Shown piece after piece: positions 1 to 64,000 of a DNA stretch of 64,000 bases. Source of the DNA: Desulfofustis sp. PB-SRB1 (GTDB taxonomy: Bacteria; Desulfobacterota; Desulfobulbia; Desulfobulbales; Desulfocapsaceae); NCBI GenBank assembly GCA_016722945.1, contig JAEQMT010000010.1:761765-825764 (forward strand), read 5' to 3'. Each line of letters starts with the position of its first letter. Position 1 is the stretch's first letter. Below the pieces are notes generated by a model. That model was not told the origin of the DNA. It made no database searches and worked only from the letters and a program-made list of their open reading frames with translations. Made by a program: the position numbers and the translations under genes.

Positions 1-91
1 GCTTGTTTTTGATGGACAAAACAATTTATGATTATGGGTTAACCATTTAATTTTTAGATTTAAGGATCAATACCAAATTTAGAGAGGGAAC

Positions 92-1699
92 ATGAAGGTT
101 CTGGTAAGCGATAACTTATCGCCGTTGGGGGTCGACATACTCACTCGGGCCGGTTTTCAGGTGGATGTAAAGACGGGGCTCAGTCCGGCTGAACTTATTG
201 ACATCATCGGCTCATACGAGGGGCTTGTCATCCGCAGTGCCACCCGGGTAACCGCCGAGCTGCTGGCCGCCGCAAAACGACTCAAAGTAGTGGGCCGGGC
301 CGGGATCGGTCTTGATAACGTCGATATCGGGGCTGCCTCGGAAAAGGGCGTGGTAGTGATGAATACGCCGGACGGCAACGCCACCACCGCGGCTGAGCAT
401 GCCATCGCCATGATGATGGCGCTGTCGCGCAATATTCCCCAGGCAACCGTATCCATGAAGGCGGGCAGGTGGGAGAAGAAAAATTTCATGGGCCGCGAAT
501 TGACCGGCAAGGTGTTTGGCGTCATCGGGTTTGGCCGTATCGGCTCCATTGCGGTGAACAGGGCGCAGGGGTTGAAAATGAAGGCTATCGCCTATGATCC
601 GCACATGCCACAGGAGATCGCTGAAAAAAGCGGGGTGGAACTCACCACTCTGGCAGAGCTCGCCCGGCAGGCGGATTATATCTCCGTCCATGTGCCGCTT
701 ACCAAGGAAACCAAACATCTCGTTTCCACCGAGTTTTTCAAAAACATGAAATCAGATGCAATGTTTATTGACTGTGCTCGGGGCGGGGTATGTGATGAGG
801 ATGCCCTGTACCAGGCCCTGAAAGAAGGTGAAATAGCCGGCGCCGCCATGGATGTGTTCAGCCAGGAACCCACTACCCTGGAGAACTGCCCGTTGCTGGC
901 GCTTGACAATTTTATCTGCACGCCGCATCTGGGCGCCTCCACCAGCGAGGCCCAGGAAAATGTGGCGGTGGCCATCGCCCGCCAGATTGGCGACTACTTA
1001 AAAAACGGCACCGTAACCAACGCGGTGAACGTGCCGTCGGTAAGCGCCGAGGTCCTCGCCAAAACGGGGCCATACATAACCCTGGCGGAGATGTTGGGCG
1101 CCATGCATATGCAACTGGCTCGTGGCGGCGTCCGGGAAATTGCCGTGGAATATGGCGGCGGCCTTGCGGAGATGGACACCGGACCGATTACGGTGGCTTT
1201 TCTCAAAGGGCTGTTCACCCCCATCATCAAAGACGCCGTCAATTATGTGAATGCGCCGATTATTGCACGGGAACGAGGGATCAAAGTGATCGAGTCGCGT
1301 ACCAACCGCACCGACGACTTCATCAACACCCTCACCGTCAAGGTCCTGGCCGACGACGGAGAGAATGTGCTGGTGGGCACCGTCTTTGGCAAAAATGAAC
1401 CGCGTCTGGTCAGGCTCAACACATTCCGTCTCGAGGCGCTGCCGGCTGGGCCGATGCTGCTGGTTTTCAACAATGACGTACCGGGCGTGATCGGCGCTCT
1501 GGGCACCGAGTTGGGGCGGGCCGGCGTCAATATTTCGCGGATGACGGTGGGGCGTGAGGAGACCAGCAATCAAAATATTATATTTCTCGGAACCGATTCA
1601 GTGATTACTGATGAAGTGCTGAACAAGGTTCGCGGTCTGGCGAATATATACGGGGCTCAGGCACTTGAGCTTTCGCGCTATGACATCGGGCAGAGTTAA
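92..1699 (+). CDS. serA: D-3-phosphoglycerate dehydrogenase
   Basis: First step of serine synthesis in the cytosol: NAD-dependent oxidation of 3-phosphoglycerate to 3-phosphohydroxypyruvate. The 535-residue length fits the long SerA form: catalytic and Rossmann domains (about 1-310, with GFGRIG near residue 148 and the catalytic ARGGVCDEDAL region near 230), an intervening ASB domain, and a C-terminal ACT domain (about 455-530, starting FNNDVPGVIGALG) that usually binds serine for feedback inhibition. A purine-rich ribosome site (gagaggg) sits just before the ATG. It is the first gene of the window and is followed 42 bases later by a DUF1844 gene on the same strand. Identification is secure; allosteric control by serine is inferred from the ACT domain. 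Confidence 0.96.
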   Translation: MKVLVSDNLSPLGVDILTRAGFQVDVKTGLSPAELIDIIGSYEGLVIRSATRVTAELLAAAKRLKVVGRAGIGLDNVDIGAASEKGVVVMNTPDGNATTAAEHAIAMMMALSRNIPQATVSMKAGRWEKKNFMGRELTGKVFGVIGFGRIGSIAVNRAQGLKMKAIAYDPHMPQEIAEKSGVELTTLAELARQADYISVHVPLTKETKHLVSTEFFKNMKSDAMFIDCARGGVCDEDALYQALKEGEIAGAAMDVFSQEPTTLENCPLLALDNFICTPHLGASTSEAQENVAVAIARQIGDYLKNGTVTNAVNVPSVSAEVLAKTGPYITLAEMLGAMHMQLARGGVREIAVEYGGGLAEMDTGPITVAFLKGLFTPIIKDAVNYVNAPIIARERGIKVIESRTNRTDDFINTLTVKVLADDGENVLVGTVFGKNEPRLVRLNTFRLEALPAGPMLLVFNNDVPGVIGALGTELGRAGVNISRMTVGREETSNQNIIFLGTDSVITDEVLNKVRGLANIYGAQALELSRYDIGQS

Positions 1700-1741
1700 C
1701 CACGAAACGAGACAAATTTTCCAGCAATTAAGAGCGATGCG

Positions 1742-2065
1742 ATGAGTGAAGATAAAAACATACAGGACTGCTTGTGCGAGGAGGGAAAGGTTCCCGATAC
1801 GAAGGGCGGCTGCGTCATGCCGGAGGTTACCTTTTCCACCTTTGTCATGTCACTGAACACCTCGGCACTGTTTCATCTGGGTGAGATCCCCGATCCGCGG
1901 ACGGGGGCAAAAACAGTGGAGATCGATCTTGCCCGGCACGCCATCGACACCCTCACTGTACTTCAGCAGAAAACCAAGGGTAACCTCAGCGAGGATGAGG
2001 AGCAGTTGCTCAACAACATCCTCTATGACGTCAAACTGCGCTTCGTCAAGGCGGTGCGAAAATAG
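1742..2065 (+). CDS. DUF1844 family protein
   Basis: Small 107-residue soluble protein of unknown function. The DUF1844 core is visible as FSTFVMSLNTSALFHLGEIPD (about residues 31-52) followed by a predicted helical tail ending LRFVKAVRK. The N-terminus has three cysteines (DCLCEEG and GGC) that could bind a metal, but nothing proves this. It sits between serA and ispE on the same strand, a neighbourhood common for this family in delta-proteobacterial genomes (recalled, not searched). The ispE start lies only 34 bases after its stop, so the two are probably co-transcribed. No reaction can be assigned. Confidence 0.85.
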   Translation: MSEDKNIQDCLCEEGKVPDTKGGCVMPEVTFSTFVMSLNTSALFHLGEIPDPRTGAKTVEIDLARHAIDTLTVLQQKTKGNLSEDEEQLLNNILYDVKLRFVKAVRK

Positions 2066-2099
2066 TCGTTGTCGACGTTTTTCTGAGATCGCGGACGAG

Positions 2100-2990
2100 A
2101 TGACGGATTCGGCCCACCCTCTGAGAATTAAGGCGCCGGCCAAAATAAATCTGTTTCTGCACATCATCGGTAAACGGGCTGATGGGTACCACGAACTGGT
2201 CACCCTGATGCAGAAGCTGGATCTCTCAGATGAGTTGCGCCTCACCATACGTGACACGCCAGGGATCAGTTGCAGCTGCGATAACCCGGCCGTTCCCACC
2301 GATGATGGCAATAGTGCCGTTCAGGCCGCTTACGCCTTCTATAATGCCTTTGCCGGCAGAGGCCGATTCGGCGTCCATATCAGGATCAGCAAGAAAATAC
2401 CGGTGGCGGCGGGGCTGGGGGGTGGCAGCAGTGATGCCGGCGCCGTGTTGCGCGGCTTAAACATCCTGCACGGGCGCCCGTTTACGACGCAAACGCTTAT
2501 CGAACTGGCAAGGCCGTTGGGTGCTGATGTCGCCTTTTTCGCGGACGATCATAGCACCGTGCTGGCAATGGGGATTGGTGATATACTTGAGCCGTGTCCG
2601 CCCGTCGAGGAGTATCTCTTTGTACTGGTCAATCCAGGTTTTCCGGTGGCCACCAGCTGGGTGTATGAGAATTATCCATTGACTTTTCAAACAAGGAATT
2701 TTAATCTCCCAAGTTTCAGAAAATTACCAGCCGGGTCATTTGATCCCGCCTGGCTGGACAACGACCTTGAGCGGGTAACACTCAAGCATTATCCGCAGAT
2801 TCAGCGGATCAAAGACGTACTCGATGGGCATGGCGCCGCCGGATCATTGATGAGCGGCAGCGGGCCGACGGTGTTTGGATTGTTTCGTGAGCGCCGTCAC
2901 GCGGAACATGCGGTTCGGGTGATGGAGCGTATTGGGAAAATCGACGGCAAATATCCTCTTTTTGCCGTCATCGCTTGCGCTGGGGCGTAG
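2100..2990 (+). CDS. ispE: 4-diphosphocytidyl-2-C-methyl-D-erythritol kinase
   Basis: MEP-pathway kinase that phosphorylates CDP-methylerythritol using ATP. GHMP-kinase signatures are clear: [11 protein letters not shown] at the N-terminus, the glycine-rich ATP loop [14 protein letters not shown] (about residue 98) and the C-terminal [12 protein letters not shown] motif. The frame is open upstream to 1881, but the ATG at 2100 gives 296 residues, the family norm, and puts APAKINL at its usual distance from the start. dxs and ispA of the same pathway lie at 24-27 kb. Odd point: the stop codon TAG (2988-2990) is inside the tRNA-Gln gene that begins at 2981, so the last three codons and the stop are also tRNA acceptor-stem sequence. 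Confidence 0.95.
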
Positions 2991-3056
2991 CCAAGTGGCT
3001 AAGGCACCGGGTTTTGATCCCGGCATCCGTAGGTTCGAATCCTACCGCCCCAGCCA
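2981..3056 (+). tRNA. tRNA-Gln (anticodon UUG)
   Basis: Cloverleaf read by eye: 7-bp acceptor stem TGGGGCG/CGCCCCA, D-arm GCCAAGTGGCTAAGGC, anticodon stem CCGGG/CCCGG around loop TTTTGAT giving anticodon TTG (Gln), T-arm GTAGG TTCGAAT CCTAC, discriminator G and an encoded CCA at 3054-3056. Its first 10 bases overlap the 3' end of ispE. It lies 38 bases before prs and may be excised from an ispE-prs transcript. The longest reading frame of prs runs through this tRNA, which is why the prs start was moved downstream. Confidence 0.97.
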
Positions 3057-3094
3057 TTGTTTTGAAAACCCTCTGGTTAAATGGAAGGCAGGCA

Positions 3095-4036
3095 ATGGGC
3101 AATAACGTGATGAAGATTTTTTCCGGTAACGCCAATTATTCCATGGCGGAGGAGATAGCCAAACATCTGGAGATGACGATCTCCGCCTGCGATGTCCGTA
3201 AGTTCAGTGATGGTGAGATTTTCATCGAAATCAGAGAGAATGTGCGCGGCACCGATTCATTCATCATCCAGCCCACCTGTACACCCGTCAATGATCATCT
3301 GATGGAACTGGTGATCATGTGTGACGCCCTGCGCCGGGCATCGGCCCGCCGCATCACCGCGGTGCTGCCCTACTATGGATATGCCCGCCAGGATCGCAAG
3401 GTCGCTCCCCGGGTGCCGATCTCAGCCAAGGTGGTTGCCGAAATGCTCATGGCGGTGGGGGTACGCCGGGTACTCTGCATGGATCTGCACGCCGGACAGA
3501 TTCAGGGCTTTTTCAATATCCCCGTCGATCATCTCTACGCCGCGCCGGTATTTATCAAGTATATCAAAGAACACTTTACAGACGTGATTGTCGTGTCGCC
3601 CGACGCCGGTGGCGTTGAGCGTGCCCGGGCCTACGCCAAACGGCTTAAGTGCGGGTTGGCGATTATCGACAAACGAAGAGATAAGCCCAACGAGTGTGAA
3701 GCGATGCATGTAATCGGTGATGTCCGCGACAAAACGGCGGTCATTGTCGATGATATGGTGGATACCGCCGGTACTCTGTGCAGTGGGGCTAAAACATTGA
3801 CGGAAAGCGGCGCCCGGGAAGTACACGCCTGTTGCTCTCACCCGGTACTTTCGGGACCGGCGGTGGAGCGCATCTCCGGGTCGGATATTAAAAGCCTTAT
3901 CGTTACCAACTCCATTCCGCTGAGAGGCGAATCCCGTGGTTGCGAGAAGATAAAGGTTCTTTCCGTGTCGGCGCTGTTGGCCGAAGCGATCCACCGCATC
4001 CATAACGAGGATTCGGTTAGTTCGTTGTTTGTCTAG
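3095..4036 (+). CDS. prs: Ribose-phosphate pyrophosphokinase
   Basis: Makes PRPP from ribose 5-phosphate and ATP, feeding purine, pyrimidine, histidine, tryptophan and NAD synthesis. Seen motifs: [14 protein letters not shown] at the N-terminus, the flexible loop YGYARQDRK (about residues 96-104), [11 protein letters not shown] (about 130) and the PRPP-binding loop [13 protein letters not shown] (about 221). The ATG at 3095 is preceded by ggaaggcagg and gives 313 residues, matching the usual ~315. A longer open frame from 2975 only translates the tRNA. Prs follows ispE/tRNA-Gln and precedes a rhodanese gene. A second in-frame ATG at 3110 is possible. Confidence 0.96.
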
Positions 4037-4058
4037 CGTCGCTGAATAGGAGTTCTGC

Positions 4059-4442
4059 ATGGATCAGATTGATTACTACGAGGCGAAACTTGCCTTTGAA
4101 ACGGATTCGTGGGATCTGTTCGAGGAGTTGAAAAACAACGAAGACATCGTTGTTGTGGATGCCCGTTCCAGCCAGGCGTATGAGTTGGAGCATATACCCG
4201 GAGCTTTGCATTTTCCGCACGTAACCATGTCTGCATTGACGGCAGTCCATCTTGACAAGTCAAAATTATACGTCACCTATTGCGATGGTATTGGCTGTAA
4301 CGGCTCAACCAATGGGGCGCTGAAGTTGGCCAGACTGGGGTTCAAGGTCAAAGAGTTGTTGGGGGGCATAGATTGGTGGAAACGGGATGGCTATGCAACC
4401 GATGGCACGGATGGGAGCGCCGGTAAAAGAATAGATGACTAA
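4059..4442 (+). CDS. Rhodanese-like sulfurtransferase domain protein
   Basis: Single-domain rhodanese of 127 residues, cytosolic. The fold's landmarks are VVVDARSSQAYELEHIPGALHFPH (about 31-54, quoted here in part as DARSSQAYELEHIPGA) and the active-site loop YCDGIGCNGST with the likely persulfide-bearing Cys75 and a second Cys80. Rhodaneses move sulfane sulfur, but some act in phosphate chemistry or signalling, so the substrate is unknown. It starts 22 bases after prs and is likely read with it. No signal peptide or membrane segment is visible. Confidence 0.85.
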   Translation: MDQIDYYEAKLAFETDSWDLFEELKNNEDIVVVDARSSQAYELEHIPGALHFPHVTMSALTAVHLDKSKLYVTYCDGIGCNGSTNGALKLARLGFKVKELLGGIDWWKRDGYATDGTDGSAGKRIDD

Positions 4443-4546
4443 CGGGTATGCAGGGCCTTTTGTTTATATCCGATGGCACCCGCGCTGAGGGGTTAGTCCT
4501 TTTAATACACTGACACATAACCAGGAAGACGTCTGAGGAGCACTAT

Positions 4547-5101
4547 ATGATTACTAAAGAATTGAGTGGGGCAGCCCGTCATGAATTTGGCAAGGGGCCG
4601 ATGCGTCGGCTCCGGGCCGCCGGCAAAACCCCGGCGGTTGTTTATAAAGGCGGTGAAAATGCGGTGGCCTTGCAGTTTGAAACCAAGGTCCTGTTTAATG
4701 AATTGATCGACATTCAGGGGCGAAATGCGGTTTTGACCCTTACCCTCGATGATGGCAGTCAGAAGCATGTGATTGTCAAGGAGATCCAGACCGATCCGGT
4801 TCGCGACACTTTGTATCATGCCGATTTTCTTGAAATTGATCTCAATAAGAGGGCGAGCTTTTTCGTTCCGGTTCGGCCCAAAGGCAAATCCAAAGGTGAG
4901 GACCGGGGCGGTATTGTTTCAATTGAAACCACCAGGATCCAGGTTGAAGGACTGCCTCTTACTATTCCCGACTCGTGCACCGTTGATATCAGCAGCCTCC
5001 AGATCGGGCAGAGCATCACCGTCGGCGATATCGATCTGCCGGCTGATGTCTCCCTCATAACCTCCGCCGAGCAGGTTTTCGCCCGCGTCAGCGCTCCTTA
5101 A
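4547..5101 (+). CDS. rplY: 50S ribosomal protein L25 (CTC/TL5 type)
   Basis: 5S rRNA-binding ribosomal protein. The 184-residue length shows the long CTC form: an N-terminal L25 domain (about 1-92, including VVYKGGENAVALQFE and the HVIVKEIQTDPVRD segment) plus the C-terminal TL5 beta domain (about 93-184). A ribosome site (gaggag) lies upstream of the ATG. rplY followed by pth is a very common bacterial pair, found here with 95 bases between. The general-stress role known for Bacillus Ctc cannot be assumed here. Confidence 0.95.
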   Translation: MITKELSGAARHEFGKGPMRRLRAAGKTPAVVYKGGENAVALQFETKVLFNELIDIQGRNAVLTLTLDDGSQKHVIVKEIQTDPVRDTLYHADFLEIDLNKRASFFVPVRPKGKSKGEDRGGIVSIETTRIQVEGLPLTIPDSCTVDISSLQIGQSITVGDIDLPADVSLITSAEQVFARVSAP

Positions 5102-5107
5102 TCTCGT

Positions 5108-5145
5108 GGCGGGCGCCCGCCTTCTGGGGGGCGCCGCCCTTTTCC
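5108..5145 (+). terminator. GC-rich hairpin between rplY and pth
   Basis: Just after the rplY stop the sequence can fold GGCGGGCGCC against GGCGCCGCC, followed by CTTTTCC. The short T-run makes it a possible intrinsic terminator or partial attenuator. The left arm plus its neighbour (GGCGGGC GCCCGCC) is also a perfect palindrome, so alternative folds exist. As pth starts about 50 bases later and has no clear promoter, complete termination here would be surprising. Confidence 0.4.
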
Positions 5146-5196
5146 CCTTGATGCCTTCCTGCGCGGGTGCGGGGATGGCGGCTTTGTGGATCCGTC

Positions 5197-5793
5197 ATGG
5201 CGGACGAAACCTATCTTATAGCCGGTCTCGGTAATCCGGGGCCACGCTATCAGCAAAACCGGCATAATGTCGGCTTTATGTTTCTGGATTGGTTTGCCGA
5301 CCAGCATAACCACAATTTTTCCGTGAGCAGGTGGAAGGCGGAAATTGCTCGATTGAGCTGGCAGCGCCGTTCCCTGATACTCTGCAAACCAATGAGTTTT
5401 ATGAACCAGAGCGGCGGACCGGTTGCCGGAGTCTGCCGATACTTCTCCATTGCCCCCAACCGCGTGCTGGTTGTGCACGATGATATTGATATGAAGTTTG
5501 GCCGGATAAAGCTGACCCACGGGGGAGGCGCCGGCGGGCATAACGGCATCCGCTCGATTGCCCAACAGCTGGGAGATACGGAGTTTTTCCGATTGAAAAT
5601 CGGCATCGGCCGACCCGGCGACGATCACAGTGATCCACGAATGGCCGTGGAATCCTTTGTCCTGGCCGATTTTTCCAGAGAGCAGCGGCAGTTCTTAGAT
5701 GAGCGTTTTGAGCAGCTGAGCAAGGGGCTGGGCTTTTTCATGGATGGTGATCTAGGCCGGGCTCGTACCCTGCTCAACAGCCTTAAACAATGA
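5197..5793 (+). CDS. pth: Peptidyl-tRNA hydrolase
   Basis: Releases peptides from prematurely dropped peptidyl-tRNAs. The family core is present: LIAGLGNPGPRY with Asn13, the catalytic His23 in NRHNVGF, NQSGGPV for tRNA binding (Asn70), HDDIDMKFG with the partner Asp96, and GGAGGHNGIRSI. The ATG at 5197 gives 198 residues and the normal short N-terminus; an upstream in-frame GTG at 5167 would add ten residues unlike the family. It follows rplY. The stretch to carD after it is non-coding. Confidence 0.94.
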   Translation: MADETYLIAGLGNPGPRYQQNRHNVGFMFLDWFADQHNHNFSVSRWKAEIARLSWQRRSLILCKPMSFMNQSGGPVAGVCRYFSIAPNRVLVVHDDIDMKFGRIKLTHGGGAGGHNGIRSIAQQLGDTEFFRLKIGIGRPGDDHSDPRMAVESFVLADFSREQRQFLDERFEQLSKGLGFFMDGDLGRARTLLNSLKQ

Positions 5794-6200
5794 CGGGAAC
5801 TTTGCAATTTGGCCTTTTCGCCCAATCTCAGCATTACTCAAAACATCTTATCCCGGCAGTTTCAGGCAGATGGTTGCGGATAGATGTTCCTCGTGTCTCG
5901 ATCTTGAACGAAGATTCTCATTTTTAAGGCTCCCAGGTGTCGTAAGAACTTTGTTCTATGGCTCAAGTGATGGTTTTGATGGGGCGTTGCAACCCAATGA
6001 ACGCGCCACGATAAATTCATGAGCATTTTTACCATTTATATGATAGTATAGAAGTCTGAGGTAGTAATTCACCAAAATGTGGCCGTGGGCCATCTTCATC
6101 AGCCGGCCGTGAATTCTTCACTAAGGGTGCATCGTTTCACGCTTATCCGTAAGAATTGCAGAGCGACCGGCGTAAATCAGTTTATCGTTGGGAGAGTGAC
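5794..6200. other. Intergenic region pth-carD
   Basis: About 400 AT-richer bases without a convincing reading frame. I see no tRNA, terminator with T-run, or long repeat. The only signal worth naming is a possible promoter for carD at 6016-6044, listed separately. The region probably holds the carD promoter and a 5' leader of roughly 150 bases. Confidence 0.6.
6016..6044 (+). promoter_or_regulatory. Candidate sigma70-type promoter of carD
   Basis: TTCATG at 6016-6021 and TATGAT at 6039-6044 are separated by 17 bases. The -10 matches five of six consensus positions, but the -35 only about three. It is placed sensibly about 155 bases before the carD GTG. Single-site matches of this quality also arise by chance. 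Confidence 0.3.
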
Positions 6201-6686
6201 GTGTTTGTAGAAGGCGATATGGCTGTCTATCCAGCCCATGGTGTCGGTGTCATCAGAGCAATTGAAACCCAGAAAGTGGCGGGGATCGATCAGACATTTT
6301 ATGTCATGGAGATTATCGGCAATTCAATGACCATTATGATTCCCACCGCCAGCAGCAACAGCGTCGGGCTCCGCTCTATTGTCAACAAAAAACAGGCCAA
6401 CGAGGTCATCGAGATCCTGAAAACCAAGGAAGTGCGGATCGATACACAAACCTGGAATCGAAGGTACCGCGAATATATGGAGAAAATCAAGACCGGTTCC
6501 ATTTTTGAGGTTGCCGCGGTTTTGCGTGATCTTTTTGTATTGAGCGCCGACAAAGAGCTTTCCTATGGTGAGCGCAAGATGCTCGATACTGCTAAGGTTC
6601 TTATTGTCCGTGAACTCTCCATCGCCCAAGAGGTGGATGAAGAGCGAATCAGCCAGAAAATAGAGGCTATCTTCTCCGCCCACTAA
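6201..6686 (+). CDS. carD: CarD family transcriptional regulator
   Basis: CarD/CdnL proteins bind the RNA polymerase beta subunit through an N-terminal Tudor-like domain and stabilise open promoter complexes. The N-terminus VFVEGDMAVYPAHGVGVI is the family hallmark, followed by the helical C-terminal half (about 75-160) with YGERKMLDTAKVLIVREL. I chose the GTG at 6201, preceded by gggagag, which gives 161 residues and the usual start; the frame stays open to an ATG at 6156, adding 15 atypical residues. rluD follows 44 bases later on the same strand. Global regulatory role is inferred from the family. Confidence 0.9.
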   Translation: MFVEGDMAVYPAHGVGVIRAIETQKVAGIDQTFYVMEIIGNSMTIMIPTASSNSVGLRSIVNKKQANEVIEILKTKEVRIDTQTWNRRYREYMEKIKTGSIFEVAAVLRDLFVLSADKELSYGERKMLDTAKVLIVRELSIAQEVDEERISQKIEAIFSAH

Positions 6687-6730
6687 GCAGCGCTCTGGTT
6701 GGCCACACTTCGTTACTGTAAAAACTTGCG

Positions 6731-7681
6731 GTGAGTTCACCGACCGATCAACCGCTGCCGCCGATGGTTGTATCCAACGCCGGCCATGGTGTTCGGCTGG
6801 ATCACTATCTGAGTAACAGTCATACGGCTTTTTCGCGCTCACAATGTATTGCGGCCATTAAGTCGGGCCATATCACCGTTAACGGCGCCGTGGTGAAGGC
6901 GGGCTATCGTTTGCGTGCAGGCGACACCATTATCGGTTCCATTGCCCAGACGCCAACTGATACCTGTGTGGTTCCGCAACCCATCGATTTTTCTGTTCTC
7001 TATGAAGACGAGTGGCTGCTGGCTATTGCCAAGCCGGCAAAGCTTGCGATACACCCCGGCGCCGGCAACCAGGATCACACCCTGGTCAATGGGCTTGTCT
7101 ACCGTTTCAAAGAGCTCGCCGAAATCGGTGATAGTGCTCGGCCGGGCATTGTCCATCGACTCGATAAGGACACCTCCGGGGTCGTGCTGGTGGCCCGAAC
7201 ACCAGATGTACATCGCACCCTCGCGCGGATGTTCAAGGATCGGCGTGTCAACAAAACATATCTTGCCATTGTTCACGGCGTTCCGGGTGCGGCCGATGGC
7301 AGAATTGTCGCGCCCATCGGCAGGCATCCGGTGCATCGCACCTGGATGGCGGTCCGTTCACATGATGGTAAACATGCCGTCTCCAAGTGGCGGGTGGCGC
7401 GGACTTTTGCAAATTTCAGTCTGCTCGAGGTAAACATCGAGACCGGCCGAACTCACCAGATTCGGGTCCATTTACGCCATATCGGCCATCCTGTGGCGGG
7501 CGATGATCTTTATGGGCCGAAATCAGCTGCATCTCATTTTCCCCGGCAGATGTTGCACGCCTGGCGAATTGGTTTTGTTCACCCCGCGGATGGTCGTCAG
7601 ATGCTCCTTGAGGCGCCGTTGCCGGAGGATTTCGTGGCGGCCCTGGATAAACTGGAAGCAGAATCATGCTCATCGGTGTGA
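6731..7681 (+). CDS. rluD: RluD-family 23S rRNA pseudouridine synthase
   Basis: Converts uridines to pseudouridine in rRNA. It has an N-terminal S4 RNA-binding domain (about 20-70, RLDHYLSNSHTAFSRSQ) and a catalytic domain with HRLDKDTSG, in which Asp145 is the nucleophile, and the later ETGRTHQIRVHL motif. The GTG start gives 316 residues; an ATG at 6764 is an alternative. Its end overlaps coaE by 16 bases, so the two are translationally coupled. RluD is the best family match, but RluC or RluA-type target choice cannot be settled from sequence by eye. Confidence 0.88.
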   Translation: MSSPTDQPLPPMVVSNAGHGVRLDHYLSNSHTAFSRSQCIAAIKSGHITVNGAVVKAGYRLRAGDTIIGSIAQTPTDTCVVPQPIDFSVLYEDEWLLAIAKPAKLAIHPGAGNQDHTLVNGLVYRFKELAEIGDSARPGIVHRLDKDTSGVVLVARTPDVHRTLARMFKDRRVNKTYLAIVHGVPGAADGRIVAPIGRHPVHRTWMAVRSHDGKHAVSKWRVARTFANFSLLEVNIETGRTHQIRVHLRHIGHPVAGDDLYGPKSAASHFPRQMLHAWRIGFVHPADGRQMLLEAPLPEDFVAALDKLEAESCSSV

Positions 7682-8265
7682 CTGGAACAATCGGCGCCGG
7701 CAAGAGTGTGGTTGCCACTGAGCTTGCCCGGCAACTTGATGTATTGCTTTTTGATGCTGATAAACAGTGTCGAGATCTTATGGAGCCTGGGGAAGCCGGC
7801 TATCGCCGAATCGTGGAGCGGTGGGGAACCAGATTTCTCAGTGGTGATGGGAGTCTTGATCGCGATGCACTGGCTGAGGCGGTATTTACTGACAAAAAGC
7901 TACGCGGCCAACTGGAAAATATCCTGCACCCTCTGGTGAGATCACGGTTGCTCGAAGTTCTGCCTCAAGGTGATCAGGGGGCCTTCGTGGTTGCCGACAT
8001 TCCCCTGCTCTTTGAGGCTGGCTGGGAGCACGAGTGTGATCTTATCGTGTGCGTTGTTACCGATGAAAAGACCGCTGTATCGCGGGTGCGGAACCGTGAC
8101 GGGCGAACCGTGCAGGAGGTGCACAACATAATGGCAAGCCAGATGCCGGCCGCTGACAAGGCGGCTATGTCCGATTATGTCATCGACAATTCGGGCACCT
8201 TCGAGCAGACCTCCCGGCAGGTCGCACAGCTAAGCAGTGCAATCAAACGGGCGGTAAAACCGTGA
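7666..8265 (+). CDS. coaE: Dephospho-CoA kinase
   Basis: Last step of coenzyme A synthesis: phosphorylation of the 3'-hydroxyl of dephospho-CoA. The Walker A loop GTIGAGKS occupies residues 7-14, with LFDADKQCRDLMEPG following and the conserved PLLFEAGWEHECDLIV segment (about residues 110-125). Length of 199 residues is normal. It starts inside the last codons of rluD. After it comes a 0.9-kb gene-free stretch. Confidence 0.93.
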   Translation: MLIGVTGTIGAGKSVVATELARQLDVLLFDADKQCRDLMEPGEAGYRRIVERWGTRFLSGDGSLDRDALAEAVFTDKKLRGQLENILHPLVRSRLLEVLPQGDQGAFVVADIPLLFEAGWEHECDLIVCVVTDEKTAVSRVRNRDGRTVQEVHNIMASQMPAADKAAMSDYVIDNSGTFEQTSRQVAQLSSAIKRAVKP

Positions 8266-8332
8266 GAACGGTATGCTGAAGTTAAAGCGACTTTGAGATG
8301 TTACCCCGTTCGGCACTGCAGGAAAACTTAAA

Positions 8333-8493
8333 TTGATGAAGTCGCAAAAAGTCAGACTTGCAGGCTAAGATGGTTAAGCAATAAGTATGCTAGGAGTGGT
8401 GGTCATTTTGACCTCGCAGTCGTATATGTGGTACATTGAGAAGTCCAAATGATTCCACGGCGACGGAGAGCGAAGTTTTTACGACGCCATCAG
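8333..8493. repeat. Inverted-repeat element, distant relative of the window's repeat family
   Basis: The left end (8333-8353, starting TTGATGAAGTCGCAAAAAG) matches the reverse complement of the right end (8473-8493) at 15 of 21 positions. The interior does not code for protein. The ends resemble the GATGNNNTCGTAAAA termini of the elements at 21.6 and 61.3 kb, which suggests a shared end-recognition system. The interior shows no clear similarity to those copies. Confidence 0.45.
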
Positions 8494-8716
8494 AAATGAG
8501 AATTTTTGTTCAAGATCAAGACGCAAGGAAAATTCTGCCGCGGACATGTACCTAATATTCCAAGGATAAAATTATTTAAGCAACAAAGAGGTTGGGTGAA
8601 ACGGCCATTCTGCAAGGCTCCCTGAAGTGAAACCAAAAGCTTAGATAGAGTTGCGTGAATCGTACCGAATTATTGCAATTAAAGGTAAAAAGCGAGGGGA
8701 TCATCGCGCTAAATGC

Positions 8717-8745
8717 TTGACACGTGCTAAGTGAGTACGTATAAA
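8717..8745 (+). promoter_or_regulatory. Strong sigma70-type promoter upstream of rho
   Basis: TTGACA (8717-8722), a 17-base spacer, and TATAAA (8740-8745): a perfect -35 and a five-of-six -10 at ideal spacing, the best promoter match in the window. Transcription would start near 8752, about 430 bases before the rho ATG. It would drive a long rho leader or a small RNA ending at the hairpin near 9080. Confidence 0.65.
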
Positions 8746-9050
8746 CGCATTAAATATCCAATTCTCACTACTTGCCCCACTATAGTAACATTTACTGAAC
8801 CATTTTTTTTCGGCTGCGCGCGCTTGAAGCAGAGGACCGAAATAACACCGAATCAAAGTAGATTGTATCTGAGTCTCTGATCGGCGAGTTGCAAAATATC
8901 TGTATTATACCACCTTTCCTTGACCTTAACGTGCGCACCGGCATAAACTCAATTGACAAATCACTGCGATAAACTGCGCAATAACAAGTCATAGCATCAT
9001 CCAATAATCAATATAAAGCGCTGTCGTTACATCATAGAGATGTGCATGAG

Positions 9051-9085
9051 CCGGGCCGGATCTAAATCCGGCCGGGTATTTTCCA
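9051..9085 (+). terminator. Hairpin in the rho leader (possible attenuator)
   Basis: Two arms, CCGGGCCGGAT and ATCCGGCCGGG, pair at 10 of 11 positions around a 4-base loop and are followed by TATTTTCC. This has the shape of an intrinsic terminator with a weak T-run. It lies about 100 bases before the rho start, so it could end a small leader RNA or attenuate rho expression. Function is inference. Confidence 0.5.
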
Positions 9086-9179
9086 TCAAGCGGTGTTTTC
9101 AGCCGCCGTCCGCGTACGGGTAGCGGCAGGTGAAAGACACCTAACCGTCGCACCTGCTTCAGAGGAGAACTCTTTTGTT

Positions 9180-10430
9180 ATGAATTTAGCGGAACTCAAG
9201 TTGAAGAAAATTGAGGAACTGGTGAAGCTTGCCCGCGAACTGAACGTTGAAGGGTTCAGCGGCATGCGTAAACAGGAACTCATTTTTGCGATCCTGCAAG
9301 CGCAGGCAAGCAATGGCGGCAAGTTGCGCGGCAACGGTGTTCTTGAAATCTTACCTGACGGCTTTGGCTTTCTGCGGGCACCGGATTACAATTATCTTCC
9401 CGGGCCGGACGATATCTATGTCTCACCTTCGCAGATTCGCAGACTTAACCTGAGTACCGGTGACGTCATTGACGGCTTTGTCCGGTCGCCCAAGGAGAGC
9501 GAGCGTTATTTAGCCCTGCTCAAGGTGGAGTCGGTAAATTTCGATCCCCCCGAGGCGGTCAAACAGAAAACTCTTTTCGGCAATCTGACCCCGCTCCATC
9601 CCGAGGAAAAATTTGTCCTGGAGTGGCAGCCGAAAGACTATTCCATGCGCATCATCGATATGTTCGCGCCGATCGGTAAAGGCCAGCGCGGATTGATCGT
9701 AGCCCCTCCCCGAACCGGGAAAACGGTGCTCATGCAGAAAATAGCCAATTCAATCGTGCACAATCATAAAGAGACCTATCTCATTGTGCTGCTGATTGAC
9801 GAAAGACCCGAAGAGGTGACCGAAATGCAGCGCAGTGTAGCGGAGGCGGAAGTAGTCAGCTCCACCTTTGACGAGCCCCCGCAGCGCCATATCCAGGTGG
9901 CCGAGATGGTTATTGAAAAGGCCAAACGACTGGTGGAGCACAAAAAAGACGTGATCATCCTGCTTGACAGCATTACCCGGCTTGCCCGTGCCTACAACAC
10001 GGTAACGCCGGCCAGTGGAAAAATCCTCTCCGGTGGCGTCGAGGCCAACGCCCTGCATCGGCCCAAAAGGTTTTTCGGTGCCGCCCGAAACATTGAAGAG
10101 GGTGGCAGTCTCAGCATTCTCGCAACGGCACTGATCGAGACCGGTTCGAAGATGGACGAGGTTATTTTTGAAGAATTCAAGGGAACCGGCAATATGGAAT
10201 TGATCCTGGACCGGAAGATGGCCGATAAACGGATTTTTCCAGCCATCGATATTAAGCGCTCGGGTACCAGGAAGGAAGATCTGCTCCTGGAACCCGCGGT
10301 GCTAAACAGGGTGTGGATTCTGCGGAAGCTGCTTGCGGCGATGAATCCCGCCGACAGCATGGAGTTTTTGCTCGACAAATTGAAACAGCACAAGACGAAC
10401 ATCGATTTTCTCGATGCCATGAATGGTTGA
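9180..10430 (+). CDS. rho: Transcription termination factor Rho
   Basis: Hexameric RNA-dependent ATPase that ends transcription. N-terminal helical and cold-shock-like RNA-binding domains (residues 1-130; [29 protein letters not shown] is the RNP-bearing region, quoted in part as [14 protein letters not shown]), then the ATPase domain with Walker A APPRTGKT (about 175-182) and [11 protein letters not shown]. The ATG at 9180 follows AGAGGAG and gives 416 residues, the family standard; a longer frame opens at 9093. The gene has its own long leader, as rho does in several bacteria where it regulates itself. Confidence 0.97.
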
Positions 10431-10448
10431 TGCGAGACTATCATTTGC

Positions 10449-10477
10449 TTGTGGATACCGAAATCTTATTGTATAGA
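10449..10477 (+). promoter_or_regulatory. Candidate rpmE promoter
   Basis: TTGTGG (10449-10454) and TATAGA (10472-10477) are separated by 17 bases and lie about 50 bases before the rpmE ATG, directly after the rho stop. Both hexamers are partial matches. It would give rpmE a promoter independent of rho. Confidence 0.4.
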
Positions 10478-10525
10478 ATTATGTTTTCTTAGGACATAAC
10501 GAAATAATTAACCGAGGAGCTATGT

Positions 10526-10747
10526 ATGAAACCAGATACTCACCCCGACTTTCATAAGATAACCGCCGAGTGCGCCTGCGGTAATACCGTTGAAATCGGC
10601 ACGGTGCTGAAGGACTTGAAAGTGGAAATCTGCTCCGCCTGTCACCCCTTTTTCACTGGAAAGCAGAAATTGGTTGATACAGCCGGTCGTATCGAGAAGT
10701 TTAGACGCCGCTATGCAAAGCATTACGAGGAAAAAGGCGCTAAATAA
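10526..10747 (+). CDS. rpmE: 50S ribosomal protein L31 (zinc-binding form)
   Basis: Small ribosomal protein of 73 residues. Zinc-ribbon cysteines are present (CACG near the N-terminus and [10 protein letters not shown]), so this is the zinc-containing (C+) type rather than the zinc-free paralogue used in zinc starvation. The ribosome site gagg precedes the ATG. It stands between rho and prfA, a common arrangement, and is followed by a good terminator. Confidence 0.95.
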
Positions 10748-10780
10748 GTCAGGCCGGGATTAGGTTTTGTCCCGATGAAC

Positions 10781-10816
10781 ATCCGCGATGATCGTCTCGA
10801 TTATCGCGGATTTTTT
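10781..10816 (+). terminator. Rho-independent terminator after rpmE
   Basis: A 9-bp perfect stem, ATCCGCGAT / ATCGCGGAT, with a 13-base loop, runs directly into six T residues. This is the clearest intrinsic terminator of the window. prfA begins 17 bases later, so some read-through or a promoter overlapping the terminator must supply prfA transcription. Confidence 0.75.
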
Positions 10817-10832
10817 AATCCGGTAACGCCCC

Positions 10833-11927
10833 ATGTCTTTATCGCTTGATAAATTTGCCGACGTACCCAACCGGCTTGCCGTCATGGAGGATCGCCTTGC
10901 CGATCCCGAATTGATCAGCAACCAGAAGGAGTACCAGCGCCTTGCCAAGGATCACGCCCAGTTGGTGCGGCTCAATGCCCTGCTCAGTGAACACAATAAG
11001 CTGAACCGGCAACTTGCCGATAACCGTTCTCTGCTTAATGATGATAATGAAGATCCGGAGCTGAGGGAGCTTGCCGGGCTGGAAGTGGAGCAGCTTTTAG
11101 AAAAGCTGGAAGAGCTCGATCAGCGCATTGAGCTCTTTTTGCTGCCCAAAGACCCTAACGATGAGAAAAATATCCTCCTGGAAATCAGGGCGGGTACCGG
11201 TGGCGATGAGGCGGCCTTGTTCGTTGGCGATCTCTTCAGGATGTACTCCCGGTATGCCGAAATAATGGGCTGGAAGGTCGATATCATGTCGTCCAGTCCG
11301 CTTGGCATCGGCGGTTTCAAGGAAATCATCGCGCAAATCAGCGGTGACATGGTGTATTCAAAGCTGAAATTTGAGAGTGGTGTACATCGTGTGCAGCGTG
11401 TGCCTGAAACTGAGACCCAAGGACGGGTGCACACCTCGGCGGTGACCGTTGCGATTTTGCCGGAAGCTGAGGAGGTGGAGATTGAGATTGATCCCAATGA
11501 GCTGAAAATCGACGTCTACCGCTCTTCCGGGCCGGGCGGTCAGAGTGTCAATACCACTGATTCCGCGGTGCGTGTCACCCATCTGCCCACCGGTATCGTG
11601 GTTACCTGTCAGGATGAGAAATCTCAGCATAAAAACAAGGCCAAAGCGCTCACCGTTCTCAGGGCACGGCTGCTGGATCGGCTGGAACAGGAACAGCACG
11701 AGCGAATTTCCCAGGATCGCAAAAGCCAGGTTGGCAGCGGCGACCGCAGTGAGCGCATCCGTACGTATAACTTTCCGCAGGGACGATTGACCGATCATCG
11801 TATCAATCTCACCCTTTACAAGCTGGAGGCGATTACCGGCGGCAAGCTTGACGAGGTTATTGAACCGCTTATCACTCACGATCAGGCGCTGCGTCTACAG
11901 TTGATCAACGAGGAGCAATTTCAGTAG
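10833..11927 (+). CDS. prfA: Peptide chain release factor 1
   Basis: Recognises UAA and UAG stop codons and triggers peptide release. GGQ at residues 235-237 ([10 protein letters not shown]) contacts the peptidyl-transferase centre. The stop-codon motif is PET at 191-193, of the P-x-T type that marks RF1 rather than the SPF of RF2. Length of 364 residues is normal. prmC, the enzyme that methylates the GGQ glutamine, follows 162 bases downstream, a classic pair. Confidence 0.96.
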
Positions 11928-12089
11928 GCTGGTGCAAAGACCCCCATGTTTCCTGAACCCGGTCATCGGGTGATATTTTTCGTTGTTTTCGGGGCAAATC
12001 TTTTGGATGATCTGAGTCTTGTCCGAGGACTGTGATTTGTTGAATACGCAGGGAGCGAAATCTGCTTGTCTTGCTGACGAGGGGTTACC

Positions 12090-12944
12090 TTGACCGTTAC
12101 CGACGCGCTGGCGGCGGCAGCCCGGGAGCTTGGTGCAAACGGTGTAACAGGTGCGCAACGAGACGCCGAACTGCTGCTTGCCCACATCCTCAATACATCA
12201 GTTTCTCACCTGTATCTCCATCGGGAAAGAGCGGTGGGAGTCGAAGAACTGATAAAATTCGCAACTCTTGTCCAGCGGCGCAGCCGGCGCGAGCCACTGG
12301 CGTATATTCTGGGCGAATGGGAATTCTGGTCGCTGCCGTTTACCGTGACCCCTGATGTCCTGATTCCACGTCCGGAAACGGAGTTTCTGCTCGAGTTGGT
12401 GTTTAAGCGGGCAGATCCGAAGAATTTTCGCATCTGCCTTGATCTGTGCTGCGGCAGCGGTGTTATCGGTATTGTCATTGCCCGCCAGATGGCTCTGCCG
12501 GTAATCGGAGTGGACATATCGCGAACTGCCCTTGAGGTCGCCCGCCATAATGCGGTGCGCCACGAGGTGGATGAACTGGTGAGCTTTGTTCAGGCCGATG
12601 CAGGTTCATGTTTTGGCGCCCGCTCTGAAATTTCTCTTATCGTTGCTAATCCTCCCTATGTGACCTTGGCTGAATGGAATGAGCTGGCGCCGGAAATTAC
12701 CAGTTACGAGCCTTCCCAGGCACTTTTCGGCGGTGCCAGCGGTATGACGGTAATTGAACGGGTAGTAGAGGCGGCGGATGCGCTGCTGGCTCCGGGCGGT
12801 GAACTGTTTATGGAAATCGGCGCCGAACAGGCAGATCAGGTGCTTCAGCTCTGTGCCTCCACCTGGCCCGATTTCACCTGTGATCGGTTCATAGAGCAGG
12901 ATTATGCGGGCAGGGATCGGGTGCTCCATGTCCGGCGAACATAA
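12090..12944 (+). CDS. prmC: Release factor glutamine methyltransferase
   Basis: SAM-dependent enzyme that methylates the glutamine of the release-factor GGQ motif. The SAM-binding region [15 protein letters not shown] (about 117-131) and the diagnostic substrate motif NPPY (187-190) are present, with the N-terminal helical domain and [15 protein letters not shown] before them. The start is TTG at 12090, preceded by gacgagggg; no ATG gives a better fit. Length is 284 residues. It lies between prfA and murA, with murA starting 11 bases after its stop. Confidence 0.93.
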
Positions 12945-12955
12945 GGTGGAATGCT

Positions 12956-14230
12956 ATGGATAAACTGATAATCGAGGGCGGACGACCTCTTCACGGCGAG
13001 GTTTGCATCAGCGGCGCCAAAAACGCTGCATTGCCGATTATAGCCGCGACCCTGCTGACCGGCGGTGAGCATGTGCTGACCAATGTGCCGGATCTGCGGG
13101 ATACCCGCACCATGCTGTCATTGCTGGCTGAAATGGGTGTTCGGCATCGACGCGACGGTTCGACCCTCTCTATCGATTCCAGCGATATCACTGAAGCCGA
13201 GGTATCCTACGACCTGGTTAAAACCATGCGTGCCTCGGTGCTGGTACTGGGACCGCTGCTTGCCCGGCTGGGTCGTGCCAAGGTGTCATTACCCGGCGGC
13301 TGTGCCATCGGCGCTCGACCGATAAATTTTCACATTTCAGGTTTTCAGCGGCTTGGCGTGACCTGTCGCCTGGAGCATGGGTATGTAGAGGCCTTTGCGG
13401 CTGGGAGGCTACAAGGAAATTCCGTCTATTTCGATATTCCCTCGGTTACCGGAACCGAAAACATCCTCATGGCGGCCGTCCTGGCGGAAGGTGATACCAT
13501 TATCAAAAATGCCGCCCGCGAACCGGAAGTAACCAATCTCGTTGATACCCTCACCGCCATGGGGGCGAGCATCGAGGGGCGTGGCACTGCCGAGTTAATC
13601 GTTCATGGTGTGGATCGGCTCCATCCGGCTTCGGTTGCGATTATCGCCGATCGTATCGAGGCGGGAACCTATCTCATCGCGGCTGCCGCCACCGGCGGCG
13701 AAGTTGTGGTGAGCGGGTGTCGTCCCGATCATTTGCCCGCTTTGCTGGAGAAATTGGCGGAGGTAGGAGTAGATATTGTAACCGTTGACAACCACGTCAC
13801 CGTCCGTGCCGACCCGATCAGCCGTGCCCGTTTAAAAGGGGTAGATATTAAAACCATGCCGTATCCGGGCTATCCCACTGACCTGCAGGCGCAGATCATG
13901 AGTTTGATGTGTCTCTGTGATGGTATGAGTGTCATCAAAGAGACGATCTTTGAGAACCGCTTCATGCACGTTGCCGAGCTACGCCGATTGGGCGCCGATA
14001 TCCGTATTGAGGGAAACACCGCCGCGGTACGAGGGCTCGGTCCGGGGGGGTTTAACGGTGCCCGGGTCATGGCCACTGATTTACGGGCCAGTTCCAGCCT
14101 GGTGATTGGCGGCCTGGCGGCGGCTGGACGCACCGAGATATCTAGGATTTATCATCTGGAACGGGGGTATGAGAACCTGGTGGAAAAATTATGTGCGGTG
14201 GGGGCCCGGGTGTGGAAAGAAACCGATTGA
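12956..14230 (+). CDS. murA: UDP-N-acetylglucosamine 1-carboxyvinyltransferase
   Basis: Commits UDP-GlcNAc to peptidoglycan synthesis by adding enolpyruvate from PEP. Residues K22 and N23 in SGAKN and the catalytic cysteine C116 in [11 protein letters not shown] are in place; presence of the cysteine predicts fosfomycin sensitivity in the usual way. Length of 424 residues is standard. RAS-type loops [16 protein letters not shown] and the closing [12 protein letters not shown] also match. It is the last gene of the + strand block before the converging sensor kinase gene. Confidence 0.97.
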
Positions 14231-14240
14231 TCAGGTGCGT

Positions 14241-15944
14241 CTATGTCTCCGGGTAAGGTAGGGTTATCCTGAAGCAGGCGCCGCCTAGTTGGGGTTCGTT
14301 GCTGACGGTGATTGTACCGCCGTGTGCCTCCACTTTTTGCTTCACGATGGCAAGGCCCAGGCCGGTGCCGTCCGGACGGGTGGTGTAAAACGGCTCAAAA
14401 ATCTTATATTCGTGCCCCGCCTCAACTCCAGGCCCGTTGTCGCAGACGGTGATGATGCTTTCGGTTTGTCCGGAAGGCAGCCTTCTGTCTCGCGCCTGGA
14501 TGGTGATCTCTTTGTCCTGCGCCGGTGCCATCGCCATACCATTATAGATAAGATGAGAGATGATGGTATATATCTGTTTTTCATCCGCACAAATCCGAAA
14601 ATTCGGTTCCATATCAATACAGAAGCGACACGAAATCGGCCAGCCGGGGTCAGCGGCACAGACCTGAAGTACATCTTGCAGACATGATTTGAGCATAAAC
14701 CATTTCCGGTCGATGGAATCAGGTCTGGCAAAACTTAAAAAATCGCCGATCTTTCTGACAAGTCGATCTGATTCGCGCAAGATGATGGTGGTCAGCTCAT
14801 GATTTTGCCGGCTGACGACATCGCTTTTGGAAAAATCCTGAATAAGGAGTTGGGCGGAACCTGAGATCGCGCTGAGTGGATTTTTAAAATCGTGGGCTAT
14901 GGAGGCACTCATCATACCGATGGCGGCGAGCTTTTCCGATTGGCGCATTTGCCGCTCCAGCCGTTCAACCTCACTGATATCACGGAGGGTAACAACCATT
15001 GTCTCTTCCTTCTGGTCATCAGTGAAATCAGGGTGCCGGCCGGGCCGCAGTGCGGCGCAGGAGTAGCCGATACGAATCTGAATGCCGTCCGGTCTGAGAA
15101 AATCGCAGACGCTTCGCGGCTTATCTTCGGTGAGCTCACATGCCGGGAAAATGGTGTGATATTTTTTACCGATCATTTCGGCGAGTGTGATACCGGTTAT
15201 GCTCTCGATAGCCGGGTTGGCCGAGGTTATTTCATTGTGGTTATTGACCGTGATGATACCGGTGGAGATGGAGTTAAAGATCTTCTGGTGCAGTTCCGCC
15301 AGCCGGTTGAAGTCGTGGCGTGAACTGGTGAGCTCGGCAATCGTGCTTTTCAGGCGCAAACCGATGTACCCGCTGACGGTTGCCGCCAGAAAAAACATCA
15401 GGCCGTGAATCGCAAATTGATTTACCTTGAGAAAGCCGCTGGTGATCTCCATCTGGGGGCGCAGGTATCCAGGCAGGATAAAAAGATGTTCCAGCAGTAG
15501 AATTGCCCCGAAAAGCAGCGTCGCCGATGATGCGCCGACCAGGCCGCCTTTAAGCGGGAGCAGCAGACTACCGGTGATTATGGCAAAGAAAAAGACTGAA
15601 ATAAACGCTGACTGTGATCCTCCTGATAGATAGATAAGGGTGGCGGCAAACCCCACTTCAAGCAATATCTGGATAAAGCCGAATTTCCTGGTGTCGTAGA
15701 TTCCTCGGATAAAAATAACCGAAGAACCGATAACCGAGCCATACACCGCTATGACGAGCAAGGCAAAGATGCCGATGGGCACGGCGATGACGTTGAACCG
15801 CTCATCCTGAAAAAGAAAATCAGCGCCAAGAAGTACCGAGTAGAGAAACACCCGCAAGACCAGCATCCATAGAAACTGCTGCTGGAGGGTAGCGCTGCCG
15901 AACAGTTTTTGGGCAAGCGGGGTGTTATCTGAATCTGGTTGCAT
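14241..15944 (-). CDS. PAS-domain sensor histidine kinase (PilS-like)
   Basis: Inner-membrane sensor of 567 residues. About six hydrophobic segments lie between residues 25 and 196, followed by a PAS domain (about 222-325), a HisKA dimerisation helix with phospho-acceptor His351 in SIAHDFKNPLSAI, and a C-terminal ATPase with DNGPGVEAG and TTRPDGTGLGLAIVKQKVEA (here quoted as GTGLGLAIVKQK). It is the second gene of a unit whose first gene, 8 bases upstream, is its presumed partner regulator. The six-helix plus PAS layout resembles PilS, but no pilus genes are in the window, so the signal and target are unknown. Confidence 0.85.
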   Translation of the reverse strand: MQPDSDNTPLAQKLFGSATLQQQFLWMLVLRVFLYSVLLGADFLFQDERFNVIAVPIGIFALLVIAVYGSVIGSSVIFIRGIYDTRKFGFIQILLEVGFAATLIYLSGGSQSAFISVFFFAIITGSLLLPLKGGLVGASSATLLFGAILLLEHLFILPGYLRPQMEITSGFLKVNQFAIHGLMFFLAATVSGYIGLRLKSTIAELTSSRHDFNRLAELHQKIFNSISTGIITVNNHNEITSANPAIESITGITLAEMIGKKYHTIFPACELTEDKPRSVCDFLRPDGIQIRIGYSCAALRPGRHPDFTDDQKEETMVVTLRDISEVERLERQMRQSEKLAAIGMMSASIAHDFKNPLSAISGSAQLLIQDFSKSDVVSRQNHELTTIILRESDRLVRKIGDFLSFARPDSIDRKWFMLKSCLQDVLQVCAADPGWPISCRFCIDMEPNFRICADEKQIYTIISHLIYNGMAMAPAQDKEITIQARDRRLPSGQTESIITVCDNGPGVEAGHEYKIFEPFYTTRPDGTGLGLAIVKQKVEAHGGTITVSNEPQLGGACFRITLPYPET

Positions 15945-15952
15945 AAAAGAGA

Positions 15953-17326
15953 TTACATTCCATATTTTTTTGCTTTATAGCGCAGGGAACGAAAGCTCAC
16001 TTTCAGCATGTCGGCGGCTTTTGTCTTGGAATTGCCGGCCGCCTTCATGCCATGCTCGATACATTTTTTTTCAACCTCGCTTATAACCTCATCCAGACCG
16101 CGTTCGTAGAGTTCTTCCTTGCTGATTGCAACCAGCGTGTTTGAGGTGGAAGAAGCGGGGGTTGAGCTTTGCTGCCTGGCCGTCTGCGCAAGGGTAAGAT
16201 TTTCCGGTAAAATGATGTTTGACGATTCCAGCGCGACGCCTCGTTCGATAATGTTTTCCAACTCCCGGACGTTGCCGGGAAAGTCGTAATTCATCAGTAC
16301 TTCAAGTGCGTAGGAGGATATTTCGCGTACCTGTTTGTGGAGCTGGCTGGAATATTTGGCGAGGAAATGATCGATGAGCAGGGGGATATCTGATTTTCTC
16401 TCGCGCAGAGCGGGAACTCGTATCGGCACGACCGCCAGCCGATAGAAAAGGTCTTCTCTAAATCGGCCGTGGGCGATTTCTTCTTCGAGCACGCGGTTGG
16501 TGGCGGCGATGATACGGACATTGATGGGAATATGACGGGTGGCGCCCACCGGTTTGATTTCGCGCTCCTGCAGCACGCGCAGCAGCTTGGTTTGAATAAT
16601 CGGGGTGAGCTCGCCGATTTCGTCAAGAAACGCGGTGCCGTTATGGGCTTCCTGAAAAAGGCCGAGCTTGTCGCTGATGGCGCCGGTAAACGAACCCCGC
16701 ATGTGGCCGAAAAGTTCACTCTCCATCAGATCTTCGGGAATGGCGCTACAGGTGATGGGGATAAACGGTTTATCCTTTACCGTGCTCCTTTTATGAATGG
16801 CCTGTGCCACCAGTTCCTTGCCGGTGCCGGATTCGCCGTAAATCATGACGGTGGCCGGGGAAGGTGCAATCCGGGTAATCAGCTCAAATATTTTCTGCAT
16901 TTCCCGGCTTTCCCCGACAATCTCAGGAAAATCGTCGGCGTTCTGTTCCGGGGCGAAACGAGAAGGGGTCTGAGACGTGGCGTTTTTAATGACCGTCTTT
17001 ATTTCATCTACATTGAAGGGCTTTGAAATATAGTCATAAGCTCCGTTTTTCATGGCCTGTACGGCATCGTCCGGCGATGCGAAGGCCGTGATCATGATGA
17101 CCGGCAGAGAAGTGTTGCGTTGTTTTATCCTGTCCAGCAGTTCAAGCCCGCCCATGGTAGGCATGCGAATGTCGGTGATCACCAGATCAATTGCTTGATC
17201 GGCGATTGTCTTAAGCGCATCAGTACCGTTTGGCGCGGTATGCACCTTGTATCCTTCGCGAGTCAGCAGGATCTTGAGAAAATCCCGCATGCTTCGTTCG
17301 TCATCTACGACAAGAATAGAATCCAT
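15953..17326 (-). CDS. Sigma54-dependent response regulator (NtrC family, PilR-like)
   Basis: 457 residues in the NtrC layout: receiver domain with phospho-acceptor Asp52 (LVITDIRMP), central AAA+ domain with Walker A GESGTGKE and the sigma54-contact loop present as GSFTGA instead of the commoner GAFTGA, then a Fis-type helix-turn-helix (KTKAADMLKVSFRSLRYK). It activates RpoN promoters when phosphorylated, presumably by the kinase that follows. The serine in the loop also occurs in functional PilR-type regulators as I recall, so activity is likely kept. It diverges from tatC, with 164 bases between. Confidence 0.88.
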   Translation of the reverse strand: MDSILVVDDERSMRDFLKILLTREGYKVHTAPNGTDALKTIADQAIDLVITDIRMPTMGGLELLDRIKQRNTSLPVIMITAFASPDDAVQAMKNGAYDYISKPFNVDEIKTVIKNATSQTPSRFAPEQNADDFPEIVGESREMQKIFELITRIAPSPATVMIYGESGTGKELVAQAIHKRSTVKDKPFIPITCSAIPEDLMESELFGHMRGSFTGAISDKLGLFQEAHNGTAFLDEIGELTPIIQTKLLRVLQEREIKPVGATRHIPINVRIIAATNRVLEEEIAHGRFREDLFYRLAVVPIRVPALRERKSDIPLLIDHFLAKYSSQLHKQVREISSYALEVLMNYDFPGNVRELENIIERGVALESSNIILPENLTLAQTARQQSSTPASSTSNTLVAISKEELYERGLDEVISEVEKKCIEHGMKAAGNSKTKAADMLKVSFRSLRYKAKKYGM

Positions 17327-17490
17327 AGGCCGGAAATATTATGTTTATCCAAGGTATTTGGGTGATTCGATAGTGACGGTTCAATTAAGGGCTCCACAAT
17401 GTGTGGTGATTCAAAGCCGGCAATGTCGTTGCAAAATCCGTAAATGGGTGGTATGCACGCCCTCAACAATTATACACTATTGATCCCATT

Positions 17491-18254
17491 ATGTCCGAAC
17501 AGCCACACCAATTTGAAGAGCAGCCGCTCACCGAACATCTCCGGGAGTTGCGTTCCTGCCTGATCGTCAGTTTTGCCGCGGTTTTCGCTGGTTTTTGCCT
17601 CTCTTACCTGTTTATCCGGCCCATCGGCGCCTGGTTTTTCAAACCCCTCACCAGGGTCTTGCCGGAGGACTCAAGCCTTATATTTACCTCGTATCAGGAA
17701 GGCTTTTTTTTTATCTAAAACTCGCGCTGGTATGCGGTATTCTACTGGCCTCACCGGTCATTTTCCAGCAAATATGGCGATTTATCAGCCCGGGAATGTA
17801 TCGCCATGAAAAACGGGTGGTCATTCCCTTTTCCGTTGTTTCCACGGTTTTCTTTCTCAGCGGTACCGCCTTTGGTTATTTTATCGTATTCCCGCCCGCC
17901 TTCAAGTTTCTGGTGGGCTATTCCAATGAATATCTGATGTCGCTGCCGGCGGTAAGTGAATATTTTTCCCTTGCCACCAGGCTGCTTCTGGCCTTTGGCT
18001 TTATCTTTCAGATTCCGGTGCTGATGGTATTTCTTGCCCGGGTGGGACTGGTTTCCGTGTCATTTCTGAATCGGCATCGAAAATACGCCATCTTGATTAA
18101 TTTTATCATTGCGGCAATTCTTACCCCAACACCTGATGTGGTCAATCAGCTGATGATGGGAGTCCCGCTGCTGGTACTCTACGAGGTCAGCGTCATTGCC
18201 GTATGGTTTTTCGGGCGCAAGACGTTCACCGGTTTCTCCGTGAAAAACCCCTGA
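17491..18254 (+). pseudogene. tatC: Twin-arginine translocase subunit TatC, frame broken at a T9 run
   Basis: TatC is the six-helix membrane core that recognises twin-arginine signal peptides. The first frame encodes the N-terminus (PLTEHLRELRSCLIVS, first helix, then SYQEGFFF) and stops at 17718. The remaining part, from FYLKLALVCGILLASP to KTFTGFSVKNP, continues in another frame from about 17712 to 18254. The break coincides with nine consecutive T residues (17704-17712); ten would restore one frame. This is either a one-base error in the sequence, a recent mutation, or slippage-based expression. Apart from the break the protein is complete and well conserved, which argues against old decay. 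No tatA or tatB is nearby. Confidence 0.85.
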
Positions 18255-18396
18255 ACCGTGGCGAGAGGTGCCTGGATTTATGGGTGGCCGTGCATTATCT
18301 ATTGGCTATTGCCGCACCATCGCAGGGCCAGCTTTTCTTCGACACGCCTGATCGAAATGATAACCAGAAAACGGGTAACGCCGTTGGGAGGTTCGT

Positions 18397-19668
18397 ATGT
18401 CATCACACACATTGTTTGAACAAGCATTAGCAGTGGGCAGACCGCCCAACGTGCGGGAATTGTTTCCCCATTCACGTGCCCTGCTGGTCAGCGGCAAGAT
18501 TATCGACCGTGCGTTGCTGGCCAAGGGTAAGGCGATTACCATGGCCGCCAACGGCCGCAGCTATTTCGTGATCCGCGGCGCCCTGCAGGCCGCCCAGCGG
18601 GCTAATGCCGCGCTGATCATCGAGATCGCCAAATCCGAATCAACCTATTGTCCGGTCAACTTTTACAATATCGCCCGGCTGGTCGACGGCGCCTGCAATG
18701 AGCTGGGGATAACCATTCCGGTGGCGGTGCATGCCGATCACTACGGCCTGAAATCAGCGGATGAGGTGGCCGCGGCCAAGATTGAGATTCCCACCCTTTT
18801 TGAAGCGGGCATCACCTCGATTGCCATTGACGCCTCACATATGCCCGATGATCAGAACCTGCTGACCAATATCGAACTGAACCCTTTCGTTCCCGGATGG
18901 GCGGGGCTGGAGACGGAGGTCGGCGAAATAAAGGGTGAGCAGGGATTGTCCACGGTGGATGACGCCTCGTTTCTGATCAAGGGGCTGAATGCCTACGATA
19001 TCTTTCCCGATTGGATCGCACTGAACAACGGAACCGCGCACGGCATTGAGGCTAGTGGTGAAGGAATACAGGTGGAACTCACCGCCGAGATCCATCGCCA
19101 CCTCGAACCCTATAAGGTCTCCGGCGCCCAGCATGGCACCTCGGGCAACAGCTCAGCCAAATTGCGCGAGATAGCCCAAAAAACCCGCACCACCAAGGCC
19201 AATGTTGCCACCGCCCTGCAGATGGTGTCGTGGGGGCTGGAGGTCAACGATGCCGGCAACGCCGCCCAGGGTGAGAATGATGGATTCATCAAGATTGCGG
19301 AAGAAGGAGTAACGTCTGAAATATGGGAGAAGATGGAAGCATTGGCTGAGAAAAACGGCTGGAGCGGCGGCAATTATAAAAAACTCAATCTTCCCATCGA
19401 TAACTGGCTCATGGCGCAGCCACGCCGGATCCGGGAGAGGATGAGCAGGCGGGTGGAGGAATTTGTCTACACCATGCTGGTGTCGGTGTTTAACGCTGCC
19501 GATACCGCTCCGCTTGCCATGGAAATCATTGCCGATGCCGGCTCGTATGATATCGGCGCCAAAGGTACCCGGATAGAAGACCCCAGCCAGTGGACCAGGG
19601 AGCAGATTATCGAGCGGGCCAAAACGCTCACCACCGATAAGGGACCGGAAGGGGATTTTGACGACTAA
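18397..19668 (+). CDS. fba: Class II fructose-bisphosphate aldolase (long form)
   Basis: Zinc-dependent aldolase joining DHAP and glyceraldehyde 3-phosphate in glycolysis or gluconeogenesis. Class II marks are VAVHADHYGLK (zinc His and catalytic Asp), SIAIDASHMPDD, ETEVGEIKGE, LNNGTAHGIE and QHGTSGNS. The last two differ from the usual HGGSGS loop, and at 423 residues the protein is about 100 longer at the C-terminus than the common 310-350-residue enzyme. Sedoheptulose or another ketose bisphosphate as substrate cannot be excluded. A good GGGAGG ribosome site precedes the ATG, and a hairpin terminator follows the gene. Two fructose-bisphosphatase-family genes lie at 42-45 kb. Confidence 0.85.
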   Translation: MSSHTLFEQALAVGRPPNVRELFPHSRALLVSGKIIDRALLAKGKAITMAANGRSYFVIRGALQAAQRANAALIIEIAKSESTYCPVNFYNIARLVDGACNELGITIPVAVHADHYGLKSADEVAAAKIEIPTLFEAGITSIAIDASHMPDDQNLLTNIELNPFVPGWAGLETEVGEIKGEQGLSTVDDASFLIKGLNAYDIFPDWIALNNGTAHGIEASGEGIQVELTAEIHRHLEPYKVSGAQHGTSGNSSAKLREIAQKTRTTKANVATALQMVSWGLEVNDAGNAAQGENDGFIKIAEEGVTSEIWEKMEALAEKNGWSGGNYKKLNLPIDNWLMAQPRRIRERMSRRVEEFVYTMLVSVFNAADTAPLAMEIIADAGSYDIGAKGTRIEDPSQWTREQIIERAKTLTTDKGPEGDFDD

Positions 19669-19686
19669 TCAGCGGCTTTGTACCAT

Positions 19687-19724
19687 GAAAGCCCCTGGAC
19701 TGGCTGGTTCAGGGGCTTTCTGTT
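19687..19724 (+). terminator. Hairpin terminator after fba
   Basis: An 11-bp perfect stem, GAAAGCCCCTG / CAGGGGCTTTC, with a 12-base loop, is followed by TGTT. The lower stem of A-T pairs supplies the T stretch. It begins 18 bases after the aldolase stop and separates it from the epimerase gene. Confidence 0.6.
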
Positions 19725-19756
19725 ATGAGCGATAATTGTTTGCGGCAAGATTGATT

Positions 19757-20767
19757 ATGAAGACTATTCTCATTACCGGTGCCGCCGGTTTCATCGGGGC
19801 TCATCTCACCAATCGCCTCATTTCCATGGGTAATCGTGTCGTCGGATTGGACAATCTCAACGACTATTACGATCCCGGCCTCAAGCGGGCGCGCATGGCC
19901 GCATTATGTGAGGCGGAGCAATTCACCCATGAGAACTTCGATATAGCCCACCGGGAGAAGATTGCGGTGCTGTTCAGCGCCTATAGTTTCGATGTGGTCG
20001 TGAATCTGGCGGCTCAGGCCGGGGTGCGCTATTCCCTGATCAATCCCTACTCCTACGTCGATACCAATCTGGTCGGTTTCACCAATATTCTGGAAGGATG
20101 CCGCCATGGCGGCGTCACCCATCTGGTGTATGCCTCGTCCAGCTCGGTATACGGGGCAAATACCGGAATGCCTTTTTCCGTACACGACAATGTCGACCAT
20201 CCCTTATCGCTCTATGCCGCCTCGAAAAAGGCAAACGAACTGATGGCCCATACCTACAGCCACCTCTATGGGCTGCCCACCACCGGATTGCGCTTTTTTA
20301 CCGTATACGGGCCGTGGGGAAGGCCGGATATGGCCCTGTTTCTGTTCACCAGGGCAATGCTGGCGGGTGAACCCATCGAGGTGTTTAACTACGGCAACAT
20401 GGAGCGCGATTTTACCTATATCGATGATATCGTCGAGGGGGTATGCCGGGTGATCGATACAATACCCACGCCCAATGTCAACTGGCGTGGCGACTGTCCC
20501 GACCCGGCCTCCAGCTCAGCCCCCTACCGACTCTATAACATCGGCAACAACAACAAGGAACAGCTACTGCGCTATATCGAGGTGCTGGAAACATGTCTGG
20601 GCATCACCGCTGAAAAGAAACTGCTGCCCATGCAGCCGGGCGATGTGCCCGCCACCTATGCCGACGTGGATGATCTGGCCCGTGATTTCAATTACCAGCC
20701 CAACACTTCCCTTGAATATGGGGTGGGTAAGTTTGTTGAGTGGTATAAAGAGTATTACCGGGTGTGA
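19757..20767 (+). CDS. NAD-dependent epimerase, probably UDP-glucuronate 4-epimerase
   Basis: Extended short-chain dehydrogenase acting on a nucleotide sugar. Rossmann loop [11 protein letters not shown] at the N-terminus, the serine motif ASSSSVYG, and the catalytic YAASKKANE. The [13 protein letters not shown] segment after the first strand is characteristic of UDP-glucuronate to UDP-galacturonate epimerases used for capsule or LPS sugars, which is why this call is preferred over GalE. The ATG at 19757 starts the Rossmann fold directly; a frame opening at 19736 adds seven residues. Length is 336 residues. No other surface-polysaccharide gene is adjacent. Confidence 0.85.
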
Positions 20768-20933
20768 TGGCTGTGATTATGTGCAGTGATCAAACTGTGG
20801 AGTCTGATTTTTCCAGACATCTTCGGTCTTCAAACAGGTGCGGTCAGCACCTTCTCGGTGAGGCCGTCAAGCCAGGAATGCGGCCATCCATCTGGGCGCC
20901 CTGACGCTGAAGTGTTGTCTCCATGTGGAAAAA

Positions 20934-21560
20934 TCAGTCCAGAACCTGAAAACAGCCGATCATGCAGGTTGACCCCTCGTCCTGAATGTAGGGGGCCGGG
21001 CGCAGCTCACGCTGCTGCCACCGTTTCTGGGTCTGGAGGTTGGTGAGAACCCGGTGGTAGTCATCTTCCTGCCAGGCCTGTTCACGGACGGTGAAACAGA
21101 TCAGCCCTGATGGTTTGGTAATGCGCACCAGTTCATACAGGCCGGTTGGGCCGACATGGCCGCAGGTAAAGGTGCCGACGCTGATGACCGCATCATAGCG
21201 GTCATCGGCAATATCGAGAGGGCCGGTCATATCTTCATGCAGTAATGTACCGTAGATCTTTTTTTGCTCTGCCCTAGCCAGCATCTCAGTTGAATAGTCA
21301 AGCCCGTCGAGGCGAGTAAATCCTTCGCGGTGAAGGACTTCTCCCACGAGTCCGGTTCCACACCCGGCATCGAGAATAGCCGGCTCCGCCATGGTTAGAT
21401 GCTGCTGCAACACGGTGGCGGCCATAACCGGGGCGACGTATCCCAGTTCATCAATCAGGTCATGATCGTACAATTCGGCCCATTCACCATAGAAGGCCAT
21501 TAGTTCATCCGTGGACGTGGCGGCCAGAACCCGGTCATGTATTTCTTTTCGCTGTACCAT
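20934..21560 (-). CDS. Class I SAM-dependent methyltransferase
   Basis: Soluble methyltransferase of 208 residues. Motif I is ILDAGCGTGLVGEVL, followed by LDGLDYSTEMLARAE and the DAVISVGTFTCGHVG region. The frame is open to 21647, but the first 29 codons are read out of the inverted-repeat element beside it, and an ATG at 21560 preceded by gaaagg is the better start. The substrate is unknown; the closest general resemblance is to the Williams-Beuren WBSCR27-type methyltransferases. It stands alone between the epimerase and the repeat. Confidence 0.75.
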   Translation of the reverse strand: MVQRKEIHDRVLAATSTDELMAFYGEWAELYDHDLIDELGYVAPVMAATVLQQHLTMAEPAILDAGCGTGLVGEVLHREGFTRLDGLDYSTEMLARAEQKKIYGTLLHEDMTGPLDIADDRYDAVISVGTFTCGHVGPTGLYELVRITKPSGLICFTVREQAWQEDDYHRVLTNLQTQKRWQQRELRPAPYIQDEGSTCMIGCFQVLD

Positions 21561-21596
21561 AATTTGCCTTTCATCTTCGGTATCGGTTAGTAGGAT

Positions 21597-21730
21597 TGAT
21601 GCTCTCGTAAAACCCATATTCCCGTCATACCGGAATTGACCCGACATCCATAATTAATTGAAATCACTGGATTCCCGCTTTCGCGGGAATGACGGTAGCA
21701 AGCAAATTCAAGGTTTTTACGAATTCATCA
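21597..21730 (-). repeat. Short inverted-repeat element, copy A
   Basis: About 134 bases, reverse orientation relative to copies B and C. Its ends are imperfect inverted repeats: GATGCTCTCGTAAAACCC on the left and, read on the other strand, GATGAATTCGTAAAAACC on the right. On the - strand its interior matches copy B (61296-61459) almost base for base, including ATTATGGATGTCGGGTCAAT. At the centre the hairpin is short: ATTCCCGC GAAA GCGGGAAT. It lies upstream of the methyltransferase gene. Size, termini and lack of coding suggest a MITE or extragenic palindromic element. Confidence 0.8.
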
Positions 21731-21867
21731 AAAATAGATCTGTGGTTTGTGCTTTGAGGTGATCATAGCTTCATTGCAATAGTGAGGGAACATGGAGAAA
21801 TGACCTTTTCGCCACATATCCGTGGTGTTCAAGACAGATAAGTCTCGGACCCAGGTTGGCCTGCAAG

Positions 21868-22770
21868 TCAGGCTTCCTGAGGGTTTATTATATTGTGACG
21901 GATATGGCTGATATAGTCGGGGCCGATTCCACAGCAACCGCCAATAATTGACGCCCCTTTGTTGATCCATGATTTGACTGCACCAGTGTAGTCCGCGGGT
22001 GATATATCTTCATTGATAGCGGTAGATTTCAAGGCGAGTGTATAGTCATTTCGTATCTCTTGATAGCGGTTGGCGTAGGCGCCATATTGAAAAAAACGGC
22101 GTTGTCGCAATTTTTGATATATATCGATGCCGCGTTCAATATTTTCGATGGTTGAACAGTTTACCAACAGAGCAGTGACACCGTACTCTAATAATTCTTC
22201 CGCAACCTCTTCCAGGCTTTCGCCGCTTCGAAGATTGCCTGCTTCATTTACCGTAAAACTGATCCAGAGAGGAATATCGATTTCAACGGCTAACTGGGCA
22301 ATAATTCTCGCCTCTCTTGCCTGACTCAGGGTTTCACCCAATAAAATATCCGCCTGATGCTTGATTGCATGGTTGATCAGCAGTGTGTACTCCTTCCTCA
22401 GCAGGTCATCATCGGGCACCATATCAGCACGATACGACTCGGACAAAGGAGGCAGTGATGCCGCGATTCGTACCGTGCAATCTGTTTCATCTCGTGCGCT
22501 GCGCGCGATGTTATAGGCACGATCAAGCAAGTGAGGCTGTTCGTCTGATTTATGTGCATGTTTCAAATGATAATGAACGACGGCATACGTGTTTGTGGTT
22601 ATTACCCGAGATCCGGCCGCAATAAATGATTTATGCACATTTTTTACAATCTCCGGGTTGGTGGACAATGCATGTGCTGACCATAATGGGGGATCAATCG
22701 AAGCGCCTTGTGCTTCTAGTTCTCGCCCCATTCCTCCATCCAAAAGTATAATATCGTTTTTTTCTGTCAT
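21868..22770 (-). CDS. Homocysteine S-methyltransferase family protein
   Basis: Zinc-dependent methyl transfer to homocysteine, making methionine from a methylated donor such as S-methylmethionine or betaine. The N-terminal LLDGGMGRELEAQGA and the three zinc cysteines, C205 in VNCST and C279-C280 in GGCCGIGP, match the domain. At 300 residues it is a stand-alone MmuM-like enzyme, not MetH. It lies alone on the - strand after the ParB-like gene, with 111 bases between. The donor cannot be read from the sequence. Confidence 0.85.
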   Translation of the reverse strand: MTEKNDIILLDGGMGRELEAQGASIDPPLWSAHALSTNPEIVKNVHKSFIAAGSRVITTNTYAVVHYHLKHAHKSDEQPHLLDRAYNIARSARDETDCTVRIAASLPPLSESYRADMVPDDDLLRKEYTLLINHAIKHQADILLGETLSQAREARIIAQLAVEIDIPLWISFTVNEAGNLRSGESLEEVAEELLEYGVTALLVNCSTIENIERGIDIYQKLRQRRFFQYGAYANRYQEIRNDYTLALKSTAINEDISPADYTGAVKSWINKGASIIGGCCGIGPDYISHIRHNIINPQEA

Positions 22771-22881
22771 GTCCGAAAGGTAAGTGGACGAGTTACATTG
22801 TGTACCGTTACACCGGCAGTACAGAGCAAGATTATCTTGAAAAAAGTCTCATTCTTCACGGCTCCCATATTAGTTCGTGTA

Positions 22882-23982
22882 CTATTGCTTAACCATTGAC
22901 TCACCCGGCAGCAGGGTCTGTGTGCTGATGATGCCGTTCCACTGGCGGATGGTGCCGTGGATGAACTGGGAAAGCAGCTCCGCATCAGACGACAATAAAT
23001 CACGCATCAACCGGATGCGGACGATCAGATCAATGGCCCCATGCACGCTGTGCACCTCGCGTACCTCATCAAGGGCAAACAATTTTTCCATAATCTTGGT
23101 CTCGTGGCGTCCCTCCACATTGATAAGGATAAAGGCAACTATCTCACGCCGCATTTCGGGGTATTCCTGCTCGCTTCGCTCAGCCATTTTCTCTCTGAAT
23201 TGCTCCATGTTTTTTGGAATAAGCCGGTCAATGCCGATACCGTAATGACGGGATTTGCCGAATTTCCACTGGTGCAGGGAAATGTAGTGGTACAGATCGT
23301 CCACCGTACGGTCAGCAAAGGCCTCGGCAAGCGTGCTGTTGTCGATGATGGTTTTCAGGGGCAGATAGATGGTGCGGTACCAGTCCGCCGAGGCCTGTGC
23401 CGATTCCACCGGTTTGCCCGACTGCTCCGATAAAAAGGCGCGGTGTTCGTCGATCTGTTCAGCCAGGTATCGGTACTGGCCCGGCTCGGTGAGGATGATA
23501 TCGGCGCTGAGATGGTACCGATCCTTAAAATCGACCATTTCCAGGTAGAGACGGTTCTCCAGGGTGTCCTTGGATGGCAGCAGTTCGAGAATGCGTGCCT
23601 TGATCGTAGTGTGGCCAAGCTGGGTAGCGGCGGAGAAGCGATGATGACCGTCGAGGATATAGTAGTGATCCTTGATCTGATAGAGTGAAATAGGGGGAAA
23701 TGATTTCCCCCGCGCCATCTCTTTTCTGATGGAATCCACCCGGTCATCACTATTAAAGCTCTTGGGCTTGAAATGGGCGTCAAAATCGTGATAGCGACCG
23801 ACGCTGCCGACTATCTTCTCCAGGGCAACCTCGGATACGCCGCGCTCGATGGTGGCAAACGCTTCTTCCTCCCGGCGCACCGCGTCGAAATTTGGATTTA
23901 TCGGCGTCTCGTTCGGTGTCGATTTGGTGAAGAGCCCTTTTAGAGCCTCCATCGGATTATATTTCGATGATATGAAAGCCAT
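22882..23982 (-). CDS. ParB-like nuclease-fold protein fused to a C-terminal RAM (Lrp/AsnC ligand) domain
   Basis: 366 residues. Residues about 55-135 form a ParB/sulfiredoxin-like domain with the DGHHRFSAA motif at 111-118, which in relatives binds nucleotide. A middle helical region follows. Residues about 283-360 (IVAFILINVEGRHETKIMEKL, here quoted as AFILINVEGRHETKIM, to TQTLL) look like the RAM ligand-binding domain of Lrp/AsnC regulators, but no helix-turn-helix precedes it. So it is neither a plasmid partition protein nor an Lrp. The start is uncertain: GTG/ATG choices at 23982 (overlapping the phosphoesterase by 26 bases) or an ATG at 23952. It follows the phosphoesterase gene on the same strand. 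Function unknown. Confidence 0.65.
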   Translation of the reverse strand: MAFISSKYNPMEALKGLFTKSTPNETPINPNFDAVRREEEAFATIERGVSEVALEKIVGSVGRYHDFDAHFKPKSFNSDDRVDSIRKEMARGKSFPPISLYQIKDHYYILDGHHRFSAATQLGHTTIKARILELLPSKDTLENRLYLEMVDFKDRYHLSADIILTEPGQYRYLAEQIDEHRAFLSEQSGKPVESAQASADWYRTIYLPLKTIIDNSTLAEAFADRTVDDLYHYISLHQWKFGKSRHYGIGIDRLIPKNMEQFREKMAERSEQEYPEMRREIVAFILINVEGRHETKIMEKLFALDEVREVHSVHGAIDLIVRIRLMRDLLSSDAELLSQFIHGTIRQWNGIISTQTLLPGESMVKQ

Positions 23983-24544
23983 AGGTGTTGATGATAGTGG
24001 TCTGCCCCAGAGCGGTGATCCGCTGGCTTGGGTCGGTGAAGTGACGATGAATATGGCCGTGGATGAAATAGCGGGGGCAATATTGCCTGATCAGCTCTCG
24101 ATAGCAGACAAAACCTTGATGACAGCGGTCTTCGGCATCGTGGATATGGCGCGGCGGGGCATGGGTCAGTACCACATCGAGTTGACGCGTGCGCCAGAGT
24201 TGAAACCATAATCGTCTGATCTGCGCTCTCATCTCCTTTTCCCGATATTGGTACGGGTTACCGTTATACCAGCGCGAGCCGGAGAAGCCCAGAATGCTCA
24301 GCCCGTTGATTGTGATCAGGCGCCGACTCAGGTCAATACAGCCCACCGGAGCGCGGTGGAAACGGATGTCGTGATTACCCAGTACATAGAGCAGGGGGGC
24401 GTCGTAGGTATCGCGCAGAGCGCTCAGATACTCAGGTGGCAGATCGCCGCAGGCAAAGACCAGATCGAATTGATCGTACCGGCGTCTTCCGCGCGGGCCG
24501 ACAAGCTCCGGCGTCACCCGATCGGAGACGCTGAGGATTTTCAT
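23957..24544 (-). CDS. Calcineurin-like metallophosphoesterase
   Basis: 195-residue soluble protein with the two-metal phosphoesterase motifs: SVSD (Asp8), ACGDLP (Asp34), GNHD (Asn57-His58), LTHAPP and HGHIH. The first motif is D-R-V rather than the usual D-x-H, so one ligand of metal 1 appears changed. Such variants occur in small phosphoesterases. It lies between dxs and the ParB-like gene on the - strand and may share their transcript. Substrate unknown. Confidence 0.8.
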   Translation of the reverse strand: MKILSVSDRVTPELVGPRGRRRYDQFDLVFACGDLPPEYLSALRDTYDAPLLYVLGNHDIRFHRAPVGCIDLSRRLITINGLSILGFSGSRWYNGNPYQYREKEMRAQIRRLWFQLWRTRQLDVVLTHAPPRHIHDAEDRCHQGFVCYRELIRQYCPRYFIHGHIHRHFTDPSQRITALGQTTIINTYGFHIIEI

Positions 24545-24597
24545 TACTCACGCTTGGCGTTACCGGTAGCCTTTAGAACTATCGGTAAGTGAAGATA

Positions 24598-26514
24598 CTA
24601 CCCATTGTTGACGAAGATGGTGGCGGCACCGACGATCCCTTCCTGATCAATACCGCTGAGCGACCACAGGGTTGCCTGCGGTCCCTGTTCGATGAAATTG
24701 TCGGGATGGCCGAGAATTCTCGTATGGATGTGGCTAAGCCCGGACTGGCTGAGTAATTCCAGCACCGCGGCGCCGAAACCGCCATGTGCGGCATTATCCT
24801 CGATGGTCATGACCCGGCCGGTGGAGGCCGCCATATCACAGATCAGTTCATGGTCAAGCGGTTTGATGAACCGGGGGTTTATAACAGCAGCGTCAATGCC
24901 TGCTTCTGCCAGTTGCGAGGCGGCGGCAAGGGCCGGATGGACACGGTTGCCCACCGGCAGCAGGACGATATCGGAACCCTTGCGTAAAAGTTCACCTTTG
25001 CCGATGGCAAGATCGGAGAAAGTCTCGCCCAGTTCGACCCCGACCCCGGCGCCGCGGGGATACCGCAGGGCACAAGGGCCGTTGTGGCGGATAGCGGTAT
25101 AGAGCATATCCTGTAATTCTCGTTCATCCTTGGGGGCCATCAGTACAAGGTTGGGAACGATGCGCAGAAACGACATATCGAACACCCCGTGATGAGTGGG
25201 GCCGTCATCGCCCACCACCCCGGCCCGGTCAATGGCCAGGGTGACCGGCAGCTTGGGCAGGCAGACATCATGAATGATCTGGTCGTAGGAGCGTTGGAAA
25301 AACGTAGAATAGATGGCGATGACCGGATGCATCCCCTCTTTGGCGAGCCCGGCACCAAAGGTCACCGCGTGCTGTTCGGCGATACCCACATCGAAAAACC
25401 GTTCCGGAAACCTTCTGGCAAAACCGCGCAACCCGGTTCCATCGGCCATGGCGGCGGAAATGGCGACGACGGTCTGGTTCTCCTCGGCGATGGCGGCAAT
25501 GGCGTCGCCAAAGGCTTGGGTATAGGTAATGGGCTGTTTGTTCCCCTTTTTCTTGACACCGGTGGTACGGTCAAAGGGGCCGATGCCATGAAATGCGTGG
25601 GGCTGTTTTTCCGCCGGCTCGTAGCCTTTGCCCTTCTTGGTCAGGACATGGATCAGAACCGGTCCGTGCTTGGTATCGCGCACCATTTCCAGGGTATCGA
25701 TGAGATCATCGAGTTGATGGCCGGGAATCGGGCCGATATAGTCAAATTTGAGTGCCTCAAAGAGCATACCGGGGGTGAAAAAACTCTTGAAGCTATCCTC
25801 GCTTTTTTTGAGGACGTTGAGAATTTGCTCACCTACATTGGAGAGCTGTCCTAACCGCTCCACCAGATGATCCTTCAGGCGGCGCATGGTTCGACCGGAC
25901 AGCTTACGGCTGAGAAAGCTGCTGAGCGCTCCCACGTTGGGCGAGATGGACATCTCATTATCGTTTAAAACGACGATGAGGTGTTTGTCCAGATGACCCG
26001 CCATATTGAGCGCCTCAAATGCCATGCCGGCGGTCATCGAGCCATCCCCGATTACCGCGATTGCCCGCCCGTCCTGTTTGGTGATGTCTTTGGCAAGCGC
26101 CATGCCCAGGGCGGCCGAGATCGAAGTGGATGAGTGGCCGGTTTCAAAGGCGTCATACTCGCTCTCGGTGATCTTAGGAAATCCACTGATTCCTTTATAT
26201 TGACGAAGGGTATGGAACTGGTCTCGGCGACCGGTGATCAGCTTATGGGCATAGGCCTGGTGCCCCACATCCCAGATCAGCCGATCGAGGGGAGTGGCAA
26301 ATACATAATGCAGAGCCAGGGTCAGCTCGACAACACCGAGACTGGGGCCGAGATGGCCGCCGCTGGTAGCCACCTGATCGATGATAACCTCGCGGATCTC
26401 AGCGGCAAGCTGTTCCAGCTCGGGCACCGAAAGGTCGCGAATATCTTCCGGCGAATTAACCTGGTCAAGGGTGATGATCTTCTGTTTAATTGAGGTATCT
26501 TGCAGTAGCATCAA
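24598..26514 (-). CDS. dxs: 1-deoxy-D-xylulose-5-phosphate synthase
   Basis: Thiamine-diphosphate enzyme joining pyruvate and glyceraldehyde 3-phosphate at the start of the MEP isoprenoid pathway. The cofactor motif runs from GDGSMTAGMAFEALN to NDNEMSIS, and the transketolase-like Pyr domain contains DVGIAEQHAVTFGAGLA. Length of 638 residues is typical. It is third in a - strand series xseB, ispA, dxs, a conserved order in many proteobacteria. It joins ispE at 2.1 kb in supplying IPP and DMAPP. Confidence 0.97.
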   Translation of the reverse strand: MMLLQDTSIKQKIITLDQVNSPEDIRDLSVPELEQLAAEIREVIIDQVATSGGHLGPSLGVVELTLALHYVFATPLDRLIWDVGHQAYAHKLITGRRDQFHTLRQYKGISGFPKITESEYDAFETGHSSTSISAALGMALAKDITKQDGRAIAVIGDGSMTAGMAFEALNMAGHLDKHLIVVLNDNEMSISPNVGALSSFLSRKLSGRTMRRLKDHLVERLGQLSNVGEQILNVLKKSEDSFKSFFTPGMLFEALKFDYIGPIPGHQLDDLIDTLEMVRDTKHGPVLIHVLTKKGKGYEPAEKQPHAFHGIGPFDRTTGVKKKGNKQPITYTQAFGDAIAAIAEENQTVVAISAAMADGTGLRGFARRFPERFFDVGIAEQHAVTFGAGLAKEGMHPVIAIYSTFFQRSYDQIIHDVCLPKLPVTLAIDRAGVVGDDGPTHHGVFDMSFLRIVPNLVLMAPKDERELQDMLYTAIRHNGPCALRYPRGAGVGVELGETFSDLAIGKGELLRKGSDIVLLPVGNRVHPALAAASQLAEAGIDAAVINPRFIKPLDHELICDMAASTGRVMTIEDNAAHGGFGAAVLELLSQSGLSHIHTRILGHPDNFIEQGPQATLWSLSGIDQEGIVGAATIFVNNG

Positions 26515-26592
26515 AGGTTCCCGTGAAAAATTTTAAATTATGTTAAACATATAACCAATATAAGGCCGATGGCCAGCTGGCCGGCGGATATC

Positions 26593-27489
26593 CTAATTCG
26601 TTCTTGTGTAGACGTATTCAGCAATTGAGCGCAGCGGCTCGGCTCGGGCATCGAATTCTTTAAGCTTTGCAATTGCTTTATCCACACTTGTCCGGGCTTT
26701 GTGCCTCGTCTCCTCGATCCCGAAAAATCGGGGGTAGGTTGCTTTGCCCCGTTCATCATCCTTACCGGCGCCTTTACCCAGCTGCTCACTGGTGCTGGTG
26801 GCATCAAGCAGGTCGTCGGTAATCTGAAAGGCCAGACCGAGGTGCGCCCCGTAAGAGCTGAGAGCTCGCTCCTGAACATCCGTCGCCCCGGCGCAAATGG
26901 CTCCGGTGTGAAGGGCGGTTTCGATCAATGCACCGGTTTTGGCGCGATGGATGGTCTGCAGCTGTTCATAAGAGATATCCTCGTTTTCAGCGGAGATATC
27001 CAGTGACTGGCCGCCGACCATGCCAAACGGGCCGGAGGCGTGACCAATTAGTTCGATGATGCGCAGCTGTCGTTTTGGATCGAGGTGGGCATGGGGTCGA
27101 GCCAGCAGTTCAAAACCATAGCTCAACAATCCGTCGCCGGCCAAAATAGCGGCCGCCTCGCCGAACATCTTGTGGCTGGTGGGCTGGCCGCGGCGAAGAT
27201 CGTCATCATCCATGGCCGGCAGATCATCATGGATGAGCGAGTAAGTGTGGATCATCTCCAGGACACAGGCCACCTCAATGGCACTGTCGTACGCCTGGTG
27301 TGGCGCCTTTGCAACGGACTCCGCCGCCGCCAGACATAGCAGTGGTCGGAGCCGTTTGCCGCCTGCAAAGAGGCTGTAGCGCATTGCCGCGACATGTTCA
27401 CCAAACGGCCCGGTTGGGGGCGGCATAAGGATTTCCAGGGCATCGTCGATGCGCTTCCGGTTTGTTGCCAGATATTCTTTAAGATTCAT
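26593..27489 (-). CDS. ispA: Polyprenyl (farnesyl/geranylgeranyl) diphosphate synthase
   Basis: Head-to-tail condensation of IPP with allylic diphosphates. The two aspartate-rich motifs are DDLPAMD (residues 88-94) and DDLLD, with GGKRLRP and the expected helices. Residues just before the first motif (HTYSLIHDD) favour a short-chain product such as farnesyl diphosphate, but this is inference. It overlaps the end of xseB by 11 bases and precedes dxs by 78 bases. Length of 298 residues fits. Confidence 0.94.
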
Positions 27490-27712
27490 CGCCTGGTTCT
27501 TCGAAGGGCTCGCTCTGCAGCCGGCCGTCTTTTTCCAACAACATCTCTACCTTGGTACGAGCTTCGCTCAGCCTGGCGTTGCAATATTCCGCCAATTTGA
27601 CGCCCTCGTCAAATTTTTTCAGGCTATCTTCCAGGCTTAAATCACCACTTTCCAGTTCTTCTGTTATCTGTTCCAGGCGGGACAATGCTGTTTCAAATGT
27701 TTTTCTGGCCAT
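27479..27712 (-). CDS. xseB: Exodeoxyribonuclease VII small subunit
   Basis: Small helical subunit of the nuclease that trims single-stranded DNA. The family pattern is [32 protein letters not shown] (quoted in part as [18 protein letters not shown]). The ATG at 27712 gives 77 residues, the usual size; a frame open to 27766 adds 18 residues of leader translation. The large subunit xseA is not in the window. First gene of xseB-ispA-dxs. Confidence 0.92.
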
Positions 27713-27794
27713 GGAGGTCTTTCTGGATTTGCTGAAAAGATAAGCTGATAACGGGTAGCTCCACAAAAGAAAATCGCCTTATGGCGACTTAAAG

Positions 27795-27823
27795 TATATA
27801 GTATCGACCGCTGCTGTTGGCAA
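27795..27823 (-). promoter_or_regulatory. Candidate promoter of the xseB-ispA-dxs unit
   Basis: On the - strand, TTGCCA (27823-27818), a 17-base spacer and TATATA (27800-27795). The -35 matches five of six positions. The -35 lies inside the palindrome CTGTTG-G-CAACAG and the stem GGCAACAG/CTGTTGCC (27819-27844). A small hairpin, TCGCC TTAT GGCGA (27774-27787), flanked on the - strand by a T-rich run, sits near the predicted start of the transcript and may affect it. Confidence 0.45.
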
Positions 27824-27929
27824 CAGGTGTTTTTTGCTGTTGCCCCGCTGTTTGCCCGTAATCATACAAAATCCTCAAGGCGCCCTCACATGTTCGACGC
27901 AACAAACTCATCACCAATTGCACCCGATA

Positions 27930-28841
27930 ATGGATCAGGAAATAGAATTGTTCAGTCGCTGGCTGCATGTTGAAAAAGGCTATTCCGATCACACCATCAG
28001 CGGGTATCGCCGTGACCTGTTGGAATGCTCCGGTTTTCTTAATGGATTGTCCCCGGAAACAATAACCAATGCGCATATCCGCTCATTTGTGGCGGCGCTG
28101 AGCGATCGTAATAATCCCGCTTCCATTAATCGCAAGCTTTCCTCACTGCGCAGTTTTTTCAGGTTTCTGCAACGCCGAAAGAAGGTGGAGATAAATCCGG
28201 TGGAAGGTATAGCCGGGCCCAAAATGCGTCGCCGTCTGCCGGACTATCTGAGCGTCGATGAGGTGTTTTCCCTGCTTGAGTGCCCTTCGCCACAAAGCCG
28301 TTTCGGGTATCGCGATCGGGCCATTATGGAGACGCTCTATTCCACCGGCATAAGGGTGGCGGAGCTGGCGGCGGCGAATCTCGACGATCTTGATTTCGAA
28401 CAGGGTATGCTTAGGGTGAGGGGCAAAGGAAAGAAAGAGCGATTGGTTCCGGTGGGACGACCGGCAATCGAAGTTTTTAGCAAATGGGCACCGCAGCGTC
28501 TTTCACTCCTTACTACGTCATCAGGAAATACTCAAATCGATGTGGAATCACTGTTTCTCAACGCCCGCGGCGGCCGTCTCAGCACCAGGAGCATAGAACG
28601 TTTGGTATCCCACTACGGCCGTTGCTGTGGTCTGCACCAACCGGTAACGCCCCATACCCTAAGGCATTGTTTCGCCACGCACCTATTGGAGATGGGGGCC
28701 GATTTGCGTACCGTCCAGGAGTTGCTTGGTCATGTCAGTCTGTCCACCACTCAACGCTATACCCAGGTAACCCTGGATCACCTGACCAGGGTGTATGATG
28801 AATCTCATCCATTGGGTGATGGAAGAGCTTCTACAGAGTAA
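27930..28841 (+). CDS. xerC: Tyrosine recombinase XerC/XerD
   Basis: Site-specific recombinase that resolves chromosome dimers at dif with its partner. The SAM-like DNA-binding N-terminal domain (about 1-95) precedes the catalytic domain with Arg142 (STGIRVAELA), Lys near 166 (GKGKKERLVP), His242 and Arg245 (PHTLRHCFATHLL), His268 (LLGHVSLSTT) and nucleophile Tyr277 (QRYTQV). The ATG at 27930 gives 303 residues; a frame open to 27834 adds 32 that do not resemble the family. XerC is preferred because of its position before hslVU, a common proteobacterial order. It diverges from xseB. Confidence 0.9.
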   Translation: MDQEIELFSRWLHVEKGYSDHTISGYRRDLLECSGFLNGLSPETITNAHIRSFVAALSDRNNPASINRKLSSLRSFFRFLQRRKKVEINPVEGIAGPKMRRRLPDYLSVDEVFSLLECPSPQSRFGYRDRAIMETLYSTGIRVAELAAANLDDLDFEQGMLRVRGKGKKERLVPVGRPAIEVFSKWAPQRLSLLTTSSGNTQIDVESLFLNARGGRLSTRSIERLVSHYGRCCGLHQPVTPHTLRHCFATHLLEMGADLRTVQELLGHVSLSTTQRYTQVTLDHLTRVYDESHPLGDGRASTE

Positions 28842-29006
28842 TTTTACGGCTTATTCTTTTTGTCAGAAACCGTTTTTAAAGAAATGCCTTCCAGGAAAAT
28901 CTTTCTTCTTTGTTGCGGTGACATTTCTTTCATGCCTCGATCCTGGATGAAATAGCTCATTTTGCAATATCCCCAGGAAAAGAATCTCAGGAGTTGAAAC
29001 TTTTTT

Positions 29007-29537
29007 ATGAAGATTCGATCAACCACCATTTTATCGGTGCGTCACCAGGGTCAGGTGGTTATGGCCGGTGACGGCCAGGTAACGCTTGGCGCCAACGTCA
29101 TCAAGCATAATGCCCGCAAAGTACGCAGGCTTTATGAGGACAAGGTGATTGCCGGTTTTGCCGGGGGCACCGCCGATGCCCTCACCCTGTTTGACCGGCT
29201 TGAAGCTAAGCTTCAGCAGTATAACGGAAATTTGCTGCGCTCAGCGGTTGAGCTTGCCAAGGATTGGCGCACTGATAAGTATTTGCGGCGTCTGGAGGCC
29301 ATGGTAATCGCCGTTGACAAAGACCATTCCCTGCTCATCTCCGGTACGGGTGACGTTATTGAGCCGGATACCGGGGTGCTGGCAATTGGTTCCGGCGGCC
29401 CCTATGCCCATGCCGCTGCTCTGGCCCTGGTCAATGAAAGTGAGCTGGACGCGGCGCGGATTTGCACCAAGGCCATGGAAATCGCCGCCTCGCTGTGCAT
29501 CTATACTAACCAATCAATTGTGATAGAAACATTATGA
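29007..29537 (+). CDS. hslV: ATP-dependent protease proteolytic subunit HslV
   Basis: Threonine protease forming the double-hexamer core that degrades proteins unfolded by HslU. The N-terminus is [16 protein letters not shown], so a five-residue propeptide must be removed to expose the catalytic Thr6; most HslV proteins lose only a methionine or a short leader. The [10 protein letters not shown] strand and GTGDVIEPD region match the family. The gene overlaps hslU by 4 bases (ATGA), giving coupled translation. Length is 176 residues. Confidence 0.95.
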
Positions 29538-30949
29538 TCGACCATCAGGCCCTGGCGCCCAAACAGACCGTTGCCGAACTGGACAAATACATCGTCGGCC
29601 AAGCCGATGCCAAACGCTTCGTCGCCATCGCCCTGCGCAATCGCTGGCGGCGCCAGCAGGTACCCTCGCCGCTGAGAGAAGAGATCGCCCCGAAAAACAT
29701 CATCATGATCGGTCCTACCGGCGTTGGTAAGACCGAAATCGCCCGGCGTCTGGCAATTCTCGCGCAGTCGCCGTTTCTCAAGGTTGAGGCATCCAAGTTT
29801 ACCGAGGTGGGTTACGTTGGTCGCGATGTCGAGTCGATGGTTCGTGATCTGGTTGAGATCGCCATCAACATGGCTAAAAACGAAGCAAAACAAAGTTTCG
29901 AGGGGATTGCCGAGGCCGCCGCTGAAGATCGGATCCTCGATGTGTTGCTGCCGCCTACGGCGAACCAGTCAAGCCCGCTGTCCGACACCGGGCCGGAGGG
30001 GGCCGGCTCTTTCACCATGGTAAAACAGGAGGGTGCAACCCCGGCCATCGGCGCTGCCCGGGAACACTCCACCCGCGACAAGATTCGGCAGATGTTGCGT
30101 GACGGCAAGTTTGACGAGCGCGAGGTGGAACTGGAGCTGACCGAAGCAAAATCGACCCCCATGGTTGAAATCATGGGGGCGTCCGGCATGGAGGAGATGC
30201 AGTCATCACTGCAGGATGCTTTCAGCAAGATTTTTCCCCGCAAGAAGAACAAGAAAAAACTCAAGGTACCGGAGGCCATGGAGGCCGTCAAGCAGGAGGA
30301 GATGGAGCGGCTGGTTGACATGGATAAAGTCACCAAAGAAGCCCTGCAACGCACTGAGCAGGCTGGAATTATCTTTCTTGACGAGATCGACAAGGTCGTC
30401 TCCCGGCAAAGCGGCAGCCATGGCCCCGATGTGTCGCGAGAAGGAGTGCAGCGTGATCTGCTGCCGATTGTTGAGGGAACCACCGTTTCCACCAAGTATG
30501 GCCTGGTGAAGACCGATCACATTCTGTTTATCGCCTCAGGTGCCTTTCATGTGAGCAAACCATCTGATCTGATCCCTGAAATGCAGGGCCGTTTTCCGAT
30601 CAGGGTGGAGTTGCAACCACTGGGAAAAGAGGAGTTTATAAGAATCCTTACTGAACCGGAAAACGCATTGACCAAACAGTATACGGCGCTTCTTGCCACG
30701 GAGGGGATAACGCTGTCGTTTGAGGCCGAGGCGATCGAGGAGATGGCGAAAATTGCCGTGGAGGTCAATGAGCGTATCGAGGAGATCGGCGCCCGTCGTC
30801 TGCACACAGTCTTGGAGCGGGTGCTGGACGAGTTGTCTTTTGACGCGACGGAGCGGGAAGAATCACACTTCACGGTTACCGCCGACTATGTACGCGCTCA
30901 GCTGGCCGATGTGGTGCGTGACCAGGATCTGAGTCGCTACATTCTCTGA
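29534..30949 (+). CDS. hslU: ATP-dependent protease ATPase subunit HslU
   Basis: AAA+ unfoldase partner of HslV. Walker A GPTGVGKT at residues 60-67, the pore loop [15 protein letters not shown] (GYVG), Walker [10 protein letters not shown] and the C-terminal [10 protein letters not shown] tail that docks into HslV. At 471 residues it is slightly longer than the E. coli protein because of the intermediate I-domain (about 115-240), which includes a lysine-rich stretch [13 protein letters not shown] strong hairpin lies after the stop. Confidence 0.96.
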
Positions 30950-30958
30950 TGCGTATCG

Positions 30959-31000
30959 CTCGCACCGGCGCTTTTGGAGTTTTTCCGGCGCCGGTACGAG
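30959..31000. terminator. Hairpin between converging hslU and cysteine hydrolase genes
   Basis: CTCGCACCGGCGC (30959-30971) pairs with GCGCCGGTACGAG (30988-31000) at 12 of 13 positions around a T-rich 16-base loop. It stands between two converging genes and may end both transcripts. No T-run follows on either side, so its efficiency as an intrinsic terminator is doubtful. Confidence 0.5.
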
Positions 31001-31021
31001 TAAGGAGAAACATGTAAACTA

Positions 31022-31699
31022 CTATGAAGATGCATTGATAAAACCGATTGTTTCATCAAGCGATGCCACCTGGCAGTAAATCATATTGATGATCTCCAGT
31101 TCTTTTTCATGCAGTTCCATGGTGCCAGCCGCGCAGCAGTTTTCCACCACCACCACGTTGAAGCTCTCGTCGGCGAGGCTTCGAACCGTGGAAGAAACAC
31201 ACTGGTCGGTAAAGATGCCAGCACAGATAACGTGCTTGATCCCCATGTTGTGCAGAATCAGGCGTAGATTGGTACCGGTCAAGGCGCTGTCGGTGGTCTT
31301 GCAGACCACGATCTCGTCTGCCTGTGGGGCCAGCTCGGGTACCACCTGGGAATCCTCTCTTTCTTTTGGCAGAAGCAGATAGTTCCAGCCCGGTTTTTTC
31401 TGACTGAGCGATCGATCCCTGCCGTCGTCCTTCAGGCAGGCGATCCTGGCAAACAGCACCTCCACTCCGCTGGTGCGGCAATGGTCGATGAGCCGTGCGG
31501 TGTTAGGGATGACCACTTCGTTCATGCGCTCCATAAACGGCTGCCAGCGTGCCGCTTCATGGGCATCATCCTTGGCCTCGAGGTAGGTGTTCTGGATATC
31601 GATCACCAGAAGCGCGGTTTCCTCCGGAAGAAAAGACATCTCTTCCGGTTCGGGGGCGCCCTCGTAGTAAAACGAACGAAAATCACTTTTCCATGACAT
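31022..31699 (-). CDS. Isochorismatase-family cysteine hydrolase
   Basis: 225-residue amidohydrolase of the cysteine-hydrolase fold. The catalytic triad is visible: Asp34 in LVIDIQN, Lys134 in VVCKTTDSALTGTNL and Cys167 in FTDQCVSSTVRSLAD. Family members hydrolyse isochorismate, nicotinamide, N-carbamoyl compounds, biuret or similar amides. It is the last gene of the livK-G-F-H-M unit, 1 base after livM, so it probably acts on the imported compound. The precise substrate cannot be read; an amide or ureido compound is my inference. Confidence 0.85.
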   Translation of the reverse strand: MSWKSDFRSFYYEGAPEPEEMSFLPEETALLVIDIQNTYLEAKDDAHEAARWQPFMERMNEVVIPNTARLIDHCRTSGVEVLFARIACLKDDGRDRSLSQKKPGWNYLLLPKEREDSQVVPELAPQADEIVVCKTTDSALTGTNLRLILHNMGIKHVICAGIFTDQCVSSTVRSLADESFNVVVVENCCAAGTMELHEKELEIINMIYCQVASLDETIGFINASS

Positions 31700-31700
31700 A

Positions 31701-32738
31701 TCATTCTCCTCGTGACGAATTTTGTTTTTTCATGAACGGCCATCTGGCCAGGGTGCCGAACTCGTTGCGTTCGATGATGCCGCCCGGTCTCAGGATGAGC
31801 ACAATCAGCATGACCAGGGCTAAGATTATTTCAGTCAAGCCCACCACCGTGGAGGAAAAGAGATCTGCCGCGTTAATGGCCTTTTCCAGGGCACGCAGAC
31901 CTTCGAATACGGCGGTAACGGAGAATACCCCAAACACCGCCCCGGAGACCGTGGCCGGGCCGCCGATGACGAGCATACCGAGAATAACAAATGTTTCCCG
32001 CAGATAAAACGCGTTTGGCGAAAAGGAGGTAATGAAATGGGCCCAGAGCGCCCCGCCGATGCCTGCGTAAAAGGCACTCAGAACATAGGCTCGCCAACGC
32101 AGCAGGGGGATGTGAGCGCCGATGGCAGCCGCCGCCACCTCATCGTTGCGCACTGCTCTGAGCAGGATGCCCACCCGGGACTCCTTGAACCAATAGGCGC
32201 CGATGGCGGCCACTACGGCAGCTGCCGCAGCCAATTGGAGGGTGGTGGCTTCGACGATACCGAACAGGGTGCGCGGCCCGTTGGTGACTTCGCTCCAGTG
32301 CACCATGATGGTGTGAAGGATCATCAACAGGGCAAAAGAGGTAATAACCGCGGCGGCATCAGAGAGTCGCATCAGCGGATAGGCAACGATGGCCGCCACC
32401 AGCGCCGCCACCACTCCGCCAATCGCCATACCCACGAGCGGATCCAGTTGAACGCCCTGCATAATCGGATAAAGCTCAGGCAGGGCCATAGACTTGAGCC
32501 GGGCCGGCATGGTGATGACAGCGGAGGTGTAGGCGCCGATGCCCATGAAACCGATATGGGCAAAGGAGAGAATACCTGAGTTTCCGGTAAATATCTGCAA
32601 TCCCAGCACCAGGATCATATTGATGCAGAGGGTGGTGGCCAGTCTGGTGAGCAGCCGATCGTCGATGAGTTCAGCGGCGATTACCAATAGCACCACCGGA
32701 AGGGTGATACAGATCAGAGTAACGAGATGACGGTTCAT
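31701..32738 (-). CDS. livM: Branched-chain-type ABC transporter permease LivM
   Basis: Integral inner-membrane permease of 345 residues with about nine hydrophobic helices and the LivM-type GLQIFTGNSGILSFAHIGFMGIGAYTSA region (quoted in part as SFAHIGFMGIGAYTSA). It forms a heterodimer with LivH, 7 bases upstream, and is energised by LivG and LivF. A cytoplasmic loop SRVGILLRAVRNDEVAAAAIG is the usual ATPase contact. The cysteine hydrolase follows directly. Confidence 0.92.
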   Translation of the reverse strand: MNRHLVTLICITLPVVLLVIAAELIDDRLLTRLATTLCINMILVLGLQIFTGNSGILSFAHIGFMGIGAYTSAVITMPARLKSMALPELYPIMQGVQLDPLVGMAIGGVVAALVAAIVAYPLMRLSDAAAVITSFALLMILHTIMVHWSEVTNGPRTLFGIVEATTLQLAAAAAVVAAIGAYWFKESRVGILLRAVRNDEVAAAAIGAHIPLLRWRAYVLSAFYAGIGGALWAHFITSFSPNAFYLRETFVILGMLVIGGPATVSGAVFGVFSVTAVFEGLRALEKAINAADLFSSTVVGLTEIILALVMLIVLILRPGGIIERNEFGTLARWPFMKKQNSSRGE

Positions 32739-32745
32739 CTGTGCG

Positions 32746-33642
32746 CTACGTCCTTTTGCCGGTGTCGGGTCCCTTGATAAGTCCCGATGGTCTCAGCAGC
32801 AGGATAACGATGACCATGGTAAAGGTGAAGGCATCACGAAAACTGAGAAGATCCGGGGGCAGGGCGTAATTAAAACTGACATCGATAAGTGCCAGCAGAT
32901 AGCCGCCGACAACGGCGCCCACCAGACTGCGCATGCCGCCGATGACGCAGGCGATAAAGGCGACCAGCAGCGGTTCCAGGCCGATTCCCGGAACCACCGC
33001 GCCGATCCGGCCAAGCCAGAGCATCGCCACGACGCCGGCGAACAATCCACTGATGGCAAAGGCGACGGTAATGATGAAATTGGCCGGGATACCAACCATC
33101 CGCGCCATCGTGAAATTGGAGGCGGCGGCCCGCAGCGCCATCCCCAGCACGGTGCGTTTCATCACCAGGGTAAAGGCACCGAGCAGAATGAAGGCACTGG
33201 CGATGGTGATGAGATTGCGTACCGGGATGATGACGCCAAGCATGGTTACCGACTGGGTGAAAATCTCCGGCAGGGGGACATTTCTCGCCCGAGGCGAAAT
33301 AAAAAGAAGGGCGGCGTTCTGCAAGAGAGTGGAGAAGGCGAAGGAGGTAATCAGCATGGCGGTGAGGGAGTTGGCCCGTACCGGCCTGAAGGCCACCAGA
33401 TCGGTGGTGATGCCGCCGATCACGGCCATGCATACCGCCACCAGCGCCATGATAAGCCATGGCAGCGGTGAGCCGTTGAGCAGATAGAGGGTGTAACCCG
33501 CTACCATTACCAGCTCACCGTAGGCGAAGTTGACCAGTTTGAGAATGCCGTATATCACCACCAGGCCCAGCGCCATCAAGGCGTAAAGGCTCCCAAGGTT
33601 GAGCACGTCCAGAGTGAATTGCAGAATAGTACCGACGTCCAT
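32746..33642 (-). CDS. livH: Branched-chain-type ABC transporter permease LivH
   Basis: Inner-membrane permease of 298 residues with about eight hydrophobic helices. The N-terminal pattern LGSLYALMALGLVVIYGILKLVNFAYGE (quoted in part as YALMALGLVVIYGILKLVNF) and the EAA-like loop RTVLGMALRAAASNFTMARM identify LivH. It lies between livF and livM on the - strand with 9 and 7 bases between, so all are one transcript. Confidence 0.92.
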   Translation of the reverse strand: MDVGTILQFTLDVLNLGSLYALMALGLVVIYGILKLVNFAYGELVMVAGYTLYLLNGSPLPWLIMALVAVCMAVIGGITTDLVAFRPVRANSLTAMLITSFAFSTLLQNAALLFISPRARNVPLPEIFTQSVTMLGVIIPVRNLITIASAFILLGAFTLVMKRTVLGMALRAAASNFTMARMVGIPANFIITVAFAISGLFAGVVAMLWLGRIGAVVPGIGLEPLLVAFIACVIGGMRSLVGAVVGGYLLALIDVSFNYALPPDLLSFRDAFTFTMVIVILLLRPSGLIKGPDTGKRT

Positions 33643-33651
33643 GGATACCTC

Positions 33652-34365
33652 TTACCCCGATCTGCCCAGGTAGATCGATTCAAGATCGGACGACCCGGCA
33701 ACTTCGGCCCCGGTTCCGGACATGGCAATGGTGCCCAGTGACATGACGTAGGCGCGGTCAGCCGCCTGTAGGGCTTTTGTGGCGTTTTGTTCCACCAGCA
33801 GGATGGCTATTCCGGTGCGCCGTAACCTCTCGATCAGCTCGAAGATGTGGTTGACGATCAGCGGCGCCAGACCCAGTGACGGTTCATCCAGCAGCAGCAG
33901 GCGGGGGCGGGCCATCATGGCGCGGGCAATAACGAGCTGCTGCTGCTCGCCGCCGGAAAGGGTGCCGCCGGGCTGATGCATGCGTTCGCGCAATACCGGA
34001 AACATCGTCATCAGCGATTCCATCTCCTGTTCGCAGGCGGCCCGCCTGCGCCGATGGATAAATCCTCCCAGCAGAAGGTTCTCGCGTACGGTGAGATCGG
34101 CAAAGACGTCGCGCGTTTCCGGCACCATGGCGATACCCGCTGCTACCGCTTTTTCCGCTTTCATACCGGTTATATCGGCGCCGTCAAACAATATCCGTCC
34201 GGAATGGGGTCGGATGGCGCCGGCTATGGCGAGCAGGGTGGTGGATTTTCCCGCCCCATTGGCGCCGAGCAGACTCACCATCTCGTTTTCACCAACCGCA
34301 AGATCGATACCCTTGACCGCGGCAACCGGGCCATATCGGACTACGAGATTTTCAACGACAAGCAT
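33652..34365 (-). CDS. livF: Branched-chain-type ABC transporter ATPase LivF
   Basis: 237-residue nucleotide-binding subunit. Walker A GANGAGKST, signature LSGGEQQQL and Walker B LLLLDEPSLGLAP are intact. The LivF type is shown by the short C-terminus and the VPETRDVFADLTVRENLLLG segment. It starts 2 bases after livG and pairs with it to power the LivHM permease. Confidence 0.92.
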   Translation of the reverse strand: MLVVENLVVRYGPVAAVKGIDLAVGENEMVSLLGANGAGKSTTLLAIAGAIRPHSGRILFDGADITGMKAEKAVAAGIAMVPETRDVFADLTVRENLLLGGFIHRRRRAACEQEMESLMTMFPVLRERMHQPGGTLSGGEQQQLVIARAMMARPRLLLLDEPSLGLAPLIVNHIFELIERLRRTGIAILLVEQNATKALQAADRAYVMSLGTIAMSGTGAEVAGSSDLESIYLGRSG

Positions 34366-34367
34366 GG

Positions 34368-35102
34368 TCAGGGCGAAGTTTCCGAAGTTCCCAGATACGC
34401 CTCAACCACGGCCGGCAGTGATCGTACCGTCTCCACCGACCCCTCACCGATGGTTTTTCCCGACGAGATGACGTGCAGTCGATGACACAACCTCATAATC
34501 AAGGACATATCATGATCGATCACGAGTATTCCCAGTGCTCTGCTGGCCGGTAGCTCGGCCAGGGTGGCAAGCAGGGCGTCGCTTTCGGTTTCGTTCATAC
34601 CGGCGGCGGGCTCGTCGAGCAAGAGAAACGAAGGGTCGCCGGCCAATGCCCGGACAATCTCCACCCGCCGTTTATCCCCATGATTTAGAGCACCGGCGGC
34701 CATATCGCCAAAGTCCGACAGGTTGAAATCCACCAGCAGTTCCCGCGCGGTCTGCCTGGCGGCACGCAGGGACAGCCCTTTTGCCAGTGAGGTGGCGGCA
34801 ACGTTTTCCACCACGCTCAAATCATTGAACAAACGCACCTGCTGAAATGACCGGGTTATGCCCTTTAAGGCAATACGCCGCGGCGAAAGAGCGGTGATCT
34901 CTTCATCACCAATACATACGGCTCCCGTAGAAGGTCTCACCTGCCCGGTGATGGCGTTTACCAGGGTGGTTTTCCCCGATCCGTTGGGGCCGATCAGGCC
35001 GAGGATTTCACCGGTTTCAATGGTCAACGACACCTTGTCCAGGGCGCGAAGACCGGAAAATTCAACGCTGACCTCGTTTATCCGCAACCGCCTATTGGAC
35101 AT
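34368..35102 (-). CDS. livG: Branched-chain-type ABC transporter ATPase LivG
   Basis: 244-residue nucleotide-binding subunit with Walker A GPNGSGKTT, Q-loop ITRSFQQVRLF and Walker B FLLLDEPAAGMNETE typical of LivG. The signature region reads LNHGDKRRVEIVRAL, where the usual L-S-x-G is L-N-H-G. LivG proteins normally show LSYGQQRRLEIARAL, so the serine is replaced by asparagine; this may weaken ATP contact or be compensated. First ATPase after livK. Confidence 0.9.
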   Translation of the reverse strand: MSNRRLRINEVSVEFSGLRALDKVSLTIETGEILGLIGPNGSGKTTLVNAITGQVRPSTGAVCIGDEEITALSPRRIALKGITRSFQQVRLFNDLSVVENVAATSLAKGLSLRAARQTARELLVDFNLSDFGDMAAGALNHGDKRRVEIVRALAGDPSFLLLDEPAAGMNETESDALLATLAELPASRALGILVIDHDMSLIMRLCHRLHVISSGKTIGEGSVETVRSLPAVVEAYLGTSETSP

Positions 35103-35159
35103 GGCGACCGGTCATGAAAGGTGCCTGATGGTGGGTATGAGCACGGGAAAAGACGAATA

Positions 35160-35183
35160 GGGGCCGGCCGTACAGCCGGCCCG
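35160..35183 (-). terminator. Hairpin between livK and livG
   Basis: GGGCCGGC (35161-35168) and GCCGGCCC (35175-35182) form a perfect 8-bp stem with a 6-base loop just after the livK stop on the - strand. No T-run follows. Such hairpins after binding-protein genes commonly protect the upstream mRNA and lower expression of the permease genes. Confidence 0.5.
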
Positions 35184-35197
35184 CACGCTGGCAGAGC

Positions 35198-36373
35198 TTA
35201 AGGCGCCGGTGGGTTTTCCGGACGACGCCAGCCCATGAATGAGGGCTTGCCTTCACTCAGGCCGACGAGTACCGCCGACTTATCCGGGGCGTGGCCTTCT
35301 TCGGCCGAGCTGTAGCTTAATGTGCCGGTGAGTAGGCTGAATTCATTGCCTTCCAGGGCAGCGGCCACTGCTTCGCCATCGGTGGTTCCCGCTATTTCCA
35401 CCGCCTGCGCCATCAGCATAATGGTGTCCCAGCCGGTGGCGACAAAGGAGGTATCCGGCGCGCTTCCGTAGAACTCCTGATAGGCCGCGATGAATTGATC
35501 CATTTCGGGGTGCGCTTCCGACCCCATCCAGGTGTGGGTAATGAAATAGACATCACTGCCGAAGGTCTCACCAAGGGCCTCCCAGAGGCCCGGATCGTCG
35601 TATGAGTCGCCGCCCATGATCGGTGAAGTGATGCCTACTTCACGAATTGACCTGATTATGGTGGCCAGATCCGGCATGTAGGATGAGATGAAAATAACGT
35701 CCGGCTGGCTCTCCAAACCACGCAGGCGTGCAAGTTGCGCTGAAAAATCCTGATCGCCCTGGGTGTAGGCGTCATCAGCAAGTACGGTGCCGCCGATGGC
35801 CTCAAAGTGCTCGACAAAATATTTACTCAGGCTCTTCGTATAGGCGATGAACTGGTCGGTGACGACGTAGGCGGTCTTCCACCCTCGCTCGTTAAAGGCG
35901 TATTCGGCCGCCGCTGCTCCCATGGTGGTGTTCCACATGGACAGGGTAAACTGTTTGTCGCCCAGCGACCAGGAGCTGTAGAGCGGATCGGAAGCACAGG
36001 TGGAGATTCCCACCAGCCCCGATTTCTGGGCCTCACGGCCGGCCGGGCCGCCAAAGTCGAAATCACATGGAGCAACTATCAACTGGGCGCCGCGGTCGAT
36101 GAGATCGACGGCGTTGTTGCCTACCGTGACCGGATCGCTTTTACCGTCGATGTTTTCAAACTTGACCTGCTTGCCTAAAATACCGCCACGATCGTTGAGA
36201 TATTTAACCGCTACCTCAGCGCCCTTCAGACCCGGTTCGTCAAGGGGCGCCTGGACACCGGTGAGCGACAGGGCGCCGCCGATAAAGATTTCGTCTTCGG
36301 CAACCGCCACTGATGCCGCCATCAGAACGGAAGCTGCCAGGAGCCCGGTGAATATAGCTGGAATGTTTTTCAT
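35198..36373 (-). CDS. livK: Periplasmic branched-chain-type substrate-binding protein
   Basis: 391-residue type I periplasmic binding protein. Residues 1-25 form a signal peptide ending ASVAVA-E. The mature part begins DEIFIGGALSLTGVQAPLDEPGLKGAE, quoted in part as GGALSLTGVQAPLDEPG, which is the family N-terminus; LNDRGGILGKQVKFE follows. A good GGGAGG ribosome site precedes the ATG. It is first in livKGFHM-hydrolase. Related proteins bind leucine, urea, short-chain amides or aromatic compounds, so the name livK reflects family only. Confidence 0.88.
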   Translation of the reverse strand: MKNIPAIFTGLLAASVLMAASVAVAEDEIFIGGALSLTGVQAPLDEPGLKGAEVAVKYLNDRGGILGKQVKFENIDGKSDPVTVGNNAVDLIDRGAQLIVAPCDFDFGGPAGREAQKSGLVGISTCASDPLYSSWSLGDKQFTLSMWNTTMGAAAAEYAFNERGWKTAYVVTDQFIAYTKSLSKYFVEHFEAIGGTVLADDAYTQGDQDFSAQLARLRGLESQPDVIFISSYMPDLATIIRSIREVGITSPIMGGDSYDDPGLWEALGETFGSDVYFITHTWMGSEAHPEMDQFIAAYQEFYGSAPDTSFVATGWDTIMLMAQAVEIAGTTDGEAVAAALEGNEFSLLTGTLSYSSAEEGHAPDKSAVLVGLSEGKPSFMGWRRPENPPAP

Positions 36374-36432
36374 GTTCTGCCTCCCGTGGGTAATGAAGCG
36401 CGTAATTATAAAGTCGCCTCTTTGTGGCGGAC

Positions 36433-36460
36433 ACTATACAAATTAGTAGCTCCCAATCAA
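36433..36460 (-). promoter_or_regulatory. Candidate promoter of the liv-type transport unit
   Basis: On the - strand, TTGATT (36460-36455), 16 bases, then TATAGT (36438-36433), about 60 bases before the livK ATG. Both are near-consensus. The surrounding region is AT-rich with GTAATTAC and TAATTATA motifs that could bind a regulator. Confidence 0.45.
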
Positions 36461-36495
36461 GGGTAAAAAATAGTAATTACAAAAATGAAATAAAA

Positions 36496-39400
36496 TTACC
36501 GGCCCTTCCAATTGGACCACCCCTTCTTTTTACGTTGTGGGGAACTTAGCACGGTTCGGGTATAGGTGAACGGTTGATAGTTGAGCAGCTCGGTAATCTG
36601 GATATCAAGCTCCCGGCAGGGACGGACTTTTAGTTCTTTGTTCACGTTCAGATCAACCTCGCCCTCACCACCAAAATGGAGGGTCAGGTTGATGGGGCAG
36701 TCGCCGCGATAGGTAAAGATAAGCTCCTTGAACCGTTCCAACACCTCTCGGGTGAGAGTGGCGCCGTCGATGGCGGCAACAACAGTATCGGTATATTTGG
36801 CGCGGGCGGCGGGCAGTGGGTCAATTTCTTCGGCAATGATCTTTAGACCCCGTTCTTCCTTCTGGACGGTGCCGCGAACCACCACCGGTTCGGTGGATGA
36901 GAGCAGTGGCCCGCATAGCTTGAAGGCCTCGGGAAATACCAGCACCTCAACCGCCTCCAGAATATCTTCCAGGGTGACAAAGGCCATCGGTTCGCCGCGC
37001 TTGCTTTTCAGATGGCGAACCGCCCGGATGAGCCCTCCCACCCGCACCGGTTGCCCATCGGCGAGTTGAGAAAGACTGGCAATATCGCCATCGGTAATGG
37101 TTTTGATCTCCTCCAGTGCATCATCGAGGGGATGGCCGGTGATGAAAAATCCCACCGTTTCTTTTTCATAGAGCAGTTTTTCCTGTTCGGCCCACTCGTC
37201 GATATCCGGCAGTTCAATCTCGGTGATGGCGGTGGGGCCGGTCTCAGTGGCAAGAGAAAAAAGCGACATCTGGCCGCTGTGGCGATCGCGCTGGTGCGCC
37301 TTGGCCTGCTCCATGGCCTGGGGAAGAATGTGCATGAGCTGCGAGCGTTTTGCCCCGGTGGAATCAAAGGCGCCGGCCTTGATAAGGCTTTCGATGACCC
37401 GGTTGTTTACCCGGCGCGGATCGATACGGTTGCAAAAATCCGCCAGCGATGGGTATGGTCCGCCCTTCCGGCGCTCCTCGATAACAGAGTCAAGGGCCGA
37501 TTCACCGACATTTTTTACCGCTGCCAGGCCGAATCGTATGCGATCATCTTTGACGCTGAAATCCTTGACGCTCTCGTTGATGTCCGGCGGCAGTACCTCG
37601 ATCTGATGTTCTTTACACTGGTTGATGTAGAGCACCACCTTGTCGGTGTTGTTCATATCGCAGGAGAGCAGGGCGGCAATAAATTGTGACGGATAGTGCG
37701 CTTTTAGATACGCGGTCTGATAGGCAATGAGCGCGTAGGCGGCGGAATGAGATTTATTGAACCCGTAGCCGGCGAATTTTGCCATCAGATCGAAGATATA
37801 TTCAGCGGTGGCGGGATCGATCTCATTATCACGGGAACCGGCCATGAATTTGGCTTTCTGCTGATCCATTACCTCGGGTATTTTTTTGCCCATGGCGCGG
37901 CGCAGAATATCGGCATCGCCGAGGCTGTAATTGGCCAGCACGTTGGCGATTTTCATCACCTGTTCCTGATAGACGATGACCCCGTAGGTCTCCTCTAAAA
38001 TCGGCTTGAGCTGGGGCAGGGGATAGTGCGGCTCGCGGCGGCCATGTTTGGTTTCAATGAAATCGTTCACCATGCCTGAATCCAGCGGGCCGGGGCGATA
38101 CAGGGCGACCAGGGCGATGAGATCGGTGAACTGGGTGGGCGCCATCTTTACCATGAGCTCGCGCATGCCGCTGCTTTCCAGTTGAAACACGCCCAGCGAA
38201 TCGCCGTCACGCAAGAGTTGATAGGTTTTCTCGTCATCCATGGGAATGACGTCCATATCCAGCTCGACCTCTTTGTCGTTTCTGATAAGCTGTTTTGCCT
38301 TGTGGATGACGGTAAGCGTCTTGAGCCCGAGAAAGTCGAACTTGATCAGCCCGGTCAGCTCGGTGTGTTTCATATCGTACTGGGTCAGGGTTTCGTTGTC
38401 CTTCCCCTTACAGACCGGCAGATATTCAACAATGGGCCGGGGCGACACCACCACCCCGGCGGCATGGGTAGAGGCGTGGCGGGCGAGCCCTTCGAGGGTC
38501 TGCGATACGTTCAGAAGTTCAGCGATTTTAGGATCAGCGCTTGCCGCCTCACCCAGCCGGGGCTCCTGTTCCAGCGCCTTTTTAATGGTCATCTTGAGCT
38601 GTTCCGGCACCAGTTTGGCGATTTTATCAACGTCGCTGAAGGCAATATCCATGGCCCGGCCCACATCGCGGATAACGGCCCGTGCCTTCATCGAGCCGTA
38701 GGTAATGATCTGTGCCACATGGTCGCTGCCGCCGTACTTATTGCGAACGTATTCGATCACCTCGCCGCGTCGATCCTGACAGAAATCAATATCAAAATCG
38801 GGCAGTGATTTACGTTCTATATTGAGGAAGCGCTCAAACAGCAGCCCATAAGGCAGGGGGTCGATATCGATGATGCCCAGACAATAGGCAACCAGGCTGC
38901 CGGCGCCTGAACCGCGGCCTGGCCCCACCGGGATGTCACGATCCTTTGCCCAATTGACGAAATCAGCCACAATGAGGAAATAGCCGGCAAACCCCATGGT
39001 GTTGATTACCTCGATTTCCGTTTCCAGCCGCTGCCGGTAGGTGGGTTCATCCGCTGGGTCGAGTTTTGCCTGGGCCCGCATGGCCGCAAATCGTTTTTCC
39101 AGACCCTCACGGGATTTTCTGGTGAACAGCGACTCCAGGGTCTCTGTTTCCGGTACCGGAAAATTGGGAAAATGGTAGGCGCCCAGCTCGATATCAATAT
39201 CGCACCGCGCCGCCACCGACGTGGTGTTGGTGATCGCCTCGGGGACGTAGGAGAACTTCTCCTTCATAACGTCAGGCGGCTTAAAATAGAGCTCGGTGGT
39301 GGAAAATTTGAATCGTTTCGGATCGGTTATGGTTTTTCCCGTCTGAATGCAGAGCAACACCTCATGGGCATGCGCCTCTTCCCGGTTGAGATAGTGGCAG

Positions 39401-40017
39401 TCGTTGGTGGCCAGCAGGGTGACGCCCAGCTCCTTATGCAACTCCATCAGTCCTTTATTGACGATGGCTTGCTCGGCAATGGAGTTTTCCTGGATCTCAA
39501 AATAGTAGCGGTCGCCGAACATCTGCTGCATATCGATGGCTTTCCGGCGGGCCTCGTCAAATCGATTGTGGCTGATCAGCCAGGGAACCTCGCCGTGCAG
39601 GCAGGCGCTCAAAGCCAGCAGACCCTCGTTGTATTGGGCGAGCACTTCCTTGTCGATTCTCGGCTTATAGTAAAACCCCTCGAACTGAGCAATACTGGCC
39701 AGTTTCATCAGGTTGCGGTAGCCCTGATAGTTCATGGCCAGCAGGATCAGGTGATACGAGGCGCCGGCCTCGCCGGTGGTTTTTTCAAATCTGCTGCCCG
39801 GCGCGATGTAGACCTCACAACCGATGATCGGTTTGACTCCTGCCTTGTTGGCCGCTACGTAAAATTCCAACGCCCCGTGCATGGCGCCGTGGTCGGTAAC
39901 GGCCACCGCATCCATGTCGTATTCTTTGCATTTATCGAGCAGGTCTTTGACCCTGATCGCCCCATCCAGCAGACTGTGCTGGGTATGGACATGAAGATGA
40001 ACGAAGCCTGCACTCAT
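36496..40017 (-). CDS. dnaE: DNA polymerase III alpha subunit
   Basis: Main replicative polymerase. The PHP domain opens with FVHLHVHTQHSLLDGAI (His7, His9, His11), the polymerase core has GPGRGSGAGSLVAYCLG and the catalytic aspartates PDFDIDF, and a C-terminal OB-fold (about 960-1050, VRVGGLIRAVRHLKSKRG) follows helix-hairpin-helix sequences. The ATG at 40017 gives 1173 residues and starts at the PHP domain; a frame open to 40074 adds 19 residues. It is encoded alone, 220 bases from the DUF2007 gene. Confidence 0.97.
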   Translation of the reverse strand: MSAGFVHLHVHTQHSLLDGAIRVKDLLDKCKEYDMDAVAVTDHGAMHGALEFYVAANKAGVKPIIGCEVYIAPGSRFEKTTGEAGASYHLILLAMNYQGYRNLMKLASIAQFEGFYYKPRIDKEVLAQYNEGLLALSACLHGEVPWLISHNRFDEARRKAIDMQQMFGDRYYFEIQENSIAEQAIVNKGLMELHKELGVTLLATNDCHYLNREEAHAHEVLLCIQTGKTITDPKRFKFSTTELYFKPPDVMKEKFSYVPEAITNTTSVAARCDIDIELGAYHFPNFPVPETETLESLFTRKSREGLEKRFAAMRAQAKLDPADEPTYRQRLETEIEVINTMGFAGYFLIVADFVNWAKDRDIPVGPGRGSGAGSLVAYCLGIIDIDPLPYGLLFERFLNIERKSLPDFDIDFCQDRRGEVIEYVRNKYGGSDHVAQIITYGSMKARAVIRDVGRAMDIAFSDVDKIAKLVPEQLKMTIKKALEQEPRLGEAASADPKIAELLNVSQTLEGLARHASTHAAGVVVSPRPIVEYLPVCKGKDNETLTQYDMKHTELTGLIKFDFLGLKTLTVIHKAKQLIRNDKEVELDMDVIPMDDEKTYQLLRDGDSLGVFQLESSGMRELMVKMAPTQFTDLIALVALYRPGPLDSGMVNDFIETKHGRREPHYPLPQLKPILEETYGVIVYQEQVMKIANVLANYSLGDADILRRAMGKKIPEVMDQQKAKFMAGSRDNEIDPATAEYIFDLMAKFAGYGFNKSHSAAYALIAYQTAYLKAHYPSQFIAALLSCDMNNTDKVVLYINQCKEHQIEVLPPDINESVKDFSVKDDRIRFGLAAVKNVGESALDSVIEERRKGGPYPSLADFCNRIDPRRVNNRVIESLIKAGAFDSTGAKRSQLMHILPQAMEQAKAHQRDRHSGQMSLFSLATETGPTAITEIELPDIDEWAEQEKLLYEKETVGFFITGHPLDDALEEIKTITDGDIASLSQLADGQPVRVGGLIRAVRHLKSKRGEPMAFVTLEDILEAVEVLVFPEAFKLCGPLLSSTEPVVVRGTVQKEERGLKIIAEEIDPLPAARAKYTDTVVAAIDGATLTREVLERFKELIFTYRGDCPINLTLHFGGEGEVDLNVNKELKVRPCRELDIQITELLNYQPFTYTRTVLSSPQRKKKGWSNWKGR

Positions 40018-40237
40018 GAGTACTCTCGTAAGGTATGGATAACAAGAAGAGCCGGGTGATCGAACTACCGGCAAAGTGTTGCAGATACTACCGTGCTAGA
40101 ATAATGCGGCGAGCATCATTTACCAACACGGATTTTACATGATATGACGGTAAATAATTGTTTGGTCTGCCCAGGTAATTGAATTCCGGTACTAATATTT
40201 ATGGCAATGGCTGGAAAAAATGGAATTGCACCGGTTG

Positions 40238-40576
40238 TTAATGCTTTGTTTTTATGGGAGGTATAAACCAGTTAAAGAGCAGTACCTCGACGATTATTCG
40301 GATCTTTGCCGACAGGTTGTAGCTGGAGTCGACCCGTTCTGTCTCTTTTGAAATCGGTCGATGCTCATCGAGGTAGGCTGAGATAACCTCGCCGGCGGTC
40401 TTTGCATCTCGTTCGGCGACATATATGGTTTTTTCGTTGAATAATGGGATGACGGGGCTGATGTTTAGCGAACCAAAATAGTCGTTGTGAACAAAATAAT
40501 AAATACCCTCAGCTTCCAGTAAGCTTTTGATGAATATTGCATCAAGCTCGGATGAGGGGGAATGGTGTTTTTTCAT
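40238..40576 (-). CDS. DUF2007 domain protein
   Basis: 112-residue protein whose residues about 10-72 fit the DUF2007 (putative signal-transducing) pattern: ELDAIFIKSLLEAEGIYYFVHND, then PLFNEKTIYVAERDAKTAGEVI, both shown here in part as FIKSLLEAEG and YVAERDAKTAGEVI. A hydrophobic stretch IIVEVLLFNWFIPP near the end could be a membrane anchor. The ATG at 40576 follows a gggggatgg ribosome site; a GTG at 40591 is possible. It lies 20 bases after the sulfite reductase on the same strand. Confidence 0.65.
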   Translation of the reverse strand: MKKHHSPSSELDAIFIKSLLEAEGIYYFVHNDYFGSLNISPVIPLFNEKTIYVAERDAKTAGEVISAYLDEHRPISKETERVDSSYNLSAKIRIIVEVLLFNWFIPPIKTKH

Positions 40577-40596
40577 GGTTCCATCCCCCACCCGTT

Positions 40597-41262
40597 CTAG
40601 CCTTCCAGTACCGCCTCTTTGAAGGTGTCGAGGCCGATGCGGTCGATGAATTTGGCGGTACGCTCTTTTTTCTTGGCGTGTTCGCAGTAGTAGTCGAAGC
40701 AGCGGTCCAGCAAGGCCTTGACCTCGTCACCGGTGAGTCCTTCGCCGAGGATATCGCCGGCCCGCGGGGCACGGGTGGAGCTGCCGCCGAAACTCACCGT
40801 CCAGCCCGATTTTTTGCCGACAATACCCACATCGCGCACGTTTGATTCGGCGCAGGTAAAGGGGCAGCCGGAGACGCCGATCTTTACCTTGGCGGGAAAA
40901 TCTCGGGTGCTGAAGTACTCTTCCAGGTGAATGCCCAGTCCCAGCGCATCCTGAACGCCGAACTGGCAGACCTCGGTGCCGGGGCAGGCCTGGACGTAGT
41001 GGAGGCAGAGCTCGGTGGCCTTGCCGGGGTCCATACCGAGATCGCGCCAGATATCGTCGAGCTGGTCAAGTTTCATCCCCACCAGGGCGATACGCTGACC
41101 CGAGGTGATCTTGACGATGGGAATCTCATATTTTTCCACCACCGTGGTGATGTTTTGCAGCATGGTGAGGTTCATCAGGCCGGCGGGGATGCGCGGCACG
41201 ATGGCATAGCTTTGCTTGTCTCGTTGCAGAATTGATCCGGCAGGGACGATCGGTTGGGCCAT
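40597..41262 (-). CDS. Assimilatory-type sirohaem sulfite reductase (small, single-subunit)
   Basis: 221-residue protein matching the small low-spin sulfite reductase known from sulfate reducers such as Desulfovibrio. The sirohaem and [4Fe-4S] ligands are C93 and C99 (CPGTEVC) and C133 and C137 (CPFTC). Residues 1-65 form the ferredoxin-like repeat with NITTVVEKYEIPIVKITSGQ. The ATG at 41262 follows a GGAG site; a frame to 41316 adds 18 residues. Its cellular role in these bacteria is debated, since dissimilatory DsrAB does the bulk reduction. An ATACC/GGTAT palindrome lies upstream. Confidence 0.85.
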   Translation of the reverse strand: MAQPIVPAGSILQRDKQSYAIVPRIPAGLMNLTMLQNITTVVEKYEIPIVKITSGQRIALVGMKLDQLDDIWRDLGMDPGKATELCLHYVQACPGTEVCQFGVQDALGLGIHLEEYFSTRDFPAKVKIGVSGCPFTCAESNVRDVGIVGKKSGWTVSFGGSSTRAPRAGDILGEGLTGDEVKALLDRCFDYYCEHAKKKERTAKFIDRIGLDTFKEAVLEG

Positions 41263-41339
41263 GGTAAACTCCGTATGTGCTGTTGGTTTATGGGGGTTAA
41301 TCCGGTTTATCGGCACTAATATAGGTGACAGGGAAAATC

Positions 41340-41360
41340 TTATACCTGCAAGGGGTATAA
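41340..41360. promoter_or_regulatory. Palindrome upstream of the sulfite reductase gene
   Basis: TTATACC (41340-41346), seven bases, then GGTATAA (41354-41360): perfect 7-bp arms about 80 bases before the start codon. ATACC/GGTAT spacing of this sort resembles operators of the CsoR/CstR group, some of which sense persulfides. The assignment is inference, and a transcribed hairpin is the alternative. Confidence 0.4.
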
Positions 41361-41438
41361 AAAAATGGGGCGCTTGTCAATGCTCACTCACTCTTGAGTC
41401 GGCTGATACCCGCTGAGTAGGGGCATAAGGGCGGCTGG

Positions 41439-42302
41439 TTAGAAGTCTCTGAACATCATCAAGTCGGGTGTGTCCTTCACCCAGGAACGGTTTTTAAACC
41501 AATATTCCTGCATGGCCTCCAGGGCGCCGGAGCTGGTCATCAGGGTGAGGTAGTTATCCAGCAGGTTGATAAACAGGGTGTCTTCCGGCGATACCCCCAT
41601 GCCGAGCTGTTCAAAACTCAGTATCTTTTCATACACCTGGATGCCCTCGTCCCGGTAGCGATACTCGGCGACCTTGCAGTAGGGATAGTCGGAGAGCACC
41701 CCGTCGATAGCACCGTTGAGCAGCAGAATCATTGCCTGATCCAGGCTTTCAGTATAGACCGCCTCGGTTCTGGGCAACACGGTGCGCACCGTAAAATCAG
41801 CCGTGGTATCGCGCAGCACGCCCACGCGCAGACCCTTGCGGTTGAGATCAAGGGGTTCGGTTAGGCTTTGCACCACCTCATCCCTGCCGATAAAGGCCTG
41901 GCCGGAATTGCCGTACGGGCCAACGAAGGCGATTTCCATATTGCGGGTGGCGCTCATGCTCATGCCGGCCATGATAATGTCCACCTCACCGGCCTGCAGG
42001 GCGGGAATCAGCCCGGCAAACGGGATTCGTTCGACGCGAAAGTCTACATCCATGTTGCGGGCCAGCTCACGCACCAGGGAAATATCAAAACCGATGAGAT
42101 CACCATGCACGGAAGTCACGGTAAAAGGCGGAAAATCGCCTGGTGTGCCGAGCACCAGTTCGTCGTTGGCGCGAATGCGGTCAATTACCGGCCCGGCATT
42201 GAGTGTGGCGGGAAAGAGAGCCAGCAGCACGCAGGTAATCACAACCAGCAGTTGTGATGGGATAAAGGCGTTGTCGTTCACGATGTCCAGAAAAGATACC
42301 AT
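41439..42302 (-). CDS. Amino-acid-type (family 3) periplasmic substrate-binding protein
   Basis: About 287 residues. An N-terminal hydrophobic segment (LLVVITCVLLALFPATLNA) acts as export signal or anchor, followed by the family 3 fold: LVLGTPGDFPPFTVTS, LIGFDISLVRELARNM (the GFDxDL motif), GEVDIIMAGMSMSATRNMEIAF. No permease or ATPase genes are adjacent, so it is an orphan receptor or supplies a transporter elsewhere. The ATG at 42302 is chosen; a frame to 42335 adds 11 residues. Confidence 0.8.
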   Translation of the reverse strand: MVSFLDIVNDNAFIPSQLLVVITCVLLALFPATLNAGPVIDRIRANDELVLGTPGDFPPFTVTSVHGDLIGFDISLVRELARNMDVDFRVERIPFAGLIPALQAGEVDIIMAGMSMSATRNMEIAFVGPYGNSGQAFIGRDEVVQSLTEPLDLNRKGLRVGVLRDTTADFTVRTVLPRTEAVYTESLDQAMILLLNGAIDGVLSDYPYCKVAEYRYRDEGIQVYEKILSFEQLGMGVSPEDTLFINLLDNYLTLMTSSGALEAMQEYWFKNRSWVKDTPDLMMFRDF

Positions 42303-42397
42303 TGCGGATATAGGTAGTACACCATAGCATGCCATATGCTTTCAGAAACGCAACGGCAAATAGTGTGAGAAAATGATTACGAAAAGATTTAACGCGT

Positions 42398-43345
42398 CTA
42401 GAATACCGGTTTGTAGTCGAAGAAGTGTCTTGTTTCCAGCTTGCGATAGGTTTTGGTTTCAGCGCGGGCGATAAACGAGCTGGTAACCGCGCCGTTGGCG
42501 GTAAAGCGGACACCTTCGAGAAATTCCCCATCGGTGACCCCGGTGGCGGCCAGGGCGACTTCCCGTGAGCCGATCAGGTCCTGAACCTTGAATATCTTGT
42601 CGAAATCGGTAATGCCGAAGGCGGTGGCGCTCTCCCGGTCGCGATCGTTTTCGTAAAAAATCTTGCCTTCGAAATAGCCTCCCAAACAGTTGATGGCGGC
42701 GGCCACGAAGGTTCCTTCCGGGGCATAGCCGTAGCCCAGATAGATATCTGTTTTCTCACCGGTAATGGCGGAGAGACAGCCGGAAAGCTCGCCCTCGTCA
42801 ATGAGCTTGATCCGTGCTCCGCATTGGCGCACCTCTTTGATAAGGCTCTTATGACGGGCATGATCGAGCATGCAGACGGTGACGTTTTCGGTGTATTTAC
42901 CCAGCGCACGGGCCACCCGCTTGACGTTGACCACCGGCGGCTGGTTGATATCGACCACACTGCCGACCTCCGGTCCGACAACGATTTTATACATGCTCAG
43001 GTTCGGCACTTTCTGGATAATGCCTGACGGGGCGATGACCGCGTAAGAGGTCGCGTTGTTGCCGCCGGCGGCGGCACTGTGATGCGCCTCCAGGGCAATG
43101 GCCATAACATCCATGGTGGGGCCGCCGCTGCCAAGTGTTGCCGGCATGGGGTCGATGTCGGGCACGCCGGGAAACCGATCGTTGATTACCACCCCGTCTA
43201 TTTTCAGGCGGTTCAGGGTCTTGGCAATGGCGCCCCGGGCGTAGTTGAGCAGTTGCCGATGGTTGCCCAGCCCCTGATACCTGGCCGCGGTAAGGGCGGC
43301 AATCTCGGTGGCGCGAACGATTTCCATGCCGTAGTTGGTATCCAT
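42398..43345 (-). CDS. GlpX-family (class II fructose-bisphosphatase-like) protein with degenerate metal site
   Basis: 315-residue homologue of GlpX. The C-terminal half is clear: ARHKSLIKEVRQCGARIKLI, YAPEGTFVAAAINCLGG, ATGVTDGEFLEGVRF. In the N-terminal half the GlpX motifs that bind metal are altered: the position of GEGExDEAPMLY reads NDRFPGVPDIDPMP, and DPxEGT reads IALEAHH; the early KNTAD aspartate is also absent. Of the five metal ligands of the E. coli enzyme only two glutamates (in ALEA and APEG) seem kept. It starts 3 bases after a class III fructose-bisphosphatase gene. Ordinary FBPase activity is doubtful; a regulatory or altered-substrate role is inferred. Confidence 0.75.
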   Translation of the reverse strand: MDTNYGMEIVRATEIAALTAARYQGLGNHRQLLNYARGAIAKTLNRLKIDGVVINDRFPGVPDIDPMPATLGSGGPTMDVMAIALEAHHSAAAGGNNATSYAVIAPSGIIQKVPNLSMYKIVVGPEVGSVVDINQPPVVNVKRVARALGKYTENVTVCMLDHARHKSLIKEVRQCGARIKLIDEGELSGCLSAITGEKTDIYLGYGYAPEGTFVAAAINCLGGYFEGKIFYENDRDRESATAFGITDFDKIFKVQDLIGSREVALAATGVTDGEFLEGVRFTANGAVTSSFIARAETKTYRKLETRHFFDYKPVF

Positions 43346-43348
43346 TTC

Positions 43349-45226
43349 CTACCCCTTTCCCGACAATGGAGTCAGTAGCTCATTATGGGCTTCATTGGCC
43401 AGTTCCCTGATTTTATCCATAAGCTCGTCACGCTCTCTGGCAAGAGCGGTGCCTTCAGCCGTATCCTTTACCTTCATGGGTTGCATGAATTCATCAATGA
43501 GCTCAATGTCCAGCGGTACCGATTCCAGGGTGCGCTCGGCCTCTTTGATCTCGTCGGGAGTGGGTAAGATAATGCCGTAGAGCTGGTGCGGGGTGTGTAC
43601 CAGGGAGTGGCCCCGGTTGTAGTAGGCGGCCGCAAAACCGCCATCCACGTTGATTGCCACCCCATCCTCGCTGGCCATATGCTTGCCTTTGAGGTAGTTG
43701 ACCGGGGTATGGCCGTATACCACCCGTTTGACTCCAAATTCTTTGAGCAGATTTTCCTTGAAGTTCTGATTGGCAAGATTTGATTGCCAATAGAGGGTGT
43801 GCTCGACGTGGCTATCCTTGTCGATGAGAAAATAGCGCTCAAACGTTTTCATGGCATGCTTGCCGAAAAACGGAGAGCGCGGCCCGCACCAGAGGTAGAA
43901 GAACAATGCCTGATCTTCCTTCCGCTGCGGCGCCCCGGTGAGGTAGTTATGGCCCACCCGGTCGATAACTTGCTGGATATAGTCGAGCAGGCCGCGACCC
44001 CGGTGGCCGAGAAACTGCTCGAAATGGCCATCTTCGGTGGTCGGCACCAGGGCGTGGATATTTAGAATATTGGAGTAAAGCGAATAGGTTTTGCCAAAGC
44101 TGAACAGATAACCCAAAAGCCGCATGAGCTTTTTGTTGGTGGTGAATTGAGCCACCAGATCATCGATGACCTCCTGCTCCGCGCCGGAGAGCTGCTGGGG
44201 GTTTTGGTAGTCCAGGGTGGGGAAATAGGTGTCGTTAAGGCCGTCTGTATTGCCGCCGGCGAGCATCTCGGCAAGTCGGTCCAGCCAGCACCGATCAGCC
44301 ATATCATACTCAGGAAAATCGGCGATGGTCTGTTCTTCGAGTTTGAACTGGATGATCGCCAATGCCTTTTCCATGGCACGGCCACGCTCGGTTTTGGCCT
44401 TGAATTTTCCGGTCACCTTGTCGGCCGGGTAGGTGGCAGCGGCAAAATCGCTCAATGTGGTGATATCAAAACCGAGTCGATCCATGAACTCGAAATGGTC
44501 ATAACGAAAGGTGATTCGCATCGCCTCGGCGACCAGCGATCTGTTGCCCGACGCCGCCCCCATCCATAAGATATCGTGGTTACCGAAGACGTAATCGACG
44601 ATGCGGCGATACGGCATGGAGGAGATGATCCGCAGGATCTTATCAGGCTGCGGCCCCCGGTCAAAAACGTCGCCCAGCACCTGGATGCGGTCCAGCAGGA
44701 CGTTGCGGATCGCCATGCAGAGATGGGTGATGAGCCGGGCGGTAATTACCTCTTCTTCAAAAATCTGGTTGGGCAATGATGATCCCGCCAGCATGCGGCC
44801 GATGGTATCCTGAAATTCAGGCAGCAGAACATCTTCCAGCCGGTACCGGATATTGGTGAGTTTATACTTGAGCACCTGGCCGAGACAGAGAATGACGTCC
44901 TGGGTATCCATGCGCATGGCCGGATCAGCAATGTACTGCTGTTTTCTGATGATGCGCACCAGGTACTGAATCTTGTCTGGGGTAAATGTGTTGGGCAGGG
45001 CCTCCCGACAGGTCTGATACAGCACCCCGAAGCGCCCGCGCAGGATAGACTTGAACCGATCACCCTCGCCGTGCAGGTCGCTGATCCACAAGGTTGTCGG
45101 GATGTTGGAGTTGAGTTCGGTCTCGATCTCAAGAAGGCGCTGCACCAACTCATCGACTTCGCGTACCTTGATCAGTTCGTTTTTCTTGGTGCGGCTTTTG
45201 GTCGCGGTGGCGGATGGGCTCTTCAT
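43349..45226 (-). CDS. fbp: Class III fructose-1,6-bisphosphatase
   Basis: Gluconeogenic hydrolysis of fructose 1,6-bisphosphate by the large calcineurin-like enzyme known mainly from Firmicutes. Motifs: [39 protein letters not shown] and [12 protein letters not shown]. The ATG at 45226 follows ctGGAGc and gives 625 residues; the frame is open to 45277 with a GTG. It is the first gene of a pair with the GlpX-like gene, 3 bases apart, and diverges from the alpha/beta hydrolase gene. Confidence 0.92.
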
Positions 45227-45363
45227 GGGCGGCGCTCCAGCGTGGCTGACAATGGTCCGGATAGCATCGTGTCCCACGGATGGGTTGCAAAGGATTGTAA
45301 TTGAACAATAAAATTAGTATATCATGCAAGGTGATCAAGGGCAATGATTGTTTACTATCTGGA

Positions 45364-46341
45364 ATGAAATATCGCCACAGCGACGACCCAGGGCTCGACG
45401 AATTGCTTGGCTGGCAAAAGAGATGCTTTACCTTTGACTGGCTGACCACCCCCCGTGGTGCGAAGATTCGATTTGCCTTTCAGAAGGTAGCGGAGCCTCG
45501 TGCCGTGATCCTCATTGTCAACGGCCGCTCCGAGTTCATCGAAAAATATGCGGAGGTGTGCCGGGATCTGCAGGATATGCATGCCGAGTTGTGGATTTAC
45601 GATCATTTCGGCCAGGGTGGCTCGGATCGCCCCCTGGAAGACCCGCATAAAGGTCACATCGATGATTTTACCACCTATGTGGATGATCTCACTCAATTGA
45701 TTACAGAACAGGTGCGCCCCCTGCAAACAGTGCCGTTCATCCTGCTCACCCATTCCATGGGCAGCACCATTGCCACCCTCTCCGCCGCCACACATGGACA
45801 CCTTATGGCGGGAATGATCCACCACTCACCGATGCTGGGCATCAATACCGGGTATCTGCCGGAGTGGGGGGCCGAGAAAATAAGCGCCTATCAATGCTCG
45901 CTGGGCCACGGCGAGCATTACGTGTGGGGCGGCGGGCCGTTTGTGGCGATTGATTTTAAAAACAACGTGCTGACCAGCGACGAAACAAGATTTTCCCGCA
46001 CCATGACGATGATGAGTGATATGCAAGGCCTTGCCTTGGGAGCACCCACCTTCGGCTGGCTCTATCAGGCGTACCGTGCCATTGATCTGGCAAGAGAGGT
46101 TGCACAAGAGATTGAGGTGCCGACTCTGGTACAGTTTTCCGCACGTGATCGACTGGTCAGCGTCGCCCCCATGGATGAGTTCTGCACCCCGCGGAAAAAC
46201 TGCCGGAAGAATCGCTTCGAGGAAGGTGAGCATGAATTGCTCATGGAACGCGACCCGATCCGCGCCAGGGTACTTGCCGAGCTCAAGGGCTTTATTGATG
46301 AGATATGCCAAAGATCAGGGAATAACCAATCGTCCACATGA
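45364..46341 (+). CDS. Alpha/beta hydrolase (lysophospholipase-like)
   Basis: 325-residue hydrolase resembling PldB-type monoacylglycerol or lysophospholipid lipases. The nucleophile elbow is THSMGST (Ser131), the acid is in FSARDRLVSV and the histidine in EGEHELLME. DHFGQGGSDRP forms the typical GHGxSxR-like loop. No signal peptide is visible. The start is uncertain: TTG at 45301 is the longest, ATG at 45364 gives the more usual N-terminus. Its 3' end overlaps the converging lysE gene by 50 bases. Confidence 0.8.
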   Translation: MKYRHSDDPGLDELLGWQKRCFTFDWLTTPRGAKIRFAFQKVAEPRAVILIVNGRSEFIEKYAEVCRDLQDMHAELWIYDHFGQGGSDRPLEDPHKGHIDDFTTYVDDLTQLITEQVRPLQTVPFILLTHSMGSTIATLSAATHGHLMAGMIHHSPMLGINTGYLPEWGAEKISAYQCSLGHGEHYVWGGGPFVAIDFKNNVLTSDETRFSRTMTMMSDMQGLALGAPTFGWLYQAYRAIDLAREVAQEIEVPTLVQFSARDRLVSVAPMDEFCTPRKNCRKNRFEEGEHELLMERDPIRARVLAELKGFIDEICQRSGNNQSST

Positions 46342-46900
46342 TGAGGCCAATCGCCGTATCGAGCAGTTTCCATGCCCGCGGGCTGGCAAACAGCGGCCGC
46401 AATAGTCTTGCCCCGTAGCCCAGGGTGAAGAAAAAGAGAAACGAACCGCTCACTCCGCCCAGAAAGAAAAAGAGTCTCTGTTCCGCATACTGGGTGGAAA
46501 CCGCCCCGAACAGCACCACCGTATCGAGATAGACGTGCGGATTGAGCCAGGTCAATGCCAGGCAGGTACCAATTGCCGGCAGCAGGGCGCCGCCTTCTCC
46601 GGCCGGAGCAAGGGTCTGATTCTTGGAGATGGCTGAATAGAAACTAATCATCCCGTAGGTGAACAAAAAAAGCGCCCCGCCGTAGCGGGCAATGGTTTCA
46701 AGCCAGGGGTTGGCAGTGATCAGAAAGGAAAAGCCGGAAACCCCGACCGCCATCAGGATGGCGTCGGAAAGTGCGCAGAGCAGGCAGATGACAAAGACAT
46801 GCCGGCGCTTGAGTCCCTGTTTGAGGACAAAGGCGTTTTGCGAGCCGATTACGATGATGAGGCTGAGGCCCAGCGACAGCCCGGCCCAGAATGCACTCAT
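46292..46900 (-). CDS. LysE/ArgO-family amino acid exporter
   Basis: Inner-membrane exporter of 202 residues with five to six helices. The N-terminus GLSLGLSLIIVIGSQNAFVLKQGLKRRH (quoted in part as VIGSQNAFVLKQGLKRRH) is the ArgO/LysE signature; LTWLNPHVYLDTVVLFG contains the NPH motif. It starts 3 bases after dppC of peptide system 1 and is probably co-transcribed. It would export basic amino acids when peptide import overfills the cell (inference). Confidence 0.9.
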   Translation of the reverse strand: MSAFWAGLSLGLSLIIVIGSQNAFVLKQGLKRRHVFVICLLCALSDAILMAVGVSGFSFLITANPWLETIARYGGALFLFTYGMISFYSAISKNQTLAPAGEGGALLPAIGTCLALTWLNPHVYLDTVVLFGAVSTQYAEQRLFFFLGGVSGSFLFFFTLGYGARLLRPLFASPRAWKLLDTAIGLIMWTIGYSLIFGISHQ

Positions 46901-46903
46901 AAT

Positions 46904-47776
46904 TTAGAGCTTCGGGTTGAGCTCTTCGCGCAGCCAGTCGGCGAACAGGTTGATGCCCACCACCATGGCGATCAGGGTCAGGCCGGGGAAGAGCACCATC
47001 CACCACATGCCGGCATAGATATAGTTCTTGCCGATAGCGATCATCATCCCCAGCGAGGGTTCGGTAAGGGGCACGCCGACGCCCAGAAAACTCAAGGTTG
47101 CCTCCAGCATGATAACCACCGCCATATCCACCGCCATCACCACGAAGATGGGGGGTAGGGCGTTGGGCAGGATATGTCTGAACAGGATACGAAAATCGCG
47201 GGCGCCGCTGGCGATGGCCGCCGTCACATAGGGGTAGTTCTTGATCTCCAGCACTGAGCCGCGGATGGTACGGGCGTATTTCACCCAGTCGGCAATGCAG
47301 ATAGCCAGGATAACCGTACCCAGCCCGCGGCTTTCGAACATGCCCAGCAGCAGTACCGCGATCAGGGTGGTGGAGAAGGCAAACACGGTATCGGCGGCCC
47401 GCATGATGAAGGCATCCAGCAGACCGCCGTAATAGGCACCCAACATGCCCAGAACGATGCCGATGATCGAGGAGATTGTGACCACCGAAACGGAGACGAT
47501 CAGCGAGGTGCGCAGTCCATAGAGAATGGTGGATAAAATTCCTCTGCCCTGATCATCGGTGCCCAGCGGGAACGCGTTCATCCCGCCGTCCATCCACGAC
47601 GGCGGCAACAGGAAGTTGGCAAGATCCACCGAGGCGAGATCATAAGGGTTCATGGGCGCCAGCATTCCGGCAAACAGCGCGCAAAACAGAAAACAGAGAA
47701 GGATGATCAAGCCCAGGATGGCCGATGGATCACCCAGAAAAGAGTGCATACGCCGCGATTGCATGATCGTTTTCAT
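46904..47776 (-). CDS. dppC: Peptide ABC transporter permease DppC (system 1)
   Basis: 290-residue inner-membrane permease with an N-terminal helix, a long periplasmic loop containing FPLGTDDQGRGILSTILYG and five further helices, plus the ATPase-contact loop ASGARDFRILFRHILPNALPP. The ATG at 47776 has a GGTGGA site; the frame opens with a GTG at 47785. It follows dppB directly and precedes lysE. Confidence 0.9.
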   Translation of the reverse strand: MKTIMQSRRMHSFLGDPSAILGLIILLCFLFCALFAGMLAPMNPYDLASVDLANFLLPPSWMDGGMNAFPLGTDDQGRGILSTILYGLRTSLIVSVSVVTISSIIGIVLGMLGAYYGGLLDAFIMRAADTVFAFSTTLIAVLLLGMFESRGLGTVILAICIADWVKYARTIRGSVLEIKNYPYVTAAIASGARDFRILFRHILPNALPPIFVVMAVDMAVVIMLEATLSFLGVGVPLTEPSLGMMIAIGKNYIYAGMWWMVLFPGLTLIAMVVGINLFADWLREELNPKL

Positions 47777-47785
47777 AGCGTCCAC

Positions 47786-48751
47786 CTAATCGAAGCGAAT
47801 GCGCGGGTTCAAAAATGCATAAAGCACGTCCACCAGAATATTGATGGTGAGAATGATGAACGCGGCCAGCATGATGTAGGTGACCACCACCGGATGGTCG
47901 GTCTCGAAAATCGAAGTGAGCAGCAGATTGCCCATCCCCGGCCATTGGAAAATGGTCTCGGTGACGATGGAAAAGGCGATCAGCTCACCAAAGGAAAGCC
48001 CGGTGATGGTGACGATGGGGATCATCACGTTGCGCAGGGCGTGTTTGAGCACCACCGTGTGCGGCGCAAGCCCCTTCGCCCAGGCGGTTTTGATGTATTC
48101 TTCCGAGAGGGTCTCGCGCATGCCCGCCCGGGTAAGTCGAATCAGCACCGCCAACTGATAGCCTGACAGGGTAAGGGCCGGTAGAATTATGTGATACCAG
48201 CCCGAAGCGGTGAGCAGCCCAGTGCGCCAGAAGCCGATCTGCACGGTGTCGCCCCGGCCAAAAGAGGGCATCAGTCCCAGGTAGACGGAAAACGCCATGA
48301 CCAGAAGAATACCGATCAAAAAGGTGGGGATCGATATGCCAAAGAGCGAGCCTGCCATAATGATCCGGCTGAGCCAGCCCCGTGGTTTGATGGATACCAC
48401 GACCCCCAGCCCGACCCCCAGCACAAATGAGATGGAGATGGCCACCAGAGCCAGCTCGAAGGTGGCCGGAAAACGCTCCAGAATCATTCTCAAGGCACTG
48501 ATCTGCGACACATAGGACTTGCCGAAATCACCCTGAACGGCGCCACCCAGAAAACTCAAGTATTGCACATACACCGGCCGATCCAACCCGTAGGCGACGC
48601 GCACCTGCTCACGCTCTTCCTGGGTGGCATATTTGCCCGCCAGCATCAACACCGGATCGCCGGTGTAGCGAAACATGACGAAACACACCATGGAGACGGC
48701 AAGCAAGACGATAATGCCCTGCAGCAGTCGTCTGATCAGGTAGGTGGCCAT
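47786..48751 (-). CDS. dppB: Peptide ABC transporter permease DppB (system 1)
   Basis: 321-residue permease with six helices. N-terminal YLIRRLLQGIIVLLAVSMVCF, the EYIKTAWAKGLAPHTVVLKHALRN contact loop (quoted in part as TAWAKGLAPHTVVLKHALRN), and the closing ADFLYA-like DVLYAFLNPRIR mark the DppB type. It is separated from dppA by a 67-base gap with a hairpin. Confidence 0.92.
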   Translation of the reverse strand: MATYLIRRLLQGIIVLLAVSMVCFVMFRYTGDPVLMLAGKYATQEEREQVRVAYGLDRPVYVQYLSFLGGAVQGDFGKSYVSQISALRMILERFPATFELALVAISISFVLGVGLGVVVSIKPRGWLSRIIMAGSLFGISIPTFLIGILLVMAFSVYLGLMPSFGRGDTVQIGFWRTGLLTASGWYHIILPALTLSGYQLAVLIRLTRAGMRETLSEEYIKTAWAKGLAPHTVVLKHALRNVMIPIVTITGLSFGELIAFSIVTETIFQWPGMGNLLLTSIFETDHPVVVTYIMLAAFIILTINILVDVLYAFLNPRIRFD

Positions 48752-48770
48752 TTGCTTGTCTGTTATTGTC

Positions 48771-48797
48771 GGCGGAAGTCTTTAATCGGCTCCCGCC
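48771..48797 (-). terminator. Hairpin between dppA and dppB (system 1)
   Basis: On the - strand GGCGGGAG pairs with CTTCCGCC over eight positions (one G-U pair), loop about 11 bases. It follows the dppA stop by about 20 bases. No T-run follows, so mRNA protection with reduced read-through is more likely than full termination. Confidence 0.45.
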
Positions 48798-48818
48798 TTT
48801 CTGGATATCTTAGCAGTG

Positions 48819-50339
48819 TTACTTGATTTCCTTAACCACAACCCACCGATCAGAACGCGGCATAAAGGTGATGTCCTTGTCCTTCACCACGGCGAACAGA
48901 TCCTGCTGATAGTGCAGCGGGATCCATGCCACATCGGCCACCGACTGGCGGTTGATGGCCTGCAGGGCGGCCTCACGCTCGGCCCGGTCAATAATCGAGG
49001 ACGAGGCGATAATGGCTTCGTCGATCCCGGCATCGGAAAAGACCGCACCGTTGTACACGCCCATGCCCTTGGCATCGTCGGGGGTGTGCAGCAGTTTCTC
49101 GGCTGAGCGGCCGAAATCAAAGGAGCCGTCGAACCAGCCGATCAGATAGAACCGATGCTTTTTGTCGGCCAGCTCATCGAAGAAGATCGATTTGGGTTTC
49201 ACATCCAGGGTGACGTCGAGACCGATCTTGGCCAGATACTTGGCTACCGCCTCACAGATTTTCTCATCATTCACGTAGCGGTCGTTGGGGCCGGCGATGG
49301 TGATGGGGAATCCATCGGGATAGCCCGCCTCGGCCAGCAGTTGTTTGGCCTTTTCCGGGTCGTAGTCCAGCCGCTTGATGGAGGCGTCATAGCCGATGGT
49401 GGGCGGATCGGGAATCTGATGGGCAAGGGTCGCCTGGCCGCTCATCACTTTTTCGATAATCTCTTCCTCGTTGATGGCCATGGCGATTGCCTGGCGCACC
49501 CTGAGATCGGCAAAGGGGGTGTCGGCCATGTTGCTGATGTCCATATAGATAGCGCGCCGTGCCGGCTGTGAGATCACCTCCACGTGATCCATAGCCTTGA
49601 CTCGCTCATAGAGATTAACCGGAACCCCGTTGACGATGTCCACCTGCTTGCCGGCCAGGGCGGCAAAGCGGGTGGATTCCTCGGTAATGGGACGCATGTC
49701 CACTACCTGATAGGTGGGAGCCCCTTCCCAGTAATCGGGGTTGGCAATCAGCCGGACATAGGAGCCTTTCACCCACTCATCGAGTTTGTAGGCACCGGTG
49801 CCGATGGGCATGGTGTTATAGTCGCCGTCATCACGGTCGGCGGAGGATTCGGCATCGACGATGAAATTCTGATGCATGGTCTCGGCGAACCAGGGCACCG
49901 GTTTGACGGTGGTGAAAATCACCGTGTAATCATCTGGAGTCTCGATGGACGCGATGGAATTGGCGATATTGAGCAGCTTGGAGTATTTCGGGTCTTTCAT
50001 GCGCTCGAAGGTAAACTTGACGTCGGCACTGGTGAAATCGTTGCCGTTGTGAAATTTCACCCCTTCACGCAGATCAAATTTCCAGGTGAGGTCATCGACC
50101 CGTTCCCAGGAGGTGGCCAGGGCCGGAACCAGGGCGCCTTCCGGGGCCTTACGCTGGAGCAGTCCATCGAAGAAGTTGGACATGTAGGAAAGGTTGGCGT
50201 CCGATGAATAGGCATGCGGATTCATCGACTTGGGCGGGGCATCGGTGGCGATCACCAGTTCCGCCTTGGCCAGAGCCAGGGCCGGCAGGGCGGCCAGGGC
50301 CAGGGTGAGCAGCGGGACAACGAACAACTTTCTCATCAT
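48819..50339 (-). CDS. dppA: Peptide ABC transporter substrate-binding protein (system 1)
   Basis: 506-residue family 5 binding protein with an N-terminal signal peptide (LFVVPLLTLALAALPALALA). The family motif is VPALATSWERVDDLTWKFDLREGVKFHNG (quoted in part as LATSWERVDDLTWKFDLREG). A strong aaggagg ribosome site precedes the double ATG. It lies after the two ATPase genes, unlike the usual dppABCDF order. The ligand is a peptide or opine by family inference; the neighbouring M20 peptidase supports a peptide. Confidence 0.9.
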   Translation of the reverse strand: MMRKLFVVPLLTLALAALPALALAKAELVIATDAPPKSMNPHAYSSDANLSYMSNFFDGLLQRKAPEGALVPALATSWERVDDLTWKFDLREGVKFHNGNDFTSADVKFTFERMKDPKYSKLLNIANSIASIETPDDYTVIFTTVKPVPWFAETMHQNFIVDAESSADRDDGDYNTMPIGTGAYKLDEWVKGSYVRLIANPDYWEGAPTYQVVDMRPITEESTRFAALAGKQVDIVNGVPVNLYERVKAMDHVEVISQPARRAIYMDISNMADTPFADLRVRQAIAMAINEEEIIEKVMSGQATLAHQIPDPPTIGYDASIKRLDYDPEKAKQLLAEAGYPDGFPITIAGPNDRYVNDEKICEAVAKYLAKIGLDVTLDVKPKSIFFDELADKKHRFYLIGWFDGSFDFGRSAEKLLHTPDDAKGMGVYNGAVFSDAGIDEAIIASSSIIDRAEREAALQAINRQSVADVAWIPLHYQQDLFAVVKDKDITFMPRSDRWVVVKEIK

Positions 50340-50368
50340 GGTTCCTCCTTGTGTGATGATATGGCGGG

Positions 50369-51364
50369 TTATTCGAGCGGATGCTCGGGGTATAAATGGC
50401 AGGCGACCAGATGCTGCTCACCTGCCGGTTGAAACCGTGGTTCCTCTGTATCACATATCGCCATGCGATGCGGGCAGCGGGTATGAAACCGGCAGCCGGA
50501 CGGCGGGTTGATCGGGCTTGGCACATCGCCGGTGAGGATAATCCGCTGTTTCTCACGGCCCGGATCCGCCACCGGGGCGGCGGCCAACAGCGCCCGGGTG
50601 TACGGGTGCTTTGGCGCATGATAGAGCGGCCGGTACGGCGCCTGCTCGATGATCTTGCCCAGATACATCACCATGATGCGGTCGCAGAGATATTCGATCA
50701 CGGCCAGATCATGGGAGATGATGATCAGTGACAAATCAAACTCCTCTTTCAAGGCGAGCAGCAGATTGATGATCTGTGCCTGGATCGACACATCGAGCGC
50801 CGACACCGGTTCATCGCCGATGATGATGGAGGGCCCCAGAGCAAGAGCCCGGGCAATACCGATGCGCTGGCGCTGACCCCCGGAAAATTCGTGCGGGTAG
50901 CGGCGCCCCTGTTCGGGGGAGAGTCCCACTGCTTCCAGCAGGTAGGCGATGCGTTTTTTCCGTTCAGCCCCGGTAAAGACCCCGTGTACGTCCATGGGGT
51001 CGGCCAGGATCTGGTTCACCGTCATGCGCGGGTTGAGCGATGAGTAGGGATCCTGGAAGATAAGCTGGATGGTACGCCGGTACCGCTGCCAGTCACGGCG
51101 GCCAAACGAGCTGATGTCTCGCCCCTGAAATGAGATAGTGCCGCCGGTGACCGGGGTAAGTCCCATCACTGCCATCCCGGCGGTGGTTTTGCCGCAGCCC
51201 GACTCGCCGACAATACCCAGGGTTTCGCCCTGTTTGAGATGAAAATCAACCCCGTCCACGGCAAAGACATGGCCCACGGTGCGCGACAGAACCCCTTTCT
51301 TAATGGGGAAATGAACCTCCAGCCCCTGTGCGGTGAGCAGTGTTTCAGCCATCTTGTTTGTCAT
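50369..51364 (-). CDS. dppF: Peptide ABC transporter ATPase DppF (system 1)
   Basis: Nucleotide-binding subunit of 331 residues with Walker [10 protein letters not shown], signature [15 protein letters not shown] and Walker [20 protein letters not shown], plus the C-terminal oligopeptide domain with the cysteine cluster [15 protein letters not shown] that binds an iron-sulfur cluster in relatives. The frame opens at 51490, deep in dppD; an ATG at 51364 overlapping dppD by 20 bases is preferred, with 51352 possible. Confidence 0.9.
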
Positions 51365-52349
51365 CGATATGGAGCCAGCAGCGCACCGAATGGGTGCCCT
51401 CCACCGGCGCCAAAGGCGGCAATTGTGCCGCGCAGATCTCCATGGCATGGGTGCACCGTGGACGAAAGGCGCAGCCCGTGCCGATCTCATAGAGGCTCGG
51501 CACCATGCCTTTTATTTCCTCAAGCTTCTGCCTGCCGCTGTCACCGCGGCTGCCAAGCACCGGAATCGAGTTGAGCAGCCCATGCGTGTAGGGATGCAGC
51601 GGATTGCTGAACAGCGATGCGGTGTCGGCCTGTTCCACCACCCGACCGGCGTACATCACCACCACCTTCTCGGAAATCTCGGCAATCACCCCCAGATCGT
51701 GGGTAATAATCTGAATGGAGGTGTCAAATTCATCCCGGAGTTTGAGCATCAGATCAAGAATCTGCGCCTGTACGGTTACGTCCAAGGCGGTGGTGGGCTC
51801 GTCGGCGATCAGCAGTTCCGGGTCGCAGGCCAGGGCCATGGCAATCATCGCCCGTTGTCGCATCCCGCCGGAGAGTTGATGGGGATATTCGTCCAGGCGG
51901 CGGCGGGGCGCCGGGATCTGCACCCGGGTGAGCATCTCTTCGGCGGCGTCGCGGGCATCACCACGGCTCATCTTCTTGTGCAGCCGAAACATCTCGCCGA
52001 TCTGATCACCGATGGTGTAGACCGGGTTGAGCGAGGTCATCGGCTCCTGAAAGATCATGGCGATACGGTTGCCGCGGATGCGGCGCATCTTTTTCTGCGA
52101 CAGCTTTACCAGATCGAGATCGTCAAATAATATGGAGCCGGCCACGATCCTGCCGGGCGGCTCGGGAACAATGCGCATGATGGAGGAGGCGGTAACGCTC
52201 TTGCCGCACCCCGACTCACCGACAATGCCCACCGCCTGGCCTTTTTCGATACGATACGAAACCCCGTCAACGGCCCGCGCCACCCCCTCGAAGGTAAAGA
52301 AATGGGTGCACAGATCACGCACCTCCAGCAGTGGGGCTGCCGCACTCAT
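51345..52349 (-). CDS. dppD: Peptide ABC transporter ATPase DppD (system 1)
   Basis: 334-residue nucleotide-binding subunit with Walker [10 protein letters not shown], signature [15 protein letters not shown], Walker [16 protein letters not shown] and the C-terminal cysteine motif [14 protein letters not shown]. It overlaps the M20 peptidase gene by 4 bases (ATGA) at its start and dppF at its end, so the unit is tightly coupled. Together with DppF it energises DppBC. Confidence 0.92.
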
Positions 52350-53449
52350 GGGCTCCCCCCCACCTCGGTGAGAAATCGGTCCAGGCAGTCATAGCAGTGA
52401 AAGAAACTTTCCAGCACGATATGCTCCTGATCGGTGTGTTGCGACATCTCGCCGTCACCTCCCCAGATTACCCCGGGAATGCCTTTTGTGCTGAAATGGC
52501 GGGCATCGGAGGCGCCGTGTTCAAAGCCGATCCGGGGATTGCCCGCATGTTGTACCAGCAAATCGAGGTAGGGGGAAGTACCCCCGTCAAAAATTCCTCC
52601 GGTTTCAAGCACCGTAACGTCTGACTGGACGGCGGCGCGAATGGATGCAATAATCTCATCGGCATCGTCGTGATCGGTATAGCGGATGTCGAAAGTGGCG
52701 GTGGCCGTCTCCGGCACAATATTGGTAGAGCCGTTACCGGCCCGGCACTTGGTGAGCACCGCCGTCTTGTGCCAGTGATCGTCGCTGGTGGGGGCAAAAA
52801 GGGTGCGGATCCGCTGATAGTCATCGGCCAGGATGGTAAACCCGTTTTTCCCCAGCCACGGCCTGGCGGCATGGGCGGCGCGCCCGGTGGCGGTAAGTTT
52901 AAGCAGGATCGTGCCCTTCTCCTTGGTGACAATCAGATCGGGCCTGCCGCCATCGATGGCGATAAAAAAATCAGCCGACAAATCCCTGGCCAGATGGGCG
53001 GCGCCGCTAAACCCGCCCAACTCCTCATCACCGGTGATCACCAGGCCGAAGGCCATATCCCGTTGCTCTTTGCCCGCCGCCCGCAACCGGGCAAGATGCT
53101 CTTTAAAGAGCACCAGCGACAGCACCGCCGCGTATTTGTCATCGATGGCGCCGCGACCATAGAGGCTGCCGTTTACCAGACGCGGTTCAAACTGCGCGGG
53201 ATCGTTCACCTCCACCACATCAAAATGGGTCAGTAGCAGCACCCGGGCAAAACCGTCTTGGGGCAACACGGTGATTGCCGGCGCCTGGTTATGCTCATGC
53301 CGATCATAAGAGATAGCAAAGGAGTCAAGCCAATCACCAATAACCCCGGCACATCGATTGATCTCAGCAGGGCGCGAATGCACTGAGGCAATGCGGATGA
53401 GCGTCTCGGTAAGCTCGATTAGTTCGTCTTGTATACGCGGTAAAACCAT
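52346..53449 (-). CDS. M20-family metallopeptidase
   Basis: 367-residue dinuclear zinc peptidase or amidohydrolase, cytosolic. Motifs: [10 protein letters not shown] (metal His and catalytic Asp), [12 protein letters not shown] (bridging Asp), TGDEELGG (catalytic and metal Glu) and a C-terminal His in [12 protein letters not shown]. It opens the peptide import unit M20-dppD-dppF-dppA-dppB-dppC-lysE, so it likely cleaves the imported dipeptides. Substrate is inferred from context. A structured leader lies upstream (53493-53586). Confidence 0.88.
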
Positions 53450-53948
53450 AACTATCCAAGGGGTAATGCGGTCAATAAGAAGGGGAGCTACAGCCTATGC
53501 AAGGGTTCAACGACGGCCCGCGGCCACGCGGGACACCTCGATCCGCATAGGCAAACCGCAGATGTCATACCCCTTTACGCGGGGTAATTCAAATAAAAAA
53601 CCACGAAAGAGCCGGCAATGACGGTTGAGAGAAGAGGTGGAACGCCGGCCAACAATTCCCTCTGTTTTTTGGAGCCTTGGAAAATTAGGATGTTCTTCTG
53701 AGATAAAGGGGTGAGGGAAAGTCTCTAACCTTACCTTGCAGACAACCGGCAATACCGTCACATCGTATTGCCGTATGTGTGGCGGGCGGAAAAACAAAAA
53801 TGGTGGTATGAGGTGGCCAAGGGTAATATCAATACGAAAGCTGTTTATTGCCGGTCGTGCAGAGATGCGGAGAAAGCTCGAAGAGATACGGCACAAAAAA
53901 TACACCTGGGTGGGGTAGAGAAGAAACACAGCAAAGGGAGATCCTGAC
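53450..53948. other. Divergent intergenic region between M20 unit and cyclase gene
   Basis: About 500 bases between divergent genes. The part near the M20 gene has notable symmetry (next entry). The rest shows only weak frames with no family resemblance, including one of 60 codons ending near 53918 that I do not consider a gene. Promoters of both transcripts should lie here, but I cannot place them well. Confidence 0.55.
53493..53586 (-). promoter_or_regulatory. Structured leader or operator of the M20-dpp unit
   Basis: GCCTATGC (53493-53500) pairs perfectly with GCATAGGC (53545-53552), enclosing a second stem CCCGCG/CGCGGG (53517-53532). Next to it TACCCC (53568-53573), seven bases, GGGGTA (53581-53586) forms another perfect palindrome. 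All lie 44-137 bases before the M20 start. They could be an mRNA leader structure or protein-binding sites. No known riboswitch class is recognised. Confidence 0.4.
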
Positions 53949-54761
53949 ATGAAACGCACCATATGCCATTGCAACCTGCTGCTGATTGCCCTGGTTATCA
54001 CAATTGCGGCGCATACAGCCCGAGCCAACACAGATGGACAGGCAATCGCGACGCTCACAAACTGGCAAATCGTCGATCTGACCCAGCCGTTTACCCCCGA
54101 CATGCCTATCTGGCCAGGCGACCCACTGTTTGAGCTGACACCTTGGGCGACATATGAAAACGATATGTACTTCATCAACCGCCTCTCGATTGGAGAGCAT
54201 AGCGCTACGCACTGGGGTACCCCCAACACCTTTATCAAAGGCGCCCGGAGCGCGGAGATGTTTTCGGCCCGGGAACTGGTGGTGCCGGGTGTTGTTATCG
54301 ATATTCGTGAGATCGCTCACGCGGATGCGGATTACCGGTTATCAATTGACGACGTAAAAGAGTGGGAATATAAGAATGGCACGGAAATACCCTCGGGCAG
54401 CGTGGTAATTCTGTTCACCGGCTGGCAAGACAAGTGGGATGAACCGAAAACGTTTCTGGGTATCGATGATAACAAGGTTCTGCATTGGCCGGGGTTTGGT
54501 GCGGAGACTGTTGAGTTTCTCATCGCCAACCGAGGAATCGTCGGGCTGGGTACCGACACACATGGTGCGGATCCCGGTAACGACGAGGATTTCGGCGCCA
54601 GTTTTGCCATCTACGATGTCAATGGGATGATTCTTGAATGTTTAGCCGGTCTTGACCAGTTGCCCCCTTTCGGCGCTACCCTGGTAATAGGTGGCTGGCC
54701 CATACAAGGCGGCTCCGGCAGCCCGGCACGGGTCTTCGCTTTCGTGCCTCCGGCCATGTAG
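53949..54761 (+). CDS. Exported cyclase-family (kynurenine-formamidase-like) hydrolase
   Basis: 270 residues with a signal peptide (hydrophobic core LLLIALVITIA, probable cleavage near residue 26), so periplasmic. The fold is seen in VDLTQPFTPDMPIWPGDP and GLGTDTHGADPG. The metal motif normally written HxGTHxDxPxH reads H84-S-A-T-H88-W-G90-T-P92-N-T94: both histidines are kept but the aspartate and the last histidine are replaced. Family members hydrolyse cyclic amides or N-formylkynurenine. Whether this one binds metal is open. It precedes a DJ-1/PfpI gene on the same strand. Confidence 0.8.
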   Translation: MKRTICHCNLLLIALVITIAAHTARANTDGQAIATLTNWQIVDLTQPFTPDMPIWPGDPLFELTPWATYENDMYFINRLSIGEHSATHWGTPNTFIKGARSAEMFSARELVVPGVVIDIREIAHADADYRLSIDDVKEWEYKNGTEIPSGSVVILFTGWQDKWDEPKTFLGIDDNKVLHWPGFGAETVEFLIANRGIVGLGTDTHGADPGNDEDFGASFAIYDVNGMILECLAGLDQLPPFGATLVIGGWPIQGGSGSPARVFAFVPPAM

Positions 54762-54871
54762 GCCCGCGGGGATACCACCACTTATGGAGCCGGTGTGGTA
54801 ACCGTTGGCTGTATCGAGGTGCTTAATTTGAGAGCGTTCCGGCTTTTCTTGCCGGTGGAAATATCTTGCGT

Positions 54872-55483
54872 ATGAAACAAACGATTGGTGTGGTGCTGTT
54901 TGCTGATTTTGAATTGCTTGATGTGTTTGGTCCCCTTGAGATGTTTGGTGCGGCACCTGAGCATTTCGATATTCGGCTGGTTTCTGAAAATGGGGGGAAT
55001 GTAACCAGCAGGCAGGGGCCGCAATCGGTGGTTGACCATTCTTTTGATGACGCGCCTCACCTCGATATTTTGCTGGTTCCCGGCGGGCAGGGAACGCGCC
55101 GGGAAGTTGATAACGAGGTAATGGTGTCATGGTTGAAAAGAAATGCTGAACAGGCCCACTTTGTTGCTTCGGTCTGCACCGGTAGTGCGCTGCTGGCCAA
55201 AGCCGGAGTTCTTGATGGTGCGTGTGCAACGACAAATAAGATAGCATTTGACTGGGTGGCCTCACAGGGCCCGTCGGTGATATGGAAAAAACAGGCACGG
55301 TGGGTGGAAGACGGCAGGTTTTTCACCTCATCCGGCGTATCGGCAGGCATGGATATGTCTCTTGCGCTTATCGAAAAATTACTTGGGCAAGAGGTTGCTG
55401 AAAAAATAGCTGTGTATACCGAATATGATTGGCATCGTGACCCTGATTGGGATCCGTTTGCCGCATTGCATGGTCTTGTATGA
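54872..55483 (+). CDS. DJ-1/PfpI family protein (isonitrile-hydratase-like)
   Basis: 203-residue class I glutamine-amidotransferase-like protein. The nucleophile elbow is SVCTGSALLAKAG with Cys102; the N-terminus FADFELLDVFGPLEMFG and the ILLVPGGQGTR strand are as in isonitrile hydratases and the N-terminal half of AraC-type GATase1 regulators. There is no DNA-binding domain, so it is an enzyme or chaperone rather than a regulator. The ATG at 54872 is preferred over a TTG at 54866. Substrate unknown. Confidence 0.82.
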   Translation: MKQTIGVVLFADFELLDVFGPLEMFGAAPEHFDIRLVSENGGNVTSRQGPQSVVDHSFDDAPHLDILLVPGGQGTRREVDNEVMVSWLKRNAEQAHFVASVCTGSALLAKAGVLDGACATTNKIAFDWVASQGPSVIWKKQARWVEDGRFFTSSGVSAGMDMSLALIEKLLGQEVAEKIAVYTEYDWHRDPDWDPFAALHGLV

Positions 55484-55560
55484 ATAGTGAACCTGCTTGA
55501 TTTGACGAGTTTTCTAATTGGTGAGGCTCAGGGCCACTATCAGAATCGACTACGAACTAT

Positions 55561-55860
55561 CTACATTTCTTGATTGAACGAATAAATGGGCCGGGCGCAG
55601 TCGGAGCGATATCGTTCGCGCAGCCCTAAGGCGCCGGCTTCGCACAGCTCGTTTTGAAAACCTCCGAAAACGCACTTTTTTACACGGTGCTCAATGCATA
55701 CAAGGTGGGGCGTGATCCGCCCTGCTTGCCGGGCACGAATCAGATAAACACTTGTGAAAAGGTGATTACATTGGGTAATAGTCTGCCGAAAGAGGGAGGC
55801 GGGCGATACGTGTCTGCCTAAGACAGTGAAAATGACTACCACATTCCGGCAAATATGCAT
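55561..55860 (-). other. Possible small gene or gene remnant
   Basis: A 99-codon frame on the - strand in a 495-base gap without other genes. The second half reads like protein (CIEHRVKKCVFGGF, LRERYRSDCARPIYSF) with four cysteines and balanced composition; the first half does not, and no ribosome site is evident. I recognise no family. It may be the 3' remnant of a lost gene or a chance frame. Confidence 0.2.
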
Positions 55861-55928
55861 GATGTGGTATGAGGCGTGCGGGGTAAGGGTTGTGCCCGCT
55901 CGGCTGTGAGCGGCTGCCGTGATGGCCG

Positions 55929-55946
55929 TTGTTTTGTGGAAAACAA
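55929..55946. promoter_or_regulatory. Palindrome upstream of dppA of system 2
   Basis: TTGTTTT (55929-55935), GTGG, AAAACAA (55940-55946): perfect 7-bp arms with a 4-base centre, 33 bases before the dppA start. The position suits an operator or a leader hairpin. No regulator gene is adjacent. Confidence 0.4.
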
Positions 55947-55978
55947 TACAACCCGGTGAACAATGAAAGGAGAGGATT

Positions 55979-57559
55979 ATGAAAAAACTGCTGTTGTATG
56001 CGCTGGTGGGCTTCTTTGCCGCGGTTCAGGCGGCCCAGGCGGCGACCCCGAAAGACACCCTGGTGATGGCTTCGCAGATTGACGACATCATCACCCTCGA
56101 CCCGGCTGAGATCTTTGAGTTTTCCGGTGCCGAATATGCCGCCAACACCTATGACCGGATGATCACCTTCGATGTGGATAACGTCAGCGATATCTCCGGC
56201 GGCATTGCCGAGAGCTGGGAAATCTCCGATGACGGCATGGTGTACACCTTCAAGGTACGAGAAGGTATCCAGTTTGCCTCCGGCAATCCGGTTACCGCCG
56301 ATGATGTGGTCTACTCCCTGCAGCGTGTGGTAATTCTCGACAAAACACCGGCATTTATTTTGACCCAGTTCGGTTTCACGCCGGAAAATGTGAGCGAGAC
56401 CATTAAAAAGATCGATGACTATACGGTGCAGATCACCGTCGACAAGCCGTATGCACCCACCTTCTTTCTCTATTGCCTGACCTCTACCGCCGGCTCGGTG
56501 GTTGATATGAAGGAATTGCAGGCGCACGAGCAGGATGGTGACATGGGGCACAACTGGCTCAGAACCGGCTATGCCGGCTCCGGTCCCTTCGTGTTGAGGA
56601 ACTGGAAACCCTCTGAGACCCTGATCTATGAGCGCAACGACAACTATTGGGGTGAGAAGGCCAAGCTCAATCGGATCATCGTTCGGCATATCACCGAATC
56701 CTCCACCCAGAGGCTGCTGCTGGAAAAAGGTGATATCGACATCGCCCGCGATCTGGGACCTGACGACATCAAAGGGCTGGCCGGCAATGATGATATCGTC
56801 ATCCGCAAGAAGGCCAAGGGCGCCGTCTGGTATCTGGGATTGAGCCAGAAAAATGAGTACCTCAGCAAGCCGGAGGTGAGGCAGGCGTTCAAGTACCTGA
56901 TCGATTATGAGGGGATGGAGTCCACCATTCTCGATGGTGCCGCCACCATTCACCAGGCATTTCTGCCCAAGGGATTTCTTGGTGCGCTGGAAGAGACCCC
57001 GTTCTCCCTCGATGTTGAAAAAGCCAAGGCCCTGCTCAAGGAGGCGGGTCTGGAAGGCGGCTTTACCGTGACCATGGATACCCGCAACAATGAGCCGACC
57101 ACCTCGATGGCGCTGTCCATTCAGGACACCCTGGCGCAGGCGGGTATCACCCTGGAGATCATCCCTGGGGAGGGCAAGCAGACACTCACCAAATATCGGG
57201 CCCGTAATCACGATATCTATATCGGCCGCTGGGGACCGGACTATATGGATCCGCACACCAACGCCGACACCTTCGCGCGGAACCCGGACAACTCAGATGA
57301 TGCCAAGTCTAAACCGCTGGCCTGGCGTAACTCCTGGGATATCCCGGAGATGACCAAAAAGGCCGATGCCGCCGTCTTGGAGAGAGACACGGATAAGCGG
57401 GCGGAGATGTATCTGGAGCTGCAGCGCGAGCATCAGCAGACCTCGCCCTTTGTCATCATGTTTCAGGACATAGAAATACTGGCCAAGCGGGCCAATGTGG
57501 AAGGCTTCGTGCTCGGGCCGAGTTTTGACAGCAACTTCTACCAGTTTATCACCAAGTAG
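55979..57559 (+). CDS. Peptide ABC transporter substrate-binding protein (system 2)
   Basis: 526-residue family 5 binding protein with a signal peptide (LLLYALVGFFAAVQAAQA, cleavage near residue 21). The conserved AESWEISDDGMVYTFKVREGIQFASG is quoted in part as ISDDGMVYTFKVREGIQFAS. A strong aaaggagagg ribosome site precedes the ATG. It opens an importer unit whose later genes are a dipeptide epimerase and a dipeptidase, so murein-derived peptides are a reasonable ligand, by inference. Confidence 0.9.
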   Translation: MKKLLLYALVGFFAAVQAAQAATPKDTLVMASQIDDIITLDPAEIFEFSGAEYAANTYDRMITFDVDNVSDISGGIAESWEISDDGMVYTFKVREGIQFASGNPVTADDVVYSLQRVVILDKTPAFILTQFGFTPENVSETIKKIDDYTVQITVDKPYAPTFFLYCLTSTAGSVVDMKELQAHEQDGDMGHNWLRTGYAGSGPFVLRNWKPSETLIYERNDNYWGEKAKLNRIIVRHITESSTQRLLLEKGDIDIARDLGPDDIKGLAGNDDIVIRKKAKGAVWYLGLSQKNEYLSKPEVRQAFKYLIDYEGMESTILDGAATIHQAFLPKGFLGALEETPFSLDVEKAKALLKEAGLEGGFTVTMDTRNNEPTTSMALSIQDTLAQAGITLEIIPGEGKQTLTKYRARNHDIYIGRWGPDYMDPHTNADTFARNPDNSDDAKSKPLAWRNSWDIPEMTKKADAAVLERDTDKRAEMYLELQREHQQTSPFVIMFQDIEILAKRANVEGFVLGPSFDSNFYQFITK

Positions 57560-57568
57560 CAGCACCTA

Positions 57569-57602
57569 CCCGTCGGCCGGCTCATGCCTGCCGGCGGGTT
57601 TT
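57569..57602 (+). terminator. Hairpin after the system 2 binding-protein gene
   Basis: CCCGTCGGCCGG (57569-57580) pairs with CCTGCCGGCGGG (57587-57598) at 11 of 12 positions counting one G-U pair, loop CTCATG, followed by TTTT. It looks like a partial terminator that would lower permease expression relative to the binding protein. Confidence 0.6.
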
Positions 57603-57666
57603 GGGATGTATCCGCCAGGTCGGCTGTTATCGGGAGCAGGCGGATGCACTGGAGTGTGCTGAGTTG

Positions 57667-58707
57667 ATGAAGCGGATCTTTTCCACCTGGCGTCCGGTAA
57701 CGATAGCCCGCCAATCACTGAAGCTGCTGATTGTCGTTGCCACTACCTTTGTCGGTCTGCTGCTGATCACCTTTCTGATCGGCCGGGTGGTCCCCATCGA
57801 TCCGGTGCTTGCCGTGGTGGGCGACAAGGCCAGCCCGGAGGTGTATGAAAAGGCCCGCATCGCCATGGGCCTCCACCTGCCGCTGTACAAGCAGTTTCTT
57901 ATCTACATCGACAACGTCCTGCATGGCGATCTGGGAACCTCGGTGCTCACCGCCAAACCGGTTACCGAGGATATCCTGCGGGTCTTTCCGGCCACTATCG
58001 AACTTGCCGTCACGGCCACCATTTTCGGAGTTCTGGCGGGCATTCCGCTGGGTGTTTTCTCAGCCGTGCGGCGTGGCTCCATCCTCGATCATATTACCCG
58101 GGTAATCGGATTGCTGGGCTATTCCCTGCCGATTTTCTGGCTGGGGCTGATGGCCCTGATGGTCTTTTACGCCCAGCTTGACTGGCTGCCCGGCCCCGGC
58201 CGGGTGGATGTGTTTTATGAGGATATCGTCGAACCGGTCACCGGTATCATGATCATTGACTGTATCATTGCCGGCGAATGGGATATCATGAAAAATGCGA
58301 TCTGGCATCTCATTATGCCGGCTGCTTTGCTGGGCTACTACTCCATGGCCTATCTCTCGCGCATGACTCGCTCGTTTATGATTGAGCAGCTTCGCCAGGA
58401 GTATATTCTCACCGCCAGGGTCAAGGGAGTGGCTGAATGGAAGGTTATCTGGGTGCATGCCTTGGGTAATTGCGCCATCCCGTTGATTACCGTGGTGGCG
58501 CTTAGTTTCGGCGGGCTGCTGGAGGGCTCGGTGCTGACCGAGACGGTGTTTGCCTGGCCGGGGCTGGGGCTCTATCTTACCACTTCGCTGCTCAACGCCG
58601 ATATGAATGCGGTGCTGGGCGCCACCATCGTGGTGGGCTCCATCTTTTTAGGCATCAACCTCTTTTCCGATTTTCTTTACAAAGTCATGGATCCGCGGGC
58701 ACGATAG
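57667..58707 (+). CDS. dppB: Peptide ABC transporter permease DppB (system 2)
   Basis: 346-residue inner-membrane permease with six helices. VVATTFVGLLLITFLIGRVVPIDP at the N-terminus is quoted in part as LLLITFLIGRVVPIDP; the contact loop is EYILTARVKGVAEWKVIWVHAL. The insert around residues 180-205 (DVFYEDIVEPVTG) is longer than in DppB of E. coli. The ATG at 57667 is chosen; a frame open to 57601 adds 22 residues overlapping the hairpin. Confidence 0.9.
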   Translation: MKRIFSTWRPVTIARQSLKLLIVVATTFVGLLLITFLIGRVVPIDPVLAVVGDKASPEVYEKARIAMGLHLPLYKQFLIYIDNVLHGDLGTSVLTAKPVTEDILRVFPATIELAVTATIFGVLAGIPLGVFSAVRRGSILDHITRVIGLLGYSLPIFWLGLMALMVFYAQLDWLPGPGRVDVFYEDIVEPVTGIMIIDCIIAGEWDIMKNAIWHLIMPAALLGYYSMAYLSRMTRSFMIEQLRQEYILTARVKGVAEWKVIWVHALGNCAIPLITVVALSFGGLLEGSVLTETVFAWPGLGLYLTTSLLNADMNAVLGATIVVGSIFLGINLFSDFLYKVMDPRAR

Positions 58708-58711
58708 CGAT

Positions 58712-59636
58712 ATGCAAGACAGATTCGCCACGGATAGTGGGAGTCAGGGACGTGGCTCCTCACCGACACCCCGGGCTCAGCCTTTCAGGCCGCCGCCGGC
58801 AGGTTTTTTCTGGGGCTGGTTGAGTTTTCCCGTAATCGTCTTGCCGTGGTTGGTCTGCTGATCATCGTGATTCTCGTGCTTACCGCTCTAGTGTGCGCCG
58901 CTGATCGCCCCCTACGACCCGGTGGCTGCCAATCTCAAGGAGCGGCTGCAGCCCATCTCGGCGGCTCACTGGTTCGGCACCGACGAGCTTGGCCGAGATA
59001 TTTTTTCTCGTATCGTCTGGGGCTCCCGGCTGACCCTGTACGTTATTTTACTGGTTGCGGTGATCGCCGCCCCGGTGGGGATCGTGGTGGGGACCGCGGC
59101 CGGCTATTTCGGCGGGATTATCGATACGGTATTGATGCGGATTACCGATATCTTCCTGGCCTTTCCCAAGCTGATCCTCGCCCTTGCCTTTGTCGCCGCC
59201 CTTGGCCCCGGTATCGAAAACGCCATCATCGCCATTGCCATCACCTCCTGGCCGCCGTATGCCCGGATCGCCCGGGCGGAGACCATCACCATACGCAACT
59301 CCGATTTTATCCGGGCCATCAGACTGCAGGGCGCCGGGCCACTGCGCATCATCAGCAAGCATATCATGCCGCTCTGCCTGTCATCGCTGATCGTTCGCGT
59401 CACCTCTCGATATGGCGGGCATCATCCTCACCGCCGCCGGTCTTGGTTTTCTGGGCCTTGGTGCCCAGCCGCCATCGCCCGAGTGGGGCGCGATGACCTC
59501 GGCGGGACGCTCATACATTCTTGATCAGTGGTGGCTCATCACCATGCCGGGCACCGCAATCTTCGTGGTGAGTCTGGCCTTCAACCTGCTCGGTGATGGC
59601 CTGCGCGAAGTACTCGACCCCAAGAGTGATACTTGA
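58712..59636 (+). pseudogene. dppC: Peptide ABC transporter permease DppC (system 2), frame broken
   Basis: The DppC protein can be followed through three reading frames. The first helix region (FLGLVEFSRNRLAVVGLLIIVI) is in one frame; the segment from LIAPYDPVAANLKERLQ through FGTDELGRDIFSRIVWG to LCLSSLIVRVT is in a second, changing near 58899; the end (LDMAGIILTAAGLGFLGLG, then LLGDGLREVLDPKSDT) is in a third, changing near 59405 at an extra T. The start itself, ATG at 58712, is also out of frame with the first helix. Everything else is well conserved and dppA, B, D, F are intact, so sequence errors or very recent decay are both possible. Confidence 0.85.
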
Positions 59637-59644
59637 TTACAGCC

Positions 59645-60517
59645 ATGACTGAATCCGTACACGAACCGCTGCTGAGCGTACAAAATCTCTGGGTGACCTT
59701 TCCCTCGCTTAAAAAAGAGGTGGCGGCGGTACGAAACGTCTCTTTTACCATGGGCCGGGAGAAGATCGGCATCGTTGGTGAATCGGGCTCGGGTAAATCG
59801 GTCACCGGCCGGGCGGTGCTGCGTTTGCTGCCCTCTTACGCCAGGATCGAGGCCGACCAGATTGCTTACCAGGGGGCGGATTTGCAGGGCTGCACCGAGA
59901 AACAGATGCGGCGGATCAGGGGCAAAGGCATTTCCATGGTGATGCAGGACCCCAAATACTCGCTCAATCCGGTACACACGGTGGGTAGGCAGATCCGTGA
60001 GGCGTATGCGATTCATCACCGGGTAAGCAGCCGGGAGGCAAAGAACCAGACCCTGAACATGCTTGCGGCGGTGCGGATCCGCAATCCTGAGCAGGTCTAC
60101 CGGCTCTATCCCCATGAGGTCTCCGGGGGGATGGGGCAGCGGATCATGATTGCCATGATGCTCATTCCCAAACCAGGCCTGATGATTGCCGATGAACCGA
60201 CCTCGGCCCTCGATGTGACCGTGCAGCTCCAGGTACTGGCCATTCTCGATGATCTGGTGAGTGAGCGCGGTATGGGCCTTATTTTCATATCGCACGACCT
60301 GGAACTGGTGTCCTCGTTCTGTGACCGGATAATCATCATGTACGGCGGCAGGATTATGGAGATTATCGCGGCCGATGAGCTGCATAATTCACGTCATCCC
60401 TACACCCGCGGCCTGCTTAACTGTTTGCCCAGAATCGACGGTGAGCGGGGGTTGCTGCCGGTGCTGATGCGTGACGAGGCGTGGCTCGATGAAGAGTATC
60501 TCAGCATAAGCGGGTAA
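59645..60517 (+). CDS. dppD: Peptide ABC transporter ATPase DppD (system 2)
   Basis: 290-residue nucleotide-binding subunit. Walker A GESGSGKSV, signature VSGGMGQRIMIAMML (normally SGGMRQR; here Gly replaces Arg after Met) and Walker B PGLMIADEPTSALDVT. The C-terminal oligopeptide-transporter extension lacks the usual four cysteines. The ATG at 59645 lies 9 bases after the dppC stop; a TTG at 59633 is possible. Confidence 0.9.
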   Translation: MTESVHEPLLSVQNLWVTFPSLKKEVAAVRNVSFTMGREKIGIVGESGSGKSVTGRAVLRLLPSYARIEADQIAYQGADLQGCTEKQMRRIRGKGISMVMQDPKYSLNPVHTVGRQIREAYAIHHRVSSREAKNQTLNMLAAVRIRNPEQVYRLYPHEVSGGMGQRIMIAMMLIPKPGLMIADEPTSALDVTVQLQVLAILDDLVSERGMGLIFISHDLELVSSFCDRIIIMYGGRIMEIIAADELHNSRHPYTRGLLNCLPRIDGERGLLPVLMRDEAWLDEEYLSISG

Positions 60518-60522
60518 GATCG

Positions 60523-61296
60523 GTGCTACGGGTAGATAATCTCAATGTCGTGTTCGGCCACGGGGAAGACAGCAATCAGGCGGTTCAGGATGTATCGTTT
60601 CAGGTAGACAGAGGGCACAGCTTCGGGCTGGTGGGGGAGTCCGGTTCCGGCAAATCGACGGTACTCAATTGTATTTCCGGGCTGTTGACCAATTGGGACG
60701 GTACCATCGTGGTGGACGGCATCCCCTTGACCCACAAAAGAACGATTTCGTTTTACCGGCAGGTGCAGATGGTGTTTCAGGATCCTTACGGCTCGCTGCA
60801 TCCACGTCATACCGTCGACGCCACCTTGAAAGAACCCATTGCCATCCATAAGCTCGGCAATGCAAACCAGCGGGTGGAACGGGTGCTCTCCGAGGTGGGG
60901 CTTGGCCCGCAATTCAGATTTCGCTACCCGCACCAGCTTTCCGGCGGGCAGCGTCAGCGAGTGGCGGTGGCCCGGGCCCTGATCCTTGAACCGGAAATTG
61001 TTCTGCTGGATGAACCGACCTCGGCCCTTGATGTGTCGATCCAGGCCGAGGTGCTTAACCTGCTCTGGGAGATTCGCCGGGAACGCGGTCTCACCTACGT
61101 GCTGGTAAGCCATGATCTGGCGATTGTCTCGCATATGTGCGACACCATCTCGGTGATGAAGCAGGGCAAGACGGTGGAGATTATCAATCGAGAGCAGCTG
61201 CGAAATGGTGATATTACCGAAGACTACACCCGTCAGCTTCTGATCGCCGGCCGGGGGTACGATCGTGCGGCAATCGATAATTTTCAGGATTTTTAG
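60523..61296 (+). CDS. dppF: Peptide ABC transporter ATPase DppF (system 2)
   Basis: 257-residue nucleotide-binding subunit, shorter than DppF of system 1 because the C-terminal cysteine extension is absent. Walker A GESGSGKST, signature LSGGQRQRVAVARAL and Walker B EIVLLDEPTSALDVS are intact. The start is GTG at 60523, 5 bases after dppD. The stop codon overlaps the first base of repeat copy B. Confidence 0.9.
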   Translation: MLRVDNLNVVFGHGEDSNQAVQDVSFQVDRGHSFGLVGESGSGKSTVLNCISGLLTNWDGTIVVDGIPLTHKRTISFYRQVQMVFQDPYGSLHPRHTVDATLKEPIAIHKLGNANQRVERVLSEVGLGPQFRFRYPHQLSGGQRQRVAVARALILEPEIVLLDEPTSALDVSIQAEVLNLLWEIRRERGLTYVLVSHDLAIVSHMCDTISVMKQGKTVEIINREQLRNGDITEDYTRQLLIAGRGYDRAAIDNFQDF

Positions 61297-61459
61297 ATGA
61301 TAAGTTCGTAAAAACCTCAAAATTGCTTGCTACCGTCATTCCCGCCCTCGATTACATCATTCAAGGGCAGGCTTCAGCGGGAATCCAGTGATTTCGATTA
61401 ATTATGGATGTCGGGTCAATTCCGGTATGACAGGCATATGGGTTTTTAGGAAAGCATCT
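61296..61459 (+). repeat. Short inverted-repeat element, copy B
   Basis: About 164 bases beginning at the last base of dppF. The left end GATGATAAGTTCGTAAAAACC and the right end GGGTTTTTAGGAAAGCATC are imperfect inverted repeats. It matches the reverse complement of copy A over nearly its whole length, but its centre is longer: between CATTCCCGC and GCGGGAAT lies a segment with GCCCTCGATTACATCATTCA and AGGGCAGGCTT instead of the GAAA of copy A. The 33-base centre (61342-61374) is identical in copy C. Confidence 0.8.
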
Positions 61460-61539
61460 TAGATGATACTTACATCCATGAAAGACACCTCACTATCAGC
61501 CGGGTCTGGTTTCAAATCTATTGTTGAACAGAAGTTTCT

Positions 61540-62622
61540 ATGAAAATCACTCGCATCACCACGGAGCCGATCTCCATCCCCTTGCAGCGGGTTTTCAGAA
61601 CGGCGCTTAGAACGGTGACCACCCTTGAAAATGTGTTGCTTCGTATCGAGACCGATTCCGGCCTTATGGGCTATGGAAGTGCGGCGCCTACCACGGTAAT
61701 ATCCGGTGAGACGATGGGCTCCATCACCGCGGCTGCTGATCATATCGGTGCTGCCATCGCGGGGATGGAACTGACCGAGTACGAACGGGTGTTTCAGCGC
61801 CTCAATGGGTGTTTGGTGGGCAACTACGCGGCCAAGGCGGCGGTGGACATGGCGCTTTTCGATCTGCTGGCTAAATCAGTGAAGATGCCGCTGTACCGGT
61901 TTCTCGGTGGCGCCGTCCAGCCCCTTGCAACCGATATCACCATCAGTCTCGATAGCGCCGAAAAAATGGCCGAAGAGAGCAGGGCGCGCCTTACCGAGGG
62001 GTTCAAGGTTCTGAAAATCAAGCTCGGCAATGAGCCGGCCCTTGATATTGAGCGCCTTGACCAAATTTATCGCGCCGTAGGAGATACGGCCACCATGCGA
62101 ATTGACGCCAATCAGGGATGGCAGTGTAAGGAGGCCGTCGCTGTGGGACGCGAGATAGAGCGGCGCGGGATCCCCGTGGAACTCATCGAACAACCGGTGG
62201 CTGCCCACCGCATCCACGATCTTGGTTTTATCAGAGGGCAGCTGATGCTTCCCGTCTTTGCCGATGAATCCGCTTTTACCGGTGCCGACGTTCTGGAACT
62301 CATAAGAATCGGAGCCGTGGACGGGATCAACATCAAGCTCATGAAATGCGGCGGGATCTATAACGCCAGAAAGATTGCCGCCATTGCCGAGGCCGCCGGG
62401 ATCCCCTGCATGATCGGCTCCATGATGGAGTGCCATCTCAGTGTGACCGCGGCCGCCCACCTGACCGCGGCCACCAGGGCGATTTCGCTGTTTGATCTGG
62501 ATGCGCCGCTGTTCTGCGCGTCCAATCCATGTGCCGGCGGTATCAGCTATCGAGGCTCTTGCATCGATCTGCCGGAGGAGCCGGGGTTGGGGATTACCGG
62601 GATTATTGGAAGAGAGCCGTGA
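61540..62622 (+). CDS. Dipeptide epimerase (enolase superfamily, L-Ala-D/L-Glu type)
   Basis: Inverts the second residue of a dipeptide by proton abstraction. The 360-residue protein has a capping domain (1-125) and a barrel with the K-x-K motif (Lys159, Lys161), metal ligands Asp189, Glu217 and Asp242, and Lys266 on the opposite side. The C-terminal SLFDLDAPLF has the D-x-D that binds the dipeptide amino group in this family. Together with the dipeptidase that follows 37 bases later and the importer before it, a role in murein-peptide recycling is inferred. Confidence 0.88.
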   Translation: MKITRITTEPISIPLQRVFRTALRTVTTLENVLLRIETDSGLMGYGSAAPTTVISGETMGSITAAADHIGAAIAGMELTEYERVFQRLNGCLVGNYAAKAAVDMALFDLLAKSVKMPLYRFLGGAVQPLATDITISLDSAEKMAEESRARLTEGFKVLKIKLGNEPALDIERLDQIYRAVGDTATMRIDANQGWQCKEAVAVGREIERRGIPVELIEQPVAAHRIHDLGFIRGQLMLPVFADESAFTGADVLELIRIGAVDGINIKLMKCGGIYNARKIAAIAEAAGIPCMIGSMMECHLSVTAAAHLTAATRAISLFDLDAPLFCASNPCAGGISYRGSCIDLPEEPGLGITGIIGREP

Positions 62623-62659
62623 CCCTTCCACCATTGCTAAACCAACAGGGCAACAGAGC

Positions 62660-63691
62660 ATGAAAACCAATGTAACCGAGCGGGTGGCCACACTTCATCG
62701 CAAGTCCTTTATTATCGATGCCCATTTCGACCTGCCCCTGGACGTTGCCATGCGTCGCGAGCGCGGCGAGAGGCGGGTGATTGAAACCAGCTATATTGAA
62801 GACTTCCGGGCCGGCGGGGTAGACCTTGTGGTTGGAGCCATCTTTATCCACGACTATTTCCTGCCCGAGATGGGGCTGCGCAGAGCACTTGATCAGATCA
62901 CCTACATACATGAAGAACTCGAGGAATCGCCGGGGCTGATGAGACTCTGCCGCACCATGGGCGAGGCTCAGGCGGCCCGCGAGGCGGGGGAGGTGGCCTT
63001 GATTTTATCACTTGAAGGCGCCGATCCGCTGCAAAATGATCTGGGACTTCTCCGAATCTTTTATGAACTGGGGGTCAGGGCCCTGGGATTGGTCTGGAGC
63101 CGCCGCAATTTTGCCGCCGATGGAGCCTTTTTCAAAGAGGTGAGAGAAGGCCGGAAAGGAGGTCTGACCCCGTACGGGGTAAAGCTGGTGGAACGGGCCG
63201 AGCAACTGGGCATGGTGATCGACCTGAGTCATATCAACGATGAGGGGTTTGCCGATGTTATGGAAATCGCCGGCAACCCGGTGGTGGCCTCTCACTCCAA
63301 TTGCAGGAGGCTGGCCGATACCAAGCGTAACCTCACCGATCGGCAGATAGAAATGCTGGCGGAAAACGGCGGGGTGATGGGGATGAACTCGGTTAACATG
63401 TTTGTTGCCCCGGACAAAGAGAATGCTGCCGTTGCCGACCTGCTGGATCATGTGGATCACGTGGTCGGCATCTGTGGAATCGACCACGTGGGCATCGGCT
63501 TTGATATCTGCAACGGGTTCTCCGATTTTCTTCAGCTTGATAAGGCGCTGCCGGCCTTTGACATTGTCAGTAGCCATCGCCATCTGCCGGCATTTACCAG
63601 TGGGCTGATGGAACGCGGCTATTCCCATGAGGCAATCACGGCAATTTTGGGAGGTAACTTTCACCGGGTCTACCAGCAAGTGATGGGCTAA
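62660..63691 (+). CDS. Membrane-dipeptidase family (M19) peptidase
   Basis: 343-residue zinc dipeptidase related to renal dipeptidase. Metal ligands are His22 and Asp24 (IIDAHFDLP), Glu119 (LSLEGADPL), His191 (DLSHIND) and His212 (ASHSNCRRL); GIDHVGIGFD closes the site. Bacterial members often cleave L-D or D-containing dipeptides. No signal peptide is visible, so it acts in the cytosol. The ATG at 62660 is chosen; the frame stays open back to 62492 inside the epimerase gene. Confidence 0.9.
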   Translation: MKTNVTERVATLHRKSFIIDAHFDLPLDVAMRRERGERRVIETSYIEDFRAGGVDLVVGAIFIHDYFLPEMGLRRALDQITYIHEELEESPGLMRLCRTMGEAQAAREAGEVALILSLEGADPLQNDLGLLRIFYELGVRALGLVWSRRNFAADGAFFKEVREGRKGGLTPYGVKLVERAEQLGMVIDLSHINDEGFADVMEIAGNPVVASHSNCRRLADTKRNLTDRQIEMLAENGGVMGMNSVNMFVAPDKENAAVADLLDHVDHVVGICGIDHVGIGFDICNGFSDFLQLDKALPAFDIVSSHRHLPAFTSGLMERGYSHEAITAILGGNFHRVYQQVMG

Positions 63692-63694
63692 CGC

Positions 63695-63828
63695 TCGCTT
63701 GCCTGCGTCATTGCCGCCCTCGATTACATCATTCAAGGGCAGGCTTGAACGGCAATCCAGTACATTCAATTCATTATGGGAGCCTGAGAGACCCCGTCAT
63801 GAATAACCCAGATGCTTTTACGAGAGCG
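63695..63828 (+). repeat. Short inverted-repeat element, copy C (diverged)
   Basis: Begins 4 bases after the dipeptidase stop and has the same orientation as copy B. It shares an identical 33-base centre with B (63714-63746), the flanking GTCATT and GGCAATCCAG in altered form, an ATTATGG further on, and the end CTTTTACGAGAGC seen in copy A. The left terminus is not recognisable. An older or recombined family member. Confidence 0.65.
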
Positions 63829-63853
63829 CAGATAATCAGTGAGGGGAGTACCA

Positions 63854-64000
63854 ATGAGTTCACTCAATAGTCAGTTTCTCACAATTGGTGAGCATCACGC
63901 GCCATATGATGCGATCGATCCCGCCACCACCTTGAAAGGAAGTTGCGCCGGTAAGGTGGTTTTTATTACCGGGGCATCGCGCGGCATCGGCAGGGCTGTG
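63854..64000 (+). CDS. Short-chain dehydrogenase/reductase, N-terminal part
   Basis: The first 49 codons of a gene cut by the window edge. After about 30 leader residues comes GKVVFITGASRGIGRAV, the TGxxxGIG cofactor loop of classical short-chain dehydrogenases. A gagggg ribosome site precedes the ATG. It follows the dipeptidase and repeat copy C. The substrate and its link to peptide use cannot be judged. Confidence 0.8.
   Translation, partial: MSSLNSQFLTIGEHHAPYDAIDPATTLKGSCAGKVVFITGASRGIGRAV

Follow-up and report, generated by a model that had tools for sequence, protein, structure and literature searches.

A GlpX homologue without canonical catalytic residues accompanies a divergent class III fructose-bisphosphatase homologue in Desulfobulbales and Spirochaetota

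A catalytically dead protein that serves a live enzyme as its obligate partner is exemplified by the prozyme of trypanosomatid AdoMetDC, a dead paralogue of the enzyme it accompanies. The gene pair described here resembles this case in that a seemingly dead protein is kept as the probable partner of a live enzyme, but the two partners are homologous in the prozyme system, whereas here they have unrelated folds associated with the same reaction. The closest described systems for the individual proteins are the fructose-bisphosphatases (FBPases) of class II (GlpX) and class III. According to a structural report on class II FBPase, the main metal is bound by Asp84 with Glu57 nearby, Thr89 is the nucleophile, a second metal is bound by Asp116 and Glu214, the sugar is contacted by an R-x-R pocket and a DGD motif, and a D61A mutant is inactive (PMC10289334); in E. 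coli numbering, used hereafter, the published sites are E57, D85, T90, D117, E213, K164/R166 and D186-G187-D188. Bacillus subtilis possesses FBPases of type II and of type III, which a study cited in PMC4535450 is reported to have found functionally equivalent (PMC4535450). The present locus shares with B. subtilis the presence of both families in one genome (class II, YwjI/GlpX, and class III, both matched as controls), but differs from the equivalence reported there in that the GlpX-like protein has lost its catalytic residues. A search of the open-access literature, with most subscription journals outside its scope, yielded no paper in which a degenerate GlpX is paired with a class III FBPase.

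The locus lies in a 64,000-nucleotide stretch of Desulfofustis sp. PB-SRB1 (contig JAEQMT010000010.1), referred to as the window, and its features are compiled in Table 1. We coined the name class III-b for the divergent clade of class III FBPases to which the upstream gene belongs. An earlier sequence-only reading had described a GlpX-like frame beginning 3 bases past a class III FBPase frame and homologous to GlpX over its whole length; both frames were recovered at the positions listed, and the Pfam profile PF03320 matched the GlpX-like protein with 307 bits (cut-off 27) over residues 4-307. The NCBI equivalog profile for glpX, TIGR00330, gave 193.8 bits and thus stayed under its cut-off of 259.3. 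PF03320 and PF06874 each match once in the window's genome, and profile search found no match to class I Fbp in it. The AlphaFold model of the GlpX-like protein (pLDDT 93.6, pTM 0.91) was matched by Foldseek to 6ayv with a TM score of 0.91 (E 6e-37), and all 24 PDB chains matched at E ≤ 0.001 were class II FBPases. The protein thereby shares full-length homology, a predicted fold (TM ~0.9) and many structural positions with class II FBPases (7js3, 6ayv, 2r8t), but is without the ligands D33, D85 and D117 and the nucleophile T90, and its GEGE loop is replaced.

Table 1. Features of the gene pair, with positions in the window.
Feature	Position	Strand	Remark
GlpX-like gene	42398..43345	-	315 aa; GlpX fold without canonical metal site and catalytic threonine
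Class III-b FBPase gene (divergent PF06874)	43349..45226	-	625 aa from ATG; presumed catalytic partner
Intergenic gap	43346..43348	-	3 bases, from class III-b stop codon to GlpX-like start codon
GlpX-like residues 55-65 (NDRFPGVPDID)	43151..43183	-	replaces GEGExDEAP metal loop
GlpX-like residues 83-89 (IALEAHH)	43079..43099	-	replaces DPxEGT(T) metal and nucleophile motif
Class III-b residues 50-52 (DLH)	45071..45079	-	first phosphoesterase metal motif
Class III-b residues 185-191 (GDVFDRG)	44654..44674	-	phosphoesterase motif
Class III-b residues 215-218 (GNHD)	44573..44584	-	phosphoesterase motif

Comparison with E. coli GlpX revealed the exchanges D33 to L, GEGExDEAP to NDRFPGVPDIDP, D85 to I, T90 to H and D117 to N, with E88 (E86 here) and E213 (E210 here) retained, and thus bore out the reading that both metal motifs, GEGExDEAP and DPxEGT, are replaced and that the early aspartate of KNTAD is missing. 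We take D33 and E59 to be metal ligands in GlpX as well. E. coli E57 falls opposite D56, an invariant acidic residue, in one alignment and opposite R57 in another. Across the 74 rows of the window's clade, D33, E57, E59, D85, T90 and D117 were all at 0% and D61 at 18%, with E88 at 100% and E213 at 99%. The position of D85 is taken by I or V and that of the nucleophile T90 is variable (H in 49%, also Y, Q and C); replacement acidic residues in the metal site, which would have spoken against a pseudoenzyme, were looked for, and no new invariant carboxylate was found in place of D85. A coordinated replacement of metal ligands by histidine was likewise considered and rejected, as the HH pair (residues 88-89) varies (YH, YR, QH, HR, CK). 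Within the clade 17 positions became near-invariant; invariance is complete for D56, R57, E86, N115 and E186 and almost complete for E184 and E210, and because D56, E86 and E186, together with E184 and E210, are acidic residues conserved to this degree, the GlpX-like protein may have kept some residual metal binding. A second, unrelated altered GlpX, nested among canonical ones in the tree, was observed in three genomes (L135 in G507, L137 in G435, L141 in G232); it partly retains GEGE and keeps D85, with T90 replaced by P, S or A and E213 by Q, and these genomes have no PF06874 or PF00316 matches.

The class III-b protein of the window was matched by PF06874 with 345 bits (cut-off 27) over residues 24-604, compared with 835-1020 bits for ordinary class III FBPases. 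It shares this profile and intact phosphoesterase motifs with the class III FBPase of the B. subtilis Fbp type (9a7j), but is only ~30% identical to ordinary class III, falls outside the ordinary clade in a sister clade of its own and is tied to a GlpX homologue. In a quick tree the class III-b proteins of both phyla studied formed a single clade (support 100, 41 of 55 rows). The metallophosphoesterase motifs D-H, GDxxDRG, GNHD, H and GH are intact and invariant in the alignments examined. For the AlphaFold model (pLDDT 84.4), the sole PDB match obtained with Foldseek was the integrative model of class III FBPase 9a7j (TM 0.77). From these motifs and from the exchange with class I Fbp described below, we infer that class III-b is an FBPase.

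The sequence-only reading had named conserved linkage in other genomes as a decisive point, and linkage was found wherever it could be observed in the window's clade. Of 159 relatives in named genomes the best 80 were retained, and 72 of these were GlpX-like loci with room upstream, the remaining eight being two loci at contig ends (L094, L112) and six distant homologues (L104, L107-L111). All 72 testable loci carried class III-b upstream on the same strand, with a gap of -4 to 243 bp in 71 of them (median 20; 116 bp in L078); in L074 the class III frame is broken. Cultured holders of the pair include Desulfofustis glycolicus DSM 9705, Desulforhopalus singaporensis DSM 12130, D. vacuolatus DSM 9700 and Desulfoprunum benzoelyticum DSM 28570. 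Two loci titled SAR324 cluster (L093, L100) also hold a linked pair at 65-67% identity in genomes of 6.7-7.8 Mb, which may be mislabelled or may have received the pair by transfer.

Flanking genes were considered as further parts of the module and rejected: SBP genes occurred in 6, sulfite-reductase-like genes in 18 and hydrolase genes in 13 of 74 loci, and DUF2007 and LysE neighbours in none of the 74, all counts coming from flanks that are often cut by contig ends. The small nitrite/sulfite-reductase-like protein near the pair in the window (40597-41316, minus strand) belongs to the group with relatives in 18 loci; the gene directly follows the GlpX-like gene in L047 and L057.

Profile searches in 144 Desulfobulbales genomes, i.e. 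the window's own genome and its relatives, revealed PF06874 over cut-off in 66 and PF03320 in 67, with 66 genomes common to both. None of the 144 had class III-b without a GlpX homologue, and the only genome with PF03320 alone (G029) contributed a 134-aa fragment running to a contig end. Class I Fbp at ≥200 bits was present in 69 genomes, just one of which (G138) also had the pair, and ten genomes had neither the pair nor class I Fbp at this threshold. A weak class I-like match accompanied the pair in three further genomes (G018, G059, G082; 149-152 bits) and occurred without it in G031; these four matches scored 149-156 bits, compared with ~230 for the usual class I of the order. The expectation that the two FBPases of the pair should be redundant was not borne out, since 62 of the 66 pair holders had no other class I-III FBPase over cut-off, save an extra ordinary class III in two genomes. 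Both of these extra copies score 916 bits (G002:C704, L153; G075:C118, L154). Based on the 66 shared genomes and the near-exclusion with class I Fbp, the profile data indicate that the pair acts as one unit replacing class I Fbp.

Three of the distant homologues titled Spirochaetes/Spirochaetota (L107, L109, L111) were degenerate GlpX proteins from genomes with class III-b on another contig, and three others (L104, L108, L110) were canonical GlpX proteins from genomes without class III-b. In a sample of 247 genomes from the phylum of L109, PF06874 scores were bimodal, with 33 genomes at 835-1020 bits and 40 assigned to class III-b, 21 of them by tree and the rest by score (38 at 343-394 bits and two in pieces). 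The other matches comprised one partial ordinary protein, a 29-bit fragment and two proteins at 466-490 bits (L258 in G555, L259 in G542), which represent a third PF06874 type on a long branch beside ordinary class III. GlpX homologues were present in 81 of the 247 genomes, and 52 were read at the catalytic positions, the 29 unread ones being the fragments of G728, the homologues of six genomes with scores of 223-247 bits and those of 22 genomes scoring ≤121 bits. All 37 GlpX proteins read from class III-b genomes were degenerate, all 13 close homologues from genomes without class III were canonical, and the two from genomes with ordinary class III (G627, G551) retained GEGE and DPVEGT. No GlpX was found in two class III-b genomes (G731, G737) of 1.7 and 1.5 Mb, which are probably incomplete, and class I Fbp occurred in 2 of the 40 (G629, G604). 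In all 37 pairs the two genes lie on different contigs, and because of this the co-occurrence is not a matter of operon hitch-hiking, a cause that we rejected; linkage, invariable at the testable loci of the window's clade, thus gives way to unlinked co-occurrence in the second phylum.

Spirochaetota also lost the catalytic positions, in a pattern of their own: among 37 rows of degenerate GlpX, D33, T90 and D117 were at 0%, E57 at 3%, E59 at 16%, D61 at 8%, D85 at 38%, E88 at 27% and E213 at 70%. Both clades have lost 7 of 9 catalytic positions versus 17 of the 109 remaining conserved ones (p = 1.8e-4); when the window's clade was taken by itself, the respective values were 7 of 9 and 47 of 109 (p = 0.048). 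The earlier description of persisting sugar-phosphate motifs applies to the Spirochaetota proteins, which keep R164 and DGD in 100%, R166 in 76% and Y119 in 73%, and less well to the window's clade, where DGD has become EGE, R164 is found in 28% and R166 in 91%, and Y119 is absent. The window's protein itself has H at the first basic residue of the 6-phosphate pocket, the position that is R in those 28%. The retained Spirochaetota pocket suggests fructose 6-phosphate (F6P) or fructose 1,6-bisphosphate (FBP) as ligand; because the sugar contacts changed in the window's clade too, the ligand there may differ and no longer be F6P or FBP.

Relatives of the GlpX-like protein are 63-83% identical, compared with 58-75% for the class III-b partner, and at least 100 intact full-length copies have reading frames that are open end to end. 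The median dN/dS (Nei-Gojobori) was 0.103 for GlpX-like and 0.126 for class III-b genes, calculated for GlpX-like from 56 locus pairs with dS < 1.2, which are not independent. In Spirochaetota, degenerate GlpX genes gave 0.17 (58 pairs) versus 0.045 (12 pairs) for canonical GlpX. These ratios indicate that purifying selection on the GlpX-like gene is strong, yet somewhat relaxed, because the Spirochaetota degenerates reach ~4 times the value of canonical GlpX there.

PF06874 exceeded the cut-off in 4 of 395 genomes of the window's phylum, two from the window's own family and two from another family, f55 (G185, G220). In the latter, class III-b was accompanied by canonical GlpX on other contigs (L132 and L261 in G185, class III-b at 338 bits; L140 and L262 in G220, class III-b as a 57-bit fragment). 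Family f55 is possibly a breach of the rule, or possibly an ancestral or intermediate stage in which class III-b stands beside a live GlpX; under both readings, class III-b is accompanied by a GlpX homologue in 2 of 2 genomes. In a GlpX tree including E. coli the two degenerate clades were separate, and with long rows left out a weakly supported branch (78) set the degenerates apart together. Because the trees differ with the rows included, both readings stand: the degenerate GlpX proteins may have one origin with transfer, or two origins. The pattern may accordingly rest on one or two evolutionary events, and the genome counts are not independent trials. Fisher p values for the co-occurrence were set aside, as they class the unread weak GlpX homologues as non-degenerate and take related genomes to be independent.

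On balance, we lean towards the view that the two genes encode a two-component FBPase in which the GlpX-like protein is a non-catalytic, obligate partner of class III-b. Class III-b would carry the working phosphoesterase site and hydrolyse fructose 1,6-bisphosphate, while the GlpX-like protein would no longer catalyse and would most likely bind the class III-b enzyme. The remaining sugar-phosphate pocket could tune class III-b to metabolites, or the GlpX-like protein could stabilise the enzyme, and the module would perform the gluconeogenic FBPase step in lineages without class I Fbp. The GlpX-like protein would be retained because class III-b needs it, a need suggested by its occurrence alongside class III-b at linked and unlinked loci alike. 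The effect of the GlpX-like protein on class III-b may be activation, inhibition or stabilisation, all three being compatible with the sequences. Of the initial proposal of a pseudoenzyme that senses a sugar phosphate, the first half agrees with the loss of catalytic residues in a gene kept by selection, and sensing accords with the contacts kept in Spirochaetota, but less so with those altered in the window's clade; the GlpX-like protein may, as also proposed, directly regulate the class III enzyme. More tentatively, and with less confidence than in the partnership as such, we suggest that the GlpX fold became an obligate regulatory subunit of a non-homologous FBPase, kept as sensor or assembly subunit once class III-b had displaced GlpX as catalyst, perhaps twice independently, with f55 representing a stage at which both were catalytic.

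Several other explanations have to be weighed against this partnership. The GlpX-like protein could instead be an enzyme with a rebuilt active site that catalyses a new sugar-phosphate reaction in the same pathway as class III-b, as the invariant D56, R57, E86, N115 and E186, the near-invariant E184 and E210, the 17 positions that gained near-invariance and the strong purifying selection would allow. We regard this as unlikely, given that main-metal D85 has become I or V, that the nucleophile position varies with no invariant replacement, and that Spirochaetota lost the same positions differently and variably; a new reaction also leaves unexplained why the losses track class III-b. Somewhat more doubtful is a sensor or regulator whose target lies elsewhere, in transcription or in another enzyme, its tie to class III-b being co-regulation only. 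The tight operon of the window's clade and the pocket retained in Spirochaetota would suit such a role, but co-occurrence persists with the genes on different contigs, and apart from the contig-end fragment of G029 no GlpX-like gene lacks class III-b in the 144 Desulfobulbales genomes.

To our knowledge, ordinary class III FBPase needs no partner, and this weighs, together with the full phosphoesterase motif set of class III-b itself and the canonical GlpX of f55, against a composite active site in which GlpX-like residues would reach into the class III-b catalytic centre. Such a site would account for a GlpX homologue accompanying class III-b in 66 of 66 Desulfobulbales, 38 of 40 Spirochaetota and 2 of 2 f55 genomes, and we nevertheless consider it very improbable. 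A GlpX-like gene in decay, left over from a replaced FBPase, would fit the lost catalytic residues and the Spirochaetota dN/dS above that of canonical GlpX; this pseudogene reading was rejected and is hardly credible in view of a dN/dS of ~0.10, the intact copies, a conservation exceeding that of the partner and the high-confidence fold.

If the proposed partnership is true, unrelated isofunctional enzymes can be combined into a single machine in the course of a replacement, the superseded one not being deleted, and such merging would be a route to allosteric control. It would also alter how gluconeogenesis is annotated in Desulfocapsaceae and many Spirochaetota, where database names would count two FBPases and there may be one. 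Automatic annotation based on PF03320 would label the GlpX-like protein as an active FBPase.
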